Below are positions 1-44,545 of a stretch of DNA of 44,545 nucleotides, in pieces (position 1 is the first letter of the stretch; every line of letters starts with the position of its first letter). Origin of the DNA: Saprospiraceae bacterium (lineage in GTDB: Bacteria; Bacteroidota; Bacteroidia; Chitinophagales; Saprospiraceae). The notes beneath the pieces were generated by a model. It ran no database searches. It saw only the letters and a program-made list of their open reading frames with translations, and had not been told where the DNA came from. The stretch lies in NCBI GenBank assembly GCA_025056735.1, contig JANWVR010000030.1, forward strand, positions 1 through 44,545, in the 5' to 3' direction. The position numbers and the translations under genes are program-made.

Positions 1-465
1 GACGAGGGCAAACCAGTGTTTCTCAAAGGGTTTGTGTTTGAAAAAAACGGCAGCTCCTTGCCCTGGCAAAAGGCCCTACAAGCTTTACAATTCGGCGCTG
101 AGCGTACCTACGGTTGGGGCGCAGTAGAACTAGTGCGCTGTATGCCCACCGAAACAGTTGGTTGGAGCCATCAGGACTGTGTGCAAACGACGTTCAACCT
201 GGAGGGCGAAAAGGTGGTCGTACAGACGCGTGAGAATGGATATCTTTTAGCCCATGCTCACGCTTGTGCTAATACCATTGTGGGCAACATAGAGCCGCTG
301 GTTGGGCGCGAATGGCGCTCCAACTCGAAGCAGGGTTTTCGGTACGCTGGCCAGCACATCGAAGTAGATGGTGTACTTTATGCTCCCGGCAGCCGAGTTC
401 AGTCGAAGACGTCTTTTGCTACAGGCTCCTTCGGCCTTTGGGAGCTCTACAAGTTCAGCGGCTAA
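1..465 (+). CDS. RAMP-superfamily CRISPR-associated protein, C-terminal part (5' partial)
   Basis: The frame is open from the first base of the window, so the gene begins upstream; the GTG at 16 is probably internal. The visible 154 residues carry a glycine-rich stretch, GAERTYGWG, preceded by a predicted helix (LPWQKALQAL). This is the pattern of the G-loop that follows a helix in RAMP (Cas5/Cas7-fold) subunits of type III CRISPR complexes. About 110 further residues follow, including PLVGREW and APGS, which I take as part of the same protein. RAMP subunits bind crRNA or target RNA in Csm/Cmr effector complexes in the cytoplasm. Which subunit this is cannot be told without the N-terminal half. 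It ends with TAA, overlapping the 3' end of the convergent next gene by 11 bp. The family call rests on the G-loop and on general resemblance; another RAMP-like repeat-associated protein is possible. Confidence 0.55.
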   Translation, partial: DEGKPVFLKGFVFEKNGSSLPWQKALQALQFGAERTYGWGAVELVRCMPTETVGWSHQDCVQTTFNLEGEKVVVQTRENGYLLAHAHACANTIVGNIEPLVGREWRSNSKQGFRYAGQHIEVDGVLYAPGSRVQSKTSFATGSFGLWELYKFSG

Positions 466-1117
466 ACCACCCACTCAAAAACACCCCCTTCTTCTCCATC
501 CCTACGCGCTGGGCCAGGAACTCGAACGAGCCGCTGACGGCGCCGGTGCGGGCGTTGAACTTTTCGAGCGTGGCGATGCCGTCGAAGGCATCGAAGGTCT
601 CCCATTCGTTGGGGCCGCGGAAGATTTGCACAGCGGCACTCAGTCGCAATGGTGCATAGGTGTCTAACTCGTCCGTAACTGTGATGACGGGTGGAGCGGC
701 TAAATGCCGCTTCGTCAGGCCCGCCATGACCAAGTAGATGCGGTGGTCGCGGCCTGTAGAGTCCGTCCAGGTCAGGTTGATGTGCAGGGATAGCGGGTCG
801 TCGTCGGGCGTTTCATCAATCAGTTGCACGCCGGAGGTCCAGAACGGCTCCTGAGCCATGTACGTCTGCTTGCCCAGGATGTTGTCGTAGTAGCGCCACC
901 ACAAGAGGTTGACGGACACCGGTTTCTGAGTGTTCATCGGTAGGGCGTGCTGGCCGTAGGTGAGCGATACGCCATCTACGCGCATTCGGCAGGTGGTGCA
1001 AGATAGATTAAAGGTGTCGCTAACGCCTTCCGGGACGAGGGTTTGGGATGAGGCAGGGACGACGGCAGCAGCGATGAGCAGGAGTAAAAACAGCGGCATG
1101 CGGGTCAGGGCTGGCAT
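455..1117 (-). CDS. secreted protein of unknown function
   Basis: A 220-residue product. I chose the ATG at 1117 because it gives a normal signal peptide (MPALTRMPLFLLLLIAAAVVPASSQ, cut near SSQ); the frame stays open upstream, but those residues look unnatural, and an ATG at 1099 is the alternative. The mature protein is beta-rich with two nearby cysteines (SCTTC) soon after the signal. Its C-terminal part (RTGAVSGSFEFLAQ, then a short strand rich in G and F) resembles small Bacteroidota envelope proteins of the DUF6252 type, but I cannot assign it firmly. It lies downstream of the PDZ gene on the same strand, beyond a strong terminator, so it is probably transcribed separately. No function is proposed. 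Confidence 0.7.
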   Translation of the reverse strand: MPALTRMPLFLLLLIAAAVVPASSQTLVPEGVSDTFNLSCTTCRMRVDGVSLTYGQHALPMNTQKPVSVNLLWWRYYDNILGKQTYMAQEPFWTSGVQLIDETPDDDPLSLHINLTWTDSTGRDHRIYLVMAGLTKRHLAAPPVITVTDELDTYAPLRLSAAVQIFRGPNEWETFDAFDGIATLEKFNARTGAVSGSFEFLAQRVGMEKKGVFLSGWFSR

Positions 1118-1232
1118 GTGTCGTATTGGGCGCAGTGCAAACTCGTTTGTGCACGCAACTGCGAAGAGTAAATGAAAAAGTATGCGCACAAAAATGCAGC
1201 AGCGGCCCTCATATGCTGCTGTAAACGGATGT

Positions 1233-1276
1233 AAAAAATTGCCCTGCCGTTCCCTCATGGGCGCAGGCAGGGCAAT
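1233..1276 (-). terminator. rho-independent terminator of the PDZ-protein gene
   Basis: A perfect 11-bp inverted repeat (ATTGCCCTGCC at 1238-1248 with GGCAGGGCAAT at 1266-1276, 17-nt loop). Read on the minus strand it is followed by six T. It lies 22 bp after the stop codon of the PDZ gene. Confidence 0.85.
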
Positions 1277-1297
1277 GAACGAGCCAACCAGCGGCCC

Positions 1298-2740
1298 TTA
1301 CTGCAGCACGATACGCTCGGTGAAGAGGCGGTCGCCCTGCTGCACGACGAGCAGGAGCGTGCCTTTGGCGAATTCTTTCAGGTCGAATTGCTGGTGGTAT
1401 TGGCCGCTGAAGGCGTTGAGTTCCTCGCGGAAGAGCTGGCGTCCGGACAGGTCGAGCAGCAACACAGTGGTCGGCTTAGGCGCTGTGCGAAACTCTACGG
1501 TTACGAGGCCAGTTGTTGGGTTTGGGTAGGCGCGAAAGCCTTCCAAGACCAACAGGTGGCCGGCCACGGCTTCAGGCAACGGGCTGATTTGTGGAATGTC
1601 GCCGTCGGTCGGGTTGCGCAGGACGATAGGCGGGCGCTTTTCGCCCGGACGCACCGGCGGCGCCACGGTCGAGCGGTCGCGGCAGGGCTGGAGCGAGACT
1701 TCCACTTGCTGCGGTTTCCCATTGCGTAGATAGTAAACCGTCACGCGATCGCCCGGCTTGTAGCCGGCAATGACGTCCCACAGCTCATCGTGGTCTTTAA
1801 CCGTCTTCGTGTTGATAGCCGTAATGATGTCGCCCTCTTTCATGCCCGCATCGCGCGCCGCCGAACGCGCGGTAAAAGACGTAATGTTGGCTCCGCGCAC
1901 GGTGTTAGGCGCGCCGACCTCCAGATAACTGCTGGTATAAACGCCCAAACAGGCCTCCTTCTCGCGAAAGCGGTTCACCTCTACCTGCACGCGCGGCTTG
2001 CGACGCTCCGCCGGGGCATCCACGATTTTGCTGTCTAAAGGCACTACGAGGATATGGTCTTTCCTGCCGCGCTGATAGCGGATGGGAATGCGCTGGCCAG
2101 GTTGGGTTTTCTTCATCAGGCGCTCCAGTTCTTCCCAATTGTGCAGCGGATGGTCGTCTATGCTCAAAAGAATGTCGCCTTTTTTCAGACCGGCGCGTTC
2201 GGCCGCCGTACCGGGCAAGACATCAATAGGCACCCCTTGTGTCTTAGGGTCGTCGCCTTCGAGCGGGCTAACGCCCAGATAGCCTTGCGTACGCGGGCGC
2301 GGGCGGCCCTCCAAATCGCGCAGAACCCGGCCAACTTCGCCCTCCTCTGGATCAAAGATGCGTTCCAACTCTTTGCCTACCTCCTCTACCTCCCGGCCCA
2401 ATTCCTCGCCAATAGCCTTCCAGTCCACTTCTTCCAATCGCCGAAGCACTTCGTCCAATTGCTCGCGTACTTCCGGCAAAGGCGTCTCTATGACGCGCAC
2501 CTCTATGCGCACGCTGTCGGAGCCTTGCGAACGGCGATAGGCCTCGATGTCAAACTTTTCGGCGCCAGGGCCCTTTTTCACGATAGTTTCTATGGTCTCG
2601 GTGCCGTCGGGTTCGATGACGCGCTTGGTGATGATGATTTGCTTCTCCTTTTCGCCTTTGGGCGCAGGTTTCTGCTGAGCCAGAACAGGGGCGGCGGCCA
2701 GGACAAGGGCTACAACCGCCGGAGTAATCCATGTTTTCAT
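1298..2740 (-). CDS. secreted PDZ-domain protein with T9SS C-terminal sorting domain
   Basis: A 480-residue product with signal peptide MKTWITPAVVALVLAAAPVLAQQ. Residues about 75-140 are acidic and helical. Two PDZ modules follow: the first about 150-225 (GYLGVSPLEGDD, then AERAGLKKGDILLSIDD), the second about 260-350 (ACLGVYTS, then AARDAGMKEGDIITAIN). After a proline-rich linker the last 80 residues form a type A T9SS sorting domain (FRAYPNPTTGLVTVEF and a terminal KGTLLLVVQQGDRLFTERIVLQ). The protein should cross the inner membrane by Sec, cross the outer membrane by T9SS, and be released or anchored at the surface. There is no protease domain, so it is not a DegP/HtrA enzyme; the PDZ modules probably bind peptide C-termini. 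The gene ends in a strong terminator. The N-terminal and sorting-domain calls are firm; the biological role is unknown. Confidence 0.9.
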   Translation of the reverse strand: MKTWITPAVVALVLAAAPVLAQQKPAPKGEKEKQIIITKRVIEPDGTETIETIVKKGPGAEKFDIEAYRRSQGSDSVRIEVRVIETPLPEVREQLDEVLRRLEEVDWKAIGEELGREVEEVGKELERIFDPEEGEVGRVLRDLEGRPRPRTQGYLGVSPLEGDDPKTQGVPIDVLPGTAAERAGLKKGDILLSIDDHPLHNWEELERLMKKTQPGQRIPIRYQRGRKDHILVVPLDSKIVDAPAERRKPRVQVEVNRFREKEACLGVYTSSYLEVGAPNTVRGANITSFTARSAARDAGMKEGDIITAINTKTVKDHDELWDVIAGYKPGDRVTVYYLRNGKPQQVEVSLQPCRDRSTVAPPVRPGEKRPPIVLRNPTDGDIPQISPLPEAVAGHLLVLEGFRAYPNPTTGLVTVEFRTAPKPTTVLLLDLSGRQLFREELNAFSGQYHQQFDLKEFAKGTLLLVVQQGDRLFTERIVLQ

Positions 2741-2834
2741 AGAAAAGTCTGTTTTTGAAAAAATGCTATAGTAAAGCCAAGGGTCAAGGACAACGCACGA
2801 GGGCGAGGGTTGCGCGGCGCCGGCGTTGAATTTT

Positions 2835-2852
2835 GCCGAACTGGAGTTCGGC
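2835..2852. repeat. short palindrome, first of a pair (REP-like)
   Basis: GCCGAACT and AGTTCGGC are exact complements separated by GG. The palindrome is followed by GTTAC, as is the second palindrome 17 bp further on. It lies between two minus-strand genes. It may be a dispersed palindromic element or part of an RNA hairpin. Confidence 0.55.
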
Positions 2853-2869
2853 GTTACGAGGGCGCCCTG

Positions 2870-2889
2870 CGGCCAAACAAGTTTGGCCG
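2870..2889. repeat. short palindrome, second of a pair, abutting a stop codon
   Basis: CGGCCAAAC and GTTTGGCCG are exact complements around a 2-nt centre. The following GTTAC contains, on the minus strand, the TAA stop codon of the VWA gene. It could act as a hairpin stabilising or ending that mRNA, although no T-run follows. Confidence 0.55.
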
Positions 2890-4914
2890 TTACAGGATGA
2901 CGAGCACTTTGCCGCTTTGTATTTCGCTACCGCGCCAGATGCGCAGGGTGTAGGCGCCGGGCGGTAGGTCGTTGACGGCCACAGGGTGTACGCCTGCGGG
3001 CAGCGCGCCTAAGTCGCGGGCGGCCCGGCCTTCGGCATTGTAGAGCGTTACTTTCGTGGCCTCGAAGGGCAGTTCCAGCGTAAAGCGTTCTTTGGCAGGG
3101 TTGGGGTAGTAGAGTGCGGGCTGTGTGGCCTTCACCGGGCTTTGCGGGTCGGGTTGTGTCTGAAAGGCTACGGGCGTTTTGCCGTCGTCGCAGTTGGGTG
3201 TGCTGACGTATTCGCCGATGACGCGCACGAGCAGGTCGTTGAGGAATTCTATTTTGTAAACGTCGGCAGTAGGCGCCAGATGCTTTCCGCCGATGCCCGA
3301 GTGGTCGGTCAGGAACAGGTAGGAGCCGTTGGTGGCCAGCCCGAAGAATTTCATCAGAAACTCGGTGTCTTTCTGGATGCCGCTGCAGGTGATGGGCACG
3401 ATGCGGATACCTCGGCGGGCGGCTTCGCGGATACTGCGCTGGAGGCTCTGAATGACTTCGGGCCGCTGGTGCGGGCTGGCGTCGAGCACCAAAAAGCAGA
3501 TGCGCGCCACAGCGTCGCGGCTCCAGGGCTGGCGCAGCGTTTCCTCCAGGGCGCTGTGTACGGCCTCGGGATAATCGCCGCCGCCGTCGGCGTATTGGCG
3601 GCTTATGTAGTCCACTGTTTTGGAAATGTCGCGGTTGAGGGCGCTGCTTTTGACCAAGTACTCGTCGCCTTCGTCGCGGTAAAAGACACTGCCCATGCGC
3701 AGGTCGAGGTCTGGGAAGCGCCTTTGCACGCGCCCGATGACGTCGAGCAGTTCGGTTTTCAGATAGTCAATTTCGTCGCCCATGCTGCCGGTGGCGTCCA
3801 CCGTCCAGACGATATCCACGGTGCGAGCGTGACGACATTCTCGTTTGATTTTGTGCAGGTTAATGCCGTTTTCAAACGGTTTGGGCGTGCCTAAGGCGTG
3901 CGTTTTGCCGTCCACATCGGCGACGACTTTGAGCGGCGCCTCGGCAGGCTTTTCTCCAAACAGGCTTTCCCATAGTTCGGCCTGTCCGGTGTTGGAGGTG
4001 CGGGCTTCCCAGAGGGTGGCGCCATGGCGGTCGAGCAGGCGCACGGGCACGTCGCTGAGCGGCATGCCGGCCTCGTTTTGCAGCAGCACAGAGTAGCGGC
4101 GTCGGGGGTAGAACTGGTAAGTTTTCTGGTGTTGCTCGATTTCGCCGTCGCGCAGCAAGTCCACCCAATGGGTGTTCCAGTTGTGCAGGTCGTTCCATTC
4201 GCCGGCGGTCAGCTGGCCGGCGCGGTCGGCGCCGGGCATTGGGCGGCGCGTGCGCGTGGGGCGGTCTGGGGGCGTCGGAGTAGTCGGTATGACAGCGGGT
4301 TGAGAAGCGCCCGCAGAGAGAGGCGCAGCGAGCTTGGCAGCAGGCACCACCAGCTCGCCAGACTCTTCGTCGGCAGATGAGGCCGGCGTTTCCACCGCTC
4401 GCATCATTACTCGGGCGTCTACGTCTCGGCGTCTCAGGGCCAGGGCGTCTTTTCGAGCGCGCCCGGTGTACATCTTTCGTTCCTCTCCAGACGGGGCAAG
4501 GACGGGGTTATGGCCCGTCGGCAGGTCGTCGTTTTGAAACAGCGCCGGCTGGTAACGCACCGTAACCGACTCTGTCAAACCGGGCAATGCGGGCTCGAGG
4601 GGCACAGTGCGCAGGTCTATCTTCCGGTCTTTGCTGACGGGTACATGCGTCAGGCGAAGGTGGGTAAATCCCTCGTGTACGATTTCTACAGTGTATGTTC
4701 CTGGCGAAACCTGGGCGCAGAACTTACCTTCGGCATCGGTTGCTAAGGAGGCGATGCGGGCTGTATCCTGCCAGACGTGCACCGTCGCCTTCGCTATCGG
4801 CTGGCCGTCGTTATCGGTGATGCGGGCACAAATTTGGGCGGCGTCGTTCCGGGCAAAATGCCAGTTGGCGCCGACGAATAACAGGAGGAGCAGGACTAAG
4901 GAAGCGTTTTTCAT
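2890..4914 (-). CDS. secreted VWA-domain protein with N-terminal carboxypeptidase-regulatory-like domain and T9SS sorting domain
   Basis: A 674-residue product. The ATG at 4914 is chosen because it starts a signal peptide (MKNASLVLLLLLFVGANWHFA); the upstream in-frame extension is not signal-like. Domains in order: a CnaB/carboxypeptidase-regulatory beta-sandwich about residues 28-110 (ARITDNDGQPIAKATVHVW), a low-complexity T/P/R linker to about 230, a second sandwich-like region about 275-345, a von Willebrand A domain about 365-565 with the MIDAS motif DATGSMGDE near residue 372, and a type A T9SS sorting domain in the last 75 residues (YYPNPAKERFTLEL, then GAYTLRIWRG). VWA domains with MIDAS bind metal and protein ligands, so a surface adhesion or binding role is plausible. 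The gap to the downstream PDZ gene is about 150 bp, so the two may be cotranscribed. Confidence 0.88.
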   Translation of the reverse strand: MKNASLVLLLLLFVGANWHFARNDAAQICARITDNDGQPIAKATVHVWQDTARIASLATDAEGKFCAQVSPGTYTVEIVHEGFTHLRLTHVPVSKDRKIDLRTVPLEPALPGLTESVTVRYQPALFQNDDLPTGHNPVLAPSGEERKMYTGRARKDALALRRRDVDARVMMRAVETPASSADEESGELVVPAAKLAAPLSAGASQPAVIPTTPTPPDRPTRTRRPMPGADRAGQLTAGEWNDLHNWNTHWVDLLRDGEIEQHQKTYQFYPRRRYSVLLQNEAGMPLSDVPVRLLDRHGATLWEARTSNTGQAELWESLFGEKPAEAPLKVVADVDGKTHALGTPKPFENGINLHKIKRECRHARTVDIVWTVDATGSMGDEIDYLKTELLDVIGRVQRRFPDLDLRMGSVFYRDEGDEYLVKSSALNRDISKTVDYISRQYADGGGDYPEAVHSALEETLRQPWSRDAVARICFLVLDASPHQRPEVIQSLQRSIREAARRGIRIVPITCSGIQKDTEFLMKFFGLATNGSYLFLTDHSGIGGKHLAPTADVYKIEFLNDLLVRVIGEYVSTPNCDDGKTPVAFQTQPDPQSPVKATQPALYYPNPAKERFTLELPFEATKVTLYNAEGRAARDLGALPAGVHPVAVNDLPPGAYTLRIWRGSEIQSGKVLVIL

Positions 4915-4986
4915 AGAACCAATGTGTTGTTTGTGGTGAGCGGAAACGCTCTTCAGATGTAGCGGCAGGCAAAATTGCATAAACCT

Positions 4987-5916
4987 TTAACGCAGCAAGC
5001 GCTTGCCTATGCGCCATAGTAGCGACCACTCTTTTTGCACCCGGAAATAGGGCTGCGGCTGACCGCCCAGTTGGCGGCGCACGCGCTCGATAGCGGGCAG
5101 CATGCTGCCTAAAAAATCGAAGGTCGGCACGCGCAGCTCTTCTAAGGCGAAGCGCATGGCTTCCCAGGCCAGCAGGATGCCCGCGCCCGACGCGCGCAAG
5201 ACGGGGTCTTCGCCGGCCAACAGGTAATAGGCCGAGCGCTCGTCCCAGATGACGTAAGCCACAGCGTGCGGCGCACCCGTATCGCGGTCAATAGCCCAAA
5301 ACATTTCGCGGCAGCTCCGTGCGGCGAGTGCCTGGTCTAAACGCTCCAGCAGGGCCAACGAAAACGGCGCCCGCAACCCCTGGCGCTCATAGGAGCGGTT
5401 GTGTACCTCGTAAAAATACCGCAAGTCGCCCCCGCGGCGTATTTCCACCTGGGCTGCCGCTTTGGGCAGTTTGCCGTTGCGGTAGTCGGGCGCCAGATTG
5501 GCCCGCAACAAAGCCAGATTGGTGAGCGCCACTGTGTAAGAGTAGCGCGTCGTCTGCCGAAAGCCCGCCCAATAGAACGGAAGCCAGTTGGCGGCAGTGT
5601 AATGAAAGTCCTGTTCAAAGGCCGCTAACGGCGGTAAATCCGCAACTAATGCGCGCAACAGCGGCATTTCACGCCGCACCGAGCGATATTCAGGCAGCAC
5701 ATACGGCCCCATGAAGCGGCATAGCAGCGGCATGGCCACGTATTGCCAGTGGAATTTCTTTTTGATAAAAAACGGCAACACCCCCACTACCTCATTGCCG
5801 TGGTAAGCCAGCGCCGCTGACCAATGCCCTGGGCCACAAACAGCGTCCAAATAGTAAGGCCTCAAAAAAACAGGCAAGTCGGGCGCTTTTTCAGCAAAAT
5901 GGAAGTAAGGAAGCAC
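4987..5916 (-). CDS. GNAT-family acetyltransferase (FemAB/BioF2-like)
   Basis: About 309 residues if started at GTG 5916, the last start codon outside the repeat array. The frame stays open back to 6150, but those 78 extra residues are a translation of heptamer repeats (HFPL/TFHF strings), so they are unlikely to be native. The N-terminal part (LPVFLRPYYLDAVCG, then VGVLPFFIKKK and MPLLCRFMGPYVLPEY) and the C-terminal part (YEVHNRSYERQG, then AVAYVIWDERSAYYLLAGED and ILLAWEAMRFA) match the double-GNAT arrangement of Acetyltransf_6/FemAB-like enzymes that transfer acyl or aminoacyl groups to amino sugars, lipids or peptides. The substrate is not evident. The repeat element ends 2 bp upstream of the chosen start, so the original promoter and perhaps the original start may have been displaced. 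Confidence 0.75.
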   Translation of the reverse strand: MLPYFHFAEKAPDLPVFLRPYYLDAVCGPGHWSAALAYHGNEVVGVLPFFIKKKFHWQYVAMPLLCRFMGPYVLPEYRSVRREMPLLRALVADLPPLAAFEQDFHYTAANWLPFYWAGFRQTTRYSYTVALTNLALLRANLAPDYRNGKLPKAAAQVEIRRGGDLRYFYEVHNRSYERQGLRAPFSLALLERLDQALAARSCREMFWAIDRDTGAPHAVAYVIWDERSAYYLLAGEDPVLRASGAGILLAWEAMRFALEELRVPTFDFLGSMLPAIERVRRQLGGQPQPYFRVQKEWSLLWRIGKRLLR

Positions 5917-5918
5917 GG

Positions 5919-5936
5919 AATTAAAAGTGAAAAGTG
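5919..5936 (+). repeat. left inverted copy of an 18-bp end repeat
   Basis: AATTAAAAGTGAAAAGTG occurs here on the plus strand and again, exactly, on the minus strand at 6455-6472. The two copies bracket the four-helix-bundle gene in inverted orientation. The sequence is low in complexity, so coincidence cannot be fully excluded. Confidence 0.6.
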
Positions 5937-6035
5937 GAAAGTGGAAAGTGGAAAGTGGAAAGTGGAAAGTGAAAAGTGGAAAATGAAAAATGAAAAATGG
6001 AAAGTGGAAAGTAGAAATTATAAAGTGAAAAATTG
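5924..6035 (+). repeat. heptanucleotide tandem array, 16 units, consensus AAAGTGG
   Basis: The stretch divides without gaps into 16 consecutive 7-mers: AAAGTGG (seven copies), AAAGTGA, AAAATGA, AAAATGG and a few diverged units (AAAGTAG, AAATTAT, AAAATTG) at the right end. Two more heptamers (AAAATTA, AAAATGG) lie near 6056-6069. A 7-nt unit shifts reading frame on copy-number change. Comparable heptamer arrays (STRR sequences) are known from heterocystous cyanobacteria. Confidence 0.9.
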
Positions 6036-6083
6036 GGGGTGTTGGCGAAGAATTAAAAATTAAAAATGGAGGGTGTGTCGGCA

Positions 6084-6443
6084 CTATGGCTTTTGATTCT
6101 TTTTGGCCGTTTTCAATGTAGCGACCAGCATGGCTATCAGTTCTTTGCATTCGGCGTTTAGGAGGTCGAAGGTCTTTTGATCTATGTAATCGGTGTCTTT
6201 TAAGATAGAGAGCCAGTACTCGGTCTCGCTGGCTTCTTTTAGGGCAATTCCCATTTTATGGATAAAATCGGCCTTGCTGTGCCCAAATTCAGCCTCGCGG
6301 ATTAGCGCGCCGATGGCGGTTCCACTTCGCAAAACTTGCCTACTCAACACAAACTCCCTTTTGTCCATCTGCAGATGATGCGACATTTTCACGATCCGGA
6401 TGGCAAAGGCATAACTCCTGTCCTTCAATGGGTTATCCTTCAT
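6084..6443 (-). CDS. four-helix-bundle protein (S23/IVS-encoded and Avd-like family)
   Basis: A 119-residue, mostly helical protein. The hallmark motifs of the TIGR02436/S23 family are present: KDRSYAFAIRIVKM in helix 1, LSRQVLRSGTAIGALIREAEFG between helices 1 and 2, DFIHKMGIALKEASETEYWLSIL across helices 2 and 3, and a final helix ending LVATLKTAKKNQKP. Relatives are encoded in intervening sequences of 23S rRNA genes (Leptospira and others), and the fold is shared with Avd, the accessory protein of diversity-generating retroelements; both are basic and bind nucleic acid. Neither 23S rRNA nor a reverse transcriptase is present here. The ATG at 6443 lies inside a heptamer repeat unit (AAAATGA on the minus strand), so the repeat supplies the start codon. 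A longer in-frame start at 6536 would run into the Omp85 gene and translate the repeats, so I rejected it. Confidence 0.85.
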   Translation of the reverse strand: MKDNPLKDRSYAFAIRIVKMSHHLQMDKREFVLSRQVLRSGTAIGALIREAEFGHSKADFIHKMGIALKEASETEYWLSILKDTDYIDQKTFDLLNAECKELIAMLVATLKTAKKNQKP

Positions 6444-6472
6444 TTTTAATTTTTCACTTTTCACTTTTAATT
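6441..6472 (-). repeat. heptamer array (4 units) at the four-helix-bundle gene start
   Basis: On the minus strand the sequence reads AAAGTGA, AAAGTGA, AAAATTA, AAAATGA, in phase with the same heptamer code as the array at 5924-6035. The outer 18 bp (6455-6472) are the exact inverted copy of 5919-5936. The last unit contains the ATG of the four-helix-bundle gene. Confidence 0.75.
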
Positions 6473-6475
6473 TCT

Positions 6476-7921
6476 TCAAAATCCCGAGTTGTAATTCACA
6501 TAAAATCCGCCTCCGCCGGTACTTCGCCAGCTCCACTCAAAGCGGATGACGGAGTTGTAGAAGAGGACGAGGTGCAGGCCGAAGCCGTATCCGCGCAGCA
6601 GGCGGTTGTTCAGCGGGTTTTCGGCGGCGAAGAAGGGGTCGTTGGCGTAGCCTGTGTCGTGGTGCAGCGCCAGGAACGCCCGGACGGGGAGGTGTTTGGC
6701 GAAGGGTATCCATTTGCCTATGTACAGGTATTCGTCCAAGAGTCGGAGGCGGAGGGTTGTCCGTTGCAGGCCGAAGTCTAAGCCGTCCACGACGAAGAAC
6801 TCGTATCCGCGCAGGACGTCGTTTCCGTAGCCTAAGGCCTGGTTGTTGTGGAAGGGCGGTTGGCGGCGTGGCGCACTGAGGCGCGCTTTGGCGGTGAGTT
6901 CGAGGCTCCAGCGGCGGCCCCAGGAGCGGTAGTAGCGCGCTTCGGCCGACAGGCGCAGCAGGTGCAGGTCGTCGGAGGGGAGCAGGCCGTTTTGGCGAAG
7001 TTCTAAGGCGACTAACCAGCCTTTGAGCGGGTAGGGGCGGGCATCGCGCAGGTCGGTAACGAGGCGATAGAGGGCGCTGAAGTGGCGCTGTTGGGTACGG
7101 CCTTGCCCAAAAAAGTGGGGGTTAAGTTCGTAGGCTACCGTATCGCCCACGCGGTTGTGGTGGTATTCCACGATGAAAGAGTGCGTTGTCAGCAGCCCGC
7201 GTCGCCAGTTTAGGGCTAAGTGCGCATATAGGCGTTGGCGCAGCCACAGGTCAGGGTCAGTAATGAATTGCTGGCGATTATTGCGAGTGATGTACTGCAC
7301 TTCGTGGTTGCGGCTGAAGCCCACAGCAGCACGGAAGCCCAGCGTCTGGCGGCGGTTGAACCACGGGCGCTCGTAGGAGGCTTCGTAGCGGTTGGTGTAG
7401 CCAAAGTTCAGGTTCACTTTCAGAACATCGGCGCGGCCGCTTAGGTTGAGGTGTGCAGAGCTGATGCCATAATTGACGCGCTTCAGTGAGTGGTTGAAAT
7501 CTGTCCACCAGACGTTAAAGTTGCGGTCGGCCAGTTCAAAGAGCGGGATAGGGTAGAGGTACCACATCTCCTTGAGCCACAGGCGTACGGCTAAGCGGTC
7601 GCCAGGCTCGAGCGTTTCTATTTGAATGGTCGAATGGGCAAACAGGCTGGTGTTCATCACGCGCAGGCGATTGCGTTCTAATGTCTCTGCCAGCGTGGCT
7701 AAGTCCAGCGTGTCGCCTGCCCGAAACTCCAGCTCGCGCAGGATGAGCTCCGGGCGTGTGCGCTTATTGCCTTCCAAGATGATGGTGTCAATACGCACCC
7801 CAATGCGCTCGCCGTTGGCGCTCTGGGCGCACGCTGGCGGCGTCTCCCATACTCCCCAAAGCAGCCAAACGGCCCAGGCAATTCCCCTCATCATTTTGGG
7901 GTAAAGCATTACCCTCACCAT
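6476..7921 (-). CDS. Omp85-family outer-membrane protein with one POTRA domain (BamA/TamA-like)
   Basis: About 481 residues from ATG 7921, with an N-terminal signal segment (GIAWAVWLLWGVWETPPACAQS); ATGs at 7909, 7894 and 7891 are possible alternatives. Residues about 35-115 form a single POTRA-like domain (RIDTIILEGNKRTRPELILRELEF, RAGDTLDLATLAETLERNRLRVMNTSLF). The rest is a 16-strand-type surface-antigen barrel with alternating aromatic strands, a late GYGNDVLRGYEFFVVDG segment that fits the conserved lid-loop region of Omp85 barrels (usually RGY), and a C-terminal strand ending in F. Length and single POTRA separate it from BamA (five POTRAs). Such short Omp85 proteins in Bacteroidota have no settled substrate; export or insertion of outer-membrane proteins or lipids is likely. 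Its stop lies 3 bp outside the repeat element. Confidence 0.85.
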   Translation of the reverse strand: MVRVMLYPKMMRGIAWAVWLLWGVWETPPACAQSANGERIGVRIDTIILEGNKRTRPELILRELEFRAGDTLDLATLAETLERNRLRVMNTSLFAHSTIQIETLEPGDRLAVRLWLKEMWYLYPIPLFELADRNFNVWWTDFNHSLKRVNYGISSAHLNLSGRADVLKVNLNFGYTNRYEASYERPWFNRRQTLGFRAAVGFSRNHEVQYITRNNRQQFITDPDLWLRQRLYAHLALNWRRGLLTTHSFIVEYHHNRVGDTVAYELNPHFFGQGRTQQRHFSALYRLVTDLRDARPYPLKGWLVALELRQNGLLPSDDLHLLRLSAEARYYRSWGRRWSLELTAKARLSAPRRQPPFHNNQALGYGNDVLRGYEFFVVDGLDFGLQRTTLRLRLLDEYLYIGKWIPFAKHLPVRAFLALHHDTGYANDPFFAAENPLNNRLLRGYGFGLHLVLFYNSVIRFEWSWRSTGGGGFYVNYNSGF

Positions 7922-8291
7922 CGAAGTCTGTTTTTTCGCATAAACGCCCACGTTATGGCGAAAGATGCAGTCCTTTCAGTTGGTTCCCGATGTGCCTGAA
8001 TAGGCTTTGTCGCCACCAATAGTAGGAGCAGTACTGAATACGCAAAAGTTTAGTCGCCGGTTTTCATGGCACGGGCCCGAGAGTATGCACACTTGTGCTC
8101 ACTCTGGCCCTGTACCGAATAATTGCTCTCACGCAGGTTCGTTGCCCCTTGATAGGGAGGCACTTTTCGATAAAAATGGTCCTTCTCCCAGCGCTTTTCT
8201 GCGTCCTATGTGAGCCGAGACACAATAGATTACCGCAGGAGACCGCGGTCACCGGAAGTTCTCGGCCCATAGGAACAGCATGCGGATAGAC
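7922..8291. other. 370-bp intergenic region without a recognisable gene
   Basis: Between the start of the Omp85 gene and the stop of the lipoprotein gene, both on the minus strand. It must hold the promoter of the Omp85 gene, but I see no clean -7 motif. Short open frames exist on both strands, but none has protein-like composition or recognisable motifs. No tRNA or clear terminator hairpin was seen. Confidence 0.5.
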
Positions 8292-9377
8292 TTATTTTTT
8301 TCGCACGTATCGGTTCGTATTGCCTGTGCCACCGATAAGGGAAAGGGCCAGAGTCTTACCGTCGGCTTTAACGATGGTGTAGCAGACCTCGTCTTGTCCG
8401 ATGACTTTCAGGCAAGGCGTAGTGGCAACAGGCAGACAGCCGGACGGGCACTTCGGGAAGTACAGACAGCGCACAGGCGGCTCCACCTCTGCGCCATCAT
8501 AAAGCTGGAAGAGACGACCTTCGGCAATGCGAATGGCCGCCTTTGGGTCGTCAGCAGATATCCATTCACCCTGTAAAAGAGCGGCCTTTTTGGCGTCAGC
8601 AGCGCTCAGGAAAGGGTCTTTATAGTCTTTACGCGCATAGACGCCATCGGGTATCACGCCTGCGCCTAACCCGCAGGCAGCTGGGTCGCCTTTTTCGGTA
8701 ACGACCTCGACACCGTTGCTCGACCAGCGCAGCAGAAGCATACATTCGCTGCCAAACTCCTGAGTAGAGAAACGCGCTTCAGTCACGGATACCAGCGTAG
8801 CAACGCCGGTCAGCTGGCCCTGGTTTCGCGCCGGTGCTGCCCCTACAGCCTGCAGGCGAAAACGCAGCGTATTGCCATCCTGCTCGCTGACAGCTAGCTC
8901 GCCTGTACTCCCATCGCCACCGTCTAAGGTATAAGTGCCTGTGAAAACGAGGTTTTCAACCACCAGCGGCTCCTCTTCTACCTCGTCGGCAAAGGCAATA
9001 GCCTCTAAGTTTTCCATGATTACGCGGGCGATTTCGCCCAACTTCGGGTCGTCTACGTAGGGCTGAGCAGCATTGAGCACCTCATCGCGCCAGCCCACAC
9101 GCTCCTCGTAGGTGCCCGCTTGCGGATTGGTCAGCACACTGTCGCGCAGTAGATAAAGCCAGCCAACAAGATGGTCTTCACCTGCCTCGTAGGTTCTCAG
9201 AAAATCCTGCATCAGCCCTTTCGGGTTTTTGAGAAAAGCCGCTTTGACGGCTAACGCCTCGGATACGCAGGTACTGGCGCCGCATTTTTTGAACGCCGTC
9301 CAAGAAGTGTCTTCGGCGGGCTGGCAGCCCAACAGCCATAGGCTGGCCAGTATGGCAATGGATAACAAACGAGTCAT
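8292..9377 (-). CDS. lipoprotein of unknown function
   Basis: A 361-residue product. ATG 9377 begins a lipoprotein signal (MTRLLSIAILASLWLLGCQ, lipobox LLGC); the frame continues upstream past the divergent promoter, which argues against a longer start. The N-terminal half is helical (YEAGEDHLVGWLYLLRDSVL, LGEIARVIMENLEAIAFADEVEEE). The C-terminal half holds two beta-rich units (TGTYTLDGGDGSTGELAVS, then LLQGEWISADDPKAAIRIAEG), the second resembling small lipocalin-like or META-like sandwiches that begin with a G-W/Y pattern. Several cysteines (CGASTC, CLYFPKCPSGC) could form disulfides in the periplasm. I do not recognise the family. It is divergent from the 9526 gene. Confidence 0.75.
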   Translation of the reverse strand: MTRLLSIAILASLWLLGCQPAEDTSWTAFKKCGASTCVSEALAVKAAFLKNPKGLMQDFLRTYEAGEDHLVGWLYLLRDSVLTNPQAGTYEERVGWRDEVLNAAQPYVDDPKLGEIARVIMENLEAIAFADEVEEEPLVVENLVFTGTYTLDGGDGSTGELAVSEQDGNTLRFRLQAVGAAPARNQGQLTGVATLVSVTEARFSTQEFGSECMLLLRWSSNGVEVVTEKGDPAACGLGAGVIPDGVYARKDYKDPFLSAADAKKAALLQGEWISADDPKAAIRIAEGRLFQLYDGAEVEPPVRCLYFPKCPSGCLPVATTPCLKVIGQDEVCYTIVKADGKTLALSLIGGTGNTNRYVRKK

Positions 9378-9513
9378 AAAAGAACGTGGGTTAAAAAAGT
9401 GAAAAGATTTTAAAGATAAGACTGAAACGCTGAATCCCGCTCTACGTGCACTAAATGGTGCGCCAAAGGTATCGGGAAAAGTCGCGTGCGCAAGGACGCC
9501 CAGAAGACAGATG

Positions 9514-9521
9514 TATCTTTG
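9514..9521 (+). promoter_or_regulatory. Bacteroidota -7 element TATCTTTG, probable leaderless start
   Basis: A full match to TAnnTTTG, 4 bp before the ATG at 9526. Transcription from this element should begin close to that ATG, implying an mRNA with almost no leader. A clear -33 element is not seen. Confidence 0.55.
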
Positions 9522-9525
9522 CCGC

Positions 9526-9825
9526 ATGTACACGCTATTGGTCAGCATCATCATTGGGCTGTTTGTGGCCATGCTGTTTGTCAACGTTTATTTCCGCGCT
9601 AAAGTGCTGAAGACCTACGGCATCTTAGTGCGCAACCGCGTTCAGTTTGGCGCTGCCCACGTGTTCAATCGCCGCCGATTAGAAGAAGAAATCCTGCCGC
9701 GCTATCCACACTGCCGTCGAGAGATTGAGGCTTTTGTCCAACACATTCACTATACTATCCGAATGGCAACGGTGCTCATTGTGCTGATCACAGTCTTCGG
9801 CGCCGTGTTGATGTATTACCGATAA
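9526..9825 (+). CDS. small membrane protein, two transmembrane helices
   Basis: A 99-residue protein starting MYTLLVSIIIGLFVAMLFVNVY, a membrane helix, and ending in a second helix (ATVLIVLITVFGAVLMYY). The loop between them is basic and helical (FNRRRLEEEILPRYPHCRREIEAF). An in-frame ATG at 9511 exists, but it would precede the -7 promoter element, so 9526 is preferred. It is followed after 6 bp by the oxidoreductase gene and is probably cotranscribed with it. The function is unknown. Confidence 0.7.
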   Translation: MYTLLVSIIIGLFVAMLFVNVYFRAKVLKTYGILVRNRVQFGAAHVFNRRRLEEEILPRYPHCRREIEAFVQHIHYTIRMATVLIVLITVFGAVLMYYR

Positions 9826-9831
9826 AATCGC

Positions 9832-10839
9832 ATGCAACCACTCAAATTAGGCCTCGCGGGGGTCGGGTACCTGGGCAACATCCACCTCAAATGCGCCTTA
9901 GCCGTGCCCGCCTGGGATGTGGTTGGCTTTTATGACTCCAACGACGCTCGTGCTGCAGAAATTGCCGCCGCCACAGGCGTGCGTCGTTATCCTTCCTACG
10001 CTGCCCTGCTGCGCGATGTGGATGCCGTGGATATTGTAACTCCTACGCCCAGCCACTATGCCCTGGCTGCCCAGGCCATCCGCGCCGGAAAACACGTCTT
10101 TCTGGAAAAGCCCGCCACTCAAACTGTTCGACAGGGCATGCGCCTGCTTCAATTAGCCAGGCAGTACGGCGTCGTCGTACAGGTAGGTCACGTTGAGCGC
10201 TTCAACCCGGCTTATCTGGCCCTGAAGGGCATGAGTCTCCGCCCTATGTTTATCGAATGCCACCGATTAGCTGCTTTTCAGCCCCGCGGGGCTGAGGTGG
10301 CTGTCATCCTGGACCTGATGATCCACGACCTCGATTTAGTGCTTCACTTAGTACAGTCGCCCGTGCGTCGCGTCAGCGCCAGCGGCGTAGCCGTGCTTAG
10401 TCACACGCTCGATATCGCCAACGCCCGTATCGAGTTCGCCAACGGCTGTGTCGCCAACCTCACAGCCAGTCGAATCTCGCTCAAGCAAATGCGCAAAATG
10501 CGCCTCTTCCAGCCCGATGCCTACATCAGCCTCGACTTTCTGGATAAAAAAGCCCAGGTTATCCGTCTCTTCGACGCGCACGCGCCCAACCTGCCTCCTG
10601 CCGAACAACTCTTAGAATGGGAAAGCCCAACTCAGGGCAAAAAATGGCTCCACCTGCATTCCCCCGAAATAGCGCCTATCAATGCCATCCAAACCGAGCT
10701 GGAAACCTTTGCCCACAGCATTCAGACCAGTACACCGCCGCCCGTTACGCTGCGCGAAGGCGTGGAAGCACTCCGACTGGCCTATCAGGTACTCCGAGCA
10801 GCAGAGCAACACCGACAGCGCGTAGCTGAGATAGTGTGA
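9832..10839 (+). CDS. Gfo/Idh/MocA-family NAD(P)-dependent oxidoreductase
   Basis: A 335-residue product. The N-terminal Rossmann fold shows GLAGVGYLGNIHLKCA (GxGxxG-type nucleotide-binding loop), then VDAVDIVTPTPSHYALA and the conserved AGKHVFLEKPATQT with the EKP motif whose lysine is catalytic in this family. The C-terminal alpha/beta domain carries HVERFNPAY and DLMIHDLDLVL; the latter histidine is the expected proton relay. Family members oxidise or reduce sugars, sugar acids and related polyols; the exact substrate cannot be read from sequence. It follows the small membrane protein after 6 bp. Length is normal for the family. Confidence 0.9.
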   Translation: MQPLKLGLAGVGYLGNIHLKCALAVPAWDVVGFYDSNDARAAEIAAATGVRRYPSYAALLRDVDAVDIVTPTPSHYALAAQAIRAGKHVFLEKPATQTVRQGMRLLQLARQYGVVVQVGHVERFNPAYLALKGMSLRPMFIECHRLAAFQPRGAEVAVILDLMIHDLDLVLHLVQSPVRRVSASGVAVLSHTLDIANARIEFANGCVANLTASRISLKQMRKMRLFQPDAYISLDFLDKKAQVIRLFDAHAPNLPPAEQLLEWESPTQGKKWLHLHSPEIAPINAIQTELETFAHSIQTSTPPPVTLREGVEALRLAYQVLRAAEQHRQRVAEIV

Positions 10840-10968
10840 AAGACAAAACAGCAGAGCACACCGGGCAAAAGACCCGCCATTCCTCTCGCTGTATGCCCAG
10901 GGGCTGGCGAATGCAAATTTTTACTCCAGCTCTAACCCAACCCCCCTGTACTGCTGCTGAGGGCTCCC

Positions 10969-10976
10969 TACCTTTG
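10969..10976 (+). promoter_or_regulatory. -7 element TACCTTTG upstream of arginine deiminase
   Basis: A full TAnnTTTG match, giving an mRNA leader of about 40 nt before the ATG at 11022. It lies in the 182-bp gap after the oxidoreductase gene. Confidence 0.6.
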
Positions 10977-11021
10977 CGCGGCTTTTACCGAGATAAAACA
11001 CAAATAATACCTACCATAGCT

Positions 11022-12299
11022 ATGGATATCAACAGCCGCATATACGTAGACTCCGAAATTGGTCGCCTCAAAAAAGTCATCGTGCACCGTCCCGACGAAG
11101 GCATTGCGCGTATCACCCCAAAACGAGCGGGCGAACTGCTCTTCGACGACATCGTACACCTGCCCAACATGCAGGAGGAGCACGACATCTTCACCGATGT
11201 GTTGCGCGCCTTTCTGGGCAAAGAAAATGTCCTCGAAGTCCGCGATTTGCTGGCTGAAAGTACCCGCGATGAAGAAAGTAAGTACGAGGTCATTAATAAA
11301 ATTACCGACTTCGAGGAGCTGCCTTACTCATTCATCCCGCGCTTAGCCGGCCTCTCGCCCGAGCAATTGGCCGATACGCTCATCACCGGCTATTTAGAGC
11401 CGGAAGACCGCATCCTCTTCGACCCTATACCCAATCTCATCTTCACGCGCGACATTGCCGTTACCATCAAGGACTACGTCATTATCACTAAGGCCAACAA
11501 ATCGGCCCGCTTCCGCGAAAACTTCCTCACGCGCCTCATCTTTAGCAGCCACCCCGTATTCCGCCGCTTAAAAGCCGATGGTAAAACCATTAACCTCAAC
11601 CGCGTGGATAAATTCCCTCCCTCCAAAAAGGGCGAAACGGTCAGTATTGAAGGCGGCGATGTGATGGTCATCAACCAGGACTATCTGCTTATTGGCTGCT
11701 CGGAGCGCACCAACAACTACGCCTTCCAACTGCTCAAAGAAACTCTATTTGACCGCGGCATTATTAAAAATATCGTACAGGTCAACATTCCGGCTGAGCG
11801 CACTTACATGCACATTGATACCGTATTCACGCAAATTAACCATCACCACATAGTCGCCTATAAGCCTATTGTGCAAGACGGTCTCGGCTCTTATGTGGAC
11901 GTGCATCGCCATACGGGCGAAGAAGTGGAGTATCCCAGCCTGAAAGATTTTTTGCTGGCCGAAATAGACCCAAAGATGGAATTCATTTGGGCCGGCCAAG
12001 GCGAAAGCCCTTACCAGGAACGCGAACAATGGACCGACGGCTGCAACTTAGTAGCCCTCAAACCTGGTGTAGCCATCACCTACGACCGGAACCCTATCAC
12101 TGAGCGTGCTTTCAAGTCGTTCGGCTACAAGGTGGTGGGCGCAGAGAAACTCCTGCGCGACATTGATAACGGAAAAATAAATCCGGAACAGGTCGAAAAC
12201 ACCATTATCACCATACCCTCCTATGAGCTCTCCCGCGCGCGCGGCGGCAGCCACTGCATGACCTGCCCTATCGAGCGCGAAGAGGTGGCGCCTGCTTAA
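11022..12299 (+). CDS. arcA: arginine deiminase family protein
   Basis: A 425-residue product. All motifs of arginine deiminase (arginine to citrulline plus ammonia) are visible: IFTRDIAVTI (FTRD substrate loop) in the first half, SIEGGDVMV, MHIDTVFT with the catalytic histidine, and GGSHCMTCPIERE near the C-terminus with the nucleophilic Cys412. The start at 11022 (MDINSRIYVDSEIGRLKKVIVHRP) matches the family N-terminus and lies downstream of a good promoter; an open frame further upstream is not protein-like. No ornithine carbamoyltransferase or carbamate kinase gene lies nearby, so the classical ATP-yielding pathway is not encoded here as an operon. Such stand-alone versions are common in Bacteroidota. 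It appears to lead a four-gene operon with spacings of 18, 3 and 6 bp. Confidence 0.87.
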   Translation: MDINSRIYVDSEIGRLKKVIVHRPDEGIARITPKRAGELLFDDIVHLPNMQEEHDIFTDVLRAFLGKENVLEVRDLLAESTRDEESKYEVINKITDFEELPYSFIPRLAGLSPEQLADTLITGYLEPEDRILFDPIPNLIFTRDIAVTIKDYVIITKANKSARFRENFLTRLIFSSHPVFRRLKADGKTINLNRVDKFPPSKKGETVSIEGGDVMVINQDYLLIGCSERTNNYAFQLLKETLFDRGIIKNIVQVNIPAERTYMHIDTVFTQINHHHIVAYKPIVQDGLGSYVDVHRHTGEEVEYPSLKDFLLAEIDPKMEFIWAGQGESPYQEREQWTDGCNLVALKPGVAITYDRNPITERAFKSFGYKVVGAEKLLRDIDNGKINPEQVENTIITIPSYELSRARGGSHCMTCPIEREEVAPA

Positions 12300-12317
12300 C
12301 CCCGTCGTCGTTGTTCA

Positions 12318-12725
12318 GTGTACAGCTTCGATTATCAGCTCCGCGTTCGCTACGGCGAGACCGACCAGATGGGCTACCTCTATTACGGCCGCTATGCCGA
12401 CTACTACGAGGTAGGCCGTGTAGAAACTATACGCTCCTTGGGCCTTAGTTACAAAGAGTTAGAGGACGTACACGGCATCTGGCTGCCCGTAGTGAGCCTA
12501 CAAATGCGCTTCGTGCGCCCAGCCCATTATGACGACCTGCTGACCATTCACACCGAAATACGCCACTTGCCCGATACACATATCACTTTCCACACCGACA
12601 TCCTCAACGAGCAGGGTGAGACCGTCAATGCCGGCGCAGTGCGCCTGTGCTTCTTTGACGCCAGGGAGAAAAAGGTGGTGCCGGCTCCGGAATTGTTGTT
12701 GGAAAAACTGCGTCCTTATTTTTAA
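12318..12725 (+). CDS. acyl-CoA thioesterase, hotdog fold (4HBT/YbgC type)
   Basis: A 135-residue single hotdog domain starting at GTG 12318. RVRYGETDQMGYLYYGRYADYYEVGRVE is the family signature, with the catalytic aspartate in ETDQMG and the following helix. Later strands are LPVVSLQMRFVRPAHYDDLLTIHTEI and INEQ/GAVRLCFFD-like segments. These enzymes hydrolyse acyl-CoA or hydroxybenzoyl-CoA thioesters in the cytoplasm; the YbgC branch is linked to the Tol-Pal envelope system, but no tol genes are present here. It sits 18 bp after arcA and 3 bp before the next gene. Confidence 0.88.
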   Translation: MYSFDYQLRVRYGETDQMGYLYYGRYADYYEVGRVETIRSLGLSYKELEDVHGIWLPVVSLQMRFVRPAHYDDLLTIHTEIRHLPDTHITFHTDILNEQGETVNAGAVRLCFFDAREKKVVPAPELLLEKLRPYF

Positions 12726-12728
12726 ACC

Positions 12729-13904
12729 ATGCCGCTCCGACACCTCTGGACCCACCCTACAGCGCTTTGGGTGGCTTATACGATGGCGGCCCTCATAGCC
12801 AGCGTGCAAAGCCTGTGGTTGCGCTCGGCCAAAAGCGGCTACACACCCTACGAGAACTATGTCATCTTCCGCAATGCTTTTGCCCATTTGGCGCAAGGAC
12901 TCAACCCATATGCACCCTACCCGGCTGAGCAGTGGGATTTGTACAAGTACAGCCCGGCGTTTGCTGTGGTTATGGGACCTTTCAGCCTGCTGCCCGACGC
13001 AGTAGGTTTGACGCTTTGGAACCTGCTGAATGCTCTGCCCTTGCTGTGGGCCATTTTGCATTTACCTGTACTCGATGGGCAGCGGCGCTGCTGGGTGGGC
13101 TGGTTTGTGCTGTTGGAATTGCTCATTTCCCTGCAAAACAGCCAGAGCAATGGCCTGATGGCAGCCTTTGTACTCCTGACCTGGATATCCATAGAGCACG
13201 GCAGCGCATGGCAGGCAGCAGGCTGGGCGGCGGCAGGCGGCTTCCTAAAAATTTTTGGCTTTTTGGCAGCTGTTCCGGCGCTCGTCTATCCGTACCGCAG
13301 CGCGCTGATAGGGTGGGGGAGTGCCTGGACGGTTGTGCTGCTGGCGTTGCCGTTGGCTGTGGTTAGCCCTGAGCAGTTGGTGCGCGTGTACGAGTGGTGG
13401 ATAGCGTTGCTGCGCGCCGACCACGAAGCGTCGGTGGGTTTGTCGCTCATGGGCTGGCTCCAGGCGTGGTTTGGCTGGCAGCCGCCCAAGTTAGCGGTGG
13501 TGCTGGTAGGGCTGGCGCTGTTACTGTTTAGCGCTTGGGCCGTGTGGCGTCGTCGCGGCGCCGATGGGCTGCCGCCAGCGCAAGATCGCGCTTACCTGTG
13601 GGCTTCGGCACTCTTATGGATGGTGCTCTTCAACCACAAAGCCGAGTCGCCAACTTTTATCATCGCCCTTTGTGGCGTAGCTGTTTGGTATTGGAGCACG
13701 CTGCGCCCCACGCGCTGGATGCAGGCGCTGCTGTGGGTGGCGTTTGTGATGGCATCCCTTTCACCCTCTGATCTGTTCCCGCCAGTGGTGCGCACAACGG
13801 TAGTGCAGCCCTACGTCCTCAAAGCTGTGCCTTGTATTTTCATCTGGCTATTGCTCACCGCCCAACTGTGCCTACCTTTCCGGCGCCAATCCGCAAACAA
13901 GTAG
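12729..13904 (+). CDS. GT87-type (DUF2029) polyprenyl-phosphate-dependent glycosyltransferase, membrane protein
   Basis: A 391-residue polytopic inner-membrane protein with about ten hydrophobic helices. NPYAPYPAEQWDLYKYSPAF is the characteristic periplasmic motif of DUF2029/GT87 proteins (a conserved Y-K/Y-P-P-like segment after the first loop), and YKYSPAFAVVMGPFSLLP leads into the next helix. The family uses polyprenyl-phosphate-linked mannose or related sugars to extend cell-envelope glycans outside the inner membrane. The neighbouring GtrA-like gene, 6 bp downstream, supports a role in lipid-linked sugar handling. Acceptor and sugar are unknown. Confidence 0.82.
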   Translation: MPLRHLWTHPTALWVAYTMAALIASVQSLWLRSAKSGYTPYENYVIFRNAFAHLAQGLNPYAPYPAEQWDLYKYSPAFAVVMGPFSLLPDAVGLTLWNLLNALPLLWAILHLPVLDGQRRCWVGWFVLLELLISLQNSQSNGLMAAFVLLTWISIEHGSAWQAAGWAAAGGFLKIFGFLAAVPALVYPYRSALIGWGSAWTVVLLALPLAVVSPEQLVRVYEWWIALLRADHEASVGLSLMGWLQAWFGWQPPKLAVVLVGLALLLFSAWAVWRRRGADGLPPAQDRAYLWASALLWMVLFNHKAESPTFIIALCGVAVWYWSTLRPTRWMQALLWVAFVMASLSPSDLFPPVVRTTVVQPYVLKAVPCIFIWLLLTAQLCLPFRRQSANK

Positions 13905-13910
13905 CGTTTC

Positions 13911-14300
13911 ATGAAAAGCGACTTACTTCAGAAATTCATCAAATTCGGATTAGTCGGCGCTTCCGGTGTCTTTGTGGACTTCGGCGTTACAGGCCTGTTC
14001 CGGGAAGTCTTGGGCGTCAATCAATATGTCGCCAACAGCTCGGGCTTCCTATGCGCCGTAGTGAGCAACTATGTGCTCAACCGCGCCTGGACGTTCCGCA
14101 GCCGCGACCCCCGTGTAGCGGCCCAGTTCTCCAAATTCCTCATCGCCTCGCTTATCGGGTTGGGGCTGAATAATGCCATCCTTTACCTCCTCCACGAACA
14201 GGCAGGCGTGGGCTTCTATCTGGCCAAAATTATTGCCACCGGTGTAGTCATGGTCTGGAATTTTTGGGCCAATTACACCTTTACCTTTCAGCAAAAATAA
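13911..14300 (+). CDS. GtrA-family membrane protein
   Basis: A 129-residue protein with four membrane helices: KFGLVGASGVFVDFGVTGLF, NSSGFLCAVVSNYVLNRAWTF, FSKFLIASLIGLGLNNAILYLL and LAKIIATGVVMVWNFWANYTF. The segments F-K-F-x-x-V-G at the start and SNYVLNRAWTFRS are the GtrA signatures. GtrA proteins are thought to flip undecaprenyl-phosphate-linked sugars across the inner membrane. It ends the arginine-deiminase operon; no clear terminator follows. It pairs logically with the upstream glycosyltransferase. Confidence 0.88.
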   Translation: MKSDLLQKFIKFGLVGASGVFVDFGVTGLFREVLGVNQYVANSSGFLCAVVSNYVLNRAWTFRSRDPRVAAQFSKFLIASLIGLGLNNAILYLLHEQAGVGFYLAKIIATGVVMVWNFWANYTFTFQQK

Positions 14301-14460
14301 GGGCTCACTTCTCCTCTGGATTGATTGGCCGTGTAAAACCCTGAAAATTAAAGGCTGTTTTCTTTGACTCAGCCAGTTAGGAGGATGGAGCCAGAAGAGT
14401 GGAGGACTACCGACATACTACACCCTGAGGCTGCGGCATGCCGCAATAGTCTCTGCGGAG

Positions 14461-14505
14461 AAAAAAGCCGTTGCTCGACATCTTGTGCGAAAACCGAGCA
14501 ACGGC
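14461..14505 (-). terminator. rho-independent terminator of the SlyD-like gene
   Basis: A perfect 11-bp inverted repeat, GCCGTTGCTCG (14467-14477) and CGAGCAACGGC (14495-14505), with a 17-nt loop. On the minus strand it is followed by six T. It lies about 30 bp past the stop codon. Confidence 0.9.
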
Positions 14506-14536
14506 CGAAATGCTTTGAAAAGATTACACAGCCCTA

Positions 14537-15043
14537 TCAATGGTCGAAGTATCCGTCGCCGTGGATATGCCCGTGGTCAAGCTCGTCCGGCTCAGCGTCG
14601 CGGATGCTTTCGATGTGCCCTGTGAAGTGCAGGTCAACCCCCGCCATGGGATGGTTGAAATCAATCTTTACCGACTCCAGCCCCACCCAGTGCACGATGC
14701 CCTGGTAGTGATTGCCGTTCTGGTCGGTCAGCGGCAGAATGTTGCCTACTTCGAGCAGACCATCAGGAATAACGCCATCGGTCTCAAAAATGTGCTTGGG
14801 CACTTCCACAATAGCAGTCTCATCGCGCTCGCCATAAGCGTTCGCGGCTTTAATGGTGAAAGAAAACGTATCACCGACCTTCAGCCCTTCGAGGTTAGCC
14901 TCAAAATCCGGGAGCATTTGACCAATGCCGTATATGAATCCAAGCGGCTCCTCGCCGTGTGTGGACTCAATGATTTCGCCGTTGGCGTCGTTCTCCTTAA
15001 GAGTGTAGTGAACGAACACCGCTTTGTCTTTTTCTACAACCAT
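14537..15043 (-). CDS. slyD: FKBP-type peptidyl-prolyl isomerase, SlyD-like
   Basis: A 168-residue product starting at ATG 15043 (MVVEKDKAVFVHYTLKE); the frame is open further upstream but runs through the promoter. The FKBP halves are recognisable: HYTLKENDANGEIIEST, then GEEPLGFIYGIGQMLPDFEANLEGLKVGDTFSF, and a late DFNHPMAGVDLHFTGHIESI, which is the SlyD form. Between them, residues about 68-125 form the IF (insert-in-flap) chaperone domain (AYGERDETAIVEVPKHIF). The C-terminal tail is histidine- and acid-rich (DELDHGHIHGDGYFDH), as in metal-binding SlyD tails, though short. It assists proline-limited folding and may bind nickel. It has its own -7 element and terminator, so it is monocistronic. 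Confidence 0.92.
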   Translation of the reverse strand: MVVEKDKAVFVHYTLKENDANGEIIESTHGEEPLGFIYGIGQMLPDFEANLEGLKVGDTFSFTIKAANAYGERDETAIVEVPKHIFETDGVIPDGLLEVGNILPLTDQNGNHYQGIVHWVGLESVKIDFNHPMAGVDLHFTGHIESIRDAEPDELDHGHIHGDGYFDH

Positions 15044-15091
15044 GGAAAAGGAAAAATGGAAAAGAGGTGAGAGAAAATGGTTAACTGCCCG

Positions 15092-15099
15092 CAAAGATA
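15092..15099 (-). promoter_or_regulatory. -7 element TATCTTTG for the SlyD-like gene
   Basis: On the minus strand this is a full TAnnTTTG match, about 48 bp before the start codon. Confidence 0.6.
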
Positions 15100-15322
15100 C
15101 GGCGCTCGGTGCTTGTGTGCGGTGGCATTCCTTTTTTTGTGTCGAAAGTAGCCGAAAAAATATCTGGGCGCCCGGCTTCACGTAAAAAATGGGTATAGGT
15201 TGGCGCTTCAGTTGGTCGTCTTGTTCGGGTAGGCTGCGGCTGAGAAATTTTGCAGCCGAATTGACAGGCAAGCCAGAACTTTAGCCGCCAAAGAACAAAC
15301 CCAACCTGAAGCATTTTTTAGT

Positions 15323-15970
15323 ATGAAATTATTACTCATTGGAATGGGGCCAGGCATAGGGCTGTCTGTGGTGAGGCGCTTTGGCCGCGAGGGCTTCGAG
15401 GCGTTTTTGGTGGCGCGCAATGCCGAAAAGTTGCAGGCATTCGAGCAGACTCTGGCCCAGGAAGGCATCCGCAGCCGCGGTTACGCCTGCGACATTGCCG
15501 ACGAGGAGGCCTTTTCGTCGCTTTTGCGGCGATTGGCCGCTGAACACCCGGATTTGGACATACTCCACTACAACGCCAGCGCCTTCAATCCGGCGCCACC
15601 GACGGCCATTTCTCTGCCGGTGTTTCACAGCGATTTCCGCATCAACGTAGTGGGCGCCCTGCTGGCGGCTCAGACCTTTGTGCCGCGTATGAAGGAGCGC
15701 GGCGGCGGCACAGTATTTATCACGGGTGGCGGTTCTGCACTGAAAGCGCCAGCGGAGCTGGCCTCGCTCAGTATAGGCAAAGCCGGTGTGCGCAATCTGG
15801 CCCTGTGCTTGGCCGAAGAGTGCGCGCCTCACGGCATTCGCGTGGGCACCATTACCGTCTGCGGTATGGTGCAGCCGGGTACGAAGTACGACCCTGACCA
15901 TATTGCCGACTTGTTTTGGCAAATGTACCAGACGCCAGCATCGGCCTGGAAGCGCGAAATTGTGCTCTAA
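15323..15970 (+). CDS. short-chain dehydrogenase/reductase
   Basis: A 215-residue Rossmann protein. The N-terminal LLIGMGPGIGLSVVRRFGREGF is a variant of the SDR nucleotide-binding loop (GxGxGIG instead of TGxxxGIG). YACDIADEEAF marks the second site, and LHYNASAF replaces the usual NNAG. GGGSALKAPAELASLSIGKAGVRNLALCLAEE aligns with the active-site region, but the canonical YxxxK reads S-I-G-K: the catalytic tyrosine appears to be replaced by serine. The upstream serine (GGGSAL) is kept. Small SDRs of this kind are widespread with unknown substrates. It is convergent with the following gene and overlaps it by 4 bp. Confidence 0.85.
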   Translation: MKLLLIGMGPGIGLSVVRRFGREGFEAFLVARNAEKLQAFEQTLAQEGIRSRGYACDIADEEAFSSLLRRLAAEHPDLDILHYNASAFNPAPPTAISLPVFHSDFRINVVGALLAAQTFVPRMKERGGGTVFITGGGSALKAPAELASLSIGKAGVRNLALCLAEECAPHGIRVGTITVCGMVQPGTKYDPDHIADLFWQMYQTPASAWKREIVL

Positions 15971-16815
15971 TCCGTTGCCGTTTTCACCCGCCGCCACACT
16001 AACGCCAAGGCCGGTGTGATGCCCAAAGCCGTGTGCCACTCTGCAGCGGAGGCCAGCGCCAGTTCGCGTGTCAATTGCACGTCAGCACCTACAGTAAAGC
16101 GCAATGGCTCAGCGCGCATACCCATGCGCAGCGTCAGCGCAGAAAGTGGATGGTAGGCCATACCTACGCGGGTTTGTGCGGGCCGTTCTAAGTCCTTTTC
16201 TATCTCTGCTGAGGCAGTAAATGTGCGGGAGGCTTGCCAGGCAGCGCCTAAGCGAAGCACGGCAGGTATGGGCGCGCCGCTTACTTCGACCTGAATAGGG
16301 TTATAGACCTGTGCGCCAAGCCAGACCTTGGGTATCGGGTTGGCTAAGGCGCTCAGGCTGAACGTCAGCGCCGTGGCCTGCCCATATTCGCGGGCCGATA
16401 CGCGCAACACATCTGCCCCGCCGCCTATCAGCAGCGCGCGGCTCAAACGCCGCCCGTACATCAGACGCAGGTGCTGCTCGCCGTACGCCTCGATGCCGGA
16501 ATGGGCTACGTCCAGCCCAAAACCGTCGCGCTTGCTCGTCTGTACCGCCGCCTGTATGCGCACCGCCTGCCAGCCCGACAGCCCATAGGGTAGGGTAGCA
16601 CCGGCCCATGCGCCCGATCCTTCGCCCAGCCCCAGCGCCGCCTCCTGACCGACGCCCGCCCGCAACGACGGATAAGCAACCATAGCGCTGCCTGAACCCA
16701 GCGCCGGCGCTACTTGCGGCGACCGCATGAACACTTGAGCAGGAGCAACACCCGCCATCGTTAGTGCAGCAAACGCTGCATAAAAAAATCGTTTCGCAAC
16801 TCCAGCAGGTATCAT
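15967..16815 (-). CDS. outer-membrane beta-barrel protein, PorV/PorQ-like (tentative)
   Basis: A 282-residue product with signal peptide MIPAGVAKRFFYAAFAALTMAGVAPAQ. The mature protein has regularly alternating strands, glycines and small residues (AGATLPYGLSGWQAVRIQAAVQ, VWLGAQVYNPIQVEVSGAPIPAVLRLGAAWQ, LTLRMGMRAEPLRFTVGADVQL), typical of FadL-like PorV/PorQ barrels or the UPF0164 group. PVLRLGAA-type segments are common in PorV-like proteins. The precise family is not certain. The gene starts 6 bp after the SCO1-like gene and is probably cotranscribed. Confidence 0.65.
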   Translation of the reverse strand: MIPAGVAKRFFYAAFAALTMAGVAPAQVFMRSPQVAPALGSGSAMVAYPSLRAGVGQEAALGLGEGSGAWAGATLPYGLSGWQAVRIQAAVQTSKRDGFGLDVAHSGIEAYGEQHLRLMYGRRLSRALLIGGGADVLRVSAREYGQATALTFSLSALANPIPKVWLGAQVYNPIQVEVSGAPIPAVLRLGAAWQASRTFTASAEIEKDLERPAQTRVGMAYHPLSALTLRMGMRAEPLRFTVGADVQLTRELALASAAEWHTALGITPALALVWRRVKTATD

Positions 16816-16821
16816 AATCCG

Positions 16822-17460
16822 TTATTGAACGCGCCGCGTAGCGCTTGAGCCGAATTGTTCCTCCAGCAGCGCATCTATATCTTCCATGAAGCGATCTACG
16901 TCGCGCGCGTCTGTGCCATCGCAAAAGGAGCGGACGTGGCGGTTGGTGTCCACCAGGATTAGCCGGCCGCTGTGGTCGAAGCCGCCAGGAGCGTCCGGAT
17001 TTTCCACGGCTACGCTGAAGTAATCGTCAGCAATGCCGTAGATGGCGTCGTGCTCGCCCGTTACTAATTTCCAACGGCGTGCGTCAATGCCCAGTTTTTG
17101 GGCATACCGCCTAAGTGCCGCCACCGTATCGTTTTTAGTGTCTATGGAATGCGACAGCAGCATTACGCGGTCGTCGTCGCGGTATTTCTGGTAAATGCGC
17201 AAGGCGTTGGCTTTCACCTTCGGGCAAATGGTAGGGCAGTGGATGAAAAAGAAATCGGCAATATAAATCTTGCCCTGAAAGGTCTCGTTCGTTACCTGCT
17301 GGCTGTCCTGGTCAATGAAGGAAAAATCGGGAATGGTAGGGTAAACGGTATCGCCATTCACCACGTCGCGTTCGCCCAGAATGGGCAGCCGGCGTGGGTT
17401 TTGCTGGCAGGCCATAACAGCCGAGATAAGTAGCGCAAAAAACACGATAGAGCGACTCAT
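16822..17460 (-). CDS. SCO1/SenC/PrrC-family copper-binding thioredoxin-fold lipoprotein
   Basis: A 212-residue product starting at 17460 with a lipobox ending at Cys18 (ISAVMAC). The thioredoxin fold contains FFFIHCPTICPKVKANA, with the CxxxC copper site at Cys75 and Cys79, and a later GGFDHSGRLILVD with the third copper ligand, histidine. SCO proteins deliver copper to the CuA centre of cytochrome c oxidase at the periplasmic face of the inner membrane, or act as thiol reductases. No cytochrome oxidase genes are in the window. It lies downstream of a small coiled-coil membrane gene, an arrangement I believe is common in Bacteroidota. Confidence 0.92.
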   Translation of the reverse strand: MSRSIVFFALLISAVMACQQNPRRLPILGERDVVNGDTVYPTIPDFSFIDQDSQQVTNETFQGKIYIADFFFIHCPTICPKVKANALRIYQKYRDDDRVMLLSHSIDTKNDTVAALRRYAQKLGIDARRWKLVTGEHDAIYGIADDYFSVAVENPDAPGGFDHSGRLILVDTNRHVRSFCDGTDARDVDRFMEDIDALLEEQFGSSATRRVQ

Positions 17461-17518
17461 ATCGTAATTCTCGGAAGTATTGTGCTTATTTTCTCTTGCC
17501 GGAAGTGTCAACAGCGGT

Positions 17519-17935
17519 TTATTGTTGTTGCAGTATCTGCCGGGCTGCATCGCAGGCGGCGCGGATGTCCTGTTGGTTTTGGCTGATGAGGCGCTTTTGC
17601 TCCTCTAAGTATTGGAGCGCCTCCTCCTGAGGGTGGCCTTTCGGGGGGGGATTGTATTGGCGCATCCACGTGTACATGTCATCCTCTGCTTTTTTCATCT
17701 GGTACAAAATGAGCTGCAGGGAGTCAGCACGGGGCGATTGGTCGGGTAGTTCGGCCTTGAGGCGTTTCAGAGCGCGGCCAAGGCGATTCATTTCGGCCAT
17801 TTCGGCCATGGCTTTATCGTGGATGGCCATGGTTTGCGCTTCAAGGTCTTCTACTGCCGTATTTTTGGGAAAAGAAAACACAAAGGCCACAGCAAATGCC
17901 GCTATAGCCAGGCCTATCCACGTATTTCTGTCCAT
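17519..17935 (-). CDS. membrane-anchored coiled-coil protein of unknown function
   Basis: A 138-residue product: an N-terminal membrane anchor (MDRNTWIGLAIAAFAVAFVFSF) followed by charged helices (VEDLEAQTMAIHDKAMAEMAEMNRLGRALKRLKAE and QYLEEQKRLISQNQQDIRAACDAARQILQQQ) predicted to form coiled coil. Similar proteins are often labelled viral A-type inclusion protein in Bacteroidota genomes, a name without functional meaning. It lies 58 bp before the SCO1-like gene on the same strand and may belong to respiratory-chain assembly by association only. Confidence 0.75.
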   Translation of the reverse strand: MDRNTWIGLAIAAFAVAFVFSFPKNTAVEDLEAQTMAIHDKAMAEMAEMNRLGRALKRLKAELPDQSPRADSLQLILYQMKKAEDDMYTWMRQYNPPPKGHPQEEALQYLEEQKRLISQNQQDIRAACDAARQILQQQ

Positions 17936-17984
17936 GTTGCAGGGGAGTTAGCGTCGGGTAGAAATTCGGAGGGTCAGAGCGGGT

Positions 17985-18602
17985 TTAGGACGTTTTGCGT
18001 CGGCGCAATTCGTCCCGTACTCGAGCAGCAGCTTCATAGTCTTCGCGTTCAATCATCTCCTTAAGATACCGCTCTAGGTCGTCGTCGCTATAGCTCTCTA
18101 AGGCATTCAGGTTGATCCGTCCGGCTGGGGCCGAAGACCCAGGGCCGCGCTGAGAGACCTGTGCTTGCGGTTCGTCTTCCTCTTCTTCCATTTCCGGGAA
18201 GACGATGCCAGCAGCGTCTAAGATAAATTCGTAGGTGTAGATGGGGCACTCGAAGCGCACCGCTAAGGCGAGGGCGTCGGAGGTGCGGGAGTCAATTTCA
18301 AAGACTTCTCCTTGGTGTACACACACCAGCCGCGCGTAGAAGACGCCGTCTAAGAGGTTGTTGATGACTACTTCGCGCAGTTCGATGTGGAAAGTCTCCA
18401 GCGCATTTTTGAAGAGGTCGTGCGTCAGGGGACGGCCCGGATACATGCGCTCCATAGCGATAGCGATGGAATGCGCCTCGCAGCTTCCGATAACGATAGG
18501 TAGGCGGCGGTGGCCGCGGCGTTCTTTGAGCACAACGGCATAGTTCTGCGCCTGGGATACGCTATTAGACAGGTTGACAATTTCCAGTTCGACGCGATTC
18601 AT
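17985..18602 (-). CDS. bifunctional nuclease-domain (DUF151) protein with C-terminal UVR motif
   Basis: A 205-residue product. Residues 1-135 are the BFN/DUF151 domain: VVLKERRGHRRLPIVIGSCEAHSIAIAMERM, PLTHDLFKNALETFHIELREVVINNLLDGVFYARL and EIDSRTSDALALAVRFECPIY are its conserved blocks. After an acidic linker (EMEEEEDEPQ) the C-terminal DLERYLKEMIEREDYEAAARVRDELRRRK is a UvrB/UvrC (UVR) helical hairpin. The plant and bacterial BFN proteins have RNase and DNase activity; the fused UVR motif is the common Bacteroidota form. It is preceded by a -7 element and probably heads the operon running to 15967. Confidence 0.9.
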   Translation of the reverse strand: MNRVELEIVNLSNSVSQAQNYAVVLKERRGHRRLPIVIGSCEAHSIAIAMERMYPGRPLTHDLFKNALETFHIELREVVINNLLDGVFYARLVCVHQGEVFEIDSRTSDALALAVRFECPIYTYEFILDAAGIVFPEMEEEEDEPQAQVSQRGPGSSAPAGRINLNALESYSDDDLERYLKEMIEREDYEAAARVRDELRRRKTS

Positions 18603-18654
18603 AGCCAGATGGATAGGTTCGGTTAGAAATAAGCAGATGGGGTTTTAGCGGCAG

Positions 18655-18662
18655 CAAAGTTA
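18655..18662 (-). promoter_or_regulatory. -7 element TAACTTTG for the bifunctional nuclease gene
   Basis: A full TAnnTTTG match on the minus strand, about 52 bp before the start at 18602. It lies in the short gap after etfA, implying the nuclease operon is not simply read from the etf promoter. Confidence 0.5.
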
Positions 18663-18694
18663 GCCCAGATACGCAGTTTTTTCTACACAGCCTG

Positions 18695-19663
18695 TTACTG
18701 TGCGGCTTTGAATTTTCGAATAGACTCGGTCAGTCGCGGCACTACTTCAAAGAGGTCGCCCACTACGCCGTAGTCAGCAGCTTTAAAGAAGGGCGCTTCT
18801 GGGTCTTTGTTGATGACCACGATGACCTTGGAGTTGTTAACGCCGGCCAGATGCTGGATGGCGCCGCTGATGCCTATGGCGATGTAGAGGTTTGGGCGTA
18901 TGGCAATGCCGGTCTGCCCAACGTGTTCGTGGTGCGGTCTCCAATGGCTGTCGGCTACTGGGCGCGAGCAAGCGGTTGTGGCACCCAGTACATCGGCCAG
19001 CTCCTCAACGATGCCCCAGTTGGAGGGGTCTTTCATGCCACGCCCTGCTGATACTACTACCTCGGCTTCGGGCAACGGAACGCGCCCTTCAACCGTGCGC
19101 ACCTCGCGCACGCGCACGCGCGGGGCCGGCACGGCCACCGAAAGGGCCTCTACCGGAACCGCTTGACCCTCGACTTCCGGACGTATCGCATTACCCATCA
19201 ACGACAATACCTTTATCGGGCTAATGATGGCATATTCTGCTGTGGCCTTGCCCGAAAAAACGGACTTACGCACCACCAAACGACCGTCGCCGCTCACCTC
19301 CGATACACCGCTGACACCCGACACTAGACCGGCCTTCAGCCGTACGGCTACCCGACCCGCCAGCGTCTTGCCTGTGGAGGTGTGGCTCATGACCACTACC
19401 TCAGCACCTACTTGGCGGGCTACCTCAGCCAGTACCTGAGTGTATGACTGCGAGTCCAACGTCTGGAGCGCATCGTCCGATACCTGCAGCACCCGCGACG
19501 CACCGTAGCGGCCCAACTCACCCGGGTCGCCCTGTACAGGGCCTAACACAACAGCCGCACAGGGACACCCCATTTGGTCGGCCAATTTTTTCCCAAAAGT
19601 TACAGCCTCAAAAGCGGCTTTCTTGAACTGCCCGCGCGGGCTTTCAGCATATACCAGAACCAT
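18695..19663 (-). CDS. etfA: electron transfer flavoprotein alpha subunit
   Basis: A 322-residue product. The N-terminal domain begins [28 protein letters not shown]. The C-terminal FAD domain has [73 protein letters not shown] followed by [14 protein letters not shown], the etfA signature that holds FAD. With EtfB it carries electrons from acyl-CoA and related dehydrogenases to ETF:quinone oxidoreductase in the cytoplasm. It follows etfB by 53 bp on the same strand. No dehydrogenase gene is adjacent. Confidence 0.95.
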
Positions 19664-19716
19664 ATTTTATAAAAAACGAAAAGGCTGGAAGAATAAAAAA
19701 TAAAATAAGTGTGTTT

Positions 19717-20457
19717 TCAAATGACCTTGGCTTCTTCGTGCAGGAGGCGCACCAATTCGTCCATATCCTCCGGATTGACCAGTTTAACCCCCGCTTTGGG
19801 TGGAGGGAGGGTGAATTTCACCACCTGCACCGGTTCCTCAACAGGTACGGGCGGCACAACCTTGAGCGGCTTAGTGCGCGCCATCATAATGCCGCGCATG
19901 TTGGGAATGCGCTGCTCGGCCATGCCCTTAGCGGCGCTGACGACGAAGGGAAGGTCTACTTCCACCACCTCAACGCCGCCTTCAATGTCGCGCTCCACCA
20001 CGGCCCGGTTGCCCTCTAAGTCGAGTTTGCTGGCAAAAGCGATGTAGGGGAGGTCTAAGTACTCAGCAACCATGGCGCCTACTTCGGCACCGTTGTAGTC
20101 AATGGTTTCTTTGCCCAGAAATATGAGGTCAAAGTTTTCGGAGCGAGCGTACTCAGCAATTTGTCGGGCGGTAAAGGCCGAGGAGGTGGGCTCAGCGTCA
20201 ATGCGGACGGCTTCGTCTGCGCCGATGGCCAAAGCTTTGCGGATGGTCGTTTCGTTGGCCGCCGGGCCCACGTTTAGGGCCACCACGGTACCGCCTAAAG
20301 CTTCGCGCAGCTCGCAGGCGCGCACTAAGGCATACCATTCGTCGTAGGGATTCATGATAAACGTAACGCCAGTGCCGTCATAGGCTTTACCGTCGGGCGT
20401 AAAAGCAACGCGGGCGGTGGTGTCAGGCGTCTGGCTGATGCAAACGAGAAATTTCAT
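19717..20457 (-). CDS. etfB: electron transfer flavoprotein beta subunit
   Basis: A 246-residue product starting MKFLVCISQTPDTTARVAF. The AMP-binding domain shows NPYDEWYALVRACELREALGG, then VRIDAEPTSSAFTARQIAEYA, LIFLGKETIDYNGAEVGAMVAEYLDLP and DLPFVVSAAKGMAEQRIPNMRGIMMARTKPL, which is the EtfB signature region. It forms the heterodimer with EtfA. A -7 element lies about 80 bp upstream, back to back with the promoter of the TPR gene. Confidence 0.95.
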   Translation of the reverse strand: MKFLVCISQTPDTTARVAFTPDGKAYDGTGVTFIMNPYDEWYALVRACELREALGGTVVALNVGPAANETTIRKALAIGADEAVRIDAEPTSSAFTARQIAEYARSENFDLIFLGKETIDYNGAEVGAMVAEYLDLPYIAFASKLDLEGNRAVVERDIEGGVEVVEVDLPFVVSAAKGMAEQRIPNMRGIMMARTKPLKVVPPVPVEEPVQVVKFTLPPPKAGVKLVNPEDMDELVRLLHEEAKVI

Positions 20458-20538
20458 GACTGACTCCGGAAATCATCAAAAGAAGTGGAAAGCTGAAGCT
20501 TGAGCCGTTTTTACAGCTACCTATGCTCAGAGGCGCGG

Positions 20539-20546
20539 CAAAGGTA
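20539..20546 (-). promoter_or_regulatory. -7 element TACCTTTG for etfBA
   Basis: A full TAnnTTTG match on the minus strand, giving a leader of about 75 nt for etfB. It is 18 bp from the divergent plus-strand -7 element. Confidence 0.6.
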
Positions 20547-20564
20547 GCAAAGGGCGGGGCATTG

Positions 20565-20572
20565 TACCTTTG
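20565..20572 (+). promoter_or_regulatory. -7 element TACCTTTG for the TPR/DUF4292/EnvC operon
   Basis: A full TAnnTTTG match, about 42 bp before the start at 20615. Its -33 region would overlap the -7 element of the divergent etf promoter. Confidence 0.6.
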
Positions 20573-20614
20573 GCGCCTCATCAACAAATACCTACTCGTT
20601 TCGTTCAAGTGCGC

Positions 20615-20944
20615 ATGAGTTCGCGTTTGCAGCAACTAATGGCCCTTTGGGAGGCGAATTCGACCGATGCTTTTTTGCTTTTTGCTATTGCCAAAGAGCA
20701 CGAAAAAGCAGGCAACGATGCCGAGGCGCTCGCGTGGTACGAGCGTTTGCGCCAAACTGACCCGGCCTACGTGGGTCTGTATTACCACCTTGGGCGGCTC
20801 TACGAACGCTCAGGTCGTCCGCAGGATGCCATCGAAGCCTATCGCACCGGCATGCACGCCGCTAAGCAAGCGGGCGACCTGCACGCCTGGGCAGAGCTGA
20901 ATGCCGCACGCATGGAAATAGACCCGAACGATGATGACTTTTGA
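20615..20944 (+). CDS. small tetratricopeptide-repeat protein
   Basis: A 109-residue product made of about two and a half TPR units: FLLFAIAKEHEKAGNDAEALAWYERLRQTDPAY, VGLYYHLGRLYERSGRPQDAIEAYRTGMHAA, and a final helix pair ending NAARMEIDPNDDDF. The ATG at 20615 follows the promoter; the upstream in-frame start at 20570 overlaps the -7 element. It has no signal peptide, so it is cytoplasmic. Its 3' end overlaps the DUF4292 gene by 14 bp. Such scaffold proteins bind partner peptides; here the neighbours suggest an envelope-biogenesis operon. Confidence 0.8.
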   Translation: MSSRLQQLMALWEANSTDAFLLFAIAKEHEKAGNDAEALAWYERLRQTDPAYVGLYYHLGRLYERSGRPQDAIEAYRTGMHAAKQAGDLHAWAELNAARMEIDPNDDDF

Positions 20945-21731
20945 ACGCTTTTGGACGCTGACAGTACTGGCGCTTTTGGCGCTTGCGCTGACGGGTTCTG
21001 CTTGTCGGCGAAAATCTTTGGCTGAAGAGCGTATCACGCCCGCTACGGCGCCTATGGCCGCCGACGCACTTAAGAAGCGAGTGCAGGAAAAACGCTCTGT
21101 GCAGGTGCGTACGCTGGCAGCGCATGCGCGACTTTACGTAGAGGGTGAGGATGTGGCCGCCGACGCCAGCGCCAACCTCATCTGGGTGCGCGACAGCGTC
21201 CTGTGGCTCAATATCAAGAAGTTCGGCATGGAAGTTTCGCGCGCCCTTATCACACCCGACTCCTTTTTCTTGCTCAACCGCGTAGATAAAACAGTGCTGG
21301 CGGCTTCGCGTCAGGAATTTCAGCAGCGCTATCATCTACCCGAGGGACTGCCCATCTTACAGCACCTCTTGTTAGCAGAGGCATGGCTGCCCGACATGGT
21401 GGCCTTTCAAGCCGATATCAAAGACTCGTTGCACCGTTTGAGTGGCGCCGATGGTCGCTTTTTGCTGGACTACCGCATTGAAGAAGGCGCCTTCTGGCTG
21501 CGTCAGAGCACGTTCCTTCAGCCTGCCGAAGGACAATGGCTCTCGCAGACGTACGCGCGTTACCAAAAGTTGCCGCGAGTAGGCGCCTTTTTTCCGTATT
21601 TTCGCCGCCTCGAACTCTTCAGCCCAGAAAGCGGTTATTTCCGCGCCGATATTGATTTCACCCACATCGAGGTCAACGTTGACAAATCTTTCCGCTTTGA
21701 CATCCCTGACCATTACCACCGCCTGCCGTAG
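20931..21731 (+). CDS. DUF4292 lipoprotein
   Basis: A 266-residue product with a lipoprotein signal ending LALTGSAC (Cys25). The mature part is the DUF4292 fold, related to LolA/LolB-like half barrels: VRTLAAHARLYVEGEDVAADASANLIWVRDSVLWLNIKKFGMEVSRALITPDSFFLLNRVDKTVL is the diagnostic region (a strand run, then a conserved L-N-R). The C-terminal YFRADIDFTHIEVNVDKSFRFDIPDHYHRLP completes it. It is presumably an envelope lipoprotein handling lipoprotein or lipid, by fold analogy only. It overlaps both neighbours; a TPR-DUF4292-EnvC order is, I believe, frequent in Bacteroidota. Confidence 0.85.
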   Translation: MMTFERFWTLTVLALLALALTGSACRRKSLAEERITPATAPMAADALKKRVQEKRSVQVRTLAAHARLYVEGEDVAADASANLIWVRDSVLWLNIKKFGMEVSRALITPDSFFLLNRVDKTVLAASRQEFQQRYHLPEGLPILQHLLLAEAWLPDMVAFQADIKDSLHRLSGADGRFLLDYRIEEGAFWLRQSTFLQPAEGQWLSQTYARYQKLPRVGAFFPYFRRLELFSPESGYFRADIDFTHIEVNVDKSFRFDIPDHYHRLP

Positions 21732-22983
21732 CGCCTTTCGCTTAGTCGTTGTAGGAGGCATGCTGTTCTGTGTGTTTTCATCGGCAACGGCCCAAAATCG
21801 GCAGGAGCTGGAGGAAAAACGCAAGCGCATCCTGCGCGAAATCTCTGTAACCAATAACTTGCTGGAAAAGACCAGCCGCGATAAAGCTGCTGCATTAGAC
21901 CGCTACACCACCCTGCAAAAGCAGATTGAACGCCGCGAACGCCTCATCCAGACGCTAACCGCCGAAATCGCCGCCGCTCAAAGCGCCATCACGCGCAATA
22001 CGGCCGTAGTTGCCTCCTTAGAGCAGGATATACAAATCATGCGGGCCGACTATGCTCGCACCATACGCCAGGCCTATCGGCGCAAGTCGCTAACCAACCC
22101 GCTGCTGTTTATTCTTTCGGCTGACAATCTTAATCAAGCATTTCGGCGTTGGCTCTTTTTGCTCAAGTACGATCGCTTCCGAAAGACGCAGGCCGATGCC
22201 ATCGTCCAAACGCAACAAGCGCTTCAGATACGCACCGCTACGTTGGAGAGCACTCGCCTTCAACAAACGGAACTGCTCCAGTCGCTTCAGCAACAGCGCC
22301 AAATGCTGGAAGCCGAGCTGCAGGAAAAAGAACGCCTGTTGCGAACACTTAAAGCAGATGAAGAGCGTTTGCGCACAGACCTGAAAAAACAGCAAGCCCA
22401 ACACGAAGCCCTCAACGCCGCAATTGAGCGCATCATCCAGGAAGAAGTACGCAAACAGGCCGCCCGAAGAGAGGAAGTGATGGCATCGGCTCCTCCTGCC
22501 ACAGTCGAGTCTGCGCCTGCCACTGCAGAGGATGTTCCTGCCCCCGCAGCCAAAGAAGATGCGGCTACTACCAGCTTTCGCCAAAACCGCGGACGCCTGC
22601 CCTGGCCCGTGCAAAACGGCTATGTCTCGCGCCGATTTGGCCGCCAAAAACACCCTACCCTGGCCAATATTGAAATTGACAACAAAGGCATTGATATCCG
22701 CACCGACGAGCGCGCGCCTGTGAAGGCTGTGTGCGACGGCATCGTGTCCGGCATTCAGTACGTGCCCGGACACGAGAACACAATTATTCTTCAACACGGC
22801 GACTTCTACACCGTTTATAGCAATCTCAGTGAGGTTAGCTTATCCAAAGGTGCCCGCGTGAAAGCTGGCCAGGTCATGGGGCGCGTTTACACAAACCCCA
22901 TCTCTAACGCTGCTGAACTTCACTTCGAGGTATGGTACCAAACCCAGCGCCTCAATCCCAGCCGATGGCTCAAGGTGCAATAA
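21697..22983 (+). CDS. EnvC-like murein hydrolase activator with degenerate LytM (M23) domain
   Basis: About 428 residues if started at TTG 21697, which gives a signal peptide (ACRSAFRLVVVGGMLFCVFSSATAQ). TTG 21652 and 21679 and ATG 21760 are alternatives; the ATG would leave too short a signal. A long coiled coil follows (residues about 35-270; RQELEEKRKRILREISV, QQRQMLEAELQEKERLLRTLK), then an A/P linker and a LytM domain (GYVSRRFGRQKHPTLANIEIDNKGIDI, LHFEVWYQTQRLNPSRWLK). The catalytic zinc motifs are altered: the expected H-x-G-x-D region reads NKGIDI, and the second reads ELHFEV rather than HLHFE. This matches EnvC, which activates amidases at the division site without cutting peptidoglycan itself. 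Confidence 0.87.
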   Translation: MTSLTITTACRSAFRLVVVGGMLFCVFSSATAQNRQELEEKRKRILREISVTNNLLEKTSRDKAAALDRYTTLQKQIERRERLIQTLTAEIAAAQSAITRNTAVVASLEQDIQIMRADYARTIRQAYRRKSLTNPLLFILSADNLNQAFRRWLFLLKYDRFRKTQADAIVQTQQALQIRTATLESTRLQQTELLQSLQQQRQMLEAELQEKERLLRTLKADEERLRTDLKKQQAQHEALNAAIERIIQEEVRKQAARREEVMASAPPATVESAPATAEDVPAPAAKEDAATTSFRQNRGRLPWPVQNGYVSRRFGRQKHPTLANIEIDNKGIDIRTDERAPVKAVCDGIVSGIQYVPGHENTIILQHGDFYTVYSNLSEVSLSKGARVKAGQVMGRVYTNPISNAAELHFEVWYQTQRLNPSRWLKVQ

Positions 22984-22994
22984 CTGACAGTGTC

Positions 22995-23510
22995 ATGACC
23001 CTCACCTCTATTTCTGCTGCCGAACGCATCGCGACTGCTCGCCGCCTCTTAGACAGCGTGTGCGACCCCGAAATACCTGTACTCACGGTTGCTGATTTGG
23101 GTATTCTTCGAGACGTGCGTTGGCTCGACGAAGAGCAAACCCTTGAGGTCGTCATCACGCCTACGTACAGCGGCTGCCCGGCTATGAACGCCATTGAGGT
23201 CAACATTCGGGCTGCCCTGCAAGACGGTGGATTCGAACGCGTACGGGTAACTACTGTGCTCGCCCCTGCCTGGACAACTGACTGGCTCAGCCCGGAGGGC
23301 CGCGAAAAACTCCGAGCCTTCGGCATTGCGCCACCTGCCGAGGCCACTGCCGACAAGCAAGCCTTGCTGGGGCAGCCGCGCATCCTGCAATGCCCGCATT
23401 GCGGCTCGCAAAACACTGAAATGATTGCGCAATTCGCCTCTACTGCCTGCAAAGCGATGTTCCGATGCTTGGACTGTTTGGAGCCATTTGATTATTTTAA
23501 ATGCCATTAA
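22995..23510 (+). CDS. paaD: PaaD-like protein (phenylacetyl-CoA epoxidase maturation factor), MIP18/DUF59 family
   Basis: A 171-residue product. Residues about 10-95 are the DUF59 domain (LDSVCDPEIPVLTVADLGILRDV, then VVITPTYSGCPAMNAIEVNI with the conserved SGCP cysteine). The C-terminal half has WTTDWLSPEGREKLRAFGIAPP and a zinc-ribbon-like cysteine set (CPHCGS, then CRCLDC-type CFRCLDC arrangement ending FDYFKCH), which is the PaaD/PaaJ form. PaaD is thought to deliver an iron-sulfur or diiron centre to the PaaABCE epoxidase. None of those genes is here; the gene follows envC by 11 bp. Start at ATG 22995 is the first with family-like sequence. A SufT-type role is the alternative. Confidence 0.85.
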   Translation: MTLTSISAAERIATARRLLDSVCDPEIPVLTVADLGILRDVRWLDEEQTLEVVITPTYSGCPAMNAIEVNIRAALQDGGFERVRVTTVLAPAWTTDWLSPEGREKLRAFGIAPPAEATADKQALLGQPRILQCPHCGSQNTEMIAQFASTACKAMFRCLDCLEPFDYFKCH

Positions 23511-23516
23511 ATGCCG

Positions 23517-23524
23517 TACTTTTG
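23517..23524 (+). promoter_or_regulatory. -7 element TACTTTTG upstream of the SNase-like gene
   Basis: A full TAnnTTTG match, giving a leader of about 70 nt before the ATG at 23598. Confidence 0.5.
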
Positions 23525-23597
23525 GGTTGTTTAATGAATAGGCATATTTTTTGCTTTTAGATCGCATTCCTAACATTTTTTAAACTGCTGAAGTCCC

Positions 23598-24572
23598 ATG
23601 AGCAACACTGCTCTTGGCCTGAGTAGTAGCGGCTTCAAAATCGGAAGCAGCGTGCCAGGCTATTACGGCTCCCGTGTTGGCTCCCTTCGCCAGCTCGTTC
23701 ACGACGGTGATACTATCAACGTACGCCTGCCTGACAACATCGGTTTGCGCTTTTTGGGCATTGACTCGCCCGAAGTCAGCTTCCCTTTGCCGGGTTCTTC
23801 CGCCTTTGTGGCGCTCCGAAACCCGCGTTGGGCCGAATTCTTCGCCTCGGGCAAGTGGCGCAAAAACCTGAATCTACCTGGTCACTTGCTGGAGCACTTG
23901 AAAGCGCGCATCCAGGATAGCGCCGAGATAGCGCATAATCATGCTCGTCATGCCGAACGCGCCGAACGTAGCCTGGAGGCCGCCCTTCAAACGGATTTCG
24001 AGCAGAGCAATCGCCCTTTGGAAGAGTACCGCCTGTTTATGGCTTTTGCCTACGAGTTTCTGGATGCTACGGGCCGCTTGCTGGGCTACTTGCATGCGGA
24101 CGAGCACAATTTTAGCGATGCCGCCAAGGCAAAGCAAATCACCGCTCTCAGCTACAACGAGCGTCAACTGGCCGCCGGCACAGCGCTCCCATATTTTATC
24201 TGGCCTAATATCCAGCCTTTTTTGCGCCTTAATCCGTTCGCCTACGAGAACCTGCGTCCTGAGCAGTTTTGGAAAAATGTGCAAGGCAGTGCTAGGCTAA
24301 AGAAGGCGCGTCGGAGTGTGCAAGCCGCTCGGAAGGCGGGCCTGGGGGTCTTCGACCCCAGCGACCCGCTGCTGTTGGAGCCTTTCGAGTTGCGCTTCAT
24401 TAGCCGCCGCCGTTTGCCCGCGCGCTTGCTCATTGATCTTAGCCAGCCCGGTACGAACTACTTGTTGCCGTTGGAACACTATTACCGCATCCCGCATGCG
24501 GAAGACCGCCTGTTCGTGCCAGCAGATTTTCGCCCTCTCTTCGAGCACGCGGGCTGGTCGGTACGCGATTGA
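23598..24572 (+). CDS. staphylococcal-nuclease-like protein with a large insertion and C-terminal extension
   Basis: A 324-residue product without signal peptide. Residues 27-60 match the first half of the SNase fold (VGSLRQLVHDGDTINVRL, LRFLGIDSPE): Asp38, Arg51, Asp56 and Glu59 fit the SNase positions D21, R35, D40 and E43. The second half resumes at about 157 (DATGRLLGYLHAD), where Arg160 fits R87. Thus all catalytic residues appear to be kept, but about 100 residues separate Glu59 and Arg160 against 43 in SNase; the insert is charged and helical (EHLKARIQDSAEIAHNHARHAERAERSLEAAL). A tail of about 130 residues follows (YFIWPNIQPFLRLNPFAYENLRPEQFW, then RRRLPARLLIDLSQP). A Ca2+-dependent nuclease is likely. 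Its substrate and location in the cell are open. Confidence 0.72.
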   Translation: MSNTALGLSSSGFKIGSSVPGYYGSRVGSLRQLVHDGDTINVRLPDNIGLRFLGIDSPEVSFPLPGSSAFVALRNPRWAEFFASGKWRKNLNLPGHLLEHLKARIQDSAEIAHNHARHAERAERSLEAALQTDFEQSNRPLEEYRLFMAFAYEFLDATGRLLGYLHADEHNFSDAAKAKQITALSYNERQLAAGTALPYFIWPNIQPFLRLNPFAYENLRPEQFWKNVQGSARLKKARRSVQAARKAGLGVFDPSDPLLLEPFELRFISRRRLPARLLIDLSQPGTNYLLPLEHYYRIPHAEDRLFVPADFRPLFEHAGWSVRD

Positions 24573-24592
24573 ACGGGTTGCACAGCATGCCG

Positions 24593-24600
24593 TAATTTTG
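24593..24600 (+). promoter_or_regulatory. -7 element TAATTTTG before the 24624 lipoprotein
   Basis: A full TAnnTTTG match 23 bp upstream of the ATG. The lipoprotein and the following peptidase may share it. Confidence 0.5.
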
Positions 24601-24623
24601 CCCGGTGTTTCAACTACGGCTCT

Positions 24624-25265
24624 ATGACAACGCGATACATTACCATCTGGGCAATTCTCTTCTTATTTCTGGCGAGTGCTTGCGGCTCTAAATCGGAGAA
24701 AAAATCCTCATCGGCTGCTTCCTCTGCGCCCCCGGCTCCTGCTGGGCGTGCTGCAGCAGACGACCCAAAGTTTTCCTTCAACGATCCTGTTGAGGTTGAG
24801 GCGGCGCAAAAGCGGCAGTATCTCCTTTCAGAAAAAGACTTGCCTCCGCTGAGCACATTGCTGCCCGCGCGCATTGGCCGCTACAAGAAGACCTATGAGA
24901 AAAACGAGCGGGGAGGGCCCGAAGTCATGCTGGTATACTCTGCATGGGCGGAGTACACGGCGCCAGAGGGCAATGCCATCGTTGTTCACATTACGGATAC
25001 AGGCCAGAGGCCCGAAATGCAGCAAAACGTATCGAAGTGGGCCAGGACGAAGGTGGACATCCAAAACGAACGCGGATACGAGAAATCCATCACCTTTGAC
25101 GGTTACCCAGGGTTTGAGAAACACTATCCTAATTTGAGCAGTGAAGTGGGTATCTTGGTAGCTGATCGCTACATAGTTAATGCTGCTTGCTTAGGGTGCG
25201 ATTTGGATTTATTGCGGGAGGCTATTCGCACGGTTCCGCTCAAGCGCCTGGAGGTGCTGCAGTAG
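24624..25265 (+). CDS. lipoprotein of unknown function
   Basis: A 213-residue product with lipoprotein signal MTTRYITIWAILFLFLASAC (lipobox ASAC, Cys20), followed by a low-complexity S/A/P linker. The globular part begins near residue 70 (DLPPLSTLLPARIGRYKKTYEKNERGG) and is alpha/beta (VMLVYSAWAEYTAPEGNAIVVHITDTG, YEKSITFDGYPGFEKHYPNLSSEVGILVADRYIVNAACLG, DLDLLREAIRTVPLKRLEVLQ). This resembles small outer-membrane-linked proteins that bind cell-wall or lipid ligands, but I cannot name the family. It is followed after 12 bp by the PBP4-type peptidase, so both probably belong to one transcript. Confidence 0.75.
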   Translation: MTTRYITIWAILFLFLASACGSKSEKKSSSAASSAPPAPAGRAAADDPKFSFNDPVEVEAAQKRQYLLSEKDLPPLSTLLPARIGRYKKTYEKNERGGPEVMLVYSAWAEYTAPEGNAIVVHITDTGQRPEMQQNVSKWARTKVDIQNERGYEKSITFDGYPGFEKHYPNLSSEVGILVADRYIVNAACLGCDLDLLREAIRTVPLKRLEVLQ

Positions 25266-25277
25266 ACCGCGTTCGCT

Positions 25278-26609
25278 ATGCTTCGGCAAGTCGTGTGCCT
25301 AGCGTTTGCGCTCGTATTGGCGCAGGCATGTAGCCCGCTTCGGCGAGCAAAACGAGTCGAGCGCGAGGTGCTGCGCTCGGAAGTTTTTGCCCGGGGCATT
25401 ACGGGCTTCGCCTTGCTCGACGCCGAGACGAGTCGCCTATTAGTCAGCGTGCGAGGCGATACGTATTTTACACCGGCGTCTAACACCAAAATTTTGACGT
25501 TAGCGGCCAGTTTACAGCTCTTGCCTGACACGCTGCCCGCGCTTCAGATACGCCCCTTTGCTGCCGGCCCTGACGACACGACTCGGTATTTGTTGGTGCG
25601 CGGTGTGGGCGACCCCACCTTTTTACATCCGCAGTTTCAGGCCTGGCAAACGCCTTTTCAGGTGTTGCGCCAACGGCCAGAGCCGCTCTGGTTGTGCTCG
25701 CGCGCCGAACGCCTCCAGCGCTTCGGCCCGGGCTGGGCCTGGGACGACTACCCGGAGGATTTCCAGCCCGAACGCAGCGCCTTGCCGGTGTATGGCCATC
25801 TGCTGCGCATCGAGCAGCGCGCATCAGGTGGGCTGGAGGTGTGGCCACCGCGCTTCCGCGATAGCTGCCGCGCCGACAGTGCCCGCTCAGCGCTCGAACG
25901 CAGCGAGTGGGTCAACCACTGGACGCTGCCTGCGCCACCCACCAATGGGCAAAAGACGTATTGGGCACCGTTCATTCCCAATAATCTGCCTCGGCTGCTG
26001 GCCGATACGCTCGGCAAAAGCGTCGCGTGGCTGCCCGACTCGCTGCAGCAACACCTGCCAACCGACGGCTGGAAAACCCTGTATGGCACTCCGATAGACA
26101 CTGTACTGCGCCGCCTCATGCACCAGAGCGACAATTTCTTAGCCGAGCAGCTACTGCTCATGTGCGCCGATCAGCGTTGGGGTGTCTTCCAGACCGATAC
26201 GCTCATCCGCTGGCTCTTAGATAGCGTCTGGGTGGGTTTGCCGCAGCGCCCTCGGTGGGTGGACGGCTCCGGGCTGTCGCGCTACAACCTCATTTCTCCG
26301 CAAACCCTCGTTCATGTGTTGGCCCGGCTATGGCGCCAGCAGCCGCGCGAGCGCCTGTTTGACCTCTTTCCAGCGGGCGGGCGCGACGGCACACTGGCGC
26401 ACTGGTATGCTCCAGCGCCCGGCGAAGTGCCCTGGCTTTTCGCCAAAACTGGCACCCTTAGCGGCGTGCATTGCTTAAGTGGCTATCTCGTGGCGCGCAG
26501 CGGGCGCGTGCTCATTTTCAGCTTTATGCACACCAACTTCGTGGGCAGCAGCAGCCCGTGGAAACGCGAAATGGAGCGGCTGCTGCGCCTGCTACGCGAG
26601 CAATATTAG
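25278..26609 (+). CDS. dacB: D-alanyl-D-alanine carboxypeptidase/endopeptidase, PBP4 (S13) family
   Basis: A 443-residue product with a lipobox-like signal ending AQAC (Cys18). The three penicillin-binding motifs are present: SNTK (nucleophile Ser68, Lys71), SDN (in HQSDNFLAEQLL) and KTG (in FAKTGTLSGVHCLSGYL). Other S13 markers are GITGFALLDAETSRLLVSVRGDTYFTPAS at the start of the domain and WVDGSGLSRYNLISPQTLVHVLARLW near the end. The enzyme trims pentapeptide stems or cross-links of peptidoglycan in the periplasm. If lipid-modified, it is anchored to a membrane, unlike the soluble or loosely bound E. coli form. It ends at 26609, directly before a short GC hairpin. Confidence 0.9.
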   Translation: MLRQVVCLAFALVLAQACSPLRRAKRVEREVLRSEVFARGITGFALLDAETSRLLVSVRGDTYFTPASNTKILTLAASLQLLPDTLPALQIRPFAAGPDDTTRYLLVRGVGDPTFLHPQFQAWQTPFQVLRQRPEPLWLCSRAERLQRFGPGWAWDDYPEDFQPERSALPVYGHLLRIEQRASGGLEVWPPRFRDSCRADSARSALERSEWVNHWTLPAPPTNGQKTYWAPFIPNNLPRLLADTLGKSVAWLPDSLQQHLPTDGWKTLYGTPIDTVLRRLMHQSDNFLAEQLLLMCADQRWGVFQTDTLIRWLLDSVWVGLPQRPRWVDGSGLSRYNLISPQTLVHVLARLWRQQPRERLFDLFPAGGRDGTLAHWYAPAPGEVPWLFAKTGTLSGVHCLSGYLVARSGRVLIFSFMHTNFVGSSSPWKREMERLLRLLREQY

Positions 26610-26610
26610 T

Positions 26611-26635
26611 CGGCGGGAAATGGCCTTACCCGCCG
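26611..26635. terminator. GC hairpin between convergent genes, possible terminator
   Basis: CGGCGGG (26611-26617) pairs with CCCGCCG (26629-26635) around 11 nt, starting 2 bp after the stop of the dacB-like gene. No T-run follows, so termination is only possible, not shown. It may serve both converging genes. Confidence 0.35.
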
Positions 26636-26672
26636 GTATTCATCCACGTGTGCGCGAAATCAGGGCACAGCG

Positions 26673-28319
26673 CTACCTTACCCGATCTACGTGGATGTAA
26701 AAGTTTTCATCTACCTGGAAATCCGCAGGCTTCAGCCGCCGTGCAGGCATGGTCTTCCACTCTGTGGTCGGATAGAGGAAGGTCCATCGGCCAGGCGTCA
26801 GGCTCACTTTGACAGGCATATCAAATCCAGGAATACAGCTGGCCCAGCGGTAGGTGATCTGCTTTTTTTCGATGCGGCATTCCAACACAGGTATGCTGGT
26901 ATGACGCAGATATTGGTCGAAGACTTTTTCTAAGTTTTTACCGGTGTGCTGGCTAATGTAAGCTTCCACCTGAGCACTGCTGACGGTTTGGTGGTAGAAA
27001 TCGCGGTTGAGCCCGCGCAAGACGGCGCGCCACAGCGAGTCATTGTCTACAATTTGCCGGAGGGTGTGAAGCAGATTGGCGCCTTTGGAGTACATGTCTT
27101 GCGAGCCGCGGGTGTTGACCCCGTAAGGGCCAATAACAGGGCTGTTGTTGCTGATGGAGCGGCGCAACCCTCGCAGGTATTCAGCGGCGGCTTGTTTTCC
27201 ATAGAAGTACTCGACGAACAGGCCCTCGCTGTAGGAGGTGAAGCCCTCATGGACCCACATGTCGGCAATGTCGTTGTAGGTAATATTGTTGGCAAACCAC
27301 TCGTGCCCTGACTCGTGGATAATGATATAGTCCCAGCCCTTGCCGTGTCCGGAGCCGGAGAGGTCTCGGCCCAAGTAGCCGTTGCGATAGTTGTTGCCGT
27401 AGGCAATGGCGCTCTGGTGTTCCATACCTAAAAAAGGAGTCTCCACCAATTTGTAGCCGTCTTCGTAGAATGGGTATGGCCCAAACCAGTACTCGAAGGC
27501 ACGCAGCATGGCCTTCACCTGCTGAAATTGCGTTTTGGCTTTGGCGAGGTTTTGGGGCAGGACGTAATAATCTAAGGTAAGCAGGCCCTTTTCGCCCTGA
27601 AATGTGTCGGCAAAGTGTTCATAAACGGCAACATTTAGCGTTACGCCGTAATTGTTAATAGGGTTCTGGACGTGCCACTCGAAGGTGCGCGATCCGTTGT
27701 CGTTTTGTTTTACCTGGCGGAGGCGTCCGTTCGACACGGCGTGGTAGGGCATGGGTACGGTCAGGATGACGGTCTGTGAGTCGGGTTCTTCAGTGGGATG
27801 GTCTTTACAGGGCCACCAGGCGCTGGCGCCTAAGCCCTGGCAGGAGGTGGCCACAAAGGAGCGCCCCAGGCTGTCGCGGTCCCAGCTGAAGCCGCCGTCC
27901 CAGGGAGCGTTTCGCGCGCGGCGGGGGCGGCCGCGGTACCACAGGGTCACGCTTTGGATAGTGCCGGGAGTTTGCGGTTTTTTGAGTTTCACATGATAGA
28001 CGCTTTTGGTCATGCGCTCGAAGGTCAGCGCCTCGCCATCTTGTTCAGCGCGTTCTAAGGTGAGCGGTGGCTGCAGATCAATTTGCATGACCTGCCCAGG
28101 CTTCAGGATGCGGTAGTGGATTTCGTTGCTGCCGCGAATGCGCTGCGAGTCTAAGTCCGTTTCGATGCTCAGGCGGTAGTAGGTGACATCCCACCAGGCG
28201 CGCTCGGGCGTGACGCTGCCGCGTAGGGTGTCTTCGCGGGTAAAGACGCGCGTTTGCGCTGTTGCGGCGATGTTCCCTGCCAGCAGCAGGCCGGCGATCA
28301 GGAGAGCGTGCGTTGTCAT
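26673..28319 (-). CDS. secreted M1-family metallo-aminopeptidase
   Basis: A 548-residue product with signal peptide MTTHALLIAGLLLAGNIAATAQ. The N-terminal beta-domain starts DVTYYRLSIETDLDSQRIRGSNEIHYRI. The exopeptidase motif appears as LGMEHQSAIAYGN (GMEHQ instead of GAMEN). The zinc site is IIHESGHEWFANNITYNDIADMWVHEGFTSYSEGLF: HEXXH with the third ligand Glu in HEGF, all conserved. A late tyrosine-containing YSKGANLLHTLRQIV fits the catalytic region. The protein is shorter than typical M1 enzymes and lacks their long C-terminal helical domain; it ends in a beta-sandwich. It likely trims peptides in the periplasm or outside. It has its own -7 element and is divergent from the DUF255 gene. 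Confidence 0.92.
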   Translation of the reverse strand: MTTHALLIAGLLLAGNIAATAQTRVFTREDTLRGSVTPERAWWDVTYYRLSIETDLDSQRIRGSNEIHYRILKPGQVMQIDLQPPLTLERAEQDGEALTFERMTKSVYHVKLKKPQTPGTIQSVTLWYRGRPRRARNAPWDGGFSWDRDSLGRSFVATSCQGLGASAWWPCKDHPTEEPDSQTVILTVPMPYHAVSNGRLRQVKQNDNGSRTFEWHVQNPINNYGVTLNVAVYEHFADTFQGEKGLLTLDYYVLPQNLAKAKTQFQQVKAMLRAFEYWFGPYPFYEDGYKLVETPFLGMEHQSAIAYGNNYRNGYLGRDLSGSGHGKGWDYIIIHESGHEWFANNITYNDIADMWVHEGFTSYSEGLFVEYFYGKQAAAEYLRGLRRSISNNSPVIGPYGVNTRGSQDMYSKGANLLHTLRQIVDNDSLWRAVLRGLNRDFYHQTVSSAQVEAYISQHTGKNLEKVFDQYLRHTSIPVLECRIEKKQITYRWASCIPGFDMPVKVSLTPGRWTFLYPTTEWKTMPARRLKPADFQVDENFYIHVDRVR

Positions 28320-28335
28320 AAAAAGCAATTTCGGA

Positions 28336-28343
28336 CAAAAGTA
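28336..28343 (-). promoter_or_regulatory. -7 element TACTTTTG for the M1 peptidase
   Basis: A full TAnnTTTG match on the minus strand, about 17 bp before the start at 28319. Confidence 0.5.
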
Positions 28344-28444
28344 GAGGCTGCAGGCTAATGTTATCATCTAACGCTCAATACGCTCATGGCCGTGCACCGA
28401 GATGTTTTGGACAAGCAAAACCTTGCGGCAGCGCTAATTGTCTC

Positions 28445-28452
28445 TATCTTGC
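28445..28452 (+). promoter_or_regulatory. possible -7 element TATCTTGC for the DUF255/porP operon
   Basis: A near match to TAnnTTTG (6 of 6 fixed positions except one T), 24 bp before the ATG at 28476. It supports that start over the in-frame ATG at 28386. Confidence 0.35.
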
Positions 28453-28475
28453 GCTTCCAAATTGCGCTGGCACAC

Positions 28476-30542
28476 ATGAACCGCCTCCAATACGAGTCCT
28501 CGCCCTACCTGCAGCAGCATGCTCACAATCCCGTAGATTGGTACGCCTGGAAGCCCGAGGCCTTCGAGCGGGCGCGCCGCGAAAACAAGCCCATTCTGGT
28601 CAGCATTGGCTACTCGACGTGCCACTGGTGCCATGTGATGGAGCGCGAGTCGTTCGAGAACCCTGATGTGGCTGCCTTTATGAATGAGCACTTTGTCAAC
28701 ATTAAAGTGGATCGCGAGGAGCGTCCCGACGTGGACGCCATTTACATGGAAGCCTGCCAGATCATGACAGGGGGCGGTGGGTGGCCATTAAATTGCTTCC
28801 TAACGCCAGAGGGCAAACCTTTTTATGCCGGCACCTATTTCCCGCCGCGCCCGGCGTACAATCGTCCCTCGTGGTTGCAGCTGCTGCAACACATGGCCAA
28901 CGCCTGGGAAACTAAGCGTGAGGCTGTTTACGAGCAGGCCAATCGCTTAATGACCTATCTGGAGCGCAGCGACAATGTCTTTCTCGAGCCGCTGCCCTCG
29001 GAGCTGGCTCGTCCGCCGTTGCCCGTGCAGGCGGCGTTGGAAAATGCTTACTACGTCATGCGCGACCACTTTGACCGTGTTGAAGGTGGCTTTGGCGGGG
29101 CGCCTAAATTCCCCTCCTCGATGGCGCTGCACTTTTTGCTGTATTACCACCGCCTGACCGGAAATACAGAGGCGCTGGAGCACGCTCTTTTCTCTTTGGA
29201 TAAAATGATCTGTGGCGGCATCTACGACCAACTGGGCGGCGGCTTTGCTCGTTATGCCACCGATAGAGCCTGGTTGGTGCCGCATTTTGAAAAAATGCTT
29301 TATGATAATGCGCTGCTTGTCAGCGTACTGGCCGACGCCTGTCGCCTCCTTTTAGACACAGACAACGCACACGCGCAACAGCGTCGAAGATGCTATGAAG
29401 AAACCATTGCTGAGACCCTCGAATTCGTACGCCGCGAGATGACGCACCCAGGAGGCGCATTTTTTTCCGCTTTAGACGCTGACTCGGAGGGCCAGGAGGG
29501 CAAATTTTACGTCTGGGATAAGGCCGAAATTGAAGAAGTTCTCGGCAGCGATGCCGAGCTGTTTTGCGCTCTATACGGGGTGTCGGAGCAAGGGAACTGG
29601 GAAGAAACCAATATTCTTTGGCGGGCCATACCGATAGACGACTACGCCCGGCAGCATGGGCTGGATGCCGAAGCGCTGCGACAGCAAGTTGCCCAATGGC
29701 GTCGGCGCCTGTTCGAGCGTCGCTCGCAGCGCATCCGCCCTGGTCTCGACGACAAAATCCTGTTGGGCTGGAATGCCCTCATGGCCTCGGCCTACGCTCA
29801 TGCGCATACAGCTTTAGGAAGAGACGACTATCGGGACACTGCCGTGCGCAATGTGGATTTCTTACTGCAGCACTTCATCAACGAAAACGGACGCCTGCTG
29901 CACAGCTGGAAGGACGGGCGGGCGCAATATGCCGCTGTACTGGAAGACTACGCCTTTTTCATAGCGGCCCTGCTCGACGTATGGCACATTACCTTTGAGC
30001 AGCGCTATTTAGATTTTGCACAAGGCCTGACCGAACAGGTGTACACCTATTATTATGATGCGCAAACAAACTTGTTTTACTACACCGCCGCTGACCAAGC
30101 AGACGTTATCTTGCGCAAAAAGGACCTGTACGACAATGCTACGCCTTCGGGCAACAGCACTATGGCACACAACCTTCAGCGCTTGGGCATCCTGCTGGAT
30201 CGCGGTGACTGGCGCGAGCACGCCGAACAGATGGTAGAAAAGATGCGACCTGCAGTAGAACGCTATCCGCTTTCGTTTGAGCGTTGGGCACTGGCGCTGC
30301 TCTTGCTGGCGCGTCCGCGTCCAGAGGTAGCGGTTGTTGGGCGGGGCGCCCTGTCTATGGCTCAGGAACTTCAGCGCCATTTCACCTGGAACGCAGTGGT
30401 GGCTGCAGCGGAGCATCCGGATGATAACAATCCACTGCTGCGCGGCAAAGCGCCGGGTGAGCACACCTTATATTACGTATGTCGCAACTACGCCTGCCAG
30501 CGCCCAGTGTCAACGCTGGAAGAGGCACTAATGCTTTTATGA
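28476..30542 (+). CDS. DUF255 thioredoxin-domain protein (YyaL/SPATA20 family)
   Basis: A 688-residue product. The N-terminal thioredoxin-like domain has [17 protein letters not shown], then [14 protein letters not shown] with Cys49 and Cys52 (CHWC), and [14 protein letters not shown] and [19 protein letters not shown], all family signatures. The rest is an alpha/alpha-toroid resembling glycan epimerases and six-hairpin glycosidases ([71 protein letters not shown]). The family is widespread without a firmly assigned reaction. It has no signal peptide and should be cytoplasmic. The start at 28476 is the canonical N-terminus. Its stop lies 4 bp before the porP-like gene. Confidence 0.93.
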
Positions 30543-30546
30543 AAAT

Positions 30547-31533
30547 ATGAGAAGGCGACGCTACTTTTGGTTTCTCCTGCTGATAGCGCCCTGCGCGGCG
30601 TGGGGGCAGCAACTACCGCAATATAGCCTGTACATGCTCAATCCGTATGCCTACAATCCGGCCTACGCAGGCACGGCGGGTACTTTGCTGGCGCATGGAG
30701 CCTATCGCCAGCAATGGTCGGGTTTAGCAGGTGCGCCGGAGAGTCAGTACTTAGACGCGCATGTGCCGATGGCTTTTTTGCGCGGCGGTGCAGGTATTCG
30801 GCTCGAGAACGACAAAATCGGCGTCCATCGCACAACGCGGGCAGTCCTCCATTACGCATATCACTTAGACATCGGTCGCACGGGATTGTTGTCCGTGGGC
30901 GTAGGTGCCGGATATGTCCAATATGCGTTGGATGGCGATAAGGTGCGTACGCCAGATGGGGTGTACGAGCCAGGCGGGAGTTTTACGCACAACGATCCCC
31001 TGTTTCCAGAGGGGAAAGTGGTGGGAGGCGCCCCCTCCGTGGAGATGGGCATATTTTTTCGTCAGCAACAGTTCGAGCTGGGAGCAGCTTTAATGCCTGC
31101 ATACGCTCCTGTTTTGAGCATCACAGACCAGGGGCGTTTTCGGGTGCGCTTAGTTCCTCAGTACGTCGGCACAGGCGCCTATCGTATATCGGTTTCCAAC
31201 CAGTTGACCTTTGTGCCGTCTTTTTTGCTCAAATTTGACCCAGCGGCGACGCAAGTAGAAATTTCCGGCGTATTTCGCTGGCGAGAAAATACCTTTGCGG
31301 GTAGTTCTTTTAGAGGACTCGCCTCTGCTGCGCGCGATGCGCTGGCGCTGTTTGGCGGCTTTCGCATTACGGAAAAAATTTTATTCGCCTATTCCTATGA
31401 CATCCCGCTTTCATCGTTGGCAAACGCGCATCGAGGCTCTCACGAACTCTTGATTCGGTACGATCTTGGGAAGCCCGTGGGGGCAGGACGCCTACCGCCC
31501 GTCATCTACAACCCGCGCTTCCCAGGAATTTAA
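30547..31533 (+). CDS. PorP/SprF-family T9SS outer-membrane protein
   Basis: A 328-residue product with signal peptide MRRRRYFWFLLLIAPCAAWG. Right after the cleavage site comes the family hallmark LPQYSLYMLNPYAYNPAYAG, with GAYRQQWSGLAGAPESQYLDAH shortly after. The rest is a beta-barrel with VGVGAGYVQYALDGDKV, GIFFRQQQFELGAAL and a late FGGFRITEKILFAYSYDIPLSSLANAHRGSHELLIRYDL, which closes the PorP signature. PorP/SprF proteins sit in the outer membrane and help attach or export T9SS cargo such as type B sorting-domain proteins. It is close to gldKLMN (200 bp) but has its own transcript with the DUF255 gene. Confidence 0.93.
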   Translation: MRRRRYFWFLLLIAPCAAWGQQLPQYSLYMLNPYAYNPAYAGTAGTLLAHGAYRQQWSGLAGAPESQYLDAHVPMAFLRGGAGIRLENDKIGVHRTTRAVLHYAYHLDIGRTGLLSVGVGAGYVQYALDGDKVRTPDGVYEPGGSFTHNDPLFPEGKVVGGAPSVEMGIFFRQQQFELGAALMPAYAPVLSITDQGRFRVRLVPQYVGTGAYRISVSNQLTFVPSFLLKFDPAATQVEISGVFRWRENTFAGSSFRGLASAARDALALFGGFRITEKILFAYSYDIPLSSLANAHRGSHELLIRYDLGKPVGAGRLPPVIYNPRFPGI

Positions 31534-31651
31534 GGGCCCGGATGCTCAAAAAAAACAAAGACACATATTTGTTGGCGTTAAAATCGCGTTAAAGGACGGC
31601 CTTCGAGAGTAGGGCATTCGGAGAGTAGCCAATTTTATTTTGATAAGTTTT

Positions 31652-31680
31652 TTTGCATCGAATTTAATCCTCTACCTTTA
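31652..31680 (+). promoter_or_regulatory. promoter of the gldKLMN operon
   Basis: TTTG at 31652-31655 (-33) and TACCTTTA at 31673-31680 (-7) with a 17-bp spacer, a near-complete Bacteroidota promoter. The leader to the gldK ATG is about 48 nt. The -7 ends in A instead of G. Confidence 0.6.
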
Positions 31681-31733
31681 CGACCGTTTTTTTCCAGTCA
31701 AGTAATAAAACAAGGCAAACACGGGTGTTAAAC

Positions 31734-32993
31734 ATGGAAAAACTACAAAAATCGTTACTGCTACTGCTTTTCTTCGCGGTTTTAGCCGCTTCCTGCGGTC
31801 GCAAAGAGACCGGCGAGCTCATTGGCGTTCAAGGCCGTCCGAAGTGGAAAGGAATCAGTCCTTACGGCATGGTTTACGTTCCATCGGGTACGCTTCATGT
31901 TGGCGTGGGCGATGAAGACCTTGCCCGCCAATTGGTAGCCCGGCCCAAATCCATTTCGATCCAGGGCTTCTTTATGGACGAGACGGAGATTACCAACAAC
32001 GAGTACCGCCAATTTGTGTATTGGGTGCGCGACTCGTTGGCGCACGACAAGCTCGGTCATTACCTGGAGGATGATGCAGGCGATGCTGACAAGCCGCTCA
32101 TTGACTGGGAGCAGGAAATTGACTGGGAAGACGAAGAAATGGTTGCTGAGTTAGACGAGCTTTTCCACCCGGCCAATGAGCGCTTCGATGGCCGCAAGGA
32201 ACTGGATGCCAGTAAATTCGTCTACGAGTACCAGTGGTACGATTGGCAACGCGCTGCACACGACCGCAACAGCAGCCGGACCAGCCACATTCGCAAGGAG
32301 AAGGTCAAGATCTACCCAGATACGCTGTGCTGGATTCGCGACTACGCCTATTCGTACAACGAACCCATGACGCGTAACTATTTCTGGCACCCGGCCTTCG
32401 ACGACTATCCTGTGGTGGGCGTCAACTGGAAGATGGCCAAAGCGTTCTGCCACTGGCGTACCAAGCTGTGGAACACTTACAGCGCAGATGCAGGGATAAA
32501 CTCGGAAGATTTCCGCCTGCCTACCGAACACGAATGGGAATACGCCGCTCGGGGCGGTCGCGAAGGCGCCACCTACCCATGGGGTAGCTATTACACGCGC
32601 AACGCCAAGGGTTGCCTGTTGGCCAACTTCAAGCCAGGCCGCGGTAATTATCCCGAGGACGGTGGCCTGTACACGGTTCGCGCCGATGCTTACTATCCGA
32701 ATGACTACGGCCTCTATTGCATGGCCGGCAATGTAGCGGAATGGACGGAGACAGCTTACTTCGAGAATGCCTACTCGTTTATGCATGACCTGAACCCAGA
32801 CATTCGCTACGACGCTAAAGAGGAAGACCCCATCACCGCTAAGCGCAAGGTGATCCGCGGAGGCTCCTGGAAAGATATAGCCTACTTCCTCCAGACCGGC
32901 ACGCGCTCCTGGGAGTATCAGGACACTACCAAATGCTACATCGGCTTCCGTTGTGTATTGACCTTCCTGGGCCGCTCCATCAATGACTTTTAA
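31734..32993 (+). CDS. gldK: T9SS ring lipoprotein GldK (PorK)
   Basis: A 419-residue product. ATG 31734 begins a lipoprotein signal MEKLQKSLLLLLFFAVLAASC (lipobox AASC); a GTG at 31725 is a less likely start. The body is the formylglycine-generating-enzyme (SUMF1) fold: GMVYVPSGTLHVGVGDEDL, SIQGFFMDETEITNNEYRQFV, YPVVGVNWKMAKAFCHWRTKLW, FRLPTEHEWEYAARGG, YCMAGNVAEWTE and KVIRGGSWKD. In GldK this fold is structural: with GldN it builds the periplasmic ring attached to the outer membrane. Two segments (about 100-160) rich in Asp and Glu, EQEIDWEDEEMVAELDELF, are insertions typical of GldK. It is the first gene of a four-gene cluster. Confidence 0.96.
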   Translation: MEKLQKSLLLLLFFAVLAASCGRKETGELIGVQGRPKWKGISPYGMVYVPSGTLHVGVGDEDLARQLVARPKSISIQGFFMDETEITNNEYRQFVYWVRDSLAHDKLGHYLEDDAGDADKPLIDWEQEIDWEDEEMVAELDELFHPANERFDGRKELDASKFVYEYQWYDWQRAAHDRNSSRTSHIRKEKVKIYPDTLCWIRDYAYSYNEPMTRNYFWHPAFDDYPVVGVNWKMAKAFCHWRTKLWNTYSADAGINSEDFRLPTEHEWEYAARGGREGATYPWGSYYTRNAKGCLLANFKPGRGNYPEDGGLYTVRADAYYPNDYGLYCMAGNVAEWTETAYFENAYSFMHDLNPDIRYDAKEEDPITAKRKVIRGGSWKDIAYFLQTGTRSWEYQDTTKCYIGFRCVLTFLGRSINDF

Positions 32994-33123
32994 ATTCGGG
33001 CAAGACTGCTAATAGCTTAGCGCATTAGATGAAGTGGTGCCCTCGTGCCCAATACTGCTTCACTATCGAATTCAAAAATCATCAAGAACAACTCTTCTTC
33101 AACTGCTAAAAAGTTTTCCAACA

Positions 33124-33726
33124 ATGAGTTTCCAAAGTTTCGTCAAATCCAAACCCTTCAAGTACTTCAAGAATTTCATCATCGGCCTGGGCGCAGCTAT
33201 CGTGCTCATGGGCGCCCTCTTTAAGCTGGAAAGCTGGGAAGGCGCATCCGAGATGCTTATCGTCGGCCTTTCGGTAGAAGCTATCATCTTCTTCTTCCTG
33301 GGTGTTATTGGCCCAGAACCCGACTACTACTGGCACAAGCTGTATCCCGGCTTAGATGACTACAACTCTCGCATTCAACCGCTGACGGCTGGCCCGAACC
33401 CGAACATGCCCGAGGTGGCGCCGCTGCACGGTGACGTCGTCGAACGCCAGCTGGGCGGTATGCTCACAGAGTTGCAATCTATGTCGAAAAGCTTAGCGGC
33501 ACTCAAGGCGCTGCAAGAAGTGGACTTCTCGGGCACGCAAGAGCAGATCAAATCCATGTCGAACTTCTACACCAAGATGAACGAAGCCATGGCCGACATG
33601 GCCCGCTCGGCAGAAGACGTTCGCCAATACAAAGACCAGCTGGCATCCTTGAACAAGAATCTGAGCTCTCTGAATACCGTCTACGGTAACATGCTCGCCG
33701 CGATGGCCAATATCGGTCGCCAGTAA
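33124..33726 (+). CDS. gldL: T9SS motor protein GldL (PorL)
   Basis: A 200-residue product starting MSFQSFVKSKPFKYFKNF. Two membrane helices follow, FIIGLGAAIVLMGALFKL and MLIVGLSVEAIIFFFLGV, then a cytoplasmic tail with coiled coil (MLTELQSMSKSLAALKALQEV, EQIKSMSNFYTKMNEAMADMARSAEDVRQYKDQLASL). GldL and GldM form the proton-driven rotary motor. Lys34 and Glu52 lie where the conserved membrane Lys and Glu of the motor are expected. The residue three after Lys, which I recall as histidine in Flavobacterium GldL, is serine here (FKLESW); this should be checked. It is 130 bp after gldK and 69 bp before gldM. Confidence 0.95.
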   Translation: MSFQSFVKSKPFKYFKNFIIGLGAAIVLMGALFKLESWEGASEMLIVGLSVEAIIFFFLGVIGPEPDYYWHKLYPGLDDYNSRIQPLTAGPNPNMPEVAPLHGDVVERQLGGMLTELQSMSKSLAALKALQEVDFSGTQEQIKSMSNFYTKMNEAMADMARSAEDVRQYKDQLASLNKNLSSLNTVYGNMLAAMANIGRQ

Positions 33727-33795
33727 CAAAAGGTTGAGTAACAGCGCAAACTGGCTGCAAAACTCCTGTTTAACAACACTTAAAGACAACACAAC

Positions 33796-35340
33796 ATGTC
33801 CATACCAAAGGAGCCGCGGCAGTTGATGATCAACCTGATGTATCTGGTGTTGACCGCACTGCTCGCATTGAACGTATCGGCTGAGGTGATGAACGCCTTC
33901 TTCTCGCTCGACAAGGGCTTGAAAGGCAGCCGCAACATCGTCGAGAAAAGTAATGAGACGATCATGGAAAGCATCAACAAGCAAGCCGATGCTTATCGCA
34001 AAGCGGAGAACGAAAAATACCGCAACAACGCAAAAGAAGCCCTGGCCCTCACCGACGAGTTCACCAAGTACATTGACGGCATTCGCAAAAGACTGTTCGA
34101 CAAAGCAGGCGGGCCTTCTAAGAACGATCCGACTATCCCGAAGGACATTCGGAACAAGGACATTACAACCCGAATGTTCGTTCTCGGTGAAGATGGCAAG
34201 GAAGGTATCGGTTTTGAAATTGAACGCAAAGTCAAAGAACTGCGCCAAAAGTTGCTGGAACTCAGCGACAATGATCCAGAGGTGGCAGCCACTATGCCCT
34301 TAGATATAGAGCCGCTGCCTGCGAAAACGGACAAGACCAGCTGGGCCGACTTCAAGTTTCGCCAGATGCCTGTAGCGGCATGCTTCCCTATCCTGGGCAA
34401 GATCCAGAGCGACGCTAAGGCCTCCTCTTCGGCAGTGTTGAACTACTGCTTGAAAAAAGTGGCGGGTGAGGATATCAAATTCGACGCTTTTCAGCCGGCT
34501 ATCAGTGCTCCAAAAGGCTATGTGATTGTTGGCGAGAAGTACGAAGCGGATATCTTCCTCAGTGCCTACAGCACGAATGCGGATAATATCAGCATTTCCG
34601 TGGACGGTCGTTCGCTGCCGCTTAAGGACGGCGTGGCTAAGTACGAGGTCATGACTTCCTCCACAGGGGTCAAGACCTATAAGGTAACAATCAATGTTAA
34701 GAACCCGCTGACGGGCGAGGTAAAGACCTACTCTAAGGACTTCCAGTACGAAGTGGGCCGCCGCTCGGCCTCCGTTCAGTTGGACAAGATGAATGTCTTC
34801 TACATCGGTGTAGATAACCCAATCTCTGTGTCGGCTTCGGGGGTATCCTCCAACGAATTGAACGTGTCGGCCTCTGGTGCTGGCATCACGCTCACCAAAG
34901 ACGGTCCTTCGCACTACCAGGTGCGCGTAACCACGCCGGGTGAGGCCACCATCACGCTGTCGGGTGGCGGATTGCCGCCGACGAAGTTCACGTACAAGGT
35001 AAAGCGCATCCCCGACCCTGTGCCGTTGTTGGGCGCTCAGCGCTTCGATAGCGCAATTCCGAACGGTACGTTTAAGGCCCAGGGCGGTGTGGCCGCTGTA
35101 CTCGAAAACTTCGACTTCGACGCCAAATGCGAAGTGGCGGGTTACACTGTGGCCTATCAGAAAAAGCGCGCCGATGTGATAGAAAAGACCAACAGCGGCG
35201 CTCGCTTTAACCCGGATGTGCAAGACCTTATCCGTCGCGCAGAGCCGGGTGACGTCTATTATTTCTTAGACATTCGCGCCAAGTGCCCCGGCGACGTTGC
35301 CGCGCGCAAACTGGGCGACCTCGTTTTCAAAATTCGTTAA
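33796..35340 (+). CDS. gldM: T9SS motor protein GldM (PorM)
   Basis: A 514-residue product. The N-terminus KEPRQLMINLMYLVLTALLALNVSAEVMNAF is the conserved short cytoplasmic segment and single membrane helix that plugs into the GldL pentamer; the arginine of KEPRQ matches the essential Arg of the motor. The periplasmic part has four domains: D1 is helical (about 45-220; KGLKGSRNIVEKSNETIMESI), followed by beta-rich D2-D4 (APKGYVIVGEKYEADIFLSAYS, then MNVFYIGVDNPISVSASGVSSNELNVS, a strong GldM signature, and a final DVYYFLDIRAKCPGDVAARKLGDLVFKIR). It transmits motor torque to the GldKN ring. The gap to gldN holds a perfect 16-bp inverted repeat. Confidence 0.97.
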   Translation: MSIPKEPRQLMINLMYLVLTALLALNVSAEVMNAFFSLDKGLKGSRNIVEKSNETIMESINKQADAYRKAENEKYRNNAKEALALTDEFTKYIDGIRKRLFDKAGGPSKNDPTIPKDIRNKDITTRMFVLGEDGKEGIGFEIERKVKELRQKLLELSDNDPEVAATMPLDIEPLPAKTDKTSWADFKFRQMPVAACFPILGKIQSDAKASSSAVLNYCLKKVAGEDIKFDAFQPAISAPKGYVIVGEKYEADIFLSAYSTNADNISISVDGRSLPLKDGVAKYEVMTSSTGVKTYKVTINVKNPLTGEVKTYSKDFQYEVGRRSASVQLDKMNVFYIGVDNPISVSASGVSSNELNVSASGAGITLTKDGPSHYQVRVTTPGEATITLSGGGLPPTKFTYKVKRIPDPVPLLGAQRFDSAIPNGTFKAQGGVAAVLENFDFDAKCEVAGYTVAYQKKRADVIEKTNSGARFNPDVQDLIRRAEPGDVYYFLDIRAKCPGDVAARKLGDLVFKIR

Positions 35341-35353
35341 TTTTATCCATTTA

Positions 35354-35408
35354 CTCGGAATTGCACGCCGGGAAAAGCTCACTGCTGCAGCAGGCGTGCA
35401 ATTCCGAG
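35354..35408 (+). repeat. perfect 16-bp inverted repeat between gldM and gldN
   Basis: CTCGGAATTGCACGCC (35354-35369) and GGCGTGCAATTCCGAG (35393-35408) are exact complements with a 23-nt loop. No T-run follows, so this is not a standard terminator. In the mRNA it would form a very stable hairpin 13 nt after the gldM stop and about 50 nt before the gldN start, where it could set the GldM:GldN ratio by attenuation, processing or 3'-end protection. Confidence 0.9.
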
Positions 35409-35459
35409 CACCTTTAAGGCGAATTTACTAAACACACTCACCTCTAATCTTCTCGAACC

Positions 35460-36338
35460 ATGTATGTTCTTCTTCGTTGGGCTGTTTTTGCCCTGATGTT
35501 CTGCTCTGTGGGCACGCTCGCCGTCGCTCAAAACTATGGAGAGGTCAGAGATGTACGCACGGAGTCCAGTGAACCGGACGAGTTTGGAGAGACGCTCGAT
35601 GACGTTGTGAAAAAAGAGACCATGAAGGAACGTCGCGTGCTCGACTATCAGCCCGTGCGCGAGAGTGACATGCTATGGGAGCGGCGCGTATGGCGTATTA
35701 TTGACGTGCGCGAAAAGATGAACCTTCCTTTCGCTTACCCGGAAGAACCGTTTTTCCGCATTCTCTCGGATGCAGCAGTCAAGGGTGACCTGCCTGTGTA
35801 CTCTGTCGACGACGACAAGTTCACCAAGCGCTTGAGCACCGACGATGTGCTGTCTATGATGTCGAAGGCCGATACCATCGTTACGTTCGACCCCGAAACG
35901 TATGAGGAAAAAATTGAGGTAGTTCGCAACGACATCAACTGGGCGGATGTAAAGCGCTTCCGTATCAAAGAAGTCTGGTTCTTTGATAAGGAGACTTCCA
36001 CTATGCAGGTGCGCATCCTCGGCATCGCGCCCCTCATTGATGTGCGCGACAACGATGGCAACTTCCGCTACGAAAAGGCCATGTTCTGGGTTAACTATCC
36101 AAAGGCGCGAAACCTCCTGGCGCGCCATCGAGTCTTCACCTTAGGCGGCAATACTAACGCTACCATCTCCTGGGAAGACTTCTTAGAGTTACGCTACTTC
36201 TCCAGCTTCATCATCAAGGAGTCGAACGTATACGATCGCCGTATCGAAGACTATGCGCGCGGCACGGATGCCCTGTGGGAATCGGAGCGCATCAAAAACG
36301 CGATCTTCAACTTCGAACAAGACCTCTGGCAGTATTAA
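35460..36338 (+). CDS. gldN: T9SS ring protein GldN (PorN)
   Basis: A 292-residue product with signal peptide MYVLLRWAVFALMFCSVGTLAVAQ. The mature protein carries the conserved GldN blocks VRESDMLWERRVWRIIDVREKMNLPFAYPEEPFFRIL, VYSVDDDKFTKRL, VRNDINWADVKRFRIKEVWFFDKETSTMQVRILGIAPLIDVRDN and MFWVNYPKARNLLARHRVFT, and ends FIIKESNVYDRRIEDYARG. GldN binds GldK in the periplasmic ring. A clear terminator lies 30 bp after its stop, ending the operon. Confidence 0.96.
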   Translation: MYVLLRWAVFALMFCSVGTLAVAQNYGEVRDVRTESSEPDEFGETLDDVVKKETMKERRVLDYQPVRESDMLWERRVWRIIDVREKMNLPFAYPEEPFFRILSDAAVKGDLPVYSVDDDKFTKRLSTDDVLSMMSKADTIVTFDPETYEEKIEVVRNDINWADVKRFRIKEVWFFDKETSTMQVRILGIAPLIDVRDNDGNFRYEKAMFWVNYPKARNLLARHRVFTLGGNTNATISWEDFLELRYFSSFIIKESNVYDRRIEDYARGTDALWESERIKNAIFNFEQDLWQY

Positions 36339-36370
36339 AATCCTGAAATCGCCAAAGGTCCTCTTAACAA

Positions 36371-36407
36371 AAGGGAGGCTGTACACCTGATTGCAGCCTC
36401 CCTTTTT
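36371..36407 (+). terminator. rho-independent terminator of the gld operon
   Basis: GGGAGGCTG (36373-36381) pairs with CAGCCTCCC (36394-36402), 12-nt loop, flanked by AA on the left and a TTTTT run at 36403-36407. Confidence 0.9.
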
Positions 36408-36490
36408 GTATTGGCATTTTTATCCGAGAGCGGCTCTCTCTTCCAAAAGTCAATAGGAGAACCCTCCTCTTTTAGAAATGTCGGCCCAAC

Positions 36491-36524
36491 AAAAAAGCCC
36501 ATCCGACCTTACGTCAGATGGGCT
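36491..36524 (-). terminator. rho-independent terminator of the ECF sigma factor gene
   Basis: AGCCCATC (36496-36503) pairs with GATGGGCT (36517-36524), 13-nt loop. On the minus strand it is followed by TTTTT from 36495 to 36491. It lies 26 bp past the sigma gene stop. Confidence 0.85.
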
Positions 36525-36549
36525 AGGCATATTCTTTCACTTCTCACGC

Positions 36550-37131
36550 TTATTCAACGATTGTCGCTAATTCGTCCGTTGGCTCCAGGGAGTCCTCCTT
36601 CTCCTTTCCCAATCTGCCGAGGTCAAAGCCGTAATTGGATAAAATCTTTTCCTTGAGCTCCTTGCGCGCAAAAAAGATGCGGCTTTTGACTGTGCCCAGC
36701 GGCAAGTTCAGATGATCGGCAATCTCCTGGTATTTGTAGCCCTCAAAGTGCATCAAGAACGGAATGCGCGTGTTGTCGTCTAAGGCGGCGACCAGTTCAT
36801 TCAGCTCCTTTAGCGTGATTTCACTCTCGGCAGAATTGCCCACAGCGTGGCTGCCGGAATTCAAATAAAACTGGTTGTCGGTGGTGTCAATAATGGTGTT
36901 AGCCTTGACCTTGCGACGATAGTTGTTGATGAAGATATTCTTCATGATCGTAAACATCCACGCCTTGAAGTTGGTACCCGGGCGGAATTTGTCGCGATTA
37001 GCCAAGGCGCGATAGGCCGTCTCTTGATAGAGGTCTTTAGCTTCTTCCGAATTTTTAGTCAAATTATAGGCGAACGTCTGCAGCATGCTGGTCAGGTCGC
37101 TCAGGCGATAATTAAACTCCAGTATTGTCAT
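36550..37131 (-). CDS. ECF RNA polymerase sigma factor (SigP-like)
   Basis: A 193-residue product starting at ATG 37131 (MTILEFNYRLSDLTSMLQTF); an upstream in-frame start would lie above the -7 element. Region 2 is NSEEAKDLYQETAYRALANRDKFRPGTNFKAWMFTIMKNIFINNYRR, region 4 is LDDNTRIPFLMHFEGYKYQEIADHLNLPLGTVKSRIFFARKELKEKI, a helix-turn-helix that reads the -35 element. This is the widely conserved Bacteroidota ECF type whose P. gingivalis relative SigP works with PorX to control T9SS genes. Its position just behind gldN, convergent, and about 1.5 kb before porX fits that role, but regulation is inferred. No anti-sigma gene is adjacent. It has its own promoter and terminator. Confidence 0.9.
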   Translation of the reverse strand: MTILEFNYRLSDLTSMLQTFAYNLTKNSEEAKDLYQETAYRALANRDKFRPGTNFKAWMFTIMKNIFINNYRRKVKANTIIDTTDNQFYLNSGSHAVGNSAESEITLKELNELVAALDDNTRIPFLMHFEGYKYQEIADHLNLPLGTVKSRIFFARKELKEKILSNYGFDLGRLGKEKEDSLEPTDELATIVE

Positions 37132-37161
37132 GGTATACGCGCTTTTTGATTTAAGACGGCA

Positions 37162-37169
37162 CAAAGATA
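37162..37169 (-). promoter_or_regulatory. -7 element TATCTTTG for the ECF sigma gene
   Basis: A full TAnnTTTG match on the minus strand, 31 bp before the ATG at 37131. The region beyond it (to about 37330) is very rich in A and T. Confidence 0.6.
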
Positions 37170-37339
37170 GCGCGTGTTTAAGTTTCGTGCAAGTGCTCTT
37201 GAACATTTTAAATGTCAAGAATTAGCAAATTTGCATGTTTTGGATTTATTTTTATTATATTTTATTGAAAATCAATGTTATGTAAAATTTAGACGAAGTC
37301 TACATTTTTTATTTTTTTCAAAAAAAAATGAAAATTAAA

Positions 37340-38554
37340 TCAGGGGGTATTAAAGCGAATGTTTTTAGGGTAGCAGACGAAGTACTTGGTTACTGTTTGG
37401 GTATAGAGCGGCACATCCGAGCATTCGTCTATGGGAGCCACCCGCCCGCTCTTAAAAAGGATGTTAATTTTCTCAGAAGAAGGGTCGTAGGCGCGGTTGC
37501 TGGAGGCTCCGATGAAGATGAGCTGGTGTCCCCAACTGCCATATGTTTTTCGGGCAGCCTCTTGCAATTGGGCGATGTAACCTTCCTCTATGGGTACAGT
37601 TCGCCATTCCAAGCGAAAAAGTCGTCGCTCGATCAGGCCAGCGGCTAAGAGCGACAACATAGGGTCGTGATGGCGGCTCCAGGCTTTGATGGCTGCCGCT
37701 ACGTCCACGTCGTCTAATTGAGCGAAGTACTGCAGGAGCACCTCAGGAGTAGGGCGGTCGTCGGGAGCCCGATACAGGAACCAGCGCAGCGCTTCAGACG
37801 CCTCCAGATCAACGCCTTCTAAAGCCAGTTGCCGGGCTCGGCGCAACAGATGCACGGCCATCTGCTCGGCCGAAACGTTTGTTTTGTGCAAGTACACCTG
37901 CCAGTACATCAGCCGACGAGCAATGAGAAACTTCTCGATACTGTAAATGCCCTTTTCCTCTACCACCAATTCGCCGTCGTGTACGGCAAGCATTTTGATG
38001 ATGCGGTCGTAACCAATGACACCCTCAGAAACCCCTGTGAAAAAGCTGTCTCGATTGAGATAATCCATGCGGTCCATGTCGAGCTGACCCGATACCAGCT
38101 GATGCAGAAAATGCTTAGGATACTCGTCTGTGAAGATTTGGATGGCCAACCGCAACTGCCCGCCGTACTGACGGTCAAGCGCTTGCATAAATAACAGCGA
38201 GAGGGTCTCGTGATGGACGTCCACCAGATTATGCTCCAAAGCATGCGAGTACGGCCCATGCCCAACATCGTGCAGCAAAATGGCGGCGCAGGCCGCTTCG
38301 GCTTCTTTTTCGGTGATGTCCGCCCCTTTGCTGCGCAACACTTCAATGGCCTGCTGCATTAAATGCAGAGCGCCTAGCGCATGATGAAATCGGGTGTGCA
38401 GCGCCCCGGGGTATACGTAGTGCGCCATACCCACCTGCCGAATGCGGCGCAATCGCTGGAAATAGGGGTGGTCAATAATTTCAAGCAAAAGACCTTCGGG
38501 CACAGAGACGAAACCATATACCGGGTCGTTGAATATTTTCCGCTTACGCTGCAT
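37340..38554 (-). CDS. HD-domain phosphohydrolase (dNTPase-like)
   Basis: A 404-residue product. The HD metal site is spread over HTRFHHALGALHLM, AILLHDVGHGPYSHALEH (HD pair) and a downstream DMDRMDYLNRDSFFTGVSEGVIGYDRI, the arrangement of the SAMHD1/YdhJ-like HD group. N-terminal KIFNDPVYGFVSVPEGLLLEIIDHPYFQRLRRIRQVGMAHYVYPGALHTRFHH is a strong family signature. The C-terminal 150 residues are helical with a final beta part (KTYGSWGHQLIFIGASSNRAYD). These enzymes hydrolyse dNTPs or nucleotide second messengers; the substrate is not known. The gene is divergent from porX across an 82-bp gap with opposed promoters. Confidence 0.92.
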   Translation of the reverse strand: MQRKRKIFNDPVYGFVSVPEGLLLEIIDHPYFQRLRRIRQVGMAHYVYPGALHTRFHHALGALHLMQQAIEVLRSKGADITEKEAEAACAAILLHDVGHGPYSHALEHNLVDVHHETLSLLFMQALDRQYGGQLRLAIQIFTDEYPKHFLHQLVSGQLDMDRMDYLNRDSFFTGVSEGVIGYDRIIKMLAVHDGELVVEEKGIYSIEKFLIARRLMYWQVYLHKTNVSAEQMAVHLLRRARQLALEGVDLEASEALRWFLYRAPDDRPTPEVLLQYFAQLDDVDVAAAIKAWSRHHDPMLSLLAAGLIERRLFRLEWRTVPIEEGYIAQLQEAARKTYGSWGHQLIFIGASSNRAYDPSSEKINILFKSGRVAPIDECSDVPLYTQTVTKYFVCYPKNIRFNTP

Positions 38555-38574
38555 AACGGTTGACTTACCCCTCG

Positions 38575-38582
38575 CAAAGATA
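38575..38582 (-). promoter_or_regulatory. -7 element TATCTTTG for the HD-domain gene
   Basis: A full TAnnTTTG match on the minus strand, 21 bp before the ATG at 38554. Confidence 0.55.
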
Positions 38583-38597
38583 ACCGCGCAATAGCGC

Positions 38598-38605
38598 TAC
38601 CTTCG
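38598..38605 (+). promoter_or_regulatory. -7-like element TACCTTCG for porX
   Basis: One mismatch to TAnnTTTG, 31 bp before the porX ATG, 15 bp from the divergent HD-gene element. Confidence 0.45.
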
Positions 38606-38636
38606 CACGCCAACGACAAGACACTAGCTTATATCT

Positions 38637-40196
38637 ATGGAAAAAGTCAAAATTCTTTGGGCCGACGATGAGATTGACCTGCTCAAACCACACCTGATGT
38701 TTTTGCAGAGCAGAGGGTACGAAGTGGAAACGGCCACCAACGGCCACGACGCCGTTGAGATTTATTTGGAAAAGGGCAACGAAATAGACGTAGTCTTTTT
38801 AGACGAGTCCATGCCCGGCCTGACTGGCTTGGAAACGCTTCCTAAGATCAAAGAGATCAACCCTCAGGTACCGGTGGTCATGATCACCAAAAACGAGGCT
38901 GAGCACGTCATGGAAGAGGCCATCGGTTCGCAAATTGCAGACTACCTCATCAAGCCGGTCAACCCAAACCAAATCCTGCTGACGCTCAAGAAAATCTTAG
39001 ATAATAAACGCTTAGTACGCGAGAAGACGGCGCTCGACTACCAGCAAGATTATCGCCAGATGTTTATGCAAATCACCGGCGGCCTTAACCACGAAGAGTG
39101 GGTCGAAGTCTATCGGCGCATCATCTACTGGGAGCTGCGCTTAGACGCCAACCAGACAGAAGTAGGCGATATTCTGGCGCAACAAAAACAACAGGCCAAC
39201 ATCGAATTTGGCAAATACGTGGTCAAAAACTATTTCGATTGGGTGGACAAAAACAAAGAAGTCGGCCCTGTCATGTCGCATTCCATGATGCGAAAACATA
39301 TCTTTCCACACGTCGGTAAAGGTGTGCCCACTATCGTGGTGCTGCTCGACAATCTGCGCTACGACCAGTGGAAAGTCATTGAACCCTTCTTGAACGAGCT
39401 GTTCCGCACCGAACACGAGGGCTACTTTTACAGCATTTTGCCTACCGCCACCCAGTATAGCCGCAACGCCATTTTTGCCGGCATGATGCCTGCCGACATC
39501 GAAGTCGCCTTTCCAGACAAATGGAAGAACGACGTTGACGAGGGCGGCAAAAACCTTTTTGAGGACTTTTTCTTGGGCAAACAAATCGAGCGTGTTTTTC
39601 GCAAAGGCATCAAGTGGGAATACGTCAAGATTACCAACGTCGGCCAGGGCAAAGACCTGCTCGACAACATGCTCAACTACCTGAACAACGACCTGACGGT
39701 CATTGTCTACAACTTCATTGACATGCTCTCGCACGCGCGCACCGAGATGGAAGTGCTCAAAGAGCTGGCCGGCGACGAACGCGCCTACCGCTCGTTGACG
39801 CGCTCGTGGTTTCTCCACAGCCCGCTCTGGACAGCCCTCCAGCGCCTTGAAGGGCGCGATGTGCAGCTGTTCGTTACCACCGACCACGGCACTATCCGCG
39901 TCCAGTCGCCCTCGCGCGTAGTGGGCGACCGCGAAACCACCACCAACCTGCGCTACAAAGTGGGCCGAAACCTGCAGTACGAGGCCAAAGACGTGCTCGC
40001 CGTGAAAGACCCTAAGCAGGCCGGCCTGCCAAGGCCCAATCTGAGCAGTACCTTCATTTTTGCCAAAGAGGATTATTTTTTCCTCTACCCGAACAACTAC
40101 AACCACTTTTACAACTACTACCGAAACACCTTCCAGCACGGCGGTATCAGCTTAGAGGAAATGATCTGCCCTATCGTGCGCATGCGCAGCAAGTAA
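38637..40196 (+). CDS. porX: two-component response regulator PorX with PglZ domain
   Basis: A 519-residue product. Residues 1-125 are a receiver domain (KILWADDEIDLLKPHL, VVFLDESMPGLTGLETLPKI, VMITKN and YLIKPVNPNQILLTLKKIL) with phospho-acceptor Asp56. A helical linker follows, then an alkaline-phosphatase-fold PglZ domain from about 210 (VPTIVVLLDNLRYDQWKVIEPFL, SILPTATQYSRNAIFAGMMPADIEVAFP, VIVYNFIDMLSHARTEMEVLKEL, LFVTTDHGTIRVQSP). The conserved Thr in PTATQ and the Asp/His residues match the metal-dependent phosphodiesterase site reported for PorX. It works with the histidine kinase PorY to control T9SS; no porY gene is nearby. An acyltransferase gene follows after 9 bp. Confidence 0.96.
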   Translation: MEKVKILWADDEIDLLKPHLMFLQSRGYEVETATNGHDAVEIYLEKGNEIDVVFLDESMPGLTGLETLPKIKEINPQVPVVMITKNEAEHVMEEAIGSQIADYLIKPVNPNQILLTLKKILDNKRLVREKTALDYQQDYRQMFMQITGGLNHEEWVEVYRRIIYWELRLDANQTEVGDILAQQKQQANIEFGKYVVKNYFDWVDKNKEVGPVMSHSMMRKHIFPHVGKGVPTIVVLLDNLRYDQWKVIEPFLNELFRTEHEGYFYSILPTATQYSRNAIFAGMMPADIEVAFPDKWKNDVDEGGKNLFEDFFLGKQIERVFRKGIKWEYVKITNVGQGKDLLDNMLNYLNNDLTVIVYNFIDMLSHARTEMEVLKELAGDERAYRSLTRSWFLHSPLWTALQRLEGRDVQLFVTTDHGTIRVQSPSRVVGDRETTTNLRYKVGRNLQYEAKDVLAVKDPKQAGLPRPNLSSTFIFAKEDYFFLYPNNYNHFYNYYRNTFQHGGISLEEMICPIVRMRSK

Positions 40197-40205
40197 TCTA
40201 CAGGC

Positions 40206-41120
40206 ATGAAACGGCTTTCTTTCTGGCTCACGCGGGCGGCGGTTGAGCTCTTCCGTTGGGTGCCCTTCTGGCTGTTGTATCGGCTGTCCGACCTGCTGGC
40301 GTTCGTGCTGCATCGGGTCGTTGGCTATCGGCGCCGCGTGGTGTGGGAAAACCTGCAGCGCGCGTTTCCCGACAAAACACTCGACCAACTGGCGCCCATT
40401 GTGCGCGGAGCCTATCGAAATCTGACGGACATCATGCTCGAAACCCTGAAGTCCTACACCCTGCCTGTGGCCGAAATCCAGCGCCGCAGCCGGCCTGTGA
40501 ACCCTGAGGTGGTCAACCGCCATCTGGATGCAGGCAAAAGCGTTATCCTCTGCGGCGGCCACTATGCCAACTGGGAATACACCGGCGTAAGCATGCCGCC
40601 GCTCTTCCACGGCGCTACCATCACCGTTTATAAACCCATTTCCAACCCCTACACCAACACCTTTGTCAACCAATCGCGCGGGCGCGTGGGCATGATTATG
40701 GTGAGCATGGACGAAACCTTTGCTGCCATGCGCCAGCGCAAGGCGCAAAACGCCCCAGCTGTATTCATTCTCTTGGCCGACCAGTCGCCCTCCAATCGAA
40801 AAGGCGCCCATTGGGTGCGCTTCCTCAACCAGGACACCGCCTCCCTGCCCGGCGTGGACGTACTGGCGCGCCGCATGCACTTCCCGGTTGTCTTTTTTTA
40901 CGTAAAGCGCATACGCCGCGGCTTTTATGAAGTGCACTTCTCCGACCTCAACGACGCGCCCGAACAAGCCCAGGAGGGCGAAATCACCCAGGCCTTTGCC
41001 CATGCCTTAGAAAACATCATCCGCCAAAAACCCACAGACTGGCTCTGGTCACACCGGCGCTGGAAAATGAAACGCACGGAGCCATCCACTCCCGACGTCG
41101 TTCATCCAACTTCGCCATAA
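40206..41120 (+). CDS. LpxL/HtrB-family lysophospholipid acyltransferase
   Basis: A 304-residue product with an N-terminal membrane segment (VPFWLLYRLSDLLAFVLHRVVGYRRRVVWENLQRAFP). The catalytic H-x4-E motif is in GGHYANWEYTG, and SPSNRKGAHWVRFLNQDTASLPGVDVLARRMHFPVVFFYV covers the substrate-binding blocks of LPLAT enzymes. LpxL/LpxM enzymes add secondary acyl chains to lipid A at the inner membrane. It is 9 bp after porX and probably cotranscribed, which links lipid A acylation to T9SS control; T9SS cargo is anchored on A-LPS in some species, but a link here is only a thought. Confidence 0.92.
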   Translation: MKRLSFWLTRAAVELFRWVPFWLLYRLSDLLAFVLHRVVGYRRRVVWENLQRAFPDKTLDQLAPIVRGAYRNLTDIMLETLKSYTLPVAEIQRRSRPVNPEVVNRHLDAGKSVILCGGHYANWEYTGVSMPPLFHGATITVYKPISNPYTNTFVNQSRGRVGMIMVSMDETFAAMRQRKAQNAPAVFILLADQSPSNRKGAHWVRFLNQDTASLPGVDVLARRMHFPVVFFYVKRIRRGFYEVHFSDLNDAPEQAQEGEITQAFAHALENIIRQKPTDWLWSHRRWKMKRTEPSTPDVVHPTSP

Positions 41121-41134
41121 TATCTGCCGCATAC

Positions 41135-41142
41135 TATATTTG
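41135..41142 (+). promoter_or_regulatory. -7 element TATATTTG for the subtilase gene
   Basis: A full TAnnTTTG match, giving a leader of about 80 nt that contains the heptamer repeat. Confidence 0.5.
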
Positions 41143-41188
41143 CTACGCTACTTCAGGCCCTCCAACGCGAACAGACGAAACTTTTCGT

Positions 41189-41230
41189 TTTCCATTTTTA
41201 ATTTTTCACTTTCCATTTTTAATTTTTCAT
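41189..41230 (-). repeat. heptamer repeat, two 21-bp units, overlapping the subtilase start codon
   Basis: Two direct copies of a 21-bp unit (41189-41209 and 41210-41230) differ only in the last base. On the minus strand the units read AAAATTA, AAAATGG, AAAGTGA, the same heptamer code as at 5924-6035 and 6441-6472. The second copy ends inside the ATG at 41229-41231. Confidence 0.85.
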
Positions 41231-43265
41231 GTATAAAGTCCGATTCGGAGGTAAAAAAGGCAAAAAAGGTCAGACACTTCAGCTCGAGGAGAGCCCTGAT
41301 CTGCTCGTCGTGCGCACCAAAGGCAACCGCCAGTTAGAGGAAGCATCGCTCAAGCGCGAAAGCTTGGAAGTGCTTAAGGAAACCCAGGAGATTGCTGCCT
41401 TCCCTGAAGCTGGCGTTAGCGTGCGCCGCGTGAGCGCTGACGACAACCCTGTGGCCAAACGCGACGAAGCCCGTGCTATACTCAAACAGGATGAAAATAT
41501 CCGTTTTGCCGGGCGCGTCTTCCAGGACGCGGAAAGCGGAAATGTCGTGCTGTACACCGAGAACTTTTTCGTCAAGTTCCACGACAACGTACCACCCGAA
41601 ACCTGTCAGGTGCTCTTAGACAGATACCGACTGAGCGTCAAAAGTCAGTTGCCCTTTGCGCCTAATGCCTATTTCGTACAGGCTGCAGAAGGCACGGGAA
41701 CCAAGGTGTTTGAGATCGCTGAGCAGCTGCTCGCCGAAAAAGAAGTGGAGTACTGCCATCCTGAATTGGTACAAGAACGCCGCTTCAAGGGCGCGCATCC
41801 GCTTCAATGGCATTTAGTCCAGACGAGCGTCAACGGCAACCTGATCAACCAGCATGTCAACATCGAGGGCGCCTGGCGGCACACGCGCGGAAAAGGCATC
41901 ACCATCGCTATTCTCGACGACGGCTTGGATACCTCCCATCCCGAATTCGCAGGCCGCATCGTACACCCCTATGACGCCACGCTCAACATCACCGACCCCT
42001 CGCCTAAGCTGCCCGACGACAACCACGGTACCGCCTGTGCTGGCGTGGCCTGCGCCACTGGCCTGCCCAACGGCGCCAGCGGCTCAGCGCCCGAAGCCAA
42101 CCTCATGCCCATACGCTTGCGCAGCGGCCTGGGCAGCATGGCCGAGGCCAACGCCTTCGTCTGGGCCGCCGACCACGGCGCCGACGTCATCTCCTGCTCC
42201 TGGGGACCCTCCGACGGCGACTGGTGGAACCCCATGGACCCTCTCCACAACCGCGTGACGCCGCTGCCCGACAGCACGCGCCTCGCCATGGAATACGCCC
42301 TGACCAAAGGCCGCAACGGCAAAGGCTGCGTCATCCTCTTCGCCGCCGGCAACGGCAATGAGTCGGCCGATAACGACGGCTACGTCAGCTTCCCTCCCGT
42401 CATCACCGTAGGCGCCTGCAACGATACGGGCAAACGCTGCGTGTACAGCGACTTCGGCAAATGCCTCTGGGTCTGCTTCCCCAGCGCCGACTATGGCTGG
42501 CGTCCCTTCCAGCACCCTGCTCCGCTGACGGAAGGTCTGCGCACCACCGACCGGCAGGGCCCCGCTGGTTACACTCCCGACGGCTACGTCAACTCCTTCG
42601 GCGGCACCTCCGCTGCCTGTCCGGGCATGGCCGGCGTGGTGGCCCTTATGCTGGCCGTCAATCCGCAGCTGACGCCCTCGCAGGTGAAGGACATCATCCG
42701 CCGCTCCTGCACCCGCATTGATGAGGCCGGCGGCGAGTACGACACCAACGGCCACAGCATCTACTACGGCTATGGCCGCATCAACGCTGGCCTGGCTGTC
42801 GAAAATGCCCGGAAAGCCGCAGCCATCACCCATCCGGTTACTGGTGTTCGCGTCGAGGGTGTGGCCCGCTTCCACACCGGCGGCGAAGTCCCCTTTCTGT
42901 CAGGCGTGATGGTGGGCGAGACCTTCATGCCATCACGTCGCCTGCTGGGTCTGCGTCTGCAACTGCGCGGCGCGCCCACCGGCTCGCGCCTCCGTTACCG
43001 CATCAACGGCTCCTCCGTCGGTATCCGCGAAAATGCGCGCGAAGGTGAATACGTGGGCGAAGCCTCCGTCAGCCGCCGCCTCTTGGGTGTCGCTCTGTGG
43101 TTAGAAGGCCCCGCCGCCCAACAGTACGACCTCCACTACGCCGTTCGCCTCCAGGGGCGAAAAACACCCGTGCAGGCCAAAAACGGCGCCTGGGCCGGAA
43201 CAGATGCACCCACTGGTCGCTCCATAGAAGCCCTCCAGGTGTGGCTCACGCCCAAAAGTGCGTAG
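41229..43265 (+). CDS. S8 subtilisin-like protease without signal peptide, with ChW-like C-terminal region
   Basis: A 678-residue product starting at ATG 41229. The N-terminal MYKVRFGGKKGKKGQTLQLEESPDLLVVRTKG is not a signal peptide; residues 1-210 look like a fervidolysin-type prodomain (VLYTENFFVKFHDNVPPETCQVLLDRY, then VEYCHPELVQERR). The catalytic domain, about 215-515, has Asp230 (AILDDGLDTSHPEF), His266 (DNHGTACAGV), Asn375 (AAGN) and Ser461 (GGTSAACPG), all intact. The last 150 residues hold up to three ChW-like repeats (VARFHTGGEVPFLSG, LRYRINGSSVGIRENAREG, VRLQGRKTPVQAKNGAWAGTD ending RSIEALQVWL), without the typical tryptophans. It may act inside the cell or be exported by another route. 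It lies just before a type III CRISPR gene. Confidence 0.9.
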   Translation: MYKVRFGGKKGKKGQTLQLEESPDLLVVRTKGNRQLEEASLKRESLEVLKETQEIAAFPEAGVSVRRVSADDNPVAKRDEARAILKQDENIRFAGRVFQDAESGNVVLYTENFFVKFHDNVPPETCQVLLDRYRLSVKSQLPFAPNAYFVQAAEGTGTKVFEIAEQLLAEKEVEYCHPELVQERRFKGAHPLQWHLVQTSVNGNLINQHVNIEGAWRHTRGKGITIAILDDGLDTSHPEFAGRIVHPYDATLNITDPSPKLPDDNHGTACAGVACATGLPNGASGSAPEANLMPIRLRSGLGSMAEANAFVWAADHGADVISCSWGPSDGDWWNPMDPLHNRVTPLPDSTRLAMEYALTKGRNGKGCVILFAAGNGNESADNDGYVSFPPVITVGACNDTGKRCVYSDFGKCLWVCFPSADYGWRPFQHPAPLTEGLRTTDRQGPAGYTPDGYVNSFGGTSAACPGMAGVVALMLAVNPQLTPSQVKDIIRRSCTRIDEAGGEYDTNGHSIYYGYGRINAGLAVENARKAAAITHPVTGVRVEGVARFHTGGEVPFLSGVMVGETFMPSRRLLGLRLQLRGAPTGSRLRYRINGSSVGIRENAREGEYVGEASVSRRLLGVALWLEGPAAQQYDLHYAVRLQGRKTPVQAKNGAWAGTDAPTGRSIEALQVWLTPKSA

Positions 43266-43491
43266 GGCCAGGCTGGACTTACTGTAAAGGTTTTTTGCTG
43301 AAAGGGTGTAAGGTTTTTTGGCCTTTGGCCATTAAATCGTTCATCTACAGAGGATTTTTTCTTTGCAACTCAGAGTTAACCAAATTTTCTTGCTGCGGGT
43401 GAAACTACCGCGGCCAAGGCAGATGTTATTCTGGCAAATCGCCGCTGAATGCGCCCAAACGTGAACTTCCCACCACCATAAAGCATTTGCT

Positions 43492-43683
43492 ATGAAAACG
43501 TCTCCATTTGACCGCCTGCCCTTCTTCGTCAACCTCGAAACCTTGGGCGAAGACGATGAAATCCGCATTGACTATGACGCCAACGGAAATCCGGTGCGCA
43601 TCCGAAAAGTGCGAAACAATTCCTCCCTGTCTGTCTGGATTGGGGGTGTCCTGGCTGTATTGGCTTTTTTGACGGGGTGCTAA
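43492..43683 (+). CDS. small membrane protein of unknown function
   Basis: A 63-residue product starting MKTSPFDRLPFFVNLETLGEDDEIRIDYDANGNPVRIRKV, acidic then basic, followed by a C-terminal hydrophobic helix (LSVWIGGVLAVLAFLTGC). The layout is that of a tail-anchored membrane protein. No family is recognised. A hairpin with a T-run about 70 bp downstream supports a real transcript. The upstream gap of 226 bp after the subtilase shows no clear promoter; two short direct repeats (AGGTTTTTTG) lie near 43290-43320. Confidence 0.45.
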   Translation: MKTSPFDRLPFFVNLETLGEDDEIRIDYDANGNPVRIRKVRNNSSLSVWIGGVLAVLAFLTGC

Positions 43684-43755
43684 CCGCCGGATAAAACCGC
43701 CTCTGAGTACCTACACTCACATAGGGCATTGGCGTTTCGTCAGGCCGTACTGCTG

Positions 43756-43803
43756 CATGCCTCCTTGGGCAGAATGCCTGGCTGCAGGAGGTGATGTTTT
43801 TTT
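43756..43803 (+). terminator. terminator-like hairpin with T-run
   Basis: CATGCCTCCT (43756-43765) pairs with AGGAGGTGATG (43786-43796) with one bulge and one G-T pair; an inner GCAG/CTGC stem lies inside. Seven T follow at 43797-43803. It separates the small membrane gene from cmr1. Confidence 0.65.
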
Positions 43804-43893
43804 GCGATAAGGATGCGCGACGAACATTTTTAAAATTGGCGTAAAATTTAGAAAAAAAGGTGGTAAAATTTCTACATGTGCTGCTGCAAAATC

Positions 43894-43901
43894 TATTTTT
43901 G
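43894..43901 (+). promoter_or_regulatory. -7 element TATTTTTG for the cmr operon
   Basis: A full TAnnTTTG match, about 80 bp before the cmr1 ATG, in an AT-rich stretch after the terminator. It suggests that cmr1 is the first gene of its operon. Confidence 0.55.
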
Positions 43902-43981
43902 TTTCTCAAATGAGGAGCGTTGATAAAAGAGCCTAACTCAAATCAATCCGATATCGGGTTTTCGCGACAAAACCACTAAAC

Positions 43982-44545
43982 ATGCCACACATCACCTTTC
44001 ATTGCCGCACCATCAGCCCCATGTTCATTGGAGGAGCCGACCCAGACAAGGCAGAACTGCGCCCGCCCAGCTTGAAAGGAGCGCTGAGGTTTTGGTGGCG
44101 GGCCATGAACGCTCATCTCGTAAAAGAAGGCGGTCTGAAAAAATTAAGAGAAACAGAGGCGGAAATTTTTGGCGATACCACTCATCGCAGTAGCGTAGAG
44201 GTAAGCATTTCATGGATTAAAGAGGTCGAGTTCAAGGAGAACCTCAAAGGCGATCTTCTTTATATGGCCTATGGCGCCCATCATAGGAAGGCTTTCGGAG
44301 TAGGCACTGAATTTCAGGTAACGCTTTCATCGAAAAACGCTTCGCATTTGGAAGAGGCAAAGAAGGCGTTTTCGCTACTTACGCATTTGGGAGGATTAGG
44401 AGCCAAGAGTAGAAATGGCTTCGGCGCTTTTGCCTGTAATGAAGTTGACAGCTTTGAGAAAATATGTCAATATGCTTGCTTTCAGAACATTGCGTCCTTG
44501 GACACGCCTTACACGGCCATAGGAGACAAAACCCAGGTGTACATA
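43982..44545 (+). CDS. cmr1: type III-B CRISPR RAMP protein Cmr1, N-terminal part (3' partial)
   Basis: The frame starts at ATG 43982 and is open to the last base (188 codons), so the gene continues to the right. The start is MPHITFHCRTISPMFIGGAD, the Cmr1 signature (strand, then P-x-F-x-G-G-A), followed by ELRPPSLKGALRFWWRAMNAHL, another family block that places the protein in the RAMP fold, and EAEIFGDTTHRSSVEVSI. A G-loop LGGLGAKSRNGFGAF comes near residue 140. In type III-B complexes Cmr1 sits at the 3' end of the crRNA and contributes to target RNA binding. No CRISPR array or other cmr gene is visible to the left, so the operon lies beyond the window edge. Confidence 0.93.
   Translation, partial: MPHITFHCRTISPMFIGGADPDKAELRPPSLKGALRFWWRAMNAHLVKEGGLKKLRETEAEIFGDTTHRSSVEVSISWIKEVEFKENLKGDLLYMAYGAHHRKAFGVGTEFQVTLSSKNASHLEEAKKAFSLLTHLGGLGAKSRNGFGAFACNEVDSFEKICQYACFQNIASLDTPYTAIGDKTQVYI

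Follow-up and report, generated by a model that had tools for sequence, protein, structure and literature searches.

Inverted heptamer arrays around a four-helix-bundle gene: a probable compact mobile element in a Saprospiraceae bacterium

The window analysed in this study is a stretch of 44,545 nt from a Saprospiraceae bacterium. It contains an element of approximately 0.55 kb (5919-6472), in which a gene for a four-helix-bundle (4HB) protein lies between inverted arrays of AAARTGR heptamers, and whose outer ends form an exact 18-bp inverted repeat (Table 1). These ends had been described in an earlier note on this DNA, together with a second, oppositely oriented short array and the placement of the whole unit between two unrelated genes, and each of these observations was reproduced: the right array contains about 4-5 units, and the co-oriented neighbours encode a GNAT-type acetyltransferase and an Omp85/POTRA protein. 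The 16 units counted for the left array were a fair estimate; TRF detected 13.4 copies of AAAGTGG at 5924-6017 (90% matches, score 132), and the run continues to 6031, giving 109 nt or about 15.6 units. The proposal that the repeat itself supplies the start codon was upheld in part: the likely ATG (6443-6441) lies within the repeat-like AAAAATGA, but an in-frame GTG farther upstream may be an alternative start. For the GNAT gene, a 387-aa ORF starting at 6150 had been listed; it crosses the element in antisense and was corrected, as the GNAT homology to sister genes begins near 5907. Within the window, inverted 15-mer pairs no more than 1500 nt apart were found only at the element ends and at one unrelated spot near 35354. 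The window also holds a gene-less array, directly upstream of a subtilase gene.

Table 1. Features of the element and its surroundings, in window positions
Feature	Position	Strand
Left outer arm, 18-bp exact inverted repeat	5919..5936	+
Left heptamer array (AAAGTGG/AAAGTGA/AAAATGA, ~15 units), downstream of the 4HB gene on its coding strand	5923..6031	+
AATTAAA-type units (two to three), between the left array and the gene	6050..6067	+
4HB gene, 119 aa, TIGR02436 / PF05635 (23S rRNA-intervening sequence protein family)	6084..6443	-
Right heptamer array (minus-strand AAAGTGA, AAAATTA, AAAATGA types), overlaps the likely start codon	6439..6473	-
Right outer arm, 18-bp exact inverted repeat	6455..6472	-
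Omp85/POTRA neighbour; one side of the insertion site	6476..7951	-
GNAT-type acetyltransferase neighbour; other side of the insertion site	4987..5919	-
Gene-less array, heptamer family as in the element, lipid A acyltransferase-like / subtilase intergene	41182..41239	-

The proposed assignment of the protein to the TIGR02436 type was borne out at 107 bits against a cut-off of 24, and PF05635 was matched at 92 bits (cut-off 33.8). An AlphaFold2 model built from an alignment of 42 sequences had a pLDDT of 95, and the predicted structure matched the S23-family structures 2rld (TM 0.90) and 2gsc. Q36, E50, and E73 were invariant in the 42 aligned sequences and 98-99% conserved in 139. The S23p of Xanthomonas is described as a homopentameric ring (cited in PMC4990558, excerpts). 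The model also resembled the four-helix bundle Avd of diversity-generating retroelements (4dwl), at a TM of 0.77 with 11% identity and a weak Foldseek E of 0.14; unlike such a retroelement, the window contig carries no reverse transcriptase gene. Mobilisation of the element by a reverse transcriptase, in which the 4HB protein would serve as accessory factor in the manner of Avd, is very unlikely. The predicted Avd-like fold and the one RVT_1 gene in the own genome (G000:C106) would suit such an arrangement, but in this genome, the only one considered for this purpose, that gene is on contig C106 and the window on C60.

The earlier note had proposed a comparison of empty sites at the GNAT/Omp85 junction, and such sites are present in sister genomes. 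The junction was readable at 17 same-genus loci besides the window. It was empty in the sisters G035, G002, G011, and G019 (L183-L186), with a gap of 29-47 nt including the GNAT start, and the gap was 14-20 nt in the more distant L192 and L207. The window junction, at about 556 nt compared with 47 nt in a sister, represents a replacement, and it lacks a counterpart to the first 15 or so codons of GNAT in the nearest sisters. No target-site duplication, which together with a matching transposase would mark an IS-derived MITE, was visible by eye at this junction or at the Nostoc junctions described below. By this comparison the window element is an inserted unit. Its earlier description as a possible novel small element was apt in that the unit is inserted and ends in inverted arrays, and understated in that the architecture occurs in many phyla (see below).

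Some other same-genus junctions were occupied differently. Paired inverted arrays of other units were present in L190, L201, and L205, one-sided CTCTCAC-type arrays in L197 and L199, and a hairpin with a short heptamer run in L195; none of these six loci gave a 4HB match with the 139 query proteins. L188, L189, L190, L204, and L205 contain a putative methyltransferase-like gene at the junction, and L200 and L208 have other spacers.

Insertion inside a host gene was seen on three Nostoc plasmids (L328-L330), in which an element lies within a gene for a DNA cytosine methyltransferase; this gene is intact in L338-L341. In L330, 466 nt comprising both arrays and the 4HB gene replace 328 nt of the methyltransferase gene, and the left break is at CAATTCGAC, which resembles the unit CAATTCG of this element. 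The three plasmids probably reflect one event, because they share the gene order. Since the replacement shows no visible duplication of the target, we infer that recombination or repair is a likelier route than a classical transposase.

The survey set comprised 151 loci (the window and 150 relatives), whose 300-nt flanks were compared; 12 loci with less than 150 nt on one side were dropped, leaving 139 to be scored, and 400 of 752 control windows were used. At a score of at least 14, an inverted repeat between the flanks was found at 107 of the 139 4HB loci, against 7 of 400 among the control windows and 19 of 411 when flanks were mispaired. A chance origin of the repeat was ruled out by this survey and by the rarity of 15-mer pairs in the window. 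Direct flank repeats reached the same score at 30 of 139 loci. Insertion of a 4HB gene into a single pre-existing array was also rejected, since it would leave direct flanks and the flanks are inverted. Lag-7 periodicity was observed upstream at 64 and downstream at 57 of the 139 loci (7/400 and 8/400 in the controls), and period 8 was observed at 9 and 8 loci, respectively. The repeat unit differs by locus, examples being AAAGTGA, GACGGTG, AGCAGGC, AATGGTG, and AGTTGAC. On the coding strand, G exceeded C in the upstream arm at 98 of the 107 loci, with the reverse at 6 and ties at 3.

A qualifying inverted repeat was absent from 32 of the 139 loci, including L062, the top match of the search that gave 80 loci. 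These 80 loci were found partly through repeat-encoded peptides (GILKKLKV, EKLKMKDN), which introduces a bias; in the HMM-found set alone, inverted repeats were present at 48 of 65 loci. The plasmid set and the set from the order of G100 were gathered without using repeats. Inverted flank repeats were detected at all 16 plasmid loci fetched from 27 records, a count made without control windows; the hosts were mainly cyanobacteria, plus Treponema, Bernardetia, and Chlorohelix, and at five loci (L322, L333-L336) direct repeats outscored the inverted ones. In the order of G100, inverted flank repeats were found at 27 of 30 4HB loci and 1 of 54 control windows. Of these 30 loci, 14 carried GGGA-type units as read by eye, GGGACTC, GGGACCG, and GGGATTC among them, and a strict tandem GGGNATN test was positive at 1 of 30. 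Phage records gave two matches. Taken as a sequence pattern, the inverted-array architecture of 4HB genes is present in many phyla.

Protein identity correlated with array similarity (r = 0.38, 5604 pairs, 0/2000 permutations) after exclusion of 67 pairs with extended DNA homology. The correlation was also seen across phyla (r = 0.40, 2287 pairs, 0/2000 permutations), where phylum labels were taken from record titles and unlabelled loci were counted as Bacteroidota, and in the HMM-found set alone (r = 0.295, 0/2000 permutations). For stretches outside the element, the correlation with protein identity was r = 0.00. Four GACGGTG loci from four genomes showed mutual protein identities of 57-70%, against medians of 20-25% to all. 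In 23 same-genome 4HB pairs with unlike units, array similarity was 0-0.17, and 21 of these pairs were at most 47% identical. Low array similarity despite high protein identity was seen in the same-genome pair L046/L147 (82% identical, array similarity 0.06) and in the pair L047/L143 (62%, 0.08). In the HMM-found set, 0 of 16 pairs above 60% identity reached an array similarity of 0.3. On these alignments, the repeat unit tends to vary with the 4HB subfamily, if loosely. Part of the correlation needs no recognition, because gene and flanks are inherited together.

These data bear on the idea that the arrays are host-driven simple repeats, arising by slippage or in quadruplex-prone DNA, among which 4HB genes just sit or insert. 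Heptamer repeats have been reported with no link to 4HB genes in the excerpts of two papers (PMC4692102, PMC4679880), and in the own genome gene-less array sites outnumber the 4HB gene. However, inverted flanks (107/139) are far commoner than direct ones (30/139), several 4HB genes with unlike units occur in one genome, and the array type tracks the protein subfamily between distant hosts, so that a purely host-driven origin seems improbable.

Arrays away from 4HB genes were counted in 42 same-genus genomes. AAARTGR array matches numbered 300 in the own genome (G000) and 240 in G012, followed by 16, 11, and 8, with 0-4 in the rest, and G000 and G012 were the only two of the 42 genomes with a relative of the window protein at 60% identity or more. 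These two hosts are far apart, as their Omp85 proteins are only 43% identical. No 4HB gene was found in G002 and G035, which gave 16 and 11 matches. The reversed pattern gave 233 matches against 240 in G012, 70 against 300 in G000, and, at 2 mismatches, 150 against 413 in G000; this control is unsound for AAARTGR, as AGTGAAA arrays also match, and the between-genome comparison was relied on. GGACGGT arrays (at least 12 matches) were present in 7 of 9 genomes with a relative of L164 at 60% or more and in 4 of the remaining 33 (Fisher p = 4e-4, the thresholds having been chosen after the data were seen and 2 of the 9 relatives recognised via fragments), and the reversed control totalled 1. G040, G017, G041, and G010 carry GGACGGT arrays, and no L164 relative at 60% or more was found in them. 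G009 and G007 have L164 relatives and 1 GGACGGT match each; in G009, GGAGGGT arrays, one base off GGACGGT, occur both at its 4HB gene and elsewhere. This evidence is stronger than the pairwise correlation, because it concerns arrays away from the 4HB gene; overall, the data strongly indicate that protein and repeat are linked.

The own genome contains at least 35 perfect-match array sites, the window's included, against one 4HB gene. Repeats occurring independently of 4HB genes had been named beforehand as evidence against the element, and taken literally such repeats are what this genome contains; these arrays carry the heptamer of the resident protein, which is scarce in most relatives without such a protein. 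Most of 13 array sites viewed in the own genome look one-sided and lie near gene ends. At L005 (G000:C2), an AAARTGR array is followed after about 100 nt by an inverted TCATTCA-type array, forming a hybrid pair. In G012, arrays paired heads-in were found at 16 of 18 fetched sites outside 4HB genes (score at least 22), and the two remaining sites were weak (15.5) and unpaired (9), respectively. The first eight of these sites (L302-L309) were chosen because both strands were listed; of the other ten, eight were paired at 22 or more. None of the 18 sites encodes a 4HB protein. Several of them start with TTTTTTAGTGA or finish with TCACTAAAA, as does the right end of the 4HB copy L320. L303, L307, L308, L315, and L316 share an internal motif around CTCTACGACGGGC adjoining one array, perhaps a further recognition site. 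In four array-free 4.4-kb junction loci, the best inverted repeats scored 11-18.5, and scores near 15 over long stretches therefore mean little. Array sampling, a weak test, covered 260 kb of the own genome including the window, where only the window's arrays were detected, and 400 kb each of G035, with one weak array, and G009, with seven arrays of period 7 or 8. In G009, L257 and L252 carry period-8 arrays (GTTTGAGG and GGGGTTGA types) alongside period-7 arrays.

The gene-less arrays look like non-autonomous forms, driven, as it seems, by the copy that carries the 4HB gene. An autonomous/non-autonomous system fits because the gene-less arrays share the heptamer of the resident protein, which is near-absent in most relatives without it. 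The earlier suggestion of a non-autonomous element would suit the gene-less arrays better than the copy in the window.

The protein family and the complementary ends recall the 23S rRNA intervening sequences (IVS) of Coxiella and other bacteria, which contain an S23p/4HB ORF and are suspected to be selfish or mobile (excerpts of PMC4990558). The window element is likewise a short element with a 4HB ORF and stem-capable ends, exact over 18 bp. On the other hand, it lies outside rRNA, next to the Omp85 and GNAT genes, and it differs in its tandem heptamer ends, in a unit that varies by locus, and in dispersed gene-less arrays with the element's unit. The Rfam scan of the window gave no match, which ruled out an IVS in the strict sense. 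A stand-alone IVS relative could still act at the RNA level, with the arrays pairing in the operon mRNA, RNase III cutting the stem, the 4HB protein binding array RNA for autoregulation or protection, and the whole spreading passively. Such a mode is suggested by the protein family and terminal complementarity shared with the Coxiella IVS (excerpts of PMC4990558), by the fold of the element RNA (z = -2.68, 1/100 shuffles as good), by the co-orientation of the flanking genes, and by the similar fold of Avd, a component of solved ribonucleoproteins of diversity-generating retroelements. However, the z-score is modest, many of the arrays lack a gene or have only one side, and the dozens of arrays dispersed through a genome are not explained by RNA processing alone; we regard this mode as unlikely.

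The repeats of REPIN-RAYT systems are REP palindromes, unlike the tandem arrays found here. A resemblance lies in the combination of few genes with many dispersed matching short repeats (excerpts of PMC3116915). Dispersed inverted elements that match the flanks of the 4HB gene are clear in G012, but the sites viewed in the own genome look mostly one-sided. The own genome gave 0 matches to the Y1 tyrosine transposase (PF01797), the only transposase family scanned, and RAYT-driven mobility in this genome was ruled out on this ground. The GGGNATC and GGGGA(C/T)T heptamer repeats of Xanthomonas and Nostoc were taken by their authors as G-quadruplex elements, and the Xanthomonas repeats are heterogeneous, (GGGANTN)n, with convergent pairs frequent (excerpts of PMC4692102). 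These repeats are intergenic heptamer arrays, as here, and the units GGGACTC and GGGATTC from the order of G100 fit (GGGANTN)n; "helix bundle" and "S23" have 0 occurrences in the text of that paper. The TAACTGA repeats of Beggiatoaceae, proposed to be translational control sites, are similar in that dispersed heptamer direct repeats are common to unrelated phyla (excerpts of PMC4679880), and "S23" and "intervening" have 0 occurrences in the text of PMC4679880. Each part was already known on its own: IVS encoding S23p, heptamer repeats from several phyla, and systems that combine a gene with dispersed repeats. No paper linking 4HB genes with heptamer arrays was found in the open-licence literature, although one may exist elsewhere. 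The element lacks a defining feature of each of IVS, REPIN-RAYT, and diversity-generating retroelements.

The window locus is probably a selfish, mobile element of small size, with heads-in inverted arrays around a single 4HB gene, a protein that recognises the element's own heptamer, and many gene-less copies. Comparison of the loci provides the architecture, the insertion between or inside host genes, the linkage of protein and unit, and the gene-less arrays accompanying a matching protein. In our working model, each subunit of a 4HB protein ring would recognise one heptamer of the protein's own type, on a purine-rich DNA or RNA strand. TRAP, likewise a ring protein, recognises triplets spaced along an RNA; by analogy, a ring with a heptamer per subunit would account for the fixed 7-nt step and the free sequence. 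Since a purine-rich array is 5' on each strand, either strand, or a transcript, would offer a site. The protein would act in trans on the gene-less arrays, promoting their spread and upkeep. Copying and insertion would presumably depend on host recombination, repair, or reverse-transcription activity, because the element has no other gene.

4HB/S23p genes are widespread, with no explained function, and mobility of their IVS forms is a long-standing suspicion; heptamer repeats, too, are common and unexplained. The link gives both a testable function, namely a protein that would read a 7-nt word, and nature offers many pairs of protein and word for decoding. If such recognition is true, the protein is a very small nucleic-acid reader and the element a new kind of mobile element. 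Such elements may help to explain the heptamer repeats of many bacterial genomes, and IVS may be members of the heptamer-bracketed 4HB class. A wider proposal, to which we give somewhat less than an even chance, is a bacteria-wide selfish class without its own transposase, whose subfamilies read their own heptamers and amplify both the gene and gene-less arrays. Much of the heptamer load, the G-rich Xanthomonas and Nostoc repeats among it, would then be explained, and 23S IVS would be members that landed in rRNA.

A blastn comparison of the 151 loci for recent copies picked out no clean jump. L101 and L136, on two contigs of one gammaproteobacterial MAG, contain 4HB copies that share 87% identity across 496 nt surrounding the gene, possibly a recent duplication. 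In L064, L065, and L073 (around 4000-4400), the element apparently occupies one shared efflux-operon junction, the flanks being alike by eye. At the plasmid loci L333-L337, 4HB genes lie within defence-like gene sets. The arrangements cas2-4HB-cas1, csx2-4HB-cas1, and drmD-4HB-MmeI were each seen once, and a DUF1156-4HB-Swt1/HEPN set was seen twice, in Chloroflexota and in a cyanobacterium.
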